A stretch of 48,720 bases of DNA, taken from positions 1-48,720 of the forward strand of contig JAISCD010000026.1 of assembly GCA_031265825.1 (NCBI GenBank), in the 5' to 3' direction. The stretch is from Treponema sp. (GTDB lineage Bacteria; Spirochaetota; Spirochaetia; Treponematales; Breznakiellaceae). This document shows, in pieces, positions 1 through 48,720 of the stretch; positions within the stretch are counted from its first letter, which is position 1; each line of letters begins with the position of its first letter. Below the pieces are notes generated by a model. The model was not told the DNA's origin. It saw only the letters and a list, made by a program, of their open reading frames with translations, and ran no database searches. The position numbers were made by a program, and so were the translations under genes.

Positions 1-1026
1 GGACGTTGTCCGACAGGCACACCCGGTTACCGGCTACGCGCGGCTGAAGCGGCGCAGGCTTCGGGTGTCAGACACCTTCCCACGGGACATTGTCCGACAG
101 GCTCGCCCGGCTACCGGCTACGCACGGAGGATGCGGCGCGGGCTTCTGGTGTCAGGCACCTTCTCAGGGGACATTGTCCGACAGGCTCGCCTATTTACCG
201 GCTACGCACGGGGGAAGCGGCGCGGGCTTCAGGTGTCTGACACCTTCCCACAGGACGTTGTCCGACAGGCATGCTTGTTTACCGGCTACGCACGGGGGAA
301 GCGGGGCGGGCTTCGGATGTCAGACACCTTCGCACGAGACATTGTCCGACCGGCACGCCCGGTTACCGGCTACGCACGGCTGAAGTGGCGTGGGCTTCAG
401 GTGTCAGACACCTTCCCACGAGACATTATCCGACAGGCTCGCCCGGCTACCGGCTTCGCACGGAAGAAGCGGCGCAGGCTTCAGGTGTCAGACACCTTCG
501 CACGGGACATTGTCCGACAGGCTCGCCCGGCTACCGGCTACGCACGGGGGAAGCGGCGCGGGCTTCAGGTGTCTGACACCTTCGCGCGAGACATTGTCCG
601 ACAGGCTCGCCTGTTTACCGGCTACGCACGGGAGAAGCGGGGCGGGCTTCGGATGTCAGACACCTTCGCACGGGACATTGTCCGTTTACCGGCTACGCAC
701 GGAGGAAGCGGCGCGGGCTTCAGGTGTCAGACATCTTCTCACGAGACATTGTCCGACAGGCTCGCCCGGCTACCGGCTACGCGCGGGGGAAGTGGCGCGG
801 GCTTCAGGTGTCAGACGCCTTCCCACGGGACATTGTCCGACAGGCTCGCCCGGTTACCGGCTACGCACGGAGGAAGCGGCGCGGGCTTCGGGTGTCAGAC
901 ATCTTCCCACGGGACATTGTCCGACAGGCTCGCCCGGTTACCGGCTACGCACGGAGGAAGCGGAGCGGGCTTCAGGTGTCAGACACCTTCTCACGGGACA
1001 TTATCCGACAGGCTCGCCCGGTTATT
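1..1026. repeat. 84-bp tandem array, about 12.3 units
   Basis: Units begin at GAC(A/G)TTGTCC at positions 2, 86, 170, 254, 338, 422, 506, 590, 674, 745, 829, 913 and 997. The step is 84 bp except 674 to 745, which is 71 bp because 13 bp are missing. Each unit carries four short dyads: TGTC-C-GACA, CCGG-CTA-CCGG, GAAGC..GCTTC, and the 15-bp AGGTGTC-A-GACACCT. Because 84 is divisible by three and stops are absent, all frames read open, but no frame has a convincing ribosome site and the 71-bp unit shifts the frame. I read it as a non-coding array. The left end lies outside the window. Confidence 0.93.
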
Positions 1027-1055
1027 AGTACGCCCCGTGTGTGAAGAGCGCCGCC

Positions 1056-1085
1056 TTGACAAGATCAACCGATTTTCAATATAGT
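1056..1085 (+). promoter_or_regulatory. sigma70-type promoter of the M16C peptidase gene
   Basis: TTGACA at 1056-1061, an 18-nt spacer, then TATAGT at 1080-1085. Only AAAACC separates the -10 from the ATG at 1092, so the expected transcription start falls on or next to the start codon. It lies just beyond the end of the 84-bp array. Confidence 0.65.
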
Positions 1086-1091
1086 AAAACC

Positions 1092-4037
1092 ATGACAACC
1101 AATTTTTCTATACTTGAATCTATTGATTTGAAAGAAATGAACGCCAAAGGCGTGTGGGCGCGGCATAAAAGCGGGCTCGAGGTGTTCCACGTACTGAACA
1201 ACGACGAGGAAAACCTTTTCGCGTTTGCGTTTTCCACCGCGCCGACCGATTCCACGGGCGTCCCGCACATCATAGAACACAGCGTGTTATGCGGCTCGGA
1301 GAAATACCCCTTACGGGATGCGTTTCTGGCGCTCGCCAACGGAAGCCTCCAGACCTTCTTGAATGCGTGGACTTTCCCGGACAAGACCGTTTACCCAGCC
1401 GCGTCCACCAATACGCGGGATTATTTCAACCTCATGTCTGTATATGCGGAGGCGGTCTTCAAACCTCTGCTCTCCGAGTGGACGTTTATGCAAGAAGGCT
1501 GGAGATTGGAGTTTAAGGACGCGAAACTTGCGCTCACCGGCGTTGTATACAACGAAATGAAAGGCGCGTATTCGTCAATGGACTCCTACGTTGAACAATG
1601 GGCGATGAAAGCTGTAACAAACGGCACGCAATATGTCCACGATTCAGGAGGGGACCCGGAGAATATACCGGATTTAACCTACGAGGCGTTCAAGGAATTC
1701 CACCGCAAACGGTATACGCCGGCAAACTGCCGCGTTTTTCTGGCCGGCAACATCCCTACGGAGACGCAACTCGATTTCTTGGACGAGATTCTCACAAAGA
1801 ACCCCGGTGAATTGCCTGCCGGAGAGCCTGCGCCGCCCATGCCGCTTGCGTTTCCCATGGAACAACCCCTTACCTTACACGTTCCCTGCCCCGCGAGTGC
1901 GGACGAGAAGCCAACCGCGGTGGTATCTTGGCTCTGCTCGGACGGGAGGGATGCGGAGGAGACGATGGCGCTCGTCTGTCTCGCTGAAATTCTGATGGGA
2001 CACGACGGTTCTCCGCTATCCAAACGGCTCGTGGAGTCCGGTTTAGGGGAGGATATGTCGCCGGCGAGCGGATTTGCGGATTATCTGCGCCAGACGCTCT
2101 TCGTTACCGGTCTGCGCGGCATAAAAACGCGGGCGGAAGACGTAGAGGCGCTTATTTTCGACGAATTACGCCGCCTTGTACGGGACGGCATTCGCCGGGA
2201 AGACATCGAGTCCACGCTTTTCCTCCTTGAATTCTCGCACAAGGAGTTGAAACGACCGGGCGGGCCTATCGCGCTCTCTTGGATGCAACGGGCGCTTAAC
2301 GGCTGGCTCCACAATACCAAGCCTTGGGAAACGATGCTCTTTGTGCCGCACTTCGAGAAGATCAAGGCGAACCTCGCCAGCAACCCGCGCTTCTTCGAGG
2401 AGAAGGTGGAACGCTACCTTTTGAATAACAATCACCGCGCCTTGCTCTGCGTTGAGCCGCAAAAGGACTTTCTTGAGAAGAAAGCTGAGGAACTCGCGCA
2501 AAAACTCTCCGCGAAGGAGGCGGTACTTTCACGCAAAGAGATATTAACCATCAACAAGAAGAACGAGGAGCTGGCAAAGATTCAGACCGAAGAGGAACCT
2601 GACGTTGTTCCGCACCTGACTCGCGCTGATCTTTCGGAGGATATAGCGAAAATCCCCCGCGCATTGTTCGACGCCGGGGGAATTCCCGCTGTAACCCACG
2701 ACATTTTTACCAACGGGGTTACGTACATTGCGATGGCGTTCCCGGCGGACACGCTTGCGCCTGAAGATTACCCTTGGCTATCGCTTTTTTCGCGGTCCAT
2801 TACGGGCGTAGGGCTACCCGGCATGGATTATGCGGAGGTATCCGGGCTTTTAGCGCGCACCGTGGGCGATTTTACCCCGCTTGCCCGAACTTCTTCCTTC
2901 GTTCCGGGCGCGGAAAAGACAATTACCACACCTTCTGGCGTATTTGAGCTACGCGGACGGGACTGGATGATGTTTTTATTGAAGACTTTGGACGAGCGCG
3001 TTGCAGATGGGCTGAGTTTAGCGAAGAAAATCATCACGCAGGCTGATTTTTCAGACCTGCGCCGCCTGAACGACATTGTTTTAGGCTTCAAAAACGATGC
3101 GTCCGCGTCTCTTGCGCCGGAAGGGCACTATTACGCGATGTGCCGCGCGAGCCGTTCTGCCTCAAAAGCCGCGGCTTTGGACGAAATCTGGAACGGTTTG
3201 ACCCAATTACGGTTCGTCAGCACGCTGTCGGAGATGGATACCGGGGAAATCAGCCGAAAACTGACGGACATTCGGGATAAAATCGCGGATTCTGGCATGA
3301 TTATCAACGTTACTTGTGCGGATGAAGCTCTGCCGTCCTGTTTACGCGCGGTAGAGCGGGAATATGCCTCGTTTGGACCACCGAAACCCGCGCTTTCCCG
3401 CGATCTCTCGCGGTTTTTTGCGCTTGCGGGGTGTGAAAACGGCTCGGAAACGGGCAAGACGGAGGTTTTCGCTTCGCCTTCCTTACAAATAGGCTTTGCA
3501 GGCAAGGCGCTTGCCTCTCCGCCCTACAATTCCCGTGCGGAAACCGCCGGGTTTCTTCTGGCGCATCATCTTTCCACCGGGGAACTTTGGGAAAAAATCC
3601 GCATGAACGCGGGCGCTTATGTGGTTTTTGCCAATATAAACGCTCTTGAACACCTTTTTACGCTCGGTTCCTATCGCGATCCCGCGCCTGCTCACTCTCT
3701 TTCCGTGTTTTTGGACGCGCTCAAGAAGGCGGGCAAGCGGAAAATTGACAAGATCGCGCTTGAAAAGGCGGTCATCGGCACGTATTCCAAACTCACGGTT
3801 CCAAAAGCCCCGACGCGGAAGGGTTTTCTTGACTTTGAACGTCTCCTTTACGGGGTAACGGACGAGCATAGGGAACGCAATCTGCGAGATTTGATCGATA
3901 TATCAGCGGACGACATCTGTTCTGTCGCAAAATCCCTTGTTCAAACGGAAGATTCCGCTTGTATTATTACCGGCTCCGCGGACGCGGAGAAAATTGCCGC
4001 CAAATTCGGCGTAAAAGTGCAAACCTTACCTATCTAG
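1092..4037 (+). CDS. M16C-family zinc metallopeptidase (PreP/insulinase-like)
   Basis: 981 aa, close to the usual 970-1000 aa of presequence-protease-like M16C peptidases. The inverted zinc motif HxxEH is visible as H59-I-I-E62-H63, followed by SVLCGSEKYPLRDAF and the family segment GVVYNEMKGAYS, whose Glu should be the third zinc ligand. Family knowledge: M16C enzymes are two-halved clamshells that degrade peptides, and no signal peptide is seen here, so a cytoplasmic role is likely. I chose ATG 1092 because it follows the -10 box directly; a GTG at 1041 in the same frame lies upstream of the promoter. The gene is monocistronic and ends before a terminator. GC-rich coding sequence contrasts with the AT-rich tail. 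Confidence 0.93.
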   Translation: MTTNFSILESIDLKEMNAKGVWARHKSGLEVFHVLNNDEENLFAFAFSTAPTDSTGVPHIIEHSVLCGSEKYPLRDAFLALANGSLQTFLNAWTFPDKTVYPAASTNTRDYFNLMSVYAEAVFKPLLSEWTFMQEGWRLEFKDAKLALTGVVYNEMKGAYSSMDSYVEQWAMKAVTNGTQYVHDSGGDPENIPDLTYEAFKEFHRKRYTPANCRVFLAGNIPTETQLDFLDEILTKNPGELPAGEPAPPMPLAFPMEQPLTLHVPCPASADEKPTAVVSWLCSDGRDAEETMALVCLAEILMGHDGSPLSKRLVESGLGEDMSPASGFADYLRQTLFVTGLRGIKTRAEDVEALIFDELRRLVRDGIRREDIESTLFLLEFSHKELKRPGGPIALSWMQRALNGWLHNTKPWETMLFVPHFEKIKANLASNPRFFEEKVERYLLNNNHRALLCVEPQKDFLEKKAEELAQKLSAKEAVLSRKEILTINKKNEELAKIQTEEEPDVVPHLTRADLSEDIAKIPRALFDAGGIPAVTHDIFTNGVTYIAMAFPADTLAPEDYPWLSLFSRSITGVGLPGMDYAEVSGLLARTVGDFTPLARTSSFVPGAEKTITTPSGVFELRGRDWMMFLLKTLDERVADGLSLAKKIITQADFSDLRRLNDIVLGFKNDASASLAPEGHYYAMCRASRSASKAAALDEIWNGLTQLRFVSTLSEMDTGEISRKLTDIRDKIADSGMIINVTCADEALPSCLRAVEREYASFGPPKPALSRDLSRFFALAGCENGSETGKTEVFASPSLQIGFAGKALASPPYNSRAETAGFLLAHHLSTGELWEKIRMNAGAYVVFANINALEHLFTLGSYRDPAPAHSLSVFLDALKKAGKRKIDKIALEKAVIGTYSKLTVPKAPTRKGFLDFERLLYGVTDEHRERNLRDLIDISADDICSVAKSLVQTEDSACIITGSADAEKIAAKFGVKVQTLPI

Positions 4038-4074
4038 TGATCTCTGAATATTCACCACAAAAAGAAAGAAAAGG

Positions 4075-4114
4075 AAAAAGGCTCTGTTTGTCAAGCACAG
4101 CGGCGCCTTTTTTC
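4075..4114 (+). terminator. Rho-independent terminator after the M16C gene
   Basis: AAAAAGGC pairs with GCCTTTTTT, with an inner CTGT/ACAG stem. The T run at 4108-4113 faces the + strand gene that ended at 4037. Confidence 0.7.
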
Positions 4115-4282
4115 ATATAATACCCATTAAAAAACTTATTTTCCTCATGTAAACTCCGCTATAAACTACTCTTTTCCCTTATTCATTTAACTTATTTTGC
4201 CTATTTGACTCTGTGTTTTGAAAAATCCCCAAGAATATCATTCAAATATTTAAAATAATATGAAGCCTTAACTCGTTGACAA

Positions 4283-4410
4283 CGGACACTCTCAGAGACC
4301 CGATGGACACTCTCAGGCAGGGGTTAGTATACTCTCAGAGACCCGACGGACACTCTCAGACAGGGATTAGTATACTCTCAGAGACCCGACGGACACTCTC
4401 AGACAGGGGT
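4283..4410. repeat. 43-bp tandem repeat, about 3 units
   Basis: ACTCTCAGAG recurs at 4288, 4331 and 4374, giving a 43-bp period. Each unit is made of two related halves that start GGACACTCTCAGA and differ afterwards (GACCCGA versus CAGGG), so the underlying period is about 21-22 bp. It reads as a short open frame but has no ribosome site. It sits between the M16C terminator and a second hairpin. The rest of 4038-4554 is AT-rich with nothing else recognised. Confidence 0.85.
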
Positions 4411-4479
4411 CGGCGGGTATTCGGGAGGGCTAGGCAGGTATTTAGGCGGGTTAAGCGTTGATTCGGACGGGTTATTAGA

Positions 4480-4516
4480 AGAGCGCCGAGGGACGGGCAT
4501 TTATCGGCGCTCTTTG
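4480..4516. terminator. Strong hairpin between convergent transcription units
   Basis: A perfect 10-bp stem AGAGCGCCGA / TCGGCGCTCT with a 14-nt loop, followed by TTTG on the + strand. The leftward lipoprotein block ends at 4555, so it may stop transcription from both sides. The T tract is weak. Confidence 0.6.
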
Positions 4517-4554
4517 TTAAGAAAACTAGTTGCCCACGACGAAATTCTTGAGGC

Positions 4555-4674
4555 TCATTCCGGCTCGATCATTGATGTGATTCTGGAACCAGCTTCTTCT
4601 TCCATCTTAATACTCACGCAAGATACAGACAGCGCGACTGTCATGATTGCTATAAAAACATGACTATGTTTCAT
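4555..4674 (-). CDS. Very small lipoprotein-like ORF
   Basis: 39 aa starting MKHSHVFIAIMTVALSVSC. It has a basic start, a hydrophobic stretch and a lipobox (LSVSC), leaving only about 20 residues after the Cys. AAGGAAGG sits 5-6 nt before the ATG, which is why I prefer this start to a longer upstream one. It is the last gene of the leftward lipoprotein block. It could be a true micro-lipoprotein or the N-terminal stump of a decayed gene; the short charged tail argues for the latter. No family recognised. Confidence 0.45.
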   Translation of the reverse strand: MKHSHVFIAIMTVALSVSCVSIKMEEEAGSRITSMIEPE

Positions 4675-4758
4675 AAAATCCTTCCTTTGCGTTTCGCGGA
4701 GTTTGCCCGCAACCTCGCCGCCCATCGGCGTTTCTCTATCATTCAACGAATGATTCTC

Positions 4759-5457
4759 TTAAAGAACAGATGCGGCGGAAATGGCTATTATGCCAATGAC
4801 GCCAAGAAAGATAAGCCAATTCGTTCCCGTGGTTTTTCCGTCTATTTGGATCGTTTTTTTTGGCGTTTGAAGAATATTTAAAGCAAAAACAGTACGGGGC
4901 GTTGCCGCTTCCGAAACTGCCTTCTCGGAAAGCCCTGCAATAAAGCTAGACTCTGCGCTTTGTTCTCCATTCAACACGAGATATACGGCAATAGTCTTTT
5001 CCCATTCAACACGAGCAACTATTGCGTCTATTATTTCCTCAACGCCCGCGTCAAGCGTGTATGTTTTAACCCACTTTCCCCCGATGGTTTGCCCAGCCGC
5101 CATCGCGTCTGCCCCGCTTCCCTGCATAACAAGGTAAAGCGAGTCAGTATTCGGCGGCAACTCTTCAGAAGCGATCAACGATACCAGCGTATTTATCGCA
5201 CCTGCATCGGGATTCCGCGCAGATTCATGGGGTTCTTCATACCAATGGTGAATCAAGCCTTGTAAAAACAACGAGCCTTCCGCGTTTAAGAACACGGGTT
5301 TGCCTTTAGTAAGGATTTCTGCCTCAGCGCCCAGAGAAACCACCCCAACATACACGCCCTGGGGCTTTTCCTTGTAGCTTATTGCCGGATACGTTATCAC
5401 CGTTTCAGTCGCGCAACTCGCGCATAGTAAAATAAAACAAGGTAAAAATACTTTCAT
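4759..5457 (-). CDS. Putative lipoprotein with C-terminal membrane segment
   Basis: 232 aa. The N-terminus MKVFLPCFILLCASC is a lipoprotein signal with Cys at position 15. The last 20 or so residues (NWLIFLGVIGIIAISAASVL) form a hydrophobic segment, an unusual combination with lipidation. The middle is a soluble domain I do not recognise. A good ribosome site (AGGAGGGAGAG) precedes the ATG. The gene lies 9 nt downstream of the next lipoprotein gene, so the two are almost certainly co-transcribed and translationally linked. Likely envelope location; function unknown. Confidence 0.75.
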   Translation of the reverse strand: MKVFLPCFILLCASCATETVITYPAISYKEKPQGVYVGVVSLGAEAEILTKGKPVFLNAEGSLFLQGLIHHWYEEPHESARNPDAGAINTLVSLIASEELPPNTDSLYLVMQGSGADAMAAGQTIGGKWVKTYTLDAGVEEIIDAIVARVEWEKTIAVYLVLNGEQSAESSFIAGLSEKAVSEAATPRTVFALNILQTPKKTIQIDGKTTGTNWLIFLGVIGIIAISAASVL

Positions 5458-5466
5458 CTCTCCCTC

Positions 5467-6165
5467 CTACCTCTGCGCCCTTTCTACGCTCTGGTTTTCA
5501 TACGCGGACGGCGCGATGTTTACGCCTTTTTGCGCCGCAAGCGTCCGAATTTGGATCATTCTCTCCTGCGCGGTTCGTAAATCCCGCTCATCTTGTATTA
5601 ACATATACTCAAGCCCACTCGCCCCGTTCCTTATCCGCGCTGAAGTGAAGTTGTAGCCCGCATAAAAAGACGCGGCGTTCCTTTCCCATGAAAGATATTG
5701 CCCCGCAAGATCACCAGAAATATTCGCTTGAAAAGCTATTTCCTGACTACGTTCCGCTTCTTCTGGCGCGGATGCGGAAGCCGTCTGCGCGAGCGAAGCA
5801 AAGCTCGCCGTGTATACGCCCTTGCGTAAGGCATCGGCTTGGGAACGCAATTGCGTCCATAGGAGTATCGCGGCGATATATCCCATGGTTTTGGTGTTGT
5901 TCTTTAAGGTTACCGTATAGCGTTCATCTTCCACCGTTACTTCCATGTCATTCGCGTTCTGACTTATGGCGAAGTCATTCGCGCTCTGACTTATGGCGAA
6001 AACTCGCTGGATTCGTACCGTTTCCATCAGTTTCTCCTTCATCACCCCCGGTACCTCAACGGTTTCCGTATAGACGCGCATTTCCTCTGGCACGCCATAA
6101 ACAGTTGTCGAACAACCGATGAGCGCCAGCGTGGTAAAAATAACAATTATCGCAAGAAATCTCAT
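5467..6165 (-). CDS. Putative lipoprotein, hypothetical
   Basis: 232 aa with a lipoprotein signal (MRFLAIIVIFTTLALIGC, Cys18). Residues near 60 contain a small internal duplication, FAISQSAND / FAISQNAND. A moderately hydrophobic stretch near residue 95 (MGYIAAILLWTQL) is followed by an Ala-rich, helix-prone C-terminal half. AAGGAG precedes the start. It is the middle gene of three lipoprotein genes with 9-nt spacers on both sides. No family recognised; probably part of a periplasmic or outer-membrane complex with its two neighbours (inference from operon structure only). Confidence 0.75.
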   Translation of the reverse strand: MRFLAIIVIFTTLALIGCSTTVYGVPEEMRVYTETVEVPGVMKEKLMETVRIQRVFAISQSANDFAISQNANDMEVTVEDERYTVTLKNNTKTMGYIAAILLWTQLRSQADALRKGVYTASFASLAQTASASAPEEAERSQEIAFQANISGDLAGQYLSWERNAASFYAGYNFTSARIRNGASGLEYMLIQDERDLRTAQERMIQIRTLAAQKGVNIAPSAYENQSVERAQR

Positions 6166-6174
6166 ACTTTCTCC

Positions 6175-7566
6175 TTATTTTAAGCACACGGCTTCGACGA
6201 GGTTCAGAGTTTCCGCTTTCACCGACACATTGTCGTATTCACGGGACTCGATCAGTGAACCGTCCACGCCATAATAATACACGGCGAAGGAATAAACCCC
6301 CGGATCAAGGGTCATACCCCCAGCGTAGGCTTTTCCGGGGAAGTAACGCGACATTCGCAGGTCGGCTTTTTCGCTTGCGTCAGCGGCGAGTTTTCCGATA
6401 GTACCAGCAAAATTCAAAAGTGTTCCGGCCGCGGCTAGATTACTATTGTCGCTGTTGCTTAAACCCCTTCCCGCTTCGCGGGCCGCCACTGAAGTTACGC
6501 CCTTTATGGTTGAGCGGATCACCGTTTTTCGCTCTATTAATGCAATTTTGTTCTTGAACGTCTCCCGCACCACAGCATCCACGTCTTCCAACTGCTCCAA
6601 TCGGAAGGTTTGTCCTCCTTTTATGGCGACTTCTATCCTATTTACGCTTGACGGGCGATGAACAAGTTCCGGCAGAGCTATTTTTATCTTATCCGGTGTA
6701 ACAACCATAGGAATATACTCAACAACTTCTTGTTTCACCGGAGTAAGCCCGGCAAACGCGAGGATGTTGAGTCGCGCCTTGCCCGCCGGTATGTGCAATT
6801 CCTCTTCCAACGAGCCGGGAACAGGAAAAGCGTAGATGTCCGGCGCGTTGTTATAAGCGGCTACAAGCCAATCATGGTCGATTCTTGCATCATCCGCGTC
6901 CCCGTTAGTCCGATAGAACAAAACGCCCAGATAACGCCCAAGCGCGGAGTTGGCAAACTTGGAACTGAACAAGCCTTGGGACTGAACCCTTTGATCAATC
7001 GTGTTCATTTGCGCCTCCAAAGCTGAATATTTGGTCTCCAGATAGGCAAGTTTCTCATTCATGCGCCGAATTTCCACGACCGCGCCTTCCATGTCGCCTT
7101 TATGGTAGTAATTCAGCGCGTTGAACGCGTTAATATACACATCCTCGTAGTCTTCGCCGTCGTAGTTTTTGCTGTTGTCATTGACAATCGCGGATTTGGT
7201 TAGTTTCGTTATGCTCTGCGTGTACGCCTCCGTGATGTCTTGTTCACCATTTTGGAGTAATTCTATGGACGCATCGTACTTGCCCGCGTAATGCGCAAGC
7301 ACGCCCTTGTCCAGCTCGTAAAGTATGCGATCATTTCGCGTACTGTAGATGTAGGTTTTGTTCTCTTCCAACAGGGTTTCAGCGGATTTGTAGTCCCCAC
7401 TGCTTACCGCCCCGTCAACGCGGGCATAAGGGTTCGTCGATGAGCATGAAACGCCCACCAACCCGACGATAAATAAGACGAATACTCTTGCTACCCAGCT
7501 TTTCAATACGCAATCTTCGCCTTTTGCAGGGGATTCTTTCCCCTCATGGTAATTGAAAGTTTGCAT
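6175..7566 (-). CDS. COG3014-like lipoprotein with TPR-like N-terminal half
   Basis: 463 aa. A hydrophobic signal ends in a lipobox (VGLVGVSC) followed by SSTNPYARVDGAV. The following ~150 residues have helix pairs typical of TPR-like repeats (GDYKSAETLLEEN, AGKYDASIELLQN, NALNYYHKGDMEGAV), as in the COG3014 family of uncharacterised lipoproteins. The ATG at 7566 has an excellent GGGAGG site, but it places about 22 residues before the hydrophobic core; an internal TTG just upstream of KSWVARVFV would give a more normal signal. It is the first gene of the three-lipoprotein operon. A fragment of a second copy of its 5' end persists near 9.5 kb. Confidence 0.78.
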   Translation of the reverse strand: MQTFNYHEGKESPAKGEDCVLKSWVARVFVLFIVGLVGVSCSSTNPYARVDGAVSSGDYKSAETLLEENKTYIYSTRNDRILYELDKGVLAHYAGKYDASIELLQNGEQDITEAYTQSITKLTKSAIVNDNSKNYDGEDYEDVYINAFNALNYYHKGDMEGAVVEIRRMNEKLAYLETKYSALEAQMNTIDQRVQSQGLFSSKFANSALGRYLGVLFYRTNGDADDARIDHDWLVAAYNNAPDIYAFPVPGSLEEELHIPAGKARLNILAFAGLTPVKQEVVEYIPMVVTPDKIKIALPELVHRPSSVNRIEVAIKGGQTFRLEQLEDVDAVVRETFKNKIALIERKTVIRSTIKGVTSVAAREAGRGLSNSDNSNLAAAGTLLNFAGTIGKLAADASEKADLRMSRYFPGKAYAGGMTLDPGVYSFAVYYYGVDGSLIESREYDNVSVKAETLNLVEAVCLK

Positions 7567-7594
7567 TACTTTCCTCCCTTAAAAAATATATCTC

Positions 7595-7690
7595 CACCCC
7601 TCTACGGGTAAGATTGAACAACGTTATTCCTTGCGGATAAGATAAACCGCGTTAGCCGCCATGCCGCAATAATCCCGATAAGCACCGAAA
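7595..7690 (-). pseudogene. Decayed duplicate of the DUF4418-like gene 3' end
   Basis: The stretch matches 8583-8680 closely, including CTCTACGGG(T/C)AAGA and ATTCCTTGCGGATAAGATAA. The latter encodes the C-terminal NAVYLIRKE of the membrane protein at 8611-9006. Similarity fades upstream of about 7690. No start or ribosome site remains. It marks an old tandem duplication in this block. Confidence 0.75.
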
Positions 7691-7725
7691 AAACGCCCGG
7701 GTTTTCCGTATGTATACCCCTTACT

Positions 7726-8361
7726 TTACATCATTGCCGACAGCGCTTTATTGACTTTTTCATCGAAGTCGGGGATTGACGCACCGGTTACAGAAATTAC
7801 CAATTTCTCATAACTCTTATAATCAGGAGTCGTAAATTTCAAAGCCTCACTTTGTGGAAACACCATCCGTATCAGTTTTATCGTTTTCTCAGCGTCAACT
7901 TTGCTAATGTCGCCCCCTCTACTTGACAGCATCGTAAACAATATACCTACTCTCCATGTCATATATTTAGCGCAAATCATATTAGGATATATGCCAATAA
8001 TCGGAATACTTCCCAATGCCTTGTCTATGATTATATCAAACAAGATTTCTTTTGAGATTTGTTTGATTACGGCTGACATTTCATCTTGTGTAACAGGGTC
8101 TTGATTGTATACCAGTCTAATTTTGTTGATCATGGCTCCATAGTGCGTAAAAAGTACAACACCATCTACAATAAGGTTAAATGGAAAACCGGCAAACCCT
8201 GTAAGAGCTTGTATAAACGAATTTGATCCGGCGGTATCTCTTATTATTGCATACGCGGAACGGGCTAACTGTTTGGTTGTTTCTTGGTCTGTAAGCGCCT
8301 GCTTCTGCTGTTTCAACAGCGCGAGCATATCTCCTGTACCGTACTTGTCTATATCAGACAT
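7726..8361 (-). CDS. Hypothetical protein resembling DUF697/YcjF-type membrane-associated proteins
   Basis: 211 aa. After a polar N-terminal helix there are hydrophobic segments around residues 55-75 (ALTGFAGFPFNLIVDGVVLFTHYGA) and 110-150 (ILFDIIIDKALGSIPIIGIYPNMICA). This arrangement, with two short amphipathic or hydrophobic hairpins and the LGSIPIIG turn, recalls DUF697 domains, but the match is weak and by eye. AAGGAGG lies 6 nt before the ATG. The gene overlaps the end of the small lipoprotein ORF upstream by 13 bp, and the ribosome site lies inside that ORF. Function unknown. Confidence 0.65.
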   Translation of the reverse strand: MSDIDKYGTGDMLALLKQQKQALTDQETTKQLARSAYAIIRDTAGSNSFIQALTGFAGFPFNLIVDGVVLFTHYGAMINKIRLVYNQDPVTQDEMSAVIKQISKEILFDIIIDKALGSIPIIGIYPNMICAKYMTWRVGILFTMLSSRGGDISKVDAEKTIKLIRMVFPQSEALKFTTPDYKSYEKLVISVTGASIPDFDEKVNKALSAMM

Positions 8362-8558
8362 ATCTTTCCTCCTTTCGTTTTCCCGGTGATGATTACCTGA
8401 TAGATGGCTTCGCTCATCTTGTTAGTGATTTTGACGCTACCTGTTCGGGCATCGCCCTTGTCTCCATTACCGCCGCTATCGCATGCGGTAAGAATCGCCG
8501 CTGTCGCATACACGAGAAGCGCTGCGACCTGAATTAGTCTCTTCTTGAGAGTCTTCAT
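8349..8558 (-). CDS. Small lipoprotein, probably 3'-truncated
   Basis: 69 aa with a clear lipoprotein signal (MKTLKKRLIQ..AAILTAC, Cys26) and a short mature part GSVKITNKMSEAIYQVIITG. The last residues, GGKICLI, are encoded by the ribosome-binding site and start region of the next gene, so the natural C-terminus may have been lost when the two came together. Sequences of the type VKITN..S..I..V.I are common in larger treponemal surface lipoproteins (recalled from general knowledge). Moderate confidence that it is expressed, low that it is intact. Confidence 0.55.
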   Translation of the reverse strand: MKTLKKRLIQVAALLVYATAAILTACDSGGNGDKGDARTGSVKITNKMSEAIYQVIITGKTKGGKICLI

Positions 8559-8610
8559 AATTCCTCCATAAAAATAAAAAATATCCCTCTACGGGCAAGA
8601 CTGGACAAAG

Positions 8611-9006
8611 TCATTCCTTGCGGATAAGATAAACCGCGTTAGCCGCCATACCAGCCAGCAATACGAATCCGATAACGGTAAGCGCCGGAAACGCAACCCT
8701 GCGGCACGCCATACTCGCCATACCGCAACCCCCGATGAGCGCATGGGGAATACACAGAGCGATAACGCCAGAAAAGAACGCCCCGATGGTAAGCCCAAGC
8801 CGCACTTTAGTCTCCGCAAACAACAATAGCCCAACGCCCAATACCGCTATCAACGCGCCCACGCCAACTTCCCCTTGCGCCGACCAATGACACCGCAAAA
8901 AGCCATGCGCGGTCGGACTGCAAACCTTGAAAAGGAACCGGGGACCTAACGCGATAAGCGCCCCCAGCGCAACGGCGCCAACGCCGCTTATGATACGATT
9001 TTTCAT
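8611..9006 (-). CDS. DUF4418-like small integral membrane protein
   Basis: 131 aa with four hydrophobic segments. The family-like signature is GPRFLFKVC near residue 28 and then RCHWSAQGEVGVGALIAVLG, followed by another helix and a final one before VYLIRKE. I place it in DUF4418 by memory of the (F)KVC..CHW pattern. Start at 9006 (MKNRIISG) because GGTGGAGGG precedes it; a longer in-frame start at 9030 lacks such a site. Function of the family is unknown; some members neighbour ABC permeases. A remnant of its 3' end persists at 7595-7690. Confidence 0.7.
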   Translation of the reverse strand: MKNRIISGVGAVALGALIALGPRFLFKVCSPTAHGFLRCHWSAQGEVGVGALIAVLGVGLLLFAETKVRLGLTIGAFFSGVIALCIPHALIGGCGMASMACRRVAFPALTVIGFVLLAGMAANAVYLIRKE

Positions 9007-9078
9007 ACAACCCTCCACCGAAAGTCCCAAGGGCGGAGCGGCAACCCCATAACAGCGCCGCCGCTCCAGCCATGAAAC

Positions 9079-9303
9079 TCAGTCGCCGTCACAGACTCCA
9101 TCGCAAGTGTAGTAGTATCTTGAACCGCCGATAGTATAATACTCGCTCGATTCACAGGAAGAATCGCCGCAGTAGGTATAATCGCCGTCGTTACACTCCG
9201 ATTTGTCGGAACATGCGTGAAGCAGGTCACCACAACCTGCTAAAATCGCCACGAATACCAGCGCACAGGCTAGTATTCCCATCAAAAACAGTTTCTTTTT
9301 CAT
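9079..9303 (-). CDS. Small Cys-rich lipoprotein
   Basis: 74 aa. The signal MKKKLFLMGILACALVFVAILAGC has a lipobox LAGC. The 50-residue mature part has eight further Cys (CSDKSEC, YCGDSSC, YYTC, C) mixed with Asp, Ser and Tyr, suggesting a disulfide-stabilised mini-domain or metal binding on the cell surface. AAGGAGGACAG precedes the start. It is the most upstream intact gene of the leftward small-protein block. No family recognised. Confidence 0.65.
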   Translation of the reverse strand: MKKKLFLMGILACALVFVAILAGCGDLLHACSDKSECNDGDYTYCGDSSCESSEYYTIGGSRYYYTCDGVCDGD

Positions 9304-9484
9304 AACTGTCCTCCTTAAAAAACGAGAGGATCAAACATCTTGTAGCGCAAATTGAAACAAGACAAGCTACGTTTAGCGCAATCCCCTCTTTTTATATAAA
9401 CCGCCCATACGGGCAAGTTCCCTATGTCAAGGCGGAGGTTCGCACGCCTCCGCGCCCGCCCATCTTCCCAAAACGCAAGGACGC

Positions 9485-9570
9485 GCCCCCACTGCTTACC
9501 GCCCCACCAACGCGGGCATAAGGGTTCGTCAATGAGCATGAAACGCCTATTAACTCGGCGATAAAAGTGA
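9485..9570 (-). pseudogene. Fragment of a second COG3014-like lipoprotein gene
   Basis: The DNA closely matches 7398-7480 (CCCACTGCTTACCGCCCC, CAACGCGGGCATAAGGGTTC). Reading leftward it encodes IGVSCSLTNPYARVGGAVSSGG, matching the lipobox region of the 6175-7566 protein. The frame is lost on both sides. With the 7595-7690 remnant it shows that the lipoprotein block was once duplicated. The wider gap 9304-9823 holds this fragment, the G12 tract and nothing else recognised. Confidence 0.75.
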
Positions 9571-9673
9571 AACTGCGGAGATCATTCCGAAGTTTTGAGA
9601 GTAAAAAATCCGCGCGATGTTCGTCTCGGCGGATTGGTATCTGTGTGTGCTGTATATATATATTAGAAAATTC

Positions 9674-9685
9674 GGGGGGGGGGGG
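9674..9685 (+). repeat. G12 homopolymer tract
   Basis: Twelve consecutive G between TTC and CAC, next to a TATATATATAT run, about 370 bp upstream of the Cys-rich lipoprotein start on the other strand. Tracts of this length are slippage-prone and vary promoter output in Treponema pallidum; a role here is inference. Confidence 0.9.
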
Positions 9686-9823
9686 CACCTGCGAGTTTTT
9701 ATAAAGACCGCGACTTTACACAGCTTTATAAAAGAGTCTTTGGTATGATTATATGGGTAATCGTTTGTTCTTGCTTTCATCGTGTTTACTATAAGGTGAA
9801 ATAACAGTTTTGTCAATATATTT

Positions 9824-10534
9824 TTAATGGAAAAAGTAAGCGTCTTCGCCGTAGAGTCGTTCCGCGCCGATGGTCGAGGCTTCTCCGTGACCGGGATACA
9901 CGGAAACCGCATCGTCGAGCGCCCAAAGCCGCTGAAGGCTTTCAGCTAATCGAGCCTTATCTCCGCCGGGAAGGTCATAACGTCCGAAAGAATATCTGAA
10001 GAGACAGTCTCCGGTAAAGACGAGGCTCGCCGATTCATCGTAAAACGCCACGGAACCGGGGCTATGCCCGGGTAAATGCAAGACGCGCAGGGAACCAACG
10101 TAGTCGCCCTCGCCAATAAGCCGCGTGGGACTAGGCATAAGCCGCCAGAATTTATCAATATAATCGGTGTTTCCCGCGGCTTGTACCCAGCATCGTCGGT
10201 GCACCTCAAGCGAATCTGGTCCAAGATACGCCGCGTCGTCTCGGTGAATGGCAATCTCAACCCCGCCTTCCTGTTCGGCATAATAAGCGGCAAGTTCAGG
10301 CAACGCGCCGACATGATCGAAGTGTCCATGCGTCAATAAAAACACACGGACATAGGCGTTCAGCTCGTTCAGTTGTCTTATGATGAGTTTCGCGTCAGAA
10401 CCGGGGTCAATTACCGCGCAGGGCGTCTGTACTCCTTCTCTTTTTTGTAGAAAACTATGCCCAAACGCTGGATAAATCCAACAGTTCGCGCTCTTTATAG
10501 CGACATATTTCACCATTTCTTGCGGGGTTCTCAC
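9824..10534 (-). CDS. Metallo-beta-lactamase-fold hydrolase (glyoxalase II-like)
   Basis: 236 aa with the full MBL-fold metal set in order: THGHFDH (about residues 68-74), HLPGHSPGS near 150, the bridging Asp in FTGDCLFR near 175, and a final PGHGEAS near 215. This fits the short glyoxalase II-like thiolester hydrolase group that acts on glutathione or other thiol esters in the cytoplasm; the exact substrate cannot be told. The GTG start at 10534 follows AAGGAG with a 9-nt gap; the ATG at codon 7 is an alternative. It lies 3 bp after the SwrB-like gene and so sits as the last gene of the flagellar operon. Confidence 0.85.
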   Translation of the reverse strand: MRTPQEMVKYVAIKSANCWIYPAFGHSFLQKREGVQTPCAVIDPGSDAKLIIRQLNELNAYVRVFLLTHGHFDHVGALPELAAYYAEQEGGVEIAIHRDDAAYLGPDSLEVHRRCWVQAAGNTDYIDKFWRLMPSPTRLIGEGDYVGSLRVLHLPGHSPGSVAFYDESASLVFTGDCLFRYSFGRYDLPGGDKARLAESLQRLWALDDAVSVYPGHGEASTIGAERLYGEDAYFFH

Positions 10535-10537
10535 GGT

Positions 10538-11080
10538 TTACCGCTCCTTCTTTCCTGTTATAGCGATGGCAAGCTCCACTTCGGAGATACTCACTCCTAA
10601 TCTTGCGGCGATCAGGTTGGACGAGAAGCCAGAGCGGGATAATTCCGCTACTTGTTCGGGTAAAGTCTTCGGCGTAGGCGGAGTCTGCGCGATTTCCGTG
10701 TGGATAACGGTCGGTTTCTCGTCTATAGCCTGTCTCGCCTCGATAACCGCCTTAGTTTCACCGACAAACTGGTGTTTTCTACCCATTTCCACATAGGTTT
10801 GCACATGACTTTGCCGCCGCATCATCTCTTCGTCGTGTAGAATGATTCTTTTGTCAACGTCTTCAAGCAAGGTTTTGAGAGACTTGATGCGGTCTTCGAT
10901 AAGCATCGCATCTCTGTCTGTCGCCGCGTCAATCTCTGCAATGAGCTTGCTCACTTCCTCGTGGAATTCTGTCAAGATGCGATCCTGCCCCGTCCGTTTT
11001 TTCAACCACGCCCGACAAGATATAAAAAATAATAGGCATAAACCTAACGCTATAATGGAAATAATTGTACTTATAGCCAT
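10538..11080 (-). CDS. SwrB/DUF6115-like membrane-anchored protein
   Basis: 180 aa. An N-terminal membrane helix (IISIIALGLCLLFFISC) leads into a long charged coiled coil (about 25-110), a Pro/Thr linker, and a C-terminal helix-turn-helix-like module (LPEQVAELSRSGFSSNLIAA then RLGVSISEVELAIAI). This layout matches SwrB (YlxL) of Bacillus, which also lies just after the motility sigma factor in the fla operon and helps to mature the flagellar export apparatus. The assignment rests on architecture and synteny. It is spaced 3 bp from both neighbours. Confidence 0.65.
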   Translation of the reverse strand: MAISTIISIIALGLCLLFFISCRAWLKKRTGQDRILTEFHEEVSKLIAEIDAATDRDAMLIEDRIKSLKTLLEDVDKRIILHDEEMMRRQSHVQTYVEMGRKHQFVGETKAVIEARQAIDEKPTVIHTEIAQTPPTPKTLPEQVAELSRSGFSSNLIAARLGVSISEVELAIAITGKKER

Positions 11081-11083
11081 AGT

Positions 11084-11404
11084 CTACCCGCTAATATCAA
11101 CGTTCTTCCCAAGACGCGGGTCCCAGGAACATCGCGTTTCTTCATTCTTCTGTTTGTTCTTCCGTTTTTCATTTCGTCCTGAACCGTTTTGAGAACGCGC
11201 GCCTCGATCATTCACCCCTTCTGCGCCATCGCCGGTGTCTGGAGACTCGTTGACTGCTTGTATATTAGCTTGAGTCTTCTCCTGTGCTTGAAGGTTTTGA
11301 AGAGTTTGCTGAATCGTCAAGCCCTCCCGTTGAGAGGCTTGAGTCTTACCGACGCTATCGAGCTGGTTAAACATAATTTGCAAATCAAGCGGTTGAATCG
11401 CCAT
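11084..11404 (-). CDS. Small hydrophilic protein of the flagellar operon
   Basis: 106 aa, starting MAIQPLDLQIMFNQLDSVGK, with Gln-rich helices in the first half (QQTLQNLQAQEKTQAN) and a very basic, Asn/Lys-rich tail. There are no membrane segments or Cys motifs. It is packed 3 bp before the SwrB-like gene and about 70 bp after the FapA-like gene, so it belongs to the flagellar operon. Treponemes carry a similar short conserved protein here as far as I recall; its function is unknown. Confidence 0.65.
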   Translation of the reverse strand: MAIQPLDLQIMFNQLDSVGKTQASQREGLTIQQTLQNLQAQEKTQANIQAVNESPDTGDGAEGVNDRGARSQNGSGRNEKRKNKQKNEETRCSWDPRLGKNVDISG

Positions 11405-11477
11405 ATTTCACCTCATTTTAATAATCAAACAATCAAAAAATCAATGAATCACATAAGTTAATTCGTGTGATTCGCTT

Positions 11478-13433
11478 TTATTCATATCCTTCGATCCCTC
11501 GTGTAGCTTCCGCATCGGGTGGTTCGTATTTGACGGCGCGGATAAGCCCCTCCTCCAGCACAAAGGTAACGGCTCTATATTCACTGCGTATGTTTTCCGA
11601 TACGTCGAGTATCTGGACTTTCGTTCCGGGATAAATCGCGTTCGCGGCAGAAATACGCCCACGAGTCTTGAGCTTATCTTGGGCTTGCTGTTGTTCGGTT
11701 ATTTCCGTTGTTATTCGCTGTAACTCTTCATTCAACCTGTGTTTTTGTTCCATAAACTCGTTGAGCATGTATTCTTTTTCTTCCGGTAAGGATTTTCGTT
11801 GAGACTTGATATTAATGAGTCCCTGTAGTTCAGTTGTTACTGTTTCGAGTTCTTTTTCCTTTTCCGCCTTTTCCGCGGCGAGTTTCTCGATTGCTTTTTT
11901 TATTTTAGGGTCAATACCTGCTTCGCAGATAGTTTCCGTTCCACCGCCAGAACTACCGATGATGTGAGCGTTAATTTCTTCTGAGGCACGCAACTGTCCA
12001 CCGACGATGCGGGCGCGTTTACCTTGACACACGATGCGCTTGTAGGCATCCACTTGAGAGTTTATGATGCCGTCCGACACGATGACCATATTGCCTGCTT
12101 CAATGATGGCGTTTTCAATGAAGCGCGCCCATATTGACTTGCCCGCTTTCACGCTTCCTTTGGATTTTCCAGCGATGCCTTGCCGCACGATAATGTCGCC
12201 TTCAGCTTCCAACTCAGTGCCTCCAACCGTGCCGTTCACTATAATGTTTCCTGCCGCCTTCACCGAGAATCCGTCCTCTACGTTGCCAGTAACCTCAACG
12301 GTACCTAAAAATATGATGTTGCCGGTCTTGATGCCCACGTTTCCTTGCACTACAAACACCGGCTCCACATTGATGAGACTGCCTACAAGCATGACCTGTC
12401 CGTTTATGTCTGCGAGGATAGTCATGCCGTCCTCATCGGCGTGAACGTTTTTCCCCAGAGGGAGTGGAATGTCTGTGCCGTCCTTCGCGGGCAGATATAT
12501 ACCTTTCACGGTTCTGCCCTTAACGCCTTCTTGCACCGGAATTTTCCTAGCTACCGGCTGATTCTGTACCACATTTTGGATGATTTGTAGGTCTTTGAAA
12601 TCAATAGTTCCGTCTCTACTTTCGTGTAGATGCACTTTGTTCGAATTCGTCTCAAATAGATACTCGATAGAGGCGTTTTTACCGTTTACCTCTTTGTAGC
12701 CTTCCGCAACCAATACTTGTGTTTTGTAGACTGGTTTGTCTACGAAATCATCAATAGCATCGTTCTTAATGCCAACCACGACTTGATTATTTCGTAAGTA
12801 ATTGATAATCGCATCTGCCGTAAGATCGCAACCACCTGTCCCCGGCGGTTGTACGATAATGTACGCCTTCATGTCAAAATCTGTTACTTCGATTTTCAAA
12901 AAGCTGTCGTTAGAATAATTGCGGTCAAAAGAGCCGACTGTTATGTATTTGCCTTCTGCTTCTTCAACTACCGTATTAACCAGATTCTTGTCAATGTTTT
13001 TTACATTTCGAGCGGACAATCGTTGCATCGCCATGTCTTCGGTAACTCTCATCCCGGAACCGACTGGTGTAGTTACCTTGAGCATAGCACCTTCAGGCGA
13101 AAAAATAACAAACACTTCGCCGTCCTTATCTACCGCAACAACGCTATTAGCTGTTTCTGTCTCACTCACGGAACTAGATCCGGTTCTTGCTATCTGAGAT
13201 GAATCCTTGATGTAAGCCCGTATTTTCCAGTCTTTTTTCCCACTTCCCAATATACCACGGAAACCATGCTCAACTATTTCGTATTCAATGCGTCTTACAG
13301 GTATATCAAGCAGTGTACCTGCCTTCATAAGCGCTGCCTCAAGCGAATCGCCTCCTGTATCTACTGTGCGAATCTGCCTGTCTACTTCCAATTGCTCTTT
13401 CATGAGTTTTTGTAGTTTGACAAAATCTACCAT
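11478..13433 (-). CDS. FapA (DUF342) family protein with Jag-like N-terminus
   Basis: 651 aa. Residues about 25-80 (SLEAALMKAGTLLDIPVRRIEYEIVE, GFRGILGSGKKDWKIRAY) match the Jag-N type of small RNA-binding-associated domain. The centre (about 180-500) is the DUF342/FapA beta-helix core with short VTGNVEDG, VNGTVGG and EAEGDIIVRQG turns, and residues 530-620 form a coiled coil. DUF342 proteins are polymer-like scaffold proteins, and in several bacteria they accompany flagellar genes. It lies 19 bp after the sigma28 gene in the same operon. No enzymatic motif seen. Confidence 0.85.
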   Translation of the reverse strand: MVDFVKLQKLMKEQLEVDRQIRTVDTGGDSLEAALMKAGTLLDIPVRRIEYEIVEHGFRGILGSGKKDWKIRAYIKDSSQIARTGSSSVSETETANSVVAVDKDGEVFVIFSPEGAMLKVTTPVGSGMRVTEDMAMQRLSARNVKNIDKNLVNTVVEEAEGKYITVGSFDRNYSNDSFLKIEVTDFDMKAYIIVQPPGTGGCDLTADAIINYLRNNQVVVGIKNDAIDDFVDKPVYKTQVLVAEGYKEVNGKNASIEYLFETNSNKVHLHESRDGTIDFKDLQIIQNVVQNQPVARKIPVQEGVKGRTVKGIYLPAKDGTDIPLPLGKNVHADEDGMTILADINGQVMLVGSLINVEPVFVVQGNVGIKTGNIIFLGTVEVTGNVEDGFSVKAAGNIIVNGTVGGTELEAEGDIIVRQGIAGKSKGSVKAGKSIWARFIENAIIEAGNMVIVSDGIINSQVDAYKRIVCQGKRARIVGGQLRASEEINAHIIGSSGGGTETICEAGIDPKIKKAIEKLAAEKAEKEKELETVTTELQGLINIKSQRKSLPEEKEYMLNEFMEQKHRLNEELQRITTEITEQQQAQDKLKTRGRISAANAIYPGTKVQILDVSENIRSEYRAVTFVLEEGLIRAVKYEPPDAEATRGIEGYE

Positions 13434-13452
13434 AACGTATATTCCTTTTTAC

Positions 13453-14238
13453 TTATATAATTCCCCGCCGCGCATGAGTCAGTTTAGAGCGCAGATGGAT
13501 GATAGCCTTTGTATGTAACTGGGACACCCGTGACTCTGTAACACCCAAAATATGTCCTATCTCTTTAAGGGTAAGCCCTTCATAATAATAAAGAACGGTT
13601 ATCTGCTTTTCCTTTTCGGGTAATTCTTTAAGGGATTCGTTGATCACCCGCTTTACTTCGGTCGCTTCCATCATAACGTCCGGATTGAGACTCGTTGATG
13701 CTTCAAGACTCTCACCGATGGATATCTTATCGTTTTCATCTCCCGAAAACCATACGTCGTTTAACGAGAGCATAGTCGTACAGGAGATTTTCATCAAGGT
13801 TTTCCCATAGTCTTCTTCGGTCATGCCTAAAGCATCCGCGATCTCGCGGTCCGTGGCGATTCTGCTAAGTTGAGCTTCAAGCATTCCAATGACATTTTCT
13901 ACTTCGCGAGCTTTTTGGCGGATCGAGCGAGGAACCCAATCAATGGAACGAAGTTCGTCGATGATGGCGCCCCGTATACGGACAACCGCGTATGTCTTGA
14001 ATTTGACTCCCTTGTTCGGGTCAAATTTGTCGATGGCATCTAAAAGCCCGAATTGTCCAAAACCTACAAGATCATCGAATTCAATGTTGTGCGGCATAGT
14101 TATAGCAACCTTGCCGGCGACGTACTTTACCAGAGGCGCATACTGCGTGACGAATCTTTCCCGAATATCACCATTTTTTGTCTCCCTGTATTCACGCCAC
14201 AGTTCATCTTCGTCTTTTTGTTCGAGGGTCACTATCAT
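13453..14238 (-). CDS. fliA: RNA polymerase sigma factor for flagellar genes (sigma28, FliA/WhiG)
   Basis: 261 aa, full length for the family. Region 2 is clear ([54 protein letters not shown]). Region 3 follows ([12 protein letters not shown]), and region 4 has the -35-binding helix-turn-helix ([20 protein letters not shown]). It directs polymerase to late flagellar promoters. The start at 14238 is 4 bp after the stop of the preceding membrane protein gene, indicating coupling. No anti-sigma FlgM gene lies next to it in this window. Confidence 0.95.
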
Positions 14239-14242
14239 CCCC

Positions 14243-14833
14243 TTAATCCTTCCTCATCAGCGTCCGCATCGCACTAACTATCTTCATAGGATCCACTTCT
14301 TTGAGTAATTTATCATTAACTGGTTGCTTCGGCGCGCGAGGGGCTTCAAATACCTCCTCATATTCATTTATCGTGAATGCATCGGACAAGGACGTTATGT
14401 CGCTATCCTTTGTGTTGTAGATTTCCTGTATTGGAGGAGTCGGTGTCCATTTTTCCGCTTCAATCGCCGGCTCCATTTCAGTATGCTCTGTTTCAGGTGT
14501 TTTTTCTGGCATCACAGATTCGTCTTTAACAATATTTTCAACGACGGCGGCTTCGGAATGGTCAGACTTGGGTATTTGCATCTCATCGTCTAGAGAGATG
14601 TCTACTACCATCCCTTTTTGGAGGGAATCATTAATTTTTTTCGGAGATTTATCAACAAGGAATTTGTCCGAAATGAAATAAATGACTTCCGTTAAGCCGA
14701 AAAAAACAGCGGCAAAAAAAAAGGCGCGGAATAAGAGCCAGAAAAAACTCACACCTCCAATAAGTCCAGTTAAAAACGACAATCCAAATGCCGCTCCCGC
14801 AGTAATGCCACTTGTTCTCATGTGCATAGTCAC
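14243..14833 (-). CDS. Conserved treponemal membrane protein between flhG and fliA
   Basis: 196 aa. Two hydrophobic segments in the first 55 residues ([41 protein letters not shown]) precede an acidic, disordered cytoplasmic region and a short helical C-terminus ([16 protein letters not shown]). The GTG start overlaps the flhG stop as GTGA, so translation is coupled; an ATG two codons later is an alternative. Position among flhF, flhG and fliA suggests a role in flagellar placement or export, but no family is recognised. Confidence 0.7.
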
Positions 14834-15720
14834 GCCCTGTTAAAAATTCGCTTCATCATCATGGAGAATCCACCCCCTGTATGACGAGGCGGCATCTTCT
14901 CCATGCGCTCGACGATGTGCTGAACACAAATCGCCGCTTTACTACGTGGATCAATGACCGTGAACGGCTTCTGGGCGACAACTGCATGAGAAACGATAGG
15001 ATCGTCGTAGATGAAACCAAGGTACTCTATCTTGATATTCATAAACTGTGTTGCAATACCCGTTATGCGCTCAGCGACATGCTTCGCTTCTTCGGCGTTT
15101 CGCGTACGGTTCACTACCAATTTCAGGTTCAATTCCATATGTCCCATGAGTTCGGAATGGATGATTTTCGTAAGGGCATAGGCATCCGTAAGTGCCGTAG
15201 GTTCAGGCGTGGTAACAATAATCGCGTCGTCCGCGGCTGCGATGAAGTCAAGTACATTTTTAGAAACGCCCGCACTTGTGTCCACGATGATGATGTCTGC
15301 ATAGGAAAGGGTACTCAATTCTTGAATAAAATGCTTCCTTTCTTCTCCAGTGAGATCCGCGACTTTAGATATGCCGGATGCCCCGCCGACAATGGATATA
15401 CCATATTCCGATTCCACCAGAATTTCCTTCATGGTTTTCTCTTTTCGCATCACATTTACAAGGGTGTGTTTCGGTGTTAAGTTAAGCATGATATTCACAT
15501 TGGCAAGCCCCAGATCCGCATCCATGACTACAACCTTCTTCCCCAGACGCGCATAGACTATCGCCATGTTGATAGACATATTGGTCTTGCCAACACCACC
15601 TTTCCCGCTTGTTACAGTGATAATACGGGATTTGTTCTTGTCCCATGTTTTCTGCGGTTTCTCTTGGGTTTCTCCTCTCTTCCGCATGAGTTCCCGTAAT
15701 TTTTCAGCCTGATCTTCCAT
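14830..15720 (-). CDS. flhG: FlhG/FleN MinD-like ATPase, flagellar number regulator
   Basis: 296 aa. The deviant Walker A motif is SGKGGVGKTNMS near residue 40, followed by VVVMDADLGLANVN, the DTSAGVS switch near 145, and TTPEPTALTDAYAL. The C-terminus carries an amphipathic stretch ([12 protein letters not shown]) as in MinD-type membrane-targeting helices. FlhG partners FlhF to set flagellar number and place; in spirochaetes these are periplasmic flagella at the cell poles. It is separated from flhF by a gap containing an inverted-repeat element and is coupled to the next gene by a GTGA overlap. Confidence 0.94.
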   Translation of the reverse strand: MEDQAEKLRELMRKRGETQEKPQKTWDKNKSRIITVTSGKGGVGKTNMSINMAIVYARLGKKVVVMDADLGLANVNIMLNLTPKHTLVNVMRKEKTMKEILVESEYGISIVGGASGISKVADLTGEERKHFIQELSTLSYADIIIVDTSAGVSKNVLDFIAAADDAIIVTTPEPTALTDAYALTKIIHSELMGHMELNLKLVVNRTRNAEEAKHVAERITGIATQFMNIKIEYLGFIYDDPIVSHAVVAQKPFTVIDPRSKAAICVQHIVERMEKMPPRHTGGGFSMMMKRIFNRA

Positions 15721-15751
15721 AAAATCCTCTTGTTTTTTGTAAAAGGAACGA

Positions 15752-15812
15752 AGGAGAAACGGATTCGGTGTCAGAAAATTATTGCTGATTTTCTAACAAA
15801 AAACCAATCTCC
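15752..15812. repeat. Intercistronic inverted repeat, flhF-flhG gap
   Basis: Nested dyad: GGAGA..GGATT against AATCTCC outside, AGAAAAT (15773-15779) against ATTTTCT (15788-15794) inside. The right half contains TTCTAACAAAAAACC. It is one member of a related set found in most gaps of the flagellar and rpo operons. Confidence 0.6.
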
Positions 15813-15833
15813 TATTCCATATCTCTTTAAAAC

Positions 15834-17108
15834 TCATTTTCTCCACTGTACCTGTTCCGACTCATCAATGGGAAACTGTTCATCAATCTTTGAACGCTTT
15901 ACTTGGAAGCCTTCGAGGTTGATAAGGAAACGTACTACAGATGCTTTCTGAATATCACCCGGTACTTTTTGTCCATCCGTTATATAAGACACTAATTTCC
16001 TTTTTTCCGCAAGAGCGCTAATGACGTTGCCCATCCGAATAGTCTCATCCAACTTCGTAATGATGACAGATCGATAGTTGAATGGCTCAAACTGGCGCAG
16101 AATTTCCTTGATGTCGCTACATTTCGTGGTAGCTGCAAGCGCCAGATGTACTTCCGCAGCAGGTCCGCATGCATCCAAGAGTTGTTTCATTTCTCCCAAT
16201 TCCACGGACTTACGCGGACTTTTACCTATAGTATCGACCAAAATCATGTCCATATCGCCCGAATATTGAGCAATCGCCTGTTTCAAATCGTTGTAATCCT
16301 CAACATAGGAGACAGGTACCTGCATGATGTCACCGTAGACTTCCATCTGCGCCTTTGCCCCGATACGGTAGGCATCTATCGTTATCATACAAAACGAAAT
16401 GGGCGATGCGTTTCCGCTTCCAATCTTGAATATCGCGGCAAGTTTGGCGATAGTCGTGGTTTTCCCTACACCTGTCGGGCCCACCAGCACCATGATGCGG
16501 GGGCGCTTATAGAATTTTTCTTCTTTGTAAAGGTGAATACTCTCCCCTATCCACCCAAGCGCCTTATCTTGAACTACATCGTAGTCGTTTAGCCCTTCAA
16601 AGGAAATCTCTTTCTTGCACCGCTCAATAATATTTTGAGTAAACGAAAATGAAAAATCGTTCAGCTCCATCGTCTCTTGCAAACGGACGAGAGATGGATG
16701 TTCGTCTCGTTCCGTGGTTGTATCGCTTTTGTTAAGCCGCTCTTTGATCAACTTGACATCATCCGCTATGTCGGACATTGCCTTGAGCCATGCTGGGGAC
16801 TCCTTTTTACCGGTTGTCCCCATCTCAACGAGCTTCTTCTTTTCTGTCTCAAAATCCATAGTTTTTTTAGACTCAAGGGGTTGAGGAATGCCTTGAGGAG
16901 AAACACTCGGCGAAGCTATCCGCACATCCTTCGCGTAATTATTCTGCGTGAAACCAGCAATCTCTACCCCGTCTTTGGCAAACAATCCTAAAAACCCACC
17001 CATGCGTATACTTCTTTGATTAAGTATTGTCACTCTGTCTCCGTACTTCAAACGGATTTTGTTCAGGCATTCGGTATAGTTAGCGGCCTGCTCTATAAAA
17101 TACTCCAT
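15834..17108 (-). CDS. flhF: FlhF, SRP-family GTPase for flagellar placement
   Basis: 424 aa. The N-terminal B-domain (MEYFIEQAANYTECLNKI) and a variable linker lead to the NG domain with G1 LVGPTGVGKTTTIAKLA near residue 215, the DAYRIGAKAQMEVY segment, G3 as DTIGKSPRK (usual DTAGRS) and G4 TKLDET. It is a GTPase of the SRP/FtsY class that recruits the flagellar base at the pole with FlhG. I chose ATG 17108, which has GGGAGAAAAA before it; a longer frame upstream lies in the inverted-repeat gap. Second position after flhA in the operon. Confidence 0.95.
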   Translation of the reverse strand: MEYFIEQAANYTECLNKIRLKYGDRVTILNQRSIRMGGFLGLFAKDGVEIAGFTQNNYAKDVRIASPSVSPQGIPQPLESKKTMDFETEKKKLVEMGTTGKKESPAWLKAMSDIADDVKLIKERLNKSDTTTERDEHPSLVRLQETMELNDFSFSFTQNIIERCKKEISFEGLNDYDVVQDKALGWIGESIHLYKEEKFYKRPRIMVLVGPTGVGKTTTIAKLAAIFKIGSGNASPISFCMITIDAYRIGAKAQMEVYGDIMQVPVSYVEDYNDLKQAIAQYSGDMDMILVDTIGKSPRKSVELGEMKQLLDACGPAAEVHLALAATTKCSDIKEILRQFEPFNYRSVIITKLDETIRMGNVISALAEKRKLVSYITDGQKVPGDIQKASVVRFLINLEGFQVKRSKIDEQFPIDESEQVQWRK

Positions 17109-17138
17109 TTTTTCTCCCAAATCAAATGCTGGAAGTTG

Positions 17139-17218
17139 AAGATGGGAGTAGATTCTTGTTACAATCACTACTTAAAATTATCAAGCAGTTTTGTCACCAA
17201 CGAGTCTACTCTAATCTT
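17139..17218. repeat. Intercistronic inverted repeat, flhA-flhF gap
   Basis: AAGATgggAGTAGA (17139-17152) pairs with TCTACTctaATCTT (17205-17218), with core pieces CTTGTTAC and TTGTCACCAA between. The arms are specific to this gap. Confidence 0.75.
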
Positions 17219-17219
17219 C

Positions 17220-19343
17220 TTAATCCAACTTAATCGTCCCCAAGTATTCAAGCATAATGTCCGAGGCGATCTCTTGTATGGACAGTACCACTAGTTCAGA
17301 CATAGACGACTCCCGTTCCGTCGATAACTTCACCAAGTATCGTGCCGACTCGGAGCAGACAATAATCGGCGGTACGAACCCATGTTCCGCGATGGTCGAA
17401 ATCGCCCGTGAGAGTGCCTTTATCCATGCGCGGTGAATGGATGGCTCCAGCGCGGACAAAATCCCTGAATTGGTTTCGACTCTACTATCAATGATTTTCT
17501 GTTCGAGAGACATATCCAAAGTCAATGCGTGTAGAATCTTGTTTTCATCCGCATAATTGTGGCTGATTTGCCGCGATAGTTTCTGCCGCGCTTTTTCTGT
17601 GAGGAAGCGGGTATCATGAGTCAGCGGTGCAAAATCTGCCAGAGTTTCCAAAATCGACACCATATTGCGAATAGAGACTTGTTCCTTCAAAAGATTTTGC
17701 AGAACTTTCTGAATTTCTCCCAATGAAAGTCCTTTTGGTCCCATTGCCTCTTCGACAAGCGCTGGATAATCCTTCTTGAGCGTCTCCATGATTGCCTGCG
17801 TCTCCTGCCTACCCAAGATCTCCGCCGCATTGCGCTTAATGATTTCTGTGAGATGTGTGGAAATAGTGGAGGGCGGGTCGATCACAGTATAGCCGAGCCT
17901 CACCGCTTCGTCTCGCTTCTCGTCGCTTATCCATACAGCAGGCAAGCCAAAAACAGGATCCCGCGTTTTCTCTCCATGAAGTTCCCCTCTTACATGACCC
18001 GGATTGATGCACAGATAGTAGTTTAAGCGAATCTTCCCTGTTCCCACATCAACGCCGCGTATTTTGAAACAGTACTCCGAAGGATCCAGCCCCATGTTGT
18101 CGACAATGCGGATTTTTGGAATCACCAACCCCAGTTCTATCGCAGACTGACGGCGCACGCCTTGTACTCTAGCCAGAAGTTCCGCGCCCTTATCCTTGTC
18201 GACGAACGGGACAAGCCCATACCCAATTTCAAGAGAAAGCGCCTCAAGTGGCATGATGGCTGGCATTTCACCGAAGTCTTCTTTGGGCTTCTGAGTGGAC
18301 TGAGCCACGGTAGCATCGGAAAATGCTTTCTTTCGCTGTTTCATCGTGATAGTATAGGCGTAAAATCCAAAGAACGCGGCCATCACAAACAGAATCGCGT
18401 GGGGGAATCCCGGCAAGAAAGCCAATCCCGCCAGCACAAACGCGGAAACCCAGTAAATCCGCGCGTCCCGCGTGAACTGTATCGACACTTCTACGCCTAA
18501 ATCACCCGGCGTTGCGGCTCGTGTTACTAAAATACCCATCGCTGTAGACACGAGAAGGGTCGGAAACTGGGAAAGCAAGCCGTCTCCAATGGAAAATCGT
18601 ATATAGTCATTCATCGCAGAGACTATCGGCTCCCCGTGTATCGCCGTACCGATGATAATACCTCCCAGTATATTCAACACGGTCATAAATATGCCGAACT
18701 TGACGCTTCCTGAAATGAACTTGCTTGCGCCGTCCATGGAACCATAGAAATCGGCCTCTTGTTGAACTTCGCCTTTACGTCTGCGGGCTTCCTCTTCGGT
18801 TATCACACCGGAACTGTATTCCGAGTCGATTGCCATGTACTTATTCGGCATGGCGTCCAAGGTGAAACGAGCCGCAACCTCGGAGGTACGAGTCGCGCCC
18901 TTGGTGATAACAACGACCTGCATCACAATCAGCGCAACAAATATAACCGCGCCGACCACAAGCCCATCTATCGCGCTGTCTGATCCAACCACAAAGGACG
19001 AAAACGCTCGTATCATGCGCCCGTTGAACTGCGCTCCTTGAGTCAGAATCAACCGTGTGGACGAAATGTTGAGGACGAGTCCAAATACGGTCAGCACGAG
19101 CATCACGGTAGGAAAGAGACTGAAATCAATGGCTTTCTGCGTGTAAAGCACGGTAAGTATAACTAAAATAGAAAATGTGAGATTCAATGCCATGAGCACG
19201 TCCAACAATGGGGTTGGAAGTGGAATGATAAGCACGAAAAGCGCCCCGACCACACTGATCGCCATCGCTATATCCGTGGGTTTGCCCAAAGGTCCGGCAT
19301 GAGCCGCTTTGTTGTTATTTGCTATATAAACCGCATCTGACAT
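17220..19343 (-). CDS. flhA: FlhA, flagellar type III export gate protein
   Basis: 707 aa from ATG 19343. N-terminal half: about eight membrane helices (DIAMAISVVGALFVLIIPLP, VLMALNLTFSILVILTVLY, ...) with the conserved cytoplasmic FHIPEP-type loop (RTSEVAARFTLDAMPNKYMAID). C-terminal half: the soluble substrate-docking domain beginning near 350. FlhA forms the nonameric export gate. The proposed start has only a weak ribosome site, but the upstream in-frame extension lies in an inverted-repeat element, so the shorter form is preferred. It is followed by flhF. Confidence 0.95.
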   Translation of the reverse strand: MSDAVYIANNNKAAHAGPLGKPTDIAMAISVVGALFVLIIPLPTPLLDVLMALNLTFSILVILTVLYTQKAIDFSLFPTVMLVLTVFGLVLNISSTRLILTQGAQFNGRMIRAFSSFVVGSDSAIDGLVVGAVIFVALIVMQVVVITKGATRTSEVAARFTLDAMPNKYMAIDSEYSSGVITEEEARRRKGEVQQEADFYGSMDGASKFISGSVKFGIFMTVLNILGGIIIGTAIHGEPIVSAMNDYIRFSIGDGLLSQFPTLLVSTAMGILVTRAATPGDLGVEVSIQFTRDARIYWVSAFVLAGLAFLPGFPHAILFVMAAFFGFYAYTITMKQRKKAFSDATVAQSTQKPKEDFGEMPAIMPLEALSLEIGYGLVPFVDKDKGAELLARVQGVRRQSAIELGLVIPKIRIVDNMGLDPSEYCFKIRGVDVGTGKIRLNYYLCINPGHVRGELHGEKTRDPVFGLPAVWISDEKRDEAVRLGYTVIDPPSTISTHLTEIIKRNAAEILGRQETQAIMETLKKDYPALVEEAMGPKGLSLGEIQKVLQNLLKEQVSIRNMVSILETLADFAPLTHDTRFLTEKARQKLSRQISHNYADENKILHALTLDMSLEQKIIDSRVETNSGILSALEPSIHRAWIKALSRAISTIAEHGFVPPIIVCSESARYLVKLSTERESSMSELVVLSIQEIASDIMLEYLGTIKLD

Positions 19344-19350
19344 ATCTGTG

Positions 19351-19438
19351 GGAACAAGGAACGGGAAATGGAAGCGGGAAACGGGTCGTTGCTTGAAAAT
19401 CCATCTCTGAAATCTCACAACCCATCTTCTATTCCCTC
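19351..19438. repeat. Intercistronic inverted repeat, flhB-flhA gap
   Basis: GGAACGGGAAATGGAAGCGGG at the left pairs imperfectly with CCCATCTTCTATTCCC at the right; the inner CGTTGCTTG / CAACCC part resembles the cores elsewhere. Heptamer-like GGGAAA/GGGAAC steps are visible. Confidence 0.5.
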
Positions 19439-19442
19439 TTTT

Positions 19443-20561
19443 CTATGCTCTATTCCTCCTTCTTTCCTCGTTAATCGTCCATACTTTCTGGAGAATTAGT
19501 ATTACCGCCTGCCAATAGGCGAAAGGCACCTCGTCGCCTACTTCGGTTTCAGCGTAGAGAGCGCGGGCAAGCGGTTTGTTTTCCACAATCGGTACCCCGT
19601 TGTCAAGGGCAATGCGCCGAATTTGGAACGCCATCTCATCTCCGCCTTTTGCGGTTACTATGGGGGCTGTACCCTCGCCCGTATGGTACTCCAAGGCAAC
19701 TGCGAAATGCGTGGGATTCGTGATGACTACATCTGCCTTTGCGGTATTGATAGCCATATTTTTAGTCATAATCTGGTGCATACGCCGACGGAGACGCGCC
19801 CGTACCATCGGGTCCCCTTCTTCCCTTTTACGCTCTTCTTCAACTTCCTTACGGGACATTTTTAAAGACTCTCTATACTGCCACCGCTGGAACATATAAT
19901 CTGGTATAGCAAGCGCGCCCAACAGCAGAGCCGCCATAATGAGCATACGTGCCGCAAGCGCGGAAACAGCGCTAACTCCCTGCCACAGGCTTGCGGTCTG
20001 CAAATTCGTCAGAACCCCCCATTTCGAGCGTATCAGGAGATAAGCAGTCAAGCCTATGGCAAACATTTTAACAACAGATTTGAAAAAATTAAAGAGACCT
20101 TCCGATGAAAAAAGCGTTTTTTGAAAGTATTTCCCAAAATGTGGGATAACTTTTGAAAAATTCGGCGCAAGTGGCTTGGTTGTGAAAAGGAATCCTACCT
20201 GTACCATGTTTGAAATAATCGCCGCTACCATTGCGGTTAGGATGATGGGTAAACATAATTTCAGGAAATAACTCAAACATACGCCCGCAATAGAGCGATC
20301 TCTGGTAGGGTCTATAGATGTCGCGTGGGAAATGAAAAATTTTATCAACTCCGTACACGTCCGCAATAGGTACGGGGCTAGAAAAAGCAAAAGAAGCGCA
20401 GGCAGAAGCAGAACCAAGGCTCCAATGAACTCTTGACTCTTGGCAACTCGCCCTTCCTCTTCTCGCGCTTTGCGGATCTTATAATCAGACGGTTCTTCGG
20501 TACGCCCCTCATCTTCAGCCGCAAACCATTGAAAGTCCATGTTTACCAGCGGACGAGGCAT
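19443..20561 (-). CDS. flhB: FlhB, flagellar export switch protein
   Basis: 372 aa. It starts with the treponeme-like DFQWFAAEDEGRTEEPS and four membrane helices (LVLLLPALLLLFLAPYLL first). The autocleavage motif NPTH lies near residue 282 in VVITNPTHFAVALEY, followed by FlhB-C. FlhB switches export from rod/hook to filament substrates. I chose ATG 20561, preceded by AGGGA; a TTG at 20642 would add 27 residues encoded by an inverted-repeat segment and is less likely. It is the first gene of the leftward flagellar operon. Confidence 0.93.
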   Translation of the reverse strand: MPRPLVNMDFQWFAAEDEGRTEEPSDYKIRKAREEEGRVAKSQEFIGALVLLLPALLLLFLAPYLLRTCTELIKFFISHATSIDPTRDRSIAGVCLSYFLKLCLPIILTAMVAAIISNMVQVGFLFTTKPLAPNFSKVIPHFGKYFQKTLFSSEGLFNFFKSVVKMFAIGLTAYLLIRSKWGVLTNLQTASLWQGVSAVSALAARMLIMAALLLGALAIPDYMFQRWQYRESLKMSRKEVEEERKREEGDPMVRARLRRRMHQIMTKNMAINTAKADVVITNPTHFAVALEYHTGEGTAPIVTAKGGDEMAFQIRRIALDNGVPIVENKPLARALYAETEVGDEVPFAYWQAVILILQKVWTINEERRRNRA

Positions 20562-20565
20562 CAAA

Positions 20566-20624
20566 TCCCTGTTCCCTGTTTCCTTCGCATGAGAATGTAA
20601 ATATGTACTATGTTCCCGCAGGGA
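20566..20624. repeat. Inverted repeat just upstream of flhB
   Basis: TCCCTG (20566-20571 and again 20573-20578) pairs with CAGGGA (20619-20624). It sits in the leader directly before the flhB start and supports a non-coding reading of that stretch. Confidence 0.45.
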
Positions 20625-20797
20625 GAATTTTAAAAAATTCAATTATCGTATTTTCCTTGTTAAAACAACTAACGCTCACAAGGGACTCAAATCATATCAA
20701 TTTTTTCCATGAACAATGATAGAAACGCTATTCATGTTTCTATTTGCAGTGTTCCATGCGAACAAGGTAATAAAACAATTTTTATAATAACTTTTAT

Positions 20798-20826
20798 ATT
20801 TTATACGATAATTGATTTTTTTGCAA
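20798..20826 (-). promoter_or_regulatory. sigma70-type promoter of the flhB-flhA-flhF operon
   Basis: On the minus strand TTGCAA (20821-20826), a 17-nt spacer and TAAAAT (20798-20803). The predicted leader to flhB is about 230 nt and includes the small dyad AGAAAC/GTTTCT at 20730-20750. Confidence 0.6.
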
Positions 20827-20892
20827 TATGCCATTTTTAACGTGAAGAGGATCGGGGTAAATGGGGACGCTCTCCCCATGAAACGACGTATA

Positions 20893-20922
20893 TTGACTCT
20901 GGAATAACATATATTGTATAGT
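20893..20922 (+). promoter_or_regulatory. sigma70-type promoter reading into the 21-bp array
   Basis: TTGACT (20893-20898), an 18-nt spacer and TATAGT (20917-20922). The expected start is near 20929, about 35 nt before the first array unit. No gene follows on this strand, so the product may be a repeat RNA. Confidence 0.55.
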
Positions 20923-20964
20923 AATCACATCTTTCTCAATAAAAACATCATATTTTGTGTCAGA

Positions 20965-21405
20965 AATGACTCATTTTGATCTAGAAATGACTCATTTTGA
21001 TCTAGAAATGACTCATTTTGATCTAGAAATGACTCATTTTGATCTAGAAATGACTCATTTTGATCTAGAAATGACCCATTTTGATCCAGAAATGACTCAT
21101 TTTGATCTAGAAATGACCCATTTTGATCTAGAAATGACTCATTTTGATCTAGAAATGACTCATTTTGATCTAGAAATGACTCATTTTGATCTAGAAATGA
21201 CTCATTTTGTGTCCAGAATAACTTATTCTGTCTCCCGAATGATCCATTCTGTCTAACGAATGACTCATTCTGCTTAACGAATGATCCATTCTGCTTAACG
21301 AATGACTCATTTTGTCTAACGAATGACTCATTCTGGCTAACGAATGATCTGTTCTGTCTCCCGAATACCCTATTTTGTCTAAAGAATGAAGCGTTCTATC
21401 TATTG
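20965..21405. repeat. 21-bp tandem array with a central dyad, 21 units
   Basis: Twelve near-identical units (AAATGACTCATTTTGATCTA plus G) are followed by nine degenerate units in exact 21-bp register. The centre of each unit is a dyad: AAATGA-C-TCATTT in the first block, GAATGA-C-TCATTC and GAATAA-C-TTATTC in the second, with changes on both sides that keep symmetry. A 7-aa periodic open frame exists but has no ribosome site. With its promoter it fills most of 20643-21515; the remaining bases show nothing recognised. Confidence 0.92.
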
Positions 21406-21515
21406 TTCATAGCTCTATACCTTTTATATACGAAAGAGTATTTTCACGGGTATGGTATAAGTGCGATTTTCAATAACAAAGGCAGTTTTTACGTGATAAT
21501 CCGACAAAAAAGGTC

Positions 21516-21746
21516 TCACTTTGTCTCGGATAACGCAACAGTGAGCATTTCCACCAATTTTTTGGCTTCTTCCCGCGAAAGCGTGACGCCTTTCCCCATT
21601 TTTTCATGGTATGGGTCCCAATCGCGGATGTCAAATTTCGGGTCGCGGTTATTCCACGATATTAAATTGACTTCTTTTTTCCACCCGCTTTTTTCTTCGG
21701 AAAGTATTCCATAATTCTTCACTATATCAAATGCTATCTCTGACAT
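21516..21746 (-). CDS. YdbC/PC4-like single-stranded nucleic-acid-binding protein
   Basis: 76 aa. The segment YGILSEEKSGWKKEVNLISW and DPKFDIRDWDPYHEKMGKG, with a closing helix LSREEAKKLVEML, matches the bacterial YdbC family (COG4443), which has the PC4 coactivator fold and binds single-stranded DNA. ATG 21746 has AAAAGGAG before it; a longer start at 21794 lacks one. It lies between the 21-bp array and the glycerophosphotransferase gene, both read leftward, with a 44-bp gap. Full length for the family. Confidence 0.85.
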   Translation of the reverse strand: MSEIAFDIVKNYGILSEEKSGWKKEVNLISWNNRDPKFDIRDWDPYHEKMGKGVTLSREEAKKLVEMLTVALSETK

Positions 21747-21790
21747 TATTTCTCCTTTTCTCTTAGTTTTGCCCCGCAAACCATAAGACG

Positions 21791-23065
21791 TCAATCAATA
21801 CTTGTTGCTGAATTCAGTAACGATTCAAGAAAATCAACGGTTCTCTTATCGGCTTGCCCACGGAACGCCCATGCCTCATCTTTCAGCAGTTGAATTTCCT
21901 GCCTGTCCTTGTTCAATGCCACATCAAGCGTGTGTTCTATATCCACAAAATCACTTTCTTCAAGCGAACTGCCCAATACCCGTATGGCGCGAAAAGTCCA
22001 TGCCTCATCTTCAATATCCGACAGATCGTAAGGACGCTTGTCGAATTCAAAGCGAGGGTAAATCACCGGACGGTTAAACAGAAAAGCGAAATCAAATATA
22101 ATGCCAGAAAAGTCTGAAATCAACAGGTCTGTACGGGAAAGAACGTCCAGATTTTCCGCGTCAAAATTCCATTCTACATTTTTATAAGGTTTCAAGGCTA
22201 TCATTAGTTTATCAACGACGTCCTTTTCTGTAATCATGGTCTGTGGATGCGGGCGTATGACGATGTAAAACCGCGACTTTGCCAGCGGCTCAAGAAGACG
22301 TAGCCCGTAGCGTCTCAGTATAGCGTTTTCCCCCCATGACGGCGCGACAAGCACGCATCGTGAAAGCGGAGAGTCCCGTCCGCTGTTTGCTAGATACGCC
22401 TGAAAGACATCAAGATACGTACAACCCACGACTTCCAGCGTCTTTTCCTTCAAACCGCGCAACCTTTCCAAGGCGCGTATGTCCTTTTTCTGATAATCGC
22501 CGGTTAAAAGCACACTATCATAGTAATCTATGCCGAAAAGCCGATATGTAGTAGCGTCTGTGAGTGTGTGGAGTATATGACAGTAGTGTCGAACACCCGG
22601 CGAGCGCTTCAATTGGAACACGTCAAGCCCCGGCGTCGTCATAAGACACACTTCAGCCTCAAGGAAGTTGAGGAATCGGTAAGCTTCGTTGCCGCTGCCT
22701 ATAAACTGTGTATGCACAGATGGAGACTCAAAGGCGAGTCCGGGGTCGTCTTTTCCAGCGCTATAATACATACATACGATTCCACGTGCGCTTAATTCTT
22801 CCATAACAGGTTTGAATACATTCCAGTACTGTTTACCTTCGGAGAAAATAACGAGTCGCTGACGTCCTGTAATAGGCATCGCGGCAAGCGCTTTTTGGGG
22901 AGAGAATCCCGCTTTTATCCGCAACAGCAAGTTCTTCGCAAAGAAAAACGCCGTTACCGCCAACCCGGTAAGCAGAGAAAAAAGCATACTGCCTGTTCCG
23001 GGATCTATATAGGCAAAAACAGGAACAGAAAAAGTAAGGAAGAACAAGAGATATACTATTTTCAT
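21791..23065 (-). CDS. CDP-glycerol glycerophosphotransferase family protein
   Basis: 424 aa from ATG 23065. A signal-like hydrophobic start (MKIVYLLFFLTFSVPVFAYI) and a second membrane helix (FSLLTGLAVTAFFFAKNLLL) precede a cytoplasmic domain with the TagB/TagF-type motifs: APSWGENAIL near 255, VIRPHPQT near 285, LLISDFSGIIFDFAF near 330. Such enzymes transfer polyol phosphates to surface glycans; the substrate here is unknown. There is no good ribosome site. It follows rpoC by about 80 bp, so it may be read through from the rpo operon. Confidence 0.85.
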   Translation of the reverse strand: MKIVYLLFFLTFSVPVFAYIDPGTGSMLFSLLTGLAVTAFFFAKNLLLRIKAGFSPQKALAAMPITGRQRLVIFSEGKQYWNVFKPVMEELSARGIVCMYYSAGKDDPGLAFESPSVHTQFIGSGNEAYRFLNFLEAEVCLMTTPGLDVFQLKRSPGVRHYCHILHTLTDATTYRLFGIDYYDSVLLTGDYQKKDIRALERLRGLKEKTLEVVGCTYLDVFQAYLANSGRDSPLSRCVLVAPSWGENAILRRYGLRLLEPLAKSRFYIVIRPHPQTMITEKDVVDKLMIALKPYKNVEWNFDAENLDVLSRTDLLISDFSGIIFDFAFLFNRPVIYPRFEFDKRPYDLSDIEDEAWTFRAIRVLGSSLEESDFVDIEHTLDVALNKDRQEIQLLKDEAWAFRGQADKRTVDFLESLLNSATSID

Positions 23066-23096
23066 ATTGATATGGTTCTGAAAAGAACAGGGGATT

Positions 23097-23139
23097 GGTA
23101 GAGAATTTCGTTTGCTAACCAAAATTTTAATTCCCTACT
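23097..23139. repeat. Short inverted repeat after rpoC
   Basis: GTAGAGAATT pairs with AATTCCCTAC around the core CGTTTGCTAACCAAAA, related to the cores in the other gaps. It lies 7 bp beyond the rpoC stop and has no T run on the minus strand. Confidence 0.55.
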
Positions 23140-23145
23140 GTTTTT

Positions 23146-26100
23146 TTATTCATCAGTGTCGTCGTCATCAGGTTCATCGTCAATAATATCGTCTATTATT
23201 TCGGGTAGGAATTCGTCGTCAAACTCGTCGTCATCGTCGTATGTCAAATCTAGGAGATCATCGGGTTCCACAGCCTGTTCAAGCCGTCTTCTTTCGAGGA
23301 TTTCATCCATTTCCACGTCTAAATCCTGATTCTCTTGTCCGAAAAGCTTCACGTTCCGATAACGTTTCATCCCAGTACCCGCCGGAATCGGATGCCCGAT
23401 GATGATGTTTTCCTTTAAACCGCGTAGGACGTCTGTGGAACCAGCGATAGCGGCGTTGGTGAGGACGCGAGTGGTTTCTTGGAAACTCGCGGCAGAAAGG
23501 AATGATTCGATATTAAGACTGGCGCGGGTGATGCCTTGGAATACCGGGCGGGCGATAGCCGGCTGACCACCTTCACTGATGACACGCTCATTCTCCTTGT
23601 GGAACTGATACTTATCGACAAGCTGGCTGTAGATGAATCGCGTGTCTCCAACCTCATAGATAGAGACTTTACGCATCATCTGGCGAATGATGACACCAAT
23701 ATGTTTATCATTAATAGTAACACCCTGTAGCCTATAAACCTGTTGGATTTCATCCATCAGATAGCGGTGCAGGTAACTTTCACCCATAACATGCAGAACT
23801 TCGTGGGGATCCGCAGAACCGACACAGAGTGGCTCGCCCGCTTCAACTGTATCTCCATCTCGTACGAGTAAACGTTTGACAACAGGAATAAGGTGCTTAC
23901 ACTCCTTGCCGAAATCATCCTCAATGTCAATTATGAGTTTCCCTTTGACAGTACCTTTGAAATGCGCGATACCGGACACTTGAGCAAGTACAGATGGGCT
24001 TTTCGGTTTGCGCGCTTCAAAAAGTTCACTTACACGGGGCAGACCGCTCGTGATGTCGCTCGCCTTTGCCGATTCCTTCAGAGTCTTGGCGACGGTACGT
24101 CCTGCTTCGATATGATCACCTTCGTCCACATTGATAATAGCGCCCCCGGGCAAGAAATAGGAGGCAAGCTCCGTGCCTTCTGTATCCGTTATGACGATAC
24201 TCGGTTGTTTGTTTTCCAACTGCAAATCTGTGATACGCTTTTCGGAATTACCGTTCTCGTCAAATTCTATCTTCATAGTCGTGCCGTCTATGATGTCCTT
24301 GTAATGTACTATACCGGCTTCTTCGGCGATAATCGGGTCCGAGAATGGATCAAAAGTAGCGATGGGTTTCTCCTGGGGAACAATGTCGCCCTTTTTTACG
24401 CCAACATTCGAGCCGTTGCGGATGTCAAGCTTCTGCTCTTGCCCAATTAGATAAAGAGTGTCCTTGATTCTCAGTGCATAAGCATTCTCAGACGCAGAAA
24501 TATCCTTTCCACCTCGCCGAATTACCGGAACCCCACGGTAGACTCGCTGATTGTCCTGGACAAGGACTTCATCGCCCCTTTCCAGCTTAAACTCACCCAT
24601 AACCTTGTTGACAATGGCCTGTCCTTTGCGGGTGAAAAGCCAATGCCCATCCTTAATCTCTACATGATTGCCAGAGATGTCCTTGATGTATACTTTGTAC
24701 TTGAGGTAGACGCGATTATCTTCGCCCTTTGTTGAAGCCGCACCACCGATGTGGAATGTCCGCATTGTGAGCTGGGTACCGGGCTGACCAATTGACTGAG
24801 CCGCTATAATGCCGACCGCCTCGCCGATGTTCACATGACGATTCGTGGCGAGGTTTCTGCCATAACATTTTTGACAAACCCCATGCTGAGCTTCACATGT
24901 TAATACTGTCCTGATGGACACTGTCTCTACGCCGGCTTCATCAATCTTCTTTGTAAGTTCTTCGGTGATTTCCTCGTTTATGTCAACAATGATTTCGCCA
25001 GTAATCGGATGTTTGATCCGCTCCGATGTATAGCGTCCCACAATACGGTCGTGCAGGGACTCGACAATTTCTTCTCCATCCTTGATTGCGGTGTAAGCGA
25101 TACCGTTGATAGTGCCACAATCCTCCTCGTTTACCACTACATCTTGGGCAATATCAACCAGACGGCGAGTTAGGTATCCGGCTTCGGAGGTTTTCAAAGC
25201 CGTGTCCGTCAAACCTTTGCGCGCACCGTTTGTGGAAATGAAAAATTCGATGACCGACAACCCTTCTTTGAAGTTAGCACACACAGGCAATTCGATGATT
25301 TCTTGATTTGGCTTTGACAAAAGTCCGCGCATACCGGCAAGCTGACGAATTTGTGTCTTACTGCCACGCGCACCTGAGTTTGCCATCATATGAATCGAGT
25401 TGAAACCATTTTTATCCGCCTCGAGAGTCTTCATTACAATTGATGTCAGGTCTTCGTTACATTTGTTCCAAATATCAATCACACGATCATAGCGTTCCTG
25501 TCCGGTGATGACACCTTGTTCATACTGTTTCTGTATGGATTCGACTTCCCTATTCGCCTTTTCGAGCATATAGGGTTTTTCCTTAGGTACTACTATATCA
25601 TCAATGCCTATGGTAGCGCCGAAAAGCGTTGCGTATTTGTAACCTGTGGCTTTGATTGCGTCAACCATAAGCACAGTTATCCACGAGCCTTTGGTCTCGA
25701 AGATTTTTTCAATTAAAGAACGAAGCTCTTTATCCTTCAATTCATAGTTGATGAAAGGGATCTCGTCTGGCATTTCTTCGTTGAATGCAAGCCGCCCGGC
25801 AGTTGTCTCAATGTAATCATATTTAGAAATCGCCTCATCTTTCTTGTTTACTGCTTCTTTACCAACCTTTTCCCAGACTGGAAGTTTTGTTGGATAAGTA
25901 AAAATCAGAGCTTCCCAATCAAGTGCCTTCGCGTCAATAGCCATAAGGACTTCCTCATAGCTGGAGTAATAACGCCCTTGCCCTTTTGCTTGTTTCGTCT
26001 TATCTTCATATTTAGGCTTGGGGCGGGTGAGAAAGTTACATCCTAAAACCATATCCTGTGAAGGATAAACGATGGTCTTGCCGTTTGCCGGATCAAGCAG

Positions 26101-27534
26101 GTTGCGAACCGACAGCATCAGTGTCCAACATTCCATTTGTGCGGCTTGGGTGAGCGGGACGTGGATGGCCATCTGGTCGCCGTCAAAGTCTGCATTGAAG
26201 GCGTGGCACACAAGCGGATTCAGGCGAATAGCCTTACCTTCCACAAGCATCGGCTCAAACGCCTGAATACCGAGTCGGTGTAGGGTCGGGGCGCGATTCA
26301 GTAGAACAGGGTGTTCCTTCACCACATCGTCTAAAACTGCAAAAACCTCAGGGGTTTCTTGTTCCACGAGCAATTTCGCCTTTTTTATGTTGTAAACAAC
26401 ACCTTTGTCAACGAGGCGTTTCATTATGAAAGGCTTGAAAAGTTCCATCGCCATCTTGACAGGAAGCCCGCACTGCCACATTTTCAGGTCGGGACCAACC
26501 GTGATGACCGAGCGTCCAGAATAGTCAACACGTTTACCAAGCAGGTTCTGGCGAAAACGTCCCTGTTTACCCTTGAGCATATCGGAAATAGACTTGAGAG
26601 GGCGATTGCTTGCACCTTTTACCACGCGCTTTTTCTTGGAATTGTCAAAAAGTGCGTCAACAGCTTCTTGAAGCATTCGTTTCTCATTGCGGATAATGAT
26701 TTCCGGCGCACTCATTGTTTGAAGTCTGCGGAGCCGATTGTTACGGTTGATGACACGCCGATAGAGGTCGTTCAGGTCGCTGGTGGCAAACCTACCGCCG
26801 TCGAGTTGCACCATAGGGCGAAGTTCAGGCGGTATTACAGGGATAACATCCAGAATCATCCACTCAGGCTTGTTATCTGACGCACGGAAATTTTCCACAA
26901 TCTCGATACGTTTCAGCAGACGTTTGTCAGACTTTACGCCTTTTTCTATCATTTTTTTACGGAGTTCCGTAGACATCGCGTTGATATCCAGGCTTTCGAG
27001 TAAGGTTCTGACAGCATCTGCCCCCATACCCGCAGTAAAACCGCCACTATAACGTTCTTGTGCCTCCGCATATTCTTCCTCAGAGAGAACCTGCATCTTC
27101 TTGAGCTCTGTATCGCCTGGCTCAATCACCACGTATTTTTCGTAGTAAAGCACGGACCGAAGATTAGACATTGTCATGTCGAGGAGGAGTCCCATTCTAC
27201 TCGGTACAGATCGATAATACCATATATGCGAAACAGGAGCAGCAAGCTCAATGTGTCCCATACGCTCGCGCCTCACTTTGAAATGGGTTACTTCTACACC
27301 GCATCGATCACAAATCACGCCTTTATAACGGATAGACTTGAACTTCCCACAATAACACTCCCATTCTTTCGTGGTACCAAAGATTCGTTCACAAAATAGT
27401 CCATCTTTTTCCGGACGCAGAGTCCGGTAGTTAATAGTTTCTGGTTTCTTCACTTCTCCGTAAGACCATGCCCGAATCTTTTCAGGCGAAGCTAACTGTA
27501 TTTGTATCGAATTGAAGTCTTGTATGTCTCTCAT
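23146..27534 (-). CDS. rpoC: RNA polymerase beta' subunit
   Basis: 1462 aa. The N-terminal zinc ribbon has C60, C62, C75 and C78; the catalytic NADFDGDQM lies near residue 460, and the bridge-helix/trigger-loop region and the C-terminal second zinc site ([15 protein letters not shown]) are all present. The last 50 residues are very acidic ([24 protein letters not shown]), a longer acidic tail than in E. coli. It is the last rpo gene of the cluster, 171 bp after rpoB, the gap holding an inverted repeat. Confidence 0.98.
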
Positions 27535-27586
27535 TTTTCTCCTCGTTATTTGTTTTATAACAATGAATCATTTATTTCGAGTAGTC

Positions 27587-27700
27587 TCTTGAGGGGTTAA
27601 GAGGCAGAGAATAGAAAGTAGTTTTTTGTTAGAAAACAAAGCTTGTCTCTTTCAAGTAATATTTAGTAACAATACTCCTTATCCCTAGCCCCAACCTTCT
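27587..27700. repeat. Intercistronic inverted repeat, rpoB-rpoC gap
   Basis: The core TTGTTAGAAAACAAAGCTTG faces CAAGTAATATTTAGTAACAA (27626-27671); the outer arms (AGGGGTTAAGAGG.. and CCCTAGCCCCAACC) pair imperfectly. Confidence 0.6.
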
Positions 27701-27705
27701 AAAAT

Positions 27706-30700
27706 TTAGAAATTGCTTCCTGCTTTTTCAATCATTTCCTCATCGCGTTCTGTGAGGGCAATTTGTCTATCATGGTCATCGAATATAGTCAAATCCATGG
27801 CAAGTCCGCGAAGCTCCTGTACCAGCACATTGAACGATTCGGGAATACCTGCACTCATAGATGGTTCACCTTTTACAATCGCCTCATAAACCTTGGAGCG
27901 CCCGGTCATGTCGTCTGACTTGATAGTGAGCAGTTCCTGCAATGTATTTGCCGCGCCATAAGCTTCAAGAGCCCACACTTCCATTTCGCCGAACCTTTGC
28001 CCTCCGAATTGCGCCTTTCCACCCAGTGGCTGTTGAGTCACTAGGGAGTAAGGACCTGTGGAGCGTGCATGCATTTTGTCATCCACAAGGTGGTGCAGTT
28101 TTAAGAAGTAGATAACTCCACAGAAAATCGGATTAACAAAATACTCACCAGTGCGCCCGTCATGCAGATAGGTTTTGGTGCGGAGATGTTCATCTGTATT
28201 GCATATACCCGCCTCTTTCAGCTTTTCGGCTATCTGATCAGTTGTGGGGGACTGAAATACCGGTGCAGCATACCACTCATTCAGCTTGAGCCCTGCCCAA
28301 CCTAACTCTGTTTCCAGAAGCTGACCAATGTTCATACGAGAGGGAACGCCGAGAGGGGTGAGACATAGATCAAGTGGAGTACCGTCCTCCATATAAGGCA
28401 TATCTTCTTCTGGCAGAATGCGGGCGACAACGCCCTTATTACCGTGCCGTCCCGCCATCTTATCGCCTTCGCGGAGCTTACGCTTCGTGGCAATCAGCAC
28501 CTTGACAATTTCATTGACACCCGGATTCAGATCGTCACCGTTAGCTCTACACAGTCGTTGAATCTCTATTACTGTACCATCTATACCATGAGGTACGCGT
28601 AGGGATGTATCCCTTACATCTTTCGCCTTTTCGCCAAAAATAGAGTTTAACAGCTTGAATTCAGGCGTGGTTTCGGTTTCGCTTTTGGGCGTAACCTTAC
28701 CAACCAGAATATCGCCTGCCCGCACTTTTGCACCCACGATGATGATACCTTCAGCGTCAAGACTGTCAAGACTTTTTTCGCTCATATTCGGTATATCACG
28801 AGTAATTCTTTCGGGGCCAAGTTTCGTCTCACGTACCTCTATCGGAAACTCTTTTATATGAACGGACGTAAACATATCCTCTTTCACAATTCTCTGTGAG
28901 ATGAGGATAGAATCTTCGTAATTATACCCGTTCCAGGGCATAAAACCTACAAGTAGGTTGCGACCCAGAGCAAGCTCTCCATTTTGGGTAGCAGGACCAT
29001 CTGCAATTACCTGTCCACTGATCACACGGGATCCCAATTTCACAATAGGGCGATGGTTGTAGCACGTATCTTGATTAGTCCGTTGATATTTCAATAATTT
29101 GTAGACATCAAACCCATGATCGTCTGTCTCCGGCACTTTGGTTTGCTTATCGTCCGGCTGGACGATGATTTCACCGTACGTCACATGGATGACCACGCCG
29201 TCCCGCCGCGCCTTGATAAGTACACCAGAGTCGTAGGCGCATTTACCTTCCATGCCAGTACCTACACGAGGTGCTTCTGGGAACACAAGTGGCACTGCCT
29301 GCCTCTGCATATTGGAACCCATAAGTGCACGATTAGCGTCGTCATGTTCCAGAAATGGAATAAGGGACGCAGATACCGAAATGATTTGCCGTGGAGAAAC
29401 GTCCATGTATTCGATCTCGTTAGGATTTCTGCTCGTATAATCACCCTGGCGTCTACACGAAACTTGATGGTCTGCGAAAGAGCTGTCCATGTTGAGCTTT
29501 GCTGAAGCCTGCGCGATGAAATGACGATCTTCTTCCATTGCGGAAAGGTAATCAATATCTTTGGTGGCGATGCCGTTTACCACTCTCCGGTAAGGCGATT
29601 CCAGAAAACCGTAGTCATTGACGCGGGTATAATTTGCCAAAGATACAATCAACCCGATGTTTGGACCTTCAGGAGTCTCAATCGGACACATTCTACCATA
29701 ATGCGTATAATGCACATCCCGTACATCGAAGCCGGCGCGGTCGCGACTCAAGCCACCCGGACCGAGTGCATTCAGTCTGCGTTTATGAGTGAGTTCCGCG
29801 AGTGGATTCACCTGATCCATGAATTGCGACAATTGTCTAGAACCGAAGAATTCCTTGATCGCCGCAACAATCGGCTTGATAGAGATAAGATCTTGAGGCT
29901 TGATAGTTTCTATTTCCTTGAGACTCATACGCTCTTTGGCTATTCTCTCCATGCGTGTAAAGGCGGTTTTCATTTCAACAGTCATAAGTTCACCTACAGA
30001 ACGCACGCGCCGATTACCCATATGGTCGATGTCGTCTATGTTTTCCTCGCCGATGTAGACTTTAATGAGGAACTTCATCGTAGCGATGATATCTTCTTTG
30101 GTCAATGTGAAGGTATCCATCGGCGTTCCGAGGTTGAATTTCTTGTTAAGCTTGTAGCGCCCTACTTTACCGAGATCATAGCGCTGCACCATGAAGAAAA
30201 GAGTTATAAGATCTTTTTCCGCGGCTTCCACGGTGATTGAATCCCCGGGCATTCGCGCATTGTGAACTGCACTGATAGATGTTTCCTTTGTCGGTTCATC
30301 TTTCGTCGGGTCGTCTTCCGGATATCTGATTTCCTCCCGTTCAAAGCAGTTCAAAATTATGGGGGAATTAAGGGAGTCCTTTGCCTCAAAGTCTATTATT
30401 TCCACCGCTTGAATACTATGCGCCAAAAGTTTATCTACATTATGGGGATGCATCTTTTCACCAGCTTTATAGAGTTTTTTTCTACCATCGACCGTGGTTT
30501 CATCGCTTTCATCCGCGCTAATCCAGACCGGCGCCGCAAGCGACTTACCGGAAATTCTCACTCTGGTTTCTTCATCATCCTTTATTTCAAAAGACATTGT
30601 CTTGTAGAAACTCTTGATTATCTCCTCGCGAGAACCGTATCCCAGAGCGCGAAGGAATATGGTGCCAAGGATACGTTTCTTACGATCTATTTTAGCATAA

Positions 30701-31272
30701 ATCATTTCCTTTTTCTGATCAACTTCGAATTCGAGCCACGACCCACGGTAGGGAATGATGCGCGAGGAAAATATACCTTTTTCATGGTTAAAAATAACAC
30801 CGGGTGAACGATGAATTTGACTCACAACAACGCGTTCCGCTCCGTTGATGATGAAGGTTCCATGTTCTGTCATAATGGGGATATCGCCCATGTAAATGTC
30901 TTTTTGTCGAATTTCACCAGTTTGCTGAAATATGAGGTTTATACGCGCTTTAAGAGGAATAGCATAAGTGAGTCCTTTTTGATGGCATTCCTGTTCATTA
31001 AATTTAACTCCTTCTTCGTCAAGGCTATAATATTCATATTCAAGAATTGTCTCTTCATTTTGGCTGATGATAGGAAATGTCGTACAAAAAGCTTCTTCAA
31101 GCCCTTGATTCTCCAGTTTTTCGCCTCGTTTCAGCCGCTCCCTTTGCAGGAATCGCTCATAAGAGCAAAGTTGAATATCAATCAAGTCCGGCATTTCCAT
31201 CACATCTTTCGGATCAACTCCATTTTGGATATCTTTTCCGATAAGAATTCTTTCTTTATCTCTTCTATCCAC
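27706..31272 (-). CDS. rpoB: RNA polymerase beta subunit
   Basis: 1188 aa, full length for spirochaetes. The Rif region I reads [20 protein letters not shown] then [16 protein letters not shown]; residue 501 is Asn (codon at 29770-29772) where E. coli has Ser531. The C-terminal [11 protein letters not shown] and [20 protein letters not shown] blocks are intact. Asn at this position has been linked to natural rifampicin resistance in treponemes and Borrelia. Gaps on either side hold inverted repeats. Confidence 0.98.
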
Positions 31273-31323
31273 GGTTCCCTCTACTGTGTTTGTTTATAAT
31301 TTTTTAAAAGAAAAGGAATAAAA

Positions 31324-31436
31324 TTTATAGAGGGTTAGAAATTGGGAATAGATTTCTGTTACAGAACATTACTTGAAAAAATAAATCTTGTTTGCTAACA
31401 TAACCCCTATTCCCAACCCCCTCTATTCTCTATAAA
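31324..31436. repeat. Intercistronic inverted repeat, rplL-rpoB gap
   Basis: Perfect outer arms TTTATAGAG (31324-31332) / CTCTATAAA (31428-31436) and perfect inner arms TTGGGAATAG (31342-31351) / CTATTCCCAA (31407-31416). The core has CTGTTACAGAACATTACTTG and CTTGTTTGCTAACATAAC. Confidence 0.85.
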
Positions 31437-31441
31437 CCCAA

Positions 31442-31825
31442 CTACTGAATTTCCACCGTTCCACCGGCTTCAGTAACAGACTTCTTGATCTTTTCAGCAT
31501 CTTCTTTGGATATGCCTTCTTTGAGCAATTTCGGCACACCTTCCACCAAATCTTTGGCTTCCTTCAGCCCCAGACCGGTAACGGCGCGGACATCCTTGAT
31601 GACGGCTATCTTCTTATCGGCCTCAAACGCCTTAAGAAGGACGTTGAATTCCGTCTTTTCCTCAACAGGTTCTGCGGACGCCGCAGTACCGGCAACTGTA
31701 GCGACCGACACTGGGGCCGCCGCGGAAACACCAAACTTCTCCTCCATTTTCTTAACCAGTTCCGAAACCTCCAAAACAGTCATGGAAGAAATCGTCTCCA
31801 AAATCTCGTCAATACTAACTGCCAT
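31442..31825 (-). CDS. rplL: Ribosomal protein bL12 (L7/L12)
   Basis: 127 aa from ATG 31825 ([20 protein letters not shown]). It has the dimerising N-terminal domain, an Ala-rich hinge ([20 protein letters not shown]) and the C-terminal factor-binding domain ([33 protein letters not shown]). It forms the ribosomal stalk with L10. AAGGAGA precedes this start; an in-frame start 11 codons upstream is less likely. rplJ lies upstream, rpoB downstream. Confidence 0.97.
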
Positions 31826-31927
31826 TATCTTCTCCTTAAAAATAAAATTTTTCCCCATATGGGGCTTTTCCTTGACAGAGGACAGTTACGTGAAGTCTGA
31901 CAAGGGATTGTTAGGAATTAAAAGGCG

Positions 31928-32006
31928 AGAGTTGAGAGTATATTTTTGTTACTGAACATTGCTTGAAAGACAAGCTTGTTTGCTAACATAACCTACTCTC
32001 GACTCT
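31928..32006. repeat. Intercistronic inverted repeat, rplJ-rplL gap
   Basis: AGAGTTGAGAGTA (31928-31940) pairs with TACTCTCGACTCT (31994-32006), 12 of 13 with the odd pair a G-U in RNA. The core has TTGTTACTGAACATTGCTTG and CAAGCTTGTTTGCTAACATA. Confidence 0.85.
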
Positions 32007-32028
32007 GTAATCTCTTACTCCCCTATTT

Positions 32029-32568
32029 TCAACCGGTGGCTTTTTTATCCACCACCGCTTTGACCGTGCGGACAAGGCAGGCGTTGATGTCATTCAATGC
32101 GCTGACAAGGTTGCGTACAGATCCGTTCATACAAGACATAAGCATAGAAACAAGTTGCAACTTACCGGGGAGTTTAGAAAACACCTCAACTTGTTTGTCT
32201 GTGTAAACCGTACCATTAACCAAGCCGCCTTTTACTTTGAGACAGGGCACTAACTTCATAAAGTCAAACAACGTCTTTGCCACTTCGTTTGAGTCCTGTG
32301 ACGCGATAGCCACAGCCGTAGGACCTAGCAAGTAAGCCGATACGTCCGACGTAGAAAGTCGCTCAAAGGCTATGCGGGCGAAGTTATTTTTCACAACCCT
32401 GAATACTGCATTCTTTGCTCGCAACTGTCGTCGCAAATCCATGATTTGCTTCACCGTCAACCCTCGGTAATCAGCGAAGATGAAATCCTGTGCAGATTCA
32501 AACGCTTCCTCCAACTCGTTTATCGCTTTAACCTTGTATTCCTGTTCTTTTTTTGCTAAAATTGCCAT
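32029..32568 (-). CDS. rplJ: Ribosomal protein uL10
   Basis: 179 aa. The N-terminal globular domain is typical (FIFADYRGLTVKQIMDLRRQ, VFRVVKNNFARIAF, LGPTAVAIA) and the C-terminal helix that binds L12 dimers is present (ALNDINACLVRTVKAVVDKK). AAAGGAGAAATA precedes the start. In this family L10 with L12 commonly represses its own operon by binding the leader; no leader motif is obvious in the rplA-rplJ gap beyond the inverted repeat. Confidence 0.97.
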   Translation of the reverse strand: MAILAKKEQEYKVKAINELEEAFESAQDFIFADYRGLTVKQIMDLRRQLRAKNAVFRVVKNNFARIAFERLSTSDVSAYLLGPTAVAIASQDSNEVAKTLFDFMKLVPCLKVKGGLVNGTVYTDKQVEVFSKLPGKLQLVSMLMSCMNGSVRNLVSALNDINACLVRTVKAVVDKKATG

Positions 32569-32599
32569 TATTTCTCCTTTTTATTAGAAAAAGTAAAAG

Positions 32600-32686
32600 A
32601 AAGGGATAGGTTTTTCATTAGCAACCAAAGCTTGCCGAATTTAAGCAAAACTCTGTAACAAAAAACAACTCCAACTTCCTATTCAT
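32600..32686. repeat. Intercistronic inverted repeat, rplA-rplJ gap
   Basis: The core is in the opposite order to the rplJ-rplL copy: TTAGCAACCAAAGCTTG on the left, TAAGCAAAACTCTGTAACAAA on the right, with GGGATAGG / CCTATTC arms. The right arm runs into the rplA stop codon. Confidence 0.6.
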
Positions 32687-33356
32687 CTTTCACCGCGGCC
32701 CAGATACCAGGTCCCATAGTGGATGCCACAGAAACGCTGGTGATAAAATCACCTTTTGCGTCGGTTGGCTTTTTGCGTTTAACCTCTACAACAACGGCTT
32801 TTGCGTTTGCCACAAGTTTTGCATTATCCATGGACAGCTTACCAATCGCCAGATGCACCACACCGGTTTTATCAGCACGGAATTCCGTACGCCCTTTGCG
32901 GAGTTCGGATAACGCACCCTTGAGGTCAAAGGTAACGGTACCGGTTTTCGGATTAGGCATAAGCCCACGTCTACCCAGTACCATACCGAGTTTGCCCACG
33001 TCTCTCATCATATCCGGCGTAGCGACTGCTACATCAAAATCGAGCCAGCCATCTTTCACCTTAGTGATGAGGTCATCTGAACCAACGAAAACCGCGCCTG
33101 CATCCTTTGCCTCAGCTTCCTTTTCAGGCTTACAGAATACCAGGATGCGCTTTTCCGCTTTAAACTGGTTAGGCAGAATCACTGTATCGCGCACAGACTG
33201 ACTCTTTTTCAAGTTCAACTTGATGGAAATGTCAATAGTTTCATCAAATTTCGCGTAAGCCAGAGATTTCACCAAGTCGAAGGCGGACTGAAGGTCGAAT
33301 ATCACCGCTCTGTCATATTTTTTGACAGCATCGCGGTATTTTTTACCGTGCTTCAT
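32679..33356 (-). CDS. rplA: Ribosomal protein uL1
   Basis: 225 aa, with the L1 signatures [38 protein letters not shown] and [20 protein letters not shown]1 shapes the ribosomal E-site stalk and in many bacteria represses rplK-rplA by binding the mRNA. Its ATG overlaps the rplK stop as ATGA, so translation of the pair is coupled. Confidence 0.98.
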
Positions 33357-33784
33357 TTTTCCACCTCCACACCCATCGAACGAGCTGTACCGGCGACAAT
33401 TTTCATCGCCGCATCAAGATCGTTCGCTGTCAGGTCTGGAAGCTTCAGTTTAGCGATCTCTTCAAGTTTTGACTTGGGAAGATTGCCCACTTTAACCTTG
33501 TGTGATTCCTTGGAACCGTGTTCGATACCCACCGCCTTCTTGATTAAGACAGACGCAGGCGGTGTTTTCAGAATGAAAGTAAACGACTTATCAGCATAGA
33601 TAGTAATAATCACAGGGATAATTAGCCCCGGCTCCATCATCTTTGTTCGGTCGTTGAACTGCTGAACAAACTGCGGAGCACTTACCCCATGAGGACCGAG
33701 TGCCGGACCAACCGGTGGCGTAGGCATTGCCTTGCCTGCCGGACATTGCAGTTTGATTTGCATAACGACTTTCTTCTTTGCCAT
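33353..33784 (-). CDS. rplK: Ribosomal protein uL11
   Basis: 143 aa, complete. It starts [20 protein letters not shown] and contains the diagnostic [14 protein letters not shown] and the C-terminal RNA-binding [30 protein letters not shown]. It binds 23S rRNA at the GTPase centre with L10. AGGAGAAAATA precedes the start. The gap to nusG holds an inverted repeat. Confidence 0.98.
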
Positions 33785-33879
33785 ATTTTCTCCTCTGTAG
33801 TAATACCTGGCGATTTATTTTTCAGCTTACCTCCAGGTCGAGCGAAGTCTATTAAACTTCTCCTACATCTCTATTTGAA

Positions 33880-33953
33880 ATTAAAGAATATTGTTATTAT
33901 TGAAGTTGTCTGAAATTAACAAACTTCGTTTACTAACAAAAACTTTCTCTAAT
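33880..33953. repeat. Intercistronic inverted repeat, nusG-rplK gap
   Basis: GAAGTTGT and ACAAACTTC pair inside, TTGTTA and TAACAA further out, and TTAAAGAA / TTTCTCTAA outside. The same layered plan as the other gaps, with different arms. Confidence 0.65.
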
Positions 33954-33959
33954 TCTATA

Positions 33960-34517
33960 CTATACCCTTTCCACTTGTGAAAAATCCACCTCGACAGGTG
34001 CATTTCTACCGAAAATGCCAACCATAACCTTGAGCTTACTCTTTTCTGGGCTGATTTCTTCGACGAGACCGACGAAAGACTCGAATGGACCTCCAACGAT
34101 TTTGACTTGTTCGCCTTGCTTGAAGGATAATAAAGGGCGCGATGGCTTTTCGCCTTTGATTTCACCTGTTTTTTGGAGAATAGCCCGCGCCTCGTCAGTC
34201 GACAAAGGCTGCGGTTTCCTGTTTGGAAGGGTTCCTACAAAGGCGGTCACGCCATTTATTTGCCTGATCTTCAGGCATATCTCTTTCCATCCGTCATCCG
34301 GAAGGTCCATTTCAATGAGAATATAACCGGGCAAAAACTTCCGCGTTTGGGTACGTTTTTTCCCATCCTTTATCTCCACAATAGACTCATTCGGTACCTT
34401 AACGTTTTTCACAATATTCGAGTCAAGTTTACCCACGGAGAGCATAATATGAATAGTCTTTTCTATTTTATTCTCAAAACCTGAATAAACATGGAGAACA
34501 TACCAGCCTGTAGCCAT
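33960..34517 (-). CDS. nusG: Transcription termination/antitermination factor NusG
   Basis: 185 aa. The NGN domain starts WYVLHVYSGFENKIEKTI and includes RKFLPGYILIEMDL and VTAFVGTLPNRKPQPLS; the C-terminal KOW domain has FKQGEQVKIVGGPFESFVGL. It links RNA polymerase with Rho or the ribosome. GGAAAGAT precedes the ATG, and an extended -10 lies 35 nt upstream, so it may have a promoter of its own within the cluster. Confidence 0.97.
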   Translation of the reverse strand: MATGWYVLHVYSGFENKIEKTIHIMLSVGKLDSNIVKNVKVPNESIVEIKDGKKRTQTRKFLPGYILIEMDLPDDGWKEICLKIRQINGVTAFVGTLPNRKPQPLSTDEARAILQKTGEIKGEKPSRPLLSFKQGEQVKIVGGPFESFVGLVEEISPEKSKLKVMVGIFGRNAPVEVDFSQVERV

Positions 34518-34532
34518 ATCTTTCCTATTAAA

Positions 34533-34600
34533 AGTACGGAGCGTTTACAGCATTATACCACAAACGCTAGAATGTTCCGGTGGAACGAAATTTCCGGAAC
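34533..34600 (-). promoter_or_regulatory. Extended -10 promoter in a dyad before nusG
   Basis: On the minus strand TGGTATAAT (34552-34560) is flanked by GCGTTT and AAACGC, which pair around it, and is preceded by a second hairpin GTTCCGG / CCGGAAC (34574-34600). No clear -35. The placement allows separate control of nusG and downstream ribosomal genes. Confidence 0.45.
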
Positions 34601-34608
34601 GACCGAAA

Positions 34609-34812
34609 TTAGAAAATCGCCTGCATACCGAGTAGGAGCAGAACATCAATAAGTCCCAGAACCATCGCTATAATAACAGTAGAAATTATAACAACCTTCA
34701 CAGAACTTATAGCGTCCTCACGACTGGGCCATACAACTTTCTTAAGTTCAGCGTAAGACTCTTTCACAAACGAGATGATTTTATTTACCTTCTTCTTCTT
34801 TACGGTATCCAT
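34609..34812 (-). CDS. secE: Preprotein translocase subunit SecE
   Basis: 67 aa, the short single-helix type. It has the conserved amphipathic stretch FVKESYAELKKVVWPSREDA and one membrane helix VVIISTVIIAMVLGLIDVLLLLG. It clamps SecY in the inner membrane. AAGGATAATT precedes the start. It lies between tRNA-Trp and nusG as in many bacteria. Confidence 0.95.
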   Translation of the reverse strand: MDTVKKKKVNKIISFVKESYAELKKVVWPSREDAISSVKVVIISTVIIAMVLGLIDVLLLLGMQAIF

Positions 34813-34827
34813 AATTATCCTTTAATT

Positions 34828-34901
34828 TATAGAGAATAGTGAATGATATTTTAGTTTGAAAACTTAACGACAACCTTTCAACCAACGAGTTATTCTCTAT
34901 A
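34828..34901. repeat. Intercistronic inverted repeat, tRNA-Trp-secE gap
   Basis: Perfect 11-bp arms TATAGAGAATA (34828-34838) / TATTCTCTATA (34891-34901), with TTAGTTTGAAAAC and CTTTCAACCAACG between. It ends 14 bp from the tRNA. Confidence 0.85.
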
Positions 34902-34914
34902 TCACTGCAAAATA

Positions 34915-34987
34915 CAGGCCAGGTAGGACTCGAACCCACAACATTCGGTTTTGGAGACCGACGCTCTACCATTAGAGCTACTGGCCT
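34915..34987 (-). tRNA. tRNA-Trp (CCA)
   Basis: 73 nt. The acceptor AGGCCAG pairs with CTGGCCT; the D arm is AGCTCTAATGGTAGAGC, the anticodon loop CTCCAAA reads CCA, and the T loop is GGTTCGAGTCC. The 3' CCA is not encoded. It sits between rpmG and secE. Confidence 0.96.
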
Positions 34988-35056
34988 AATTGACTTACTC
35001 TGACAAAGGCACAGAATTCTCGGCAAAGCGCGAAAACACGTTACCTGAAAACCGTC

Positions 35057-35230
35057 TCACTTGATTTTCGTTTCTTTATGGATAGTATGCTTGCGATCAA
35101 ACGGACAATACTTCTTAAATTCAAACTTTTCCTGATTGTTCCTACGATTCTTCTTTGTGGTGTAATTTTTCCGTTTACACTCCACACACTGGAGTGCGAT
35201 AAGTTCCACAGCCGTCTTTTTCGTTGCCAT
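35057..35230 (-). CDS. rpmG: Ribosomal protein bL33
   Basis: 57 aa: [20 protein letters not shown], followed by [20 protein letters not shown] and [16 protein letters not shown]. The C..C and C segment is consistent with the zinc-ribbon-bearing form (one of the four Cys appears to be missing: C15, C18 and C41 seen, with D/R at the last place). GGGAGGTAAAGA precedes the ATG. It lies between tRNA-Thr and tRNA-Trp. It was found by direct translation of the minus strand. Confidence 0.95.
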
Positions 35231-35248
35231 TCTTTACCTCCCTGGGCA

Positions 35249-35321
35249 AGCCCTCGAACGGAATTGAACCGTTGACCTTATCCTTACCATGGATATGCTC
35301 TGCCGACTGAGCTACAAGGGC
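35249..35321 (-). tRNA. tRNA-Thr (GGT)
   Basis: 73 nt. The acceptor GCCCTTG pairs with CGAGGGC; the D arm is AGCTCAGTCGGCAGAGC; the anticodon loop ATGGTAA reads GGT; the T loop is GGTTCAATTCC. The 3' CCA is not encoded. First gene of the rpmG-secE-nusG-rpo cluster. Confidence 0.95.
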
Positions 35322-35333
35322 AATTGAAGTAAT

Positions 35334-35362
35334 ACTTTATAATAAAAAAATAAATTTGTCAA
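35334..35362 (-). promoter_or_regulatory. Strong promoter of the tRNA-Thr/rpmG/secE/nusG cluster
   Basis: Consensus TTGACA (minus strand 35357-35362), a 17-nt AT-only spacer and TAAAGT (35334-35339); TATAAA two bases closer is an alternative. The expected start is a few nt before the tRNA. The 35363-35622 stretch beyond it is AT-rich with only a TATAAT at 35501 and a 12-codon ORF at 35512. Confidence 0.75.
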
Positions 35363-35622
35363 GAGGATTGCCATAAAATTTACAGACTTTTTAAAAATTA
35401 AAAAAAGAATTTCTAGTCTCAAAAGTACGATAGAATGGTAGACAAATAAAATCCAGATTATGTATTTGTTTTTGGAGAACTTGATTTTCACAAATTGAAG
35501 TATAATTTACAATGCGAAAATTTGCGTCTATCTATGCAATTCACAATTAAAAACTTAACTATACATTTATAAATATTGCTTGACAAGCAGCATAAACACT
35601 AATGCTTATTCTTTTAAGCAAC

Positions 35623-35652
35623 TTGACTTTTTTTACTTTTATTATATATATT
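35623..35652 (+). promoter_or_regulatory. sigma70-type promoter of ispE
   Basis: TTGACT (35623-35628), 18 nt, TATATT (35647-35652). Eight nt separate the -10 from the ispE ATG. Confidence 0.55.
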
Positions 35653-35660
35653 CTGGAGCT

Positions 35661-36563
35661 ATGGTAAAGATAACGGCATATTGCAAGCTTAACCTGCATC
35701 TCCGCGTGAAAGGCAAAAGACCGGACGGCTTTCACAATATAGAGAGCGTGTTTCTTCCACTTGCCTTTGGAGATGAGCTGACTTTCGAGCTTAACGGCCG
35801 CGGAGTCAACGTAACGATAGACTGGAAAGTTTCTCATAAGCCGATTACGGTAGAGGAAAATCTGGTTTTCAGAGCTGCGGAACTTTTCCGCAAGAGGACT
35901 GGCTGGGACGGAGGTGTCCATATTCTCGTGGAGAAACGGATTCCGGTGGGTGCGGGATTGGGTGGCGGATCATCAAATGCGGCAGCTGTATTACGGACGC
36001 TGAACGCGATGACCCATACGGAATTGCCATTAACGGCGCTGACTGATCTTGCCGCCGAGTTGGGAAGTGACGTGCCCTTCTTCCTGTACGAAACGCCTGC
36101 GTTTATTACAGGAAGAGGCGAACGGGTCAGTCCTATCCATCTGCGACAGGAACTGTTTGCGTCCATCATTTATCCGGGTTTTGAGAGCAGGACTGAAAAA
36201 GCGTTCCACTGCCTTGACGAGAAAAGGCAAGCTATAGAAATTGAAGGACAGTCCGTACCTCATGGAGAGAAAGAAATTGTTGAGATGCTTGATAAATCGC
36301 TTTCAGAATGGCGATTTGTCAATGATTTTTTGCCAATTTTATTAGAAGGGGAGCATGCGGATGCGTATCGGGTTATGTTGACGGCTTTGGAAGCCGCTGA
36401 CTTTTGCGGATTATCCGGGTCCGGGTCATGCTGTTTTGGAATATGGCGAAGACGGTCAGATATGGAAGATTTTGCGGAGCAAGAGAGCGTGAAAAAGGCT
36501 CTCAAGAATTTAGAAAAAAGTGCAAAAATCGTCAGCACGCACATTTTACCCCTTGCAATTTAA
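35661..36563 (+). CDS. ispE: 4-diphosphocytidyl-2-C-methyl-D-erythritol kinase
   Basis: 300 aa. GHMP kinase: N-terminal YCKLNLHLRVKGKRPDGFHN, the ATP-binding glycine motif PVGAGLGGGSSNAAAVLR near residue 95, LGSDVPFFL near 133, and the C-terminal GLSGSGSCCFG. It phosphorylates CDP-methylerythritol in the non-mevalonate isoprenoid pathway. ATG 35661 gives the normal N-terminus; an upstream in-frame start at 35580 would add unlike sequence and lies upstream of the promoter. spoVG follows, with its promoter inside the last codons of this gene. Confidence 0.95.
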   Translation: MVKITAYCKLNLHLRVKGKRPDGFHNIESVFLPLAFGDELTFELNGRGVNVTIDWKVSHKPITVEENLVFRAAELFRKRTGWDGGVHILVEKRIPVGAGLGGGSSNAAAVLRTLNAMTHTELPLTALTDLAAELGSDVPFFLYETPAFITGRGERVSPIHLRQELFASIIYPGFESRTEKAFHCLDEKRQAIEIEGQSVPHGEKEIVEMLDKSLSEWRFVNDFLPILLEGEHADAYRVMLTALEAADFCGLSGSGSCCFGIWRRRSDMEDFAEQESVKKALKNLEKSAKIVSTHILPLAI

Positions 36564-36581
36564 AAATAGTTATGATATAGT
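36553..36581 (+). promoter_or_regulatory. sigma70-type promoter of spoVG
   Basis: TTGCAA (36553-36558, inside ispE), 17 nt, TATAGT (36576-36581). The predicted leader is about 24 nt and carries GAGGAGA before the spoVG ATG. Confidence 0.65.
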
Positions 36582-36611
36582 AAAAACAGTTTTAGTATAG
36601 AGGAGAGCGTC

Positions 36612-36890
36612 ATGAAAACGACAGATATAAGAATCCGCAAAATAGCGGGTGAGGGGAAACTCAAAGCCTATGTTACCGTTACGTTTGATGATTGTTTTGT
36701 AGTTCACAACGTGAAAATCATCGAAGGCAAAAGTGGTGCATTTGTTGCAATGCCTAGCCGGAAAACCAGTTCAGGAGAATACAAGGATGTAGCGCATCCC
36801 ATAAATCCCGAATTCCGGGCTGAGTTGCAAAAGGAGATATTGGACAAATATGACTCTGGCGATGTGGACGATACCTCAGTCGAAATTTAA
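36612..36890 (+). CDS. spoVG: SpoVG family regulator
   Basis: 92 aa, full length. The family core is MKTTDIRIRKIAGEGKLKAY, VTFDDCFVVHNVKIIEGKSG, AFVAMPSRKTSSGEYKDVAH. SpoVG proteins are small site-specific DNA/RNA-binding regulators; in Borrelia the homologue binds DNA and RNA and controls gene expression. It is followed after a hairpin by tRNA-Gln and rplY on the same strand. Confidence 0.95.
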   Translation: MKTTDIRIRKIAGEGKLKAYVTVTFDDCFVVHNVKIIEGKSGAFVAMPSRKTSSGEYKDVAHPINPEFRAELQKEILDKYDSGDVDDTSVEI

Positions 36891-36906
36891 TTACTAAATA
36901 TATACA

Positions 36907-36932
36907 GGTATGCGGAAATTTTTCTGCATACC
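36907..36932 (+). terminator. Hairpin between spoVG and tRNA-Gln
   Basis: GGTATGC / GCATACC with inner GAAA / TTTC, almost fully paired. No T run follows; it ends 8 nt before the tRNA. It could be a terminator or an RNase III-type processing site in a spoVG-tRNA transcript. Confidence 0.5.
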
Positions 36933-36940
36933 GACTATAA

Positions 36941-37012
36941 TGGGACGTAGGCAAGTGGTAAGCCACCGGGTTTTGGCTCCGGCATGCATAGGTTCGAATC
37001 CTGTCGTCCCAG
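36941..37012 (+). tRNA. tRNA-Gln (TTG)
   Basis: 72 nt. The acceptor TGGGACG pairs with CGTCCCA; the anticodon loop TTTTGGC reads TTG; the T loop is GGTTCGAATCC. The 3' CCA is not encoded. Confidence 0.95.
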
Positions 37013-37021
37013 TGTAACAAA

Positions 37022-37109
37022 AGGTAAAATAGAAACAAATAGGGAAATAGTGAGCGAAGGATGAAAGCTTGTTAAGCTTCTTCGTAATGATAACTATTTT
37101 ACTATACCT
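37022..37109. repeat. Intercistronic inverted repeat, tRNA-Gln-rplY gap
   Basis: GTAAAATAG (37024-37032) / CTATTTTAC (37094-37102) outside; AAATAGT (37045-37051) / ACTATTT (37093-37099) compete with it; the centre is GAAAGCTT-GTT-AAGCTTC. Two mutually exclusive outer pairings are possible. Confidence 0.75.
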
Positions 37110-37154
37110 CTATTGAACCTCTTTTTATTTTTAAAATAGAAACTAGGAGTTTTT

Positions 37155-37778
37155 ATGGCAAATGTTGTATTAACGGCAAATAAACGAGTAGGTAAAGGGT
37201 CGGCTGACGCACGACGGGTTAGGAGAGCGGGGCGTATTCCCGCTGTCATTTATGGACGGAGCGGCACGGCGTTATCCATAGATATTGATGCGCAACAGTT
37301 TTCTGCCGGAGCAAAGAATATCTCCGCAACTTCCATAGTTCAGGTGGAAGTTGACGGTAAATCATATGATGCTTTTGTGAAAGATACCCAGCGTACCATC
37401 ACAGACGGTTGTATTCTACACGTAGACTTTTACGAAGTAGAGAAAGACGTTTTATTGCGGGCGAAGGTGCATGTTCACGCTCATGGTAATCCGACTGGAG
37501 TGCGGGACGGCGGCGTTCTGGAACTTCCCCTTCACGAAATTGAAGTTGAGTGTTTGCCTAAAGACCTACCAGAGCGTATCACGATTGATATTTCCGATCT
37601 GCGAGTTAATCAGTCCATACACGTCAGGGATGTCCCTTTGGGAGAGAATGTACGGCTCGTATCTTCGGGCGACCAAGTCATGGCGTTGGTGAAATTTGCC
37701 AAGGGAGGCGCTTCAACCGCGTCTGACGAAACGGGGGCAGTGGAAGCTGCAAACGCGGAAGCGTCCGACAAAAAATAG
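37155..37778 (+). CDS. rplY: Ribosomal protein bL25 (Ctc/TL5 type)
   Basis: 207 aa. The N-terminal 5S rRNA-binding domain has KRVGKGSADARRVRRAGRIP and AVIYGRSG; the C-terminal TL5 domain starts near residue 97 (LLRAKVHVHAHGNPTGV, GGVLELPLHEIEVECLPKDL). An acidic, Ala-rich tail ends it. ACTAGGAG precedes the ATG. It ends the rightward ispE-spoVG-tRNA-rplY group before a terminator at 37977. Confidence 0.96.
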   Translation: MANVVLTANKRVGKGSADARRVRRAGRIPAVIYGRSGTALSIDIDAQQFSAGAKNISATSIVQVEVDGKSYDAFVKDTQRTITDGCILHVDFYEVEKDVLLRAKVHVHAHGNPTGVRDGGVLELPLHEIEVECLPKDLPERITIDISDLRVNQSIHVRDVPLGENVRLVSSGDQVMALVKFAKGGASTASDETGAVEAANAEASDKK

Positions 37779-37838
37779 GGCTTCCATTTTGAGTCAGTTG
37801 TCGGCGTTCCAGAGACGATTCCTTCTGCGTAGTAAATT

Positions 37839-37949
37839 ATGAGTGAAAGAATGAAAGTGGATATTGTAAACCCTTCAATACGGCGCTTGTCTCCACAGAC
37901 GTTATTTGATAAAACAGCGTTTATTATTCCGTCTTTCACGAAATTATAA
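37839..37949 (+). CDS. Possible 36-aa ORF after rplY
   Basis: It reads MSERMKVDIVNPSIRRLSPQ then TLFDKTAFIIPSFTKL. The composition looks protein-like but there is no good ribosome site and no recognised family. It could be the N-terminal remnant of a lost gene; it ends just before the rplY-side terminator. Confidence 0.25.
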   Translation: MSERMKVDIVNPSIRRLSPQTLFDKTAFIIPSFTKL

Positions 37950-37976
37950 ATTTCCCTTCCCCCCTATAGTAGCTAT

Positions 37977-38004
37977 AAAACCCGAGCCAAGGCGCGGGTT
38001 TTTT
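37977..38004 (+). terminator. Rho-independent terminator of the rplY unit
   Basis: AAAACCCG pairs with CGGGTTTT around AGCCAAGGCG, followed by T6. A clear intrinsic terminator. Confidence 0.85.
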
Positions 38005-38016
38005 CTTTGTACAGAA

Positions 38017-38289
38017 TTATTCAATATCCATTCCCACCGTTGTAAATGACGGACTTCTCAAGGCTTTGTCTGTTTGTGACGCAAATAGTTCCTCAACTAC
38101 CTCTCTAGCCTTCTTCCATACGTCGCGTTTGTGGACAGACTTTCGTCCAATGCGCCTGAGCAAATCTGAAACGTCAAACACTCCACCGGCGACTGTCTCC
38201 TCCCCTTCCCGGACGCATCTTTCGACATTGTTCTCAACCGCAACGGCAAATATGAAATCAACGAAGTCTGCCGCGTATTGAGTCCGGAC
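38017..38289 (-). pseudogene. 3' remnant of an unrecognised gene running into the array
   Basis: Leftward frame with stop TAA at 38017-38019 encodes about 90 normal-looking residues: QYAADFVDFIFAVAVENNVE, then RCVREGEETVAGGVFDVSDL, then LRRIGRKSVHKRDVWKKARE, VVEELFASQTDKALRSPSFT. Upstream the frame passes into the 21-bp array (units read VPSRTIG) until a TAG near 38460, with no start codon. So the 5' part of the gene was lost to or replaced by the array. Antisense frames here look like shadows. Family not recognised. Confidence 0.6.
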
Positions 38290-38295
38290 GGCATG

Positions 38296-39335
38296 TTCTC
38301 TGCTTGTTCTACTTGGAACTCCGATAATTCTGTTCCGAACTCCGATTGTTCTACTCGGAACTTCATTTGTTCTGCTTGGAACTCCGATTGTTCTACTCAG
38401 AACTTCGTTTGTTCTGTTTGGACTCCGCCTGTTCTGCTCGGAACTCCACTTGTTCTATTCAGAACTCCGCTTGTTCTGCTCGGAACTCCGATTGTTCTAT
38501 TCGGAACTCCGATTGTTCTGTTCGGAACCCCGCTTGTTCTGCTCAGAACTTCGATTGTTCCGCTTGGAACTCCGATTATTCTATTCAGAACCCCGACTGT
38601 TCTACTCGGAACTCCGACTGTTCTACTCGGAACTCCGATTGTTCTATTCGGAACTCCGATTGTTCTATTCGGAACTCCGATTGTTCTATTCGGAACTCCG
38701 ATTAACTAGTTCGGAACTCCGATTAACTAGTTCGGAACTAGATTTATCTAGCTCTGAACTAGATTTAACTAGCTCGGAACCAGATTTATCTAGCTCGGAA
38801 CTCCGATTAACTAGCTCAGAACCAGATTTATCTAGCTCGGAACTCCGATTAACTAGCTCAGAACCAGATTTATCTAGCTCGGAACTCCGATTAAGTAGTT
38901 CAGAACTAGATTTATCTAGCTCGACACTCCGATTAAGTAGTTCAGAACTAGATTTAACTAGCTCGACACTCCGATTAACTAGCTCGGAACCAGATTTAAG
39001 TAGTTCAGAACTAGATTTAACTAGCTCAGAACTCCGATTAAGTAGCCCAGAACTAGATTTAACTAGCTCAGAACCAGATTTAAGTAGCTCGGAACTCCGA
39101 TTAACTAGTTCTGAACTAGATTTATCTAGCTCAGAACTCCGATTAACTAGTTCTGAACTAGATTTATCTAGCCCGGAACTCCGATTAACTAGCCCAGAAC
39201 CAGATTTAACTAGTGTGGAACTAGATTTATCTAGCTCCACACTCCGATTAACTAGCTCGGAACTAGATTTAACTAGCTCCGAACTCCGATTAACTAGCTC
39301 AGAACTCCGATTAACTAGTGCGGAAGTGGATTTAG
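38296..39335. repeat. 21-bp tandem array, about 49 units, two sequence classes
   Basis: Class A (about 38296-38698): units of the type GAACTCCGATTGTTCTATTC plus G, with GAAC / GTTC dyads; one unit near 38421 is 20 bp. Class B (about 38699-39335): left halves ACTCCGATT, ACTAGATTT or ACCAGATTT are combined freely with right halves AACTAGTTC, ATCTAGCTC or AAGTAGTTC. Dyads such as CTAGAT-TT-ATCTAG and CTAGTT-CGG-AACTAG span the joints. Long open frames on both strands are heptad artefacts without ribosome sites. From 39336 to about 39480 there is only an imperfect hairpin CCGAGCC..GGTTCGG (39391-39414). Confidence 0.92.
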
Positions 39336-39603
39336 TGAGGGAGACGTGGGAATGGAGCGTAGCGGAATGACCTAGGCAAACCGCAGACCGAGCCACCGTA
39401 AGGCGGTTCGGCATATACAGACCTGTTATGTACAGTTTAGGCTGGGTTGTTTCTATTTTTTATCCTACATTATATTTTTCTATCCGTAATAATCTAAATA
39501 TTCCCCTGTGTCTATTCCATATTCTCTAAATATTGCCTCACAATGCCCTATATGATACATCAAATGCCTTATTTGACCTTCCGTTATGTCAAAATTCGTT
39601 ATC

Positions 39604-39792
39604 TTATTGTATAATGTTATACGGCAGTTTCAACCAATCATCATCTTTTCCATCAAACCATTTCTCCACAATTTCTTTCGTTTCTTTACAACATTGTATA
39701 ATTTCTTCTTTTGTTAATAGTATGTCAGGGTCTTTTTCAAATTCGACGGGAATATTTTTCCCACTTTTTATTTTTACAATGTTTTTCAACAA
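39604..39792 (-). CDS. Possible small protein or N-truncated remnant
   Basis: 62 aa at most, beginning at a TTG, with the protein-like sequence SGKNIPVEFEKDPDILLTKE then EIIQCCKETKEIVEKWFDGK and DDDWLKLPYNIIQ. There is no ribosome site, and the neighbourhood is AT-rich (39420-39860). It may be a real small protein with an unusual start or a decayed gene. The antisense + frame of similar length is low-complexity and less likely. Confidence 0.35.
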   Translation of the reverse strand: MLKNIVKIKSGKNIPVEFEKDPDILLTKEEIIQCCKETKEIVEKWFDGKDDDWLKLPYNIIQ

Positions 39793-39828
39793 AGAAAAAT
39801 CCCCTATTCTTTTCTATTCATTTCATTG

Positions 39829-39834
39829 TATACT
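39829..39834 (+). promoter_or_regulatory. Probable -10 box for xylA
   Basis: TATACT 28 nt before the xylA start, with only a poor -35 (TTCTTT) at the right distance. The leader carries TTGGAGG, so unlike its neighbours xylA has a normal ribosome site. No xyl operator recognised. Confidence 0.35.
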
Positions 39835-39861
39835 AAATAAAATCTTTTAATTGGAGGCATT

Positions 39862-41205
39862 ATGGCCGATTATTTTGTGGGAAGCAAAGAATACTTCCCA
39901 GGCATTGGAAAAATCAAGTACGAAGGGCCGAAGAGCGATAATCCTTTGGCTTACAAGTATTATGACGCGGAAAAGATAGTAGGCGGCAAGAAGATGAAGG
40001 ATCATCTCCGCTTCGCTATCGCCTATTGGCACAGCTTCTGCGCGGACGGAGCCGATCCTTTCGGAGCCGCTACTCATCCGCATCCTTGGATTGCGGACGC
40101 GAAGAATCCAATAGAGGCTTCAGAACACAAATTGGACGCGGCTTTTGAGTTTATCACCAAGTTAGGCGCGGAATTCTACTGTTTCCACGACCGAGACGTC
40201 GCGCCGGAGGGCGCAAACCCCGCAGAGAGCGAGAAAAACCTACAGGCGTGGACCGCAAGAGCGAAAGAACGCCAACAGGCGACCGGCGTGAAACTCCTCT
40301 GGGGCACCGCCAATCTCTTTACGCACCCGCGTTTCATGAACGGAGCCGCGACCAACCCTGAATTCGGCATCGTAGCTCTCGCCGCGGCGCAGGTAAAAGC
40401 CGCCATCGACGCTACTATCGCACTCGGAGGTCAGGGCTATACGTTCTGGGGCGGGCGCGAAGGCTACATGAGCCTGCTCAACACGGACTTGAAGAAGGAA
40501 AAAGACCACTTAGCGCAATTCCTCACCCTTGCGCGGGATTACGCGCGCAAACAGGGCTTTAAGGGCGTGTTCTACATCGAGCCGAAACCTTGCGAGCCGA
40601 CTAAGCACCAGTACGACTACGACTCGGAAACCGTCATCGGGTTCCTCCGCAACTACGGGCTTGAAAAAGACTTCCGTCTCAACATTGAAGCCAACCACGC
40701 GGAACTCGCCGGACACGACTTTGCCCATGAGCTTGAAACCGCGGCCGCATCTGGATTCTTCGGTTCTGTAGACGCTAATCGTGGGGATTATATCAACGGT
40801 TGGGACACTGACCAATTCCCTTCCAGCTACTACGAAGCCGCTCTCGCCATGCTCGCTATTCACAAAGCGGGCGGTTTCACGACAGGCGGGCTCAACTTTG
40901 ACGCGAAAATCCGCAGGAATTCCATCGACCCGTCAGACCTCTTCGAGGCGCACATCGGCGGTATGGATACATTCGCGGTTGGACTGACCGTCGCCCAGCG
41001 CATAATCCAAGACGGCAAAATTCAGAAGTTCATCAATGATCGCTACGCTTCATTCGATTCGGGTGACGGCGCTCAATTCGCCAAAGGCGAACTCTCCCTC
41101 GAAGCTCTTGCCAAGCTCGGTTCTGACTACGGCTCCTTCGGCTTCACCAGCGGCAAACAAGAGTATCTTGAAAATGTCTTGAACCAGTATCTACTCGACT
41201 TGTAA
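39862..41205 (+). CDS. xylA: Xylose isomerase
   Basis: 447 aa, class II length. Signature motifs: [12 protein letters not shown] region read as [15 protein letters not shown] near residue 106, [14 protein letters not shown] near 193, and the metal ligands in [15 protein letters not shown] near 238, later [13 protein letters not shown] and [10 protein letters not shown]. It converts xylose to xylulose. TTGGAGGCATT gives the start. It stands alone, with no xylulokinase or regulator in the window, and is followed by a long hairpin. GC-rich codon use differs from the AT-rich flanks. Confidence 0.97.
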
Positions 41206-41212
41206 TAAAACT

Positions 41213-41261
41213 GTAGAGACGAGTACGCGGACGGCGTGTTAAGCGCCCGCGCTCGTCTCTA
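41213..41261. terminator. Hairpin between convergent xylA and the 604-aa gene
   Basis: TAGAGACGAG pairs with CTCGTCTCTA (41213-41222 / 41252-41261), with inner CGCGG / CCGCG. The loop is long. A T-rich tract follows at 41274, so it may be bidirectional. Confidence 0.6.
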
Positions 41262-41282
41262 TGCTCTGCGGTTGTTTTTAAC

Positions 41283-43097
41283 TTACCAAAATATTCGGAT
41301 GTGTTCCGCGGTTGAGCGGTGTTTCATTTTTACCAAGAGCGTTTGCTCCGACGTGGAATACGACCATCCAGAAGAATCCCAGCGCTCAAAGTCGCTGGCT
41401 GTACGATAATCCATATTGTAAAGTTGCAGACGCCTGAATCCCGGTCTTATACCCCGAATGAGCATGAAATGAGACTCGTCTTGGGGGAAAGAGACGAAGA
41501 TGTCCAATGAGGCGCCGGTTGAAGTAGCGGTTATTATAGACGCGGCTGTCCATGCCCATACAGGTTGAGAGCCAGACGCGATTTGGGCGGCGTGCGGGTA
41601 ATTTCCACTCGGTCTCAGTATGTCATAGACGACCGCCGCGGCGACTCTGCTGGACGCGGTGGAAGTCGGCGGCGCATCGGTAGAAATGTCGGAAACGAGT
41701 AGTTCTTTCGGGATCGTTCCTGTTCTTTCGTCTGAGAGAGAGAGAGCAGAGAGAATGATAGAGCGTCCCGCGTTAGCCCAATCTGCTTCGCCGATGATTC
41801 CCGCGAAGACGGCGAGGGCTTTTCCTAAACGGATGTTGAATTCCATGTCCGCGACCCCGCCGTTGAACACGAAGACCTGCTGACCGTTAGCGCTTTTCCG
41901 TATGCCCGCGGATATAAGCGAGAGGACGCGGGCGCTGAATTTCAAGAACGGGTTATCCCGCTCAGGGTGGAACATATTCCAATCGGCGTATCCTTCGAGA
42001 ATACCCGGTATGTTGTCTGGAATCACGGCGGACGGATCAATGGACAGAATCCATTCGCCCGCGCTGTCAACGTTAGTGGCATAGCCGCGCACGGCAAGCC
42101 ACTCTATCGGGTGCGGCTCTTTGAAGAAATCAAAAGATTTGTCTCTTATTTGCTGACTCAACCGATTGACCGTGTCCCTTTGATCAGCCGTCATTGAGCG
42201 GAGCGCCGTGTCTGTTCTTCCGAAAAACGTGGAAGTAACAAAGGTTCGCGCATTACCGTTAAGGAAAGTCGTTGGAGCGGTGGTGGCGCGCCCGTATGTT
42301 CCACGGGAGATCGCCTCGCTTTCATAAGCCGCTACCAGCCTTTCATCGTTTGCCGTAGCTATTGTTCCGTCCCACAGGGAAAACACCCTGTCCCGCCATT
42401 GATCGACCGCTCTATTAAAGTTACTTTCGCCGCGACCGTTCTCGATGACGAAATCATTGGGATCAAAGGTAGGCATCTCTGGTAATCCTGAAAAGGCGAC
42501 GACAGGTTCAGCGGTAGGAAGCCTTGCATAGGACACGGACGAACTATCGCTGGTCAGGATGAGAGTCTGCCGTTCCGTAGATACCCGCGCGTTGTTGAAG
42601 GTGTAACTCCCTTTATCAGAAATAACGATAAATTGCCCGTTGTTGTTCTGAATATGCGCCGTTCTTAGCGGCTTATAGGGAAGCTCCAATTCAGAGAGGC
42701 TACTAAGGTCCGCCTTTATATTCAGAGCTTGATCGTCGTTGACAGAGAAAGTAATAACTCCCCCCGGCAAACGGAACGATACGGAATTATCTGAAACGGT
42801 CATGAGCATCGTCTGGATACTTGTCTTTTCGCCATTTGAAGAAATCATACCTTTTTTCAGATCGAATTCCATACCATTAAACACAACAGTCAGTCTACCC
42901 GTAAGCGCCCACTCGGATCCAAGCGCGTCATTCCCGTTATCGGAATCCTTTCGGTATTGACCGTTTATTTCAAGGTCTCCGATACGCCTGTTGAACTCAC
43001 CGTATTTGGTGAATTGCATCATCACTAAAAGAACGAAAACAATTGAATACAGCACAAACAGCCCGCATATACGCGGTAATATTAATTTCTTTATCAT
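41283..43097 (-). CDS. Membrane-anchored periplasmic protein, hypothetical
   Basis: 604 aa from ATG 43097. One N-terminal membrane helix (LILPRICGLFVLYSIVFVLL) and then a large non-cytoplasmic region. Residues 40-200 are beta-rich (GDLEINGQYRKDSDNGND, LTVVFNGMEFDLKKG, VSFRLPGGVITFSVND), resembling LptC/LptA-like or organic-solvent-tolerance-like repeats only in general style; the C-terminal half is helical and ends LLVKMKHRSTAEHIRIFW. It is divergent from recQ with both promoters in the 108-bp gap. Longer upstream starts would read back through the promoter. Family not recognised. Confidence 0.8.
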   Translation of the reverse strand: MIKKLILPRICGLFVLYSIVFVLLVMMQFTKYGEFNRRIGDLEINGQYRKDSDNGNDALGSEWALTGRLTVVFNGMEFDLKKGMISSNGEKTSIQTMLMTVSDNSVSFRLPGGVITFSVNDDQALNIKADLSSLSELELPYKPLRTAHIQNNNGQFIVISDKGSYTFNNARVSTERQTLILTSDSSSVSYARLPTAEPVVAFSGLPEMPTFDPNDFVIENGRGESNFNRAVDQWRDRVFSLWDGTIATANDERLVAAYESEAISRGTYGRATTAPTTFLNGNARTFVTSTFFGRTDTALRSMTADQRDTVNRLSQQIRDKSFDFFKEPHPIEWLAVRGYATNVDSAGEWILSIDPSAVIPDNIPGILEGYADWNMFHPERDNPFLKFSARVLSLISAGIRKSANGQQVFVFNGGVADMEFNIRLGKALAVFAGIIGEADWANAGRSIILSALSLSDERTGTIPKELLVSDISTDAPPTSTASSRVAAAVVYDILRPSGNYPHAAQIASGSQPVWAWTAASIITATSTGASLDIFVSFPQDESHFMLIRGIRPGFRRLQLYNMDYRTASDFERWDSSGWSYSTSEQTLLVKMKHRSTAEHIRIFW

Positions 43098-43106
43098 GGT
43101 ACTTGT

Positions 43107-43135
43107 ACTATACCGCAAACTAAGCTTTTTTGCAA
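43107..43135 (-). promoter_or_regulatory. sigma70-type promoter of the 604-aa protein gene
   Basis: Minus strand TTGCAA (43130-43135), 17 nt, TATAGT (43107-43112), 9 nt, then the ATG at 43097. Confidence 0.7.
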
Positions 43136-43168
43136 GAGAATAAGGCTTGGCAGGGGTTTTTCGTATGA

Positions 43169-43197
43169 TTGTAAAGACGCTGATTTTCGGGTAAACT
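43169..43197 (+). promoter_or_regulatory. sigma70-type promoter of recQ
   Basis: TTGTAA (43169-43174), 17 nt, TAAACT (43192-43197), 8 nt, then the TTG start at 43206. Confidence 0.5.
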
Positions 43198-43205
43198 GTC
43201 GTACT

Positions 43206-45032
43206 TTGCAGAACAAACACGCCATACTTAAAGATTATTTCGGGTATACGACCTTTCGTCCGGGGCAAGAGTCCGTTATAGACGCGCTTCTCGCGGGCAG
43301 AGACGCGCTTGCGGTCATGCCGACCGGCGCGGGTAAATCGCTCTGCTACCAGATACCCGCGCTTTTGATGAAGGGACTTACCATCGTTATTTCTCCGCTT
43401 ATCTCGCTGATGAAGGATCAGGTGCGCGCGCTCAAAGACGTCGGCGTTCAAGCCCTCTGCCTCAACAGTTCCTTGACAAACGAAGAATACGCCGAAACCA
43501 TCCGACGACTCGATAGCGGACAATGCAATATCCTCTACATCGCTCCAGAACGCCTATTCAAAGAGAACTTTCAAGCGCTTACCGCCGTACAGTCAGCGGT
43601 GATGGTAGTCGTTGACGAGGCTCACTGCGTCTCCCAATGGGGACATGACTTCAGACCGAGTTACCTGCGTATCGCCGAATTCATCAACGGATTGAAGCAA
43701 AGACCGATCATCGCCGCATTCACCGCGACTGCCACGCCTAAAGTCAAGGAAGACATTCTCTCCTTATTAGGACTGCGTGAACCTTTTGCTATTACCACAG
43801 GCTTCGATAGGCTGAACCTCTACTTCGCGGTTCAAAAGCCCGCTAATAAGATCACAGCGCTCTTGAGTTATCTGAAACCGCGCGACAGCCAAAGCGGTAT
43901 CGTGTACTGCAACACGCGAAAAACCGTCGAAAAGGTATGGGAGACTCTTGCGAACAGAGGCTTTGCGGTCGCAAAATACCACGCAGGACTCGAAGACGTG
44001 GAACGGCGGGAGAATCAGGATGATTTTCTTTACGACCGAAAGACCGTCATGGTTGCGACTAACGCTTTCGGCATGGGAATCGACAAGTCAAACGTGTCGT
44101 TTGTGATTCATTACAATATGCCGAAGAACATCGAGAGCTACTATCAAGAAGCGGGCAGAGCGGGACGGGATGGCGAGCGCGCGGAATGTGTGCTGTTTTA
44201 CAACGGGCGGGACGTCTATGTCAACGATTACCTCATCAAACATTCGGGCGATGATAACGCGGAGGTGGACGAGGCGCTCATTCAGCACAATCTGCAACTC
44301 TTGAAAGAGATAACGTGGTATGCGACAGGAACCGAATGTCTGCGGCGGCGGCTACTCGGTTATTTCGGGGAAAAAGCGCCTGCCTTTTGCGGTAAGTGCT
44401 CGAACTGCAACACGCTTGAATCTACGAATATTACGATTGAAGCGCAGAAGATCGTCTCGTGCGTCCTGCGTTTGGAACAGCGGGGCAGGCGTTTCGGAAA
44501 AACCATGATCATTGATATTTTGCGGGGAAGCAAGAACGAGAAGATACAGAATTTGCGTCTTGACACACTCAGCGTCTATGGAATCATGGCGGACGCGCCT
44601 CTCCAAACAATACGGACGATTCTGGATTTTCTTATTGAACAGGAGTATTTGATCGTTGAAACAGGAGATTTTCCTATCGTCCGATCCGCTTCCCGCGCCC
44701 GTGAGATCGTGTTTGAGCGAAAACCCGTACAAATGACCCTCCCGAAAGCCGAAACCAAGCCCCTCCGCCGGGAAAATGTTCCCGCGCCGCAACTTTTTGA
44801 TAAAGACCTCTTTGAGAAACTGCGTTCTTTACGGACGACCCTTGCCCAAGCCGCGAAAACGCCCTCCTACATCGTATTTTCCGATGCTTCTTTGATGGAT
44901 ATGTGCCGCAGGAAGCCCAAGACGCAGGACGAATTCCTGCTTGTATCAGGCGTAGGCGTGGTAAAGCTAAAACGCTACGGAACGGCGTTTCTCTCACTAA
45001 TACGAGAATATGAAAGCGAGTCAGGGTCTTAA
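43206..45032 (+). CDS. recQ: ATP-dependent DNA helicase RecQ
   Basis: 608 aa. It begins right at the family start (KDYFGYTTFRPGQESVIDAL), so the TTG at 43206 must be near the true start; no ATG is available. Motif I is MPTGAGKSLCYQ near residue 40, motif II DEAHCVSQWGHDFRP near 138, motif VI QEAGRAGRDGERA near 320. The RQC zinc site is CLRRRLLGYFG..FCGKCSNC near 385, and a C-terminal HRDC domain starts near 525 (LFEKLRSLRTTLAQAAKTP). It unwinds DNA at repair and restart forks. No other repair gene is adjacent. Confidence 0.96.
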   Translation: MQNKHAILKDYFGYTTFRPGQESVIDALLAGRDALAVMPTGAGKSLCYQIPALLMKGLTIVISPLISLMKDQVRALKDVGVQALCLNSSLTNEEYAETIRRLDSGQCNILYIAPERLFKENFQALTAVQSAVMVVVDEAHCVSQWGHDFRPSYLRIAEFINGLKQRPIIAAFTATATPKVKEDILSLLGLREPFAITTGFDRLNLYFAVQKPANKITALLSYLKPRDSQSGIVYCNTRKTVEKVWETLANRGFAVAKYHAGLEDVERRENQDDFLYDRKTVMVATNAFGMGIDKSNVSFVIHYNMPKNIESYYQEAGRAGRDGERAECVLFYNGRDVYVNDYLIKHSGDDNAEVDEALIQHNLQLLKEITWYATGTECLRRRLLGYFGEKAPAFCGKCSNCNTLESTNITIEAQKIVSCVLRLEQRGRRFGKTMIIDILRGSKNEKIQNLRLDTLSVYGIMADAPLQTIRTILDFLIEQEYLIVETGDFPIVRSASRAREIVFERKPVQMTLPKAETKPLRRENVPAPQLFDKDLFEKLRSLRTTLAQAAKTPSYIVFSDASLMDMCRRKPKTQDEFLLVSGVGVVKLKRYGTAFLSLIREYESESGS

Positions 45033-45037
45033 AATCG

Positions 45038-45086
45038 CGGGGCAGGATTTGAAAATCCTATCATATTGTCTTCAGACTTTGCCCCG
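45038..45086 (+). terminator. Two-stem hairpin after recQ
   Basis: CGGGGCA / TGCCCCG outside, with AGGATTT-GA-AAATCCT as a separate inner hairpin. It begins 6 bp after the recQ stop. There is no T run, so termination is uncertain. Confidence 0.45.
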
Positions 45087-45087
45087 A

Positions 45088-45150
45088 TGTCTGACACCGC
45101 CACGCGCCGCCGCCACGCCCTCGTGCCTGACACCCCTCGCCCGTCTTTCA
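45088..45150. repeat. TCTGACACC-type short repeats
   Basis: TGTCTGACACCGCC followed by CCGCCGCCACGCC and GTGCCTGACACCC. It resembles the 48222-48366 stretch and the GTGTC-A-GACAC dyad of the 84-bp array. Confidence 0.55.
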
Positions 45151-45394
45151 CCCTTACTCTTTGCTTACATTGAATAGGTTCCGCTTGTTTACAAGCGTAA
45201 CCGTCAAGACGGGGTCAGCGGCGCTCCCTTTCGGACAACACCCCGTGTGAAGTATTTAAACACCCGAAGGGTGTTGACAATTCTCATTTTTTGAGTAATT
45301 ATATTCTCATGCAGAAAAAACGTGTTAGCGAAACAAGAACCCCGCAGACTGCGGCAAGCCGCTTGCGGAACCGCTCGCCAGATGAGCGCATGGG

Positions 45395-45406
45395 CCCCCC
45401 CCCCCC
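45395..45406 (+). repeat. C12 homopolymer tract
   Basis: Twelve C directly after GGG, then GTAG. It lies about 365 bp upstream of the gene starting at 45771. The surrounding 45150-45520 region has no supported gene. Confidence 0.9.
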
Positions 45407-45524
45407 GTAGAATTCTTTCAGTACTATACAAAGACAGACAAACCCGCAAACGCGCGGGCGTTCTCATTCCAGAAAAGGCGCGGGGCGCTTTTCGTCCAGA
45501 CGCATTGTGCGGGGGATTCTGGAT

Positions 45525-45755
45525 TTAAATTCATGGAGTCAGACTTAGAATTCATGAATTCAGTTTTAGAATTCATGAAATAAGTTTTTAAATTCATGAA
45601 TTCAGCTTTAGAATTCATGAAATAAATTTTAGAATTCATGAATTCAACTTTAGAATTCATGAAATAAGCTTTTAAATTCATGAATTCAGTTTTAGAATTC
45701 ATGAAATAAATTTTAGAATTCATGAATTCAACTTTAGAATTCATGAAATAAATTT
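45525..45755. repeat. 21-bp tandem array, 11 units, alternating in pairs
   Basis: Every unit contains ATTCATG(A/G)A. Odd and even units alternate: one type has the perfect 14-bp palindrome GAATTCATGAATTC, the other GAATTCATGAAATAA, so the higher-order period is 42 bp. The last unit ends 2 nt before the GAGGAGG ribosome site of the next gene, so the array forms its leader. Confidence 0.93.
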
Positions 45756-45770
45756 TGAGGAGGAATGAAA

Positions 45771-46412
45771 ATGAGAAGTTTCATGTCATTTGGAGAAAAG
45801 AATTTTTCGGATTTCGCCGAAGTTTTTGCGGAAACGACGGAGGATCTCGCCACGGAGCTGGGCATACCGGCGGACGCGGCGACGAATGTAAAAGCGCTAT
45901 TCACCGCGTATAAGGCGGCGTATACGGCGTGCGAGGCGCCCAACGCGGGTCCCATAGACCGTGAAGACCGCAAGGAGAAGCGGACGGCGCTAGAAGCCGC
46001 GATACGCAGGATCAAGAACGCCTACATCGACGGAGACCCCAAGGGGGTGGTGACCAACGAGGTGCGGATGAAGTTCGGACTGCCGCCCAAAGACGTGATC
46101 CACACGCCTGTGGAGCCGCCGAAAGAAATACCGCCGTTTACGCTGGAATCAGGCGGGTACTTGCAGGTAACCGTGACGCACCCCGCGAGGCCAGCGAGTT
46201 ACAACGGCGCGGTGTTGTTCTATAGGGTAAGCGATGAACCGATCACGAGCCACGAGGAGCTGACATCGTCGAAGTTGCTCACGCGCGTGAAGGAGACGTT
46301 GGTGTTCAAGGATACGGAGCGGCTGAAGACGCTGTCCGCGGCGCTGTGCTGGGAGAACGAGAAGGGACAACTTGGTCCCGTGTCGCCGATACAGTCGCTA
46401 GTCATTGTCTAG
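45771..46412 (+). CDS. Treponema-type hypothetical protein
   Basis: 213 aa. The N-terminal half is helical (FSDFAEVFAETTEDLATELG, VKALFTAYKAAYTACEAPNA) with the recurring segment NAGPIDREDRKEKRTALEAA followed by RRIKNAYIDGDP. The C-terminal half is a beta-sandwich-like region (YLQVTVTHPARPASYNGAVL, LCWENEKGQLGPVSPIQSLV). I recall many paralogues of this layout in termite-gut Treponema and some Bacteroidetes, of unknown function. ATG 45771 is 7 nt after GAGGAGG, better than the ATG at 45765. No signal peptide. A lipoprotein gene follows. Confidence 0.75.
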   Translation: MRSFMSFGEKNFSDFAEVFAETTEDLATELGIPADAATNVKALFTAYKAAYTACEAPNAGPIDREDRKEKRTALEAAIRRIKNAYIDGDPKGVVTNEVRMKFGLPPKDVIHTPVEPPKEIPPFTLESGGYLQVTVTHPARPASYNGAVLFYRVSDEPITSHEELTSSKLLTRVKETLVFKDTERLKTLSAALCWENEKGQLGPVSPIQSLVIV

Positions 46413-46500
46413 GAGGAGAAATATCCCGGCGGTACGCCGCCGTGGATAGCGGCTGTGGTACGCGCAGGATTGCGTACAAAGGTGTATTTTTTAGGGTTTG

Positions 46501-46528
46501 TTGTTCAGAAACTGAAGTTTCTGAACAA
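46501..46528 (+). other. Perfect 12-bp hairpin in the gap before the lipoprotein gene
   Basis: TTGTTCAGAAAC / GTTTCTGAACAA with a TGAA loop. There is no T run after it on the + strand. It lies between two same-strand genes and near a GGCGG/CCGCC dyad (46428-46441), and could regulate the downstream lipoprotein. Confidence 0.6.
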
Positions 46529-46590
46529 CGCTATTGAGAATAGAGGCAAAGAGAATGAAAAAGACGAATAACGAAGTTAGAGAGGGAATT

Positions 46591-47901
46591 ATGGTAAAGA
46601 AGGCGGCGTTGAAGAAGGCGTTAGGCCTCGCGGCGCTTGTGTTGGGCACGCTTGTTACCGCGTGTAGTGACTCGGAATCCGAGCCGGAACCGAAGCCCGT
46701 GTTGTGCGAATGTTTGGAAAAAGAGCATTGGGAAGCGTGTGATTGTCCTGCGGACGCGGGGAAGTGCGATTGCACGGTTATTGAGTACAAGACGCTGACG
46801 AATGGCATCCGCGTTTATCGTGATGTAGGCGTGACAGGCGAGCAAATGGACGCGGCGGTTGTGAATGTGCAGAACGGCTGGGACGGATTGGACGCGGGCG
46901 ATGCGGCATTGATAAAAGACAAGGGAGAAAGAATTATCGTTGTGTCTGGGGCGAATGGCTTGGAGGCGGCGGACGCGAAATGGGTTGTGAAATTGGGAGC
47001 GACGCAGGACGCGGCGGCAATAACAGCGGCGTTGAAGAACTATCTGGACACGCAGATCGACCCCGTGTTGTGCGAATGTGAGGAGACCGAGCATTGGGAA
47101 GCGTGCGCTTGCGGCGTGGGCGAAGAACAATGTGCTTGCACGGTTATTGAATACAAGACGCTGGCGAATGACATCCGTGTTTATCGCGGCGATGGCGTGC
47201 CGGGCGAGCAAATGGACGCGGCGGTTGTGAATGTGCAGAACGGCTGGGACGGATTGGACGCGGGCGATGCGGCATTGGTGCAAGACAAGATAGAAAGAAT
47301 TATCGTCGTGTCTGGGGCGAATGGCTTGGAGGCGGCGGACGCGAAATGGGTTGTGAAATTGGGAGCGACTCAGGACGCGGCGGCGGTAACAGCGGCATTG
47401 AAGAACTATCTGGATACGCAAATTGACCCGCTCTGCGTATGCGTTGAGAAAAACCATCTGGGTATTGGCGAAACCTGCGAATGTGCCGGGCTGCGCGACT
47501 GCGAGTGTGGATTACAGGTTTACGGTACGCTGGGCGATGCCGCCAATACGCCGATCTATCGCAGTGGCGACGTTTCCGATGACGATATGGCAACGGCGGT
47601 TGCCAATGCGCAAAGCGCATATCAGATGTTGGATGCAGAGCAGGTAATATTCTTGAATGGGAAAATAAACGAGATACATATATTGCTTGCCACAGATACT
47701 CCTGTAAGCCATTACGAACAGAATGGAAAGTATGTTGTTGAGTTTAGGTATGATGTCCCAGCAGGACCAATGAAAAATCGGTTGGGGATTATCGGGAGTC
47801 TTGAAATAGCAAGATCTCAATCAAACAACGCTATTCGTTTGGCTTCGTTTATGCCGCAGATTCAGGCTTTGCGCGGCGCTTTGCTTGCCTCTGGCAAGTA
47901 A
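46591..47901 (+). CDS. Lipoprotein with three tandem Cys-rich repeats
   Basis: 436 aa from ATG 46591 with GAGAGGGAATT before it. Signal MVKKAALKKALGLAALVLGT with lipobox LVTAC. Three repeats of about 122 aa start near residues 36, 158 and 280, each opening with a Cys-rich patch (CECLEKEHWEACDCP; CECEETEHWEACACG; CVCVEKNHLGIGETCECAG) and continuing with an alpha/beta part (TVIEYKTL..IRVYR..VNVQNGWDGLDA). Repeats 1 and 2 are almost identical in DNA, the third is diverged. Likely surface exposed; function unknown. In-frame starts at 46534 and 46555 are less likely. Confidence 0.78.
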   Translation: MVKKAALKKALGLAALVLGTLVTACSDSESEPEPKPVLCECLEKEHWEACDCPADAGKCDCTVIEYKTLTNGIRVYRDVGVTGEQMDAAVVNVQNGWDGLDAGDAALIKDKGERIIVVSGANGLEAADAKWVVKLGATQDAAAITAALKNYLDTQIDPVLCECEETEHWEACACGVGEEQCACTVIEYKTLANDIRVYRGDGVPGEQMDAAVVNVQNGWDGLDAGDAALVQDKIERIIVVSGANGLEAADAKWVVKLGATQDAAAVTAALKNYLDTQIDPLCVCVEKNHLGIGETCECAGLRDCECGLQVYGTLGDAANTPIYRSGDVSDDDMATAVANAQSAYQMLDAEQVIFLNGKINEIHILLATDTPVSHYEQNGKYVVEFRYDVPAGPMKNRLGIIGSLEIARSQSNNAIRLASFMPQIQALRGALLASGK

Positions 47902-47914
47902 TAATGAGCAAAGA

Positions 47915-48072
47915 GCAAAGGAAGAAAAAGCCGTCCGGGGTGCAAGCCGGGCGGCGCTTTCCTAATGAGTAATGAGCAGGTAGCAGGTAGTAGGTAGTAG
48001 GTAGCAGGTAGCAGGTAGCAAAGGAAGAAGAAGCCGTCCGGGGTGCAAGCCGGGCGGCGCTTTCCTAATGAG
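47915..48072. repeat. Duplicated hairpin segment with heptanucleotide repeats between
   Basis: Two copies (47915-47968 and 48017-48072) of AGCCGTCCGGGGTGCAAGCC plus GGGCGGCGCTTTCC, each a terminator-like hairpin (AAGCCG..CGGCGCTTT). Between them GTAGCAG/GTAGTAG repeats six times (47980-48021). The first copy may end the lipoprotein transcript. Confidence 0.8.
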
Positions 48073-48157
48073 CAGTGAGCAGTGAGCAAAGGAAGACGGG
48101 CGAAATAGGAAAAGGTATCGAAGCGCGGGCTCTTTGCTAACTGCTAACTGCTAACTG
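48071..48157. repeat. Inverted repeat built of heptanucleotides
   Basis: AGCAGTGAGCAGTGAGCAAA (48071-48090) pairs, allowing G-U, with TTTGCTAACTGCTAACTGCT (48133-48152). The TTTGCTAAC piece is the same as in the intercistronic elements of the rpo cluster. Confidence 0.65.
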
Positions 48158-48176
48158 AAGAATATCTGACACCAAG

Positions 48177-48215
48177 GCGGGGGATTGCGTAAGCGCAGAA
48201 CCCCGCTATTTTTTT
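48177..48215 (+). terminator. Terminator-like hairpin
   Basis: GCGGGG / CCCCGC with inner GCG-TAA-GCG, followed by TATTTTTTT. No supported gene directly upstream; it may end read-through from the lipoprotein gene. Confidence 0.65.
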
Positions 48216-48221
48216 GTAACG

Positions 48222-48366
48222 ATGTCTGACACCGCCGTGCGTCTGATACCGCCGTGCGTCTGATACCGCCGCCGCCGCTGACACCACGCCACGCCGCCCG
48301 CCTGTGCAACGCGCGTCTGACACCGCCGCCGTGCCTGACATCGCCATGATTGACACCGCAGACGGT
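48222..48366. repeat. Irregular GTCTGA(C/T)ACCGCC repeats
   Basis: GTCTGACACCGCCGTGC, then GTCTGATACCGCC steps about 17 bp apart, continuing less regularly to 48366. GC-rich, no supported gene. Confidence 0.7.
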
Positions 48367-48390
48367 GGGTTGGAGACAAAATCGTCTCTG

Positions 48391-48419
48391 TTGATTTTTA
48401 CTCAATGATGATATATGAT
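48391..48419 (+). promoter_or_regulatory. sigma70-type promoter of the PIN-domain gene
   Basis: TTGATT (48391-48396), 17 nt, TATGAT (48414-48419), then GAAATT and the ATG at 48426. Confidence 0.55.
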
Positions 48420-48425
48420 GAAATT

Positions 48426-48720
48426 ATGAAAATAATAGTAGATGCCAGTGCAATTATGGCTGTTATTGTAACACAGCCTGAAAGGGATTTGGTCATACAA
48501 TTAACCAAAAACGCCGTTATTATTTCTCCAAACATGGTAAGTTATGAGATCGCAAACGGTCTTACAAAAATGATGAAGAAGAAAGTTATAGAAAAAGAAC
48601 AAATGTTAAACGCATTTCAATATTTTAAAAGGATACCGATTAGAATGATAGAAATAGATATTGAAAATGCTCTTAAAATTGCATGGGATTATAAAATTTA
48701 TGCCTACGATGCCTGTTATT
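48426..48720 (+). CDS. PIN-domain ribonuclease, VapC-like toxin (cut by window end)
   Basis: 98 codons seen, open at the right edge. It starts MKIIVDASAIMAVIVTQPER with the first catalytic Asp (D6), has the second acidic site in VSYEIANGLTK (Glu about 41) and the third in YKIYAYDACY just before the edge. VapC toxins cut tRNA or other RNA. AT-rich, unlike its flanks, which fits a transferred toxin gene. No VapB antitoxin gene is seen upstream, only repeats. In-frame ATGs at 48405 and 48408 lie in the promoter, so 48426 is preferred. Confidence 0.85.
   Translation, partial: MKIIVDASAIMAVIVTQPERDLVIQLTKNAVIISPNMVSYEIANGLTKMMKKKVIEKEQMLNAFQYFKRIPIRMIEIDIENALKIAWDYKIYAYDACY

Follow-up and report, generated by a model that had tools for sequence, protein, structure and literature searches.

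The window analysed here (i.e. the whole 48,720-nt stretch of DNA) corresponds to contig C61 in a draft genome of 1.8 Mb that is 57% complete. A tandem array at 20961-21401 lies upstream of flhB (19443-20540, minus strand; PF01312) and of the flhB promoter region, and is faced from its other side by a small gene for a PC4/p15 single-strand-binding coactivator domain (21516-21794, minus strand; PF02229). The PC4-domain gene also adjoins flhB in array-free relatives. The original prediction that no gene follows the array holds for the plus strand, the next gene being the minus-strand PC4-domain gene.

The array consists of 21 units in exact 21-bp register, as had been predicted, and was detected by TRF at 20962-21389 with a period of 21 bp and 97% matches in the first block. 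Each unit combines an 11-bp palindrome (AATGASTCATT) with a 10-bp spacer. Block 1 (20961-21212) contains 12 near-identical 21-bp units with the core AATGACTCATT and the 10-bp spacer TTGATCTAGA. Block 2 (21213-21401) contains nine diverged units with AATGAnTCATT-like cores and spacers that are mostly CTGTCTAACG/CTGCTTAACG. The 21-bp register is kept across the transition, the spacer of block 2 resembles that of an array at G000:C18, and a degenerate flanking unit (20940-20960) precedes the array. These head-to-tail copies of a unit within the 10-100 bp range, absent at this place from same-genus relatives and hence lineage-specific, are as found in bacterial minisatellites; the conserved dyad core, fixed spacing and free spacer sequence are as found in protein-binding arrays. 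A CRISPR array was rejected for this locus, as its 10-bp spacers are homogeneous inside each block, and a plasmid iteron or origin was rejected on the basis of the neighbours (i.e. flhB and the PC4-domain gene, with no replication initiator).

Symmetry of the units and transcription of the array

The dyad of the target array outperformed column permutations of the same array (p ~0.01-0.05). In the 13 distinct target units, standard pairs filled 92% of cells in the 6-pair dyad, as compared to 87% in shuffles and 17-60% when the dyad position was slid as a control, confirming the prediction that the units are centred on a dyad. A further prediction, that both arms change together, was not upheld, although the example changes cited for it are present. 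Six both-side cells were observed in the target array against 2.1 expected, but these are confined to two of the six pairs, being changes of an outer A-T to G-C and of a G-C to A-T. Most were inherited through the split between blocks 1 and 2 and are shared by descent in block 2, amounting to about two inherited double changes, and the innermost dyad pair is broken in 6 of the 13 variants. Over all dyad arrays, 34 paired changes were found versus 25 expected, beside 296 one-sided changes, indicating that joint change of the arms is not a general rule.

Transcription through the array could produce a repetitive hairpin RNA with a regulatory, decoy or terminator-like role. The five outer dyad pairs of the target array are never broken on the plus strand (G-C, A-U or G-U in 13/13 variants) and the folding z-score is -8.5. 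However, the opposite strand folds equally well (z about -8 for both strands), which is expected simply from tandem dyads, and the target stems have just five A-T-rich pairs. One-sided changes across 31 dyad arrays comprised 81 G-U and 76 A-C, and strand skew was absent when assessed array by array. The TTGACT-18-TATAGT match at 20893-20922 (plus strand; 10/12), originally read as a promoter driving the array, is at chance level, with three promoter-like sites in the region versus 4.5 in shuffles. Additionally, a search against Rfam produced no match and the arrays exhibit no orientation bias relative to genes. A hairpin RNA is thus very unlikely as a general explanation. For the target array itself, the retention of the outer pairs on the plus strand with tolerance of G-U is suggestive, and a local RNA role is conceivable.

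Genome-wide arrays of fixed unit length

Tandem arrays were counted at a threshold of 65% identity over 63 bases in 265 kb of the target genome, a sample of stretches not picked for the repeat. A period of 21 was exhibited by 29 arrays and a period of 23 by four, with no more than one array at each of the other periods between 10 and 41. The density without the window was 11.6 arrays per 100 kb, extrapolating to ~210 in the assembly, and arrays occupied ~3.5% of the sampled sequence. The target array is one locus of this genome-wide class of non-coding, fixed-length 21-bp tandem arrays, whose units fall into many unrelated sequence families. As one of ~200 arrays in the genome, and absent from relatives, it does not fit a unique operator or partition site. 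To our knowledge, bacterial non-coding tandem repeats have no preferred unit length, and a fixed length of 21 bp whatever the sequence is unusual for bacterial DNA. The arrays are intergenic with no orientation preference (<< 12, >> 11, <> 9 and >< 6, counts in which 23-bp arrays and contig-end fragments are included). Similarity between units is higher for neighbours than for distant pairs (0.82 at a distance of 1-2 versus 0.71 at 10 or more), indicating that arrays grow by local duplication. Coding repeats (21 bp being seven codons) were rejected, as open frames extend little past most arrays and several arrays have none. A unit made up of three heptamers was also rejected, as few arrays are 7-periodic and the other 62 show a weak 7-bp signal (z ~2).

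Other arrays of this type lie in the window. An array of the GGAACTCCGATT family at 38304-39325 has a 42-bp higher order, one of the AATTCATGAATT family at 45524-45756 has a 42/84-bp higher order and ends at the ribosome-binding site of a gene at 45765, and a short 21/43-bp array at 4284-4410 belongs to a CTCTCAGAGACCCGA family that is also present in L020 and L027. Arrays of the AATTCATGAATT type occur right before the ribosome-binding site of a gene with several similar genomic copies (window 45503-45776; L019 1-312; L027 7226-7482; L025 2819-2936). A methyltransferase remnant (38188-38304; PF08241, 22 bits), preceded by a stop, runs into the array at 38304-39325, and the gene seems to be broken at this array. 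A G+C-rich 84-bp tandem array (window 1-1024; 84 being 4 x 21) lies just before a large peptidase-like gene (1041-4037). A dispersed element of ~95 bp (window 45180-45275), frequently paired in tandem and frequently close to 21-bp arrays, matches the genome at 71 or more places (40 of 289 first-look candidates being scored).

Assemblers of metagenomes that use k = 21 might have generated such arrays as an artefact. A termite-gut assembly pipeline starts at k = 21 (PMC9137090), and the closed single-contig genomes G038, G039 and G049 contained no such array in the 460 kb sampled. Against this source, substitutions distinguish the units of an array, higher-order structures of 42/63/84 bp and arrays of 23 bp exist, and the same cores and register are seen in more than one genome. 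Additionally, draft genomes of the same genus (i.e. G002, G005 and G011) were free of 21-bp arrays over samples of 50-60 kb. An assembly artefact is considered highly improbable.

Arrays in related genomes

The relatives are Treponema MAGs with JAIR/JAIS accessions, presumably from termite guts, of a family that appears to be the Breznakiellaceae (PMC13067680). In 832 kb sampled from the family's other genomes, a period of 21 bp was found in 12 arrays and one of 23 bp in seven, the remaining periods being mainly multiples of three. Array-rich relatives were G020 and G037, together with G068 and G014 in small samples. The target array, for which a search of other assemblies had been proposed, was absent from the flhB locus of all 29 relatives examined, including G009-G011 of the same genus. 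At its place upstream of flhB, G008 (L118 1296-1402) and G014 (L128 1-118) contain unrelated 23-bp hairpin-like arrays, which represent repeated independent acquisition. Arrays have a high turnover and their positions are not conserved.

Spread of the repeats by REP-associated (RAYT/Y1) transposases, or by another mobile element, was weighed against the distribution of these genes. Genes for Y1 transposases abound in these genomes, with 97 in G037, and further dispersed repeats exist. However, array-rich G020 has one Y1 match whereas array-poor G011 and G002 have 28 and 38, respectively. At the examined loci, one Y1 match had an array within 1.5 kb, this match being a fragment at a contig end, and the arrays are head-to-tail tandems rather than dispersed single palindromes. 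Both RAYT/Y1 and reverse transcriptases were rejected as the source of the arrays, as they fail to track array density, and a mobile-element origin is given very little weight. As an RNA is also unlikely, an explanation at the level of DNA is left. The 97 RAYT-like Y1 transposase-domain genes of G037 (~180 aa) occur in one draft genome.

Conservation of the core and divergence of the spacer

Pairs of AATGASTCATT cores separated by any gap of 0-30 bp were sought in 120 genomes. Matches occurred solely in G000, G020, G037 and G068 (i.e. four genomes of four genera), every one of them with a gap of exactly 10 bp (i.e. the 21-bp register) and with differing spacers, and a reversed-core control in the same search gave 0 matches. 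With up to three mismatches and a 10-bp gap, the target genome gave 55 core pairs, spread over at least 10 contigs, and six other genomes gave none. Across 16 loci, spacers exhibited a mean identity of 38% versus 33% when shuffled and cores were nearly identical, a likeness that is partly by construction for the core-searched loci. Loci obtained by blast with the whole unit matched at 9-11 of 11 core positions and 3-8 of 10 spacer positions, with one weaker match at 7 of 11 and 7 of 10, respectively. A core enrichment of 24/100 arrays was set aside as inflated, several loci having been included for their core; some of the stretches examined were likewise chosen for a match to the core.

Dyads are over-represented among the arrays (22/72 at p<0.05). 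Dyad columns were off consensus in 14% of cases versus 23% for other columns, a difference seen in 18 of 22 dyad arrays (Wilcoxon p = 0.0009); the corresponding contrast in arrays without a dyad was not significant (p = 0.14). Two other array families tested gave whole-genome counts of 11 and 50, with all listed matches in the 21-bp register, and both are private to the target genome. Isolated cores outside arrays were at chance (1 seen, 0.5 expected), indicating that the cores do not form an ordinary regulon.

Interpretation of the fixed unit length

A neutral or selfish satellite without function, whose unit length (21 or 23 bp) is set by a replication or recombination process in these lineages, is the main rival, a possible though somewhat doubtful explanation. 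Short stretches, above all those bearing palindromes, would be amplified, and quasi-palindrome templating would make the symmetric changes. Such a process is consistent with the high turnover and unconserved positions, with the many unrelated families that are all of 21 or 23 bp, with the lack of orientation preference and with a locus-specific homogenisation that decays over distance. The paired changes over all arrays, which are not clearly in excess, and the array that follows a methyltransferase remnant also agree with it. However, it fails to predict either the slower change of dyad columns or an identical core with a nearly unrelated spacer across genera, as neutral descent would predict similar spacers. 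Furthermore, we know of no process that fixes such a unit length.

As a fixed core with a free spacer weighs against a neutral satellite, we tentatively favour a bacterial satellite of DNA-level dyad sites whose core is held by a putative sequence-specific dimeric protein. The AATGASTCATT core would be recognised as double-stranded DNA by the dimers, all of which would sit on one DNA face with sites two helical turns apart. The array might then provide a platform for cooperative binding, of a nucleoid- or decoy-like kind instead of being a conventional operator. Its units would multiply by slippage or unequal exchange, and protein binding would keep the register and the core. The phased protein-binding array of the original prediction is in this respect compatible with the fixed core, free spacer, exact 10-bp gap and conserved dyad columns, in a form other than a unique site. 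Protein binding is weakened by the 23-bp arrays, the second commonest length, in which sites do not stay on the same face of the DNA, by the private families, by the lack of positional conservation among relatives and by the failure of this analysis to find a candidate protein that binds the core. As other cores are present in most families, and both of those tested are private to the genome, binding would need many different proteins.

Dozens of unrelated arrays, nearly all of 21 bp and some of 23 bp, imply a physical ruler, for which the candidates are a length of two helical turns, the footprint of a protein or a step in amplification. It is conceivable, though unlikely, that some termite-gut spirochaetes possess dedicated machinery (i.e. 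a family of proteins binding or copying DNA 21 or 23 bp at a time) to build and maintain sequence-independent fixed-length arrays chromosome-wide. Identification of the ruler would be of broad interest. The arrays imply a fast-evolving, satellite-like fraction of the chromosome in uncultured termite symbionts, and could be used as strain markers.

Comparison with known repeats

Literature searches returned no account of 21-bp arrays of fixed length from termite treponemes, and nothing similar to the array was found in phage records. A single IMG/VR match was rejected as looking like chance (i.e. one pair, off the 21-bp register, with no surrounding array). A match to Borreliella burgdorferi linear plasmids was also rejected as a chance match to a 19-bp A-T-rich repeat.

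The arrays resemble bacterial minisatellites (VNTR) in being non-coding, head-to-tail, locally homogenised and lineage-specific. They differ in the ~200 extrapolated loci per genome, in having one fixed length (21 bp, less often 23 bp) whatever the sequence, in the recurrence of dyads and in a core with free spacer that is common to several genera. Plasmid iterons are Rep-binding repeats of ~20-22 bp, about two helical turns apart and on one DNA face. The arrays share this spacing and facing, but are chromosomal, number roughly two hundred and, at the target locus, have no rep gene beside them. Intergenic palindromes in many copies, with Y1 transposases present, recall BIME/REP elements and RAYT; however, the arrays are head-to-tail in register and are linked neither to Y1 genes nor to how many of these a genome has.

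Direct repeats of the TAACTGA heptamer occur genome-wide and in intergenic regions of Beggiatoaceae, Cyanobacteria and Bacteroidetes, are proposed to be regulator binding sites and, in the type genome, lie mostly just upstream of start codons (PMC4679880). The 21-bp arrays are likewise genome-wide, intergenic and of fixed length, but have many sequences in place of one fixed heptamer and no fixed place relative to genes. The target genome also contains a separate class of TAACTGC-like heptamers reminiscent of the Beggiatoaceae repeats, and heptamer tandem repeats (i.e. TAACTGC and AGCAGGT) were observed at L012 366-485 and at window 47975-48020.
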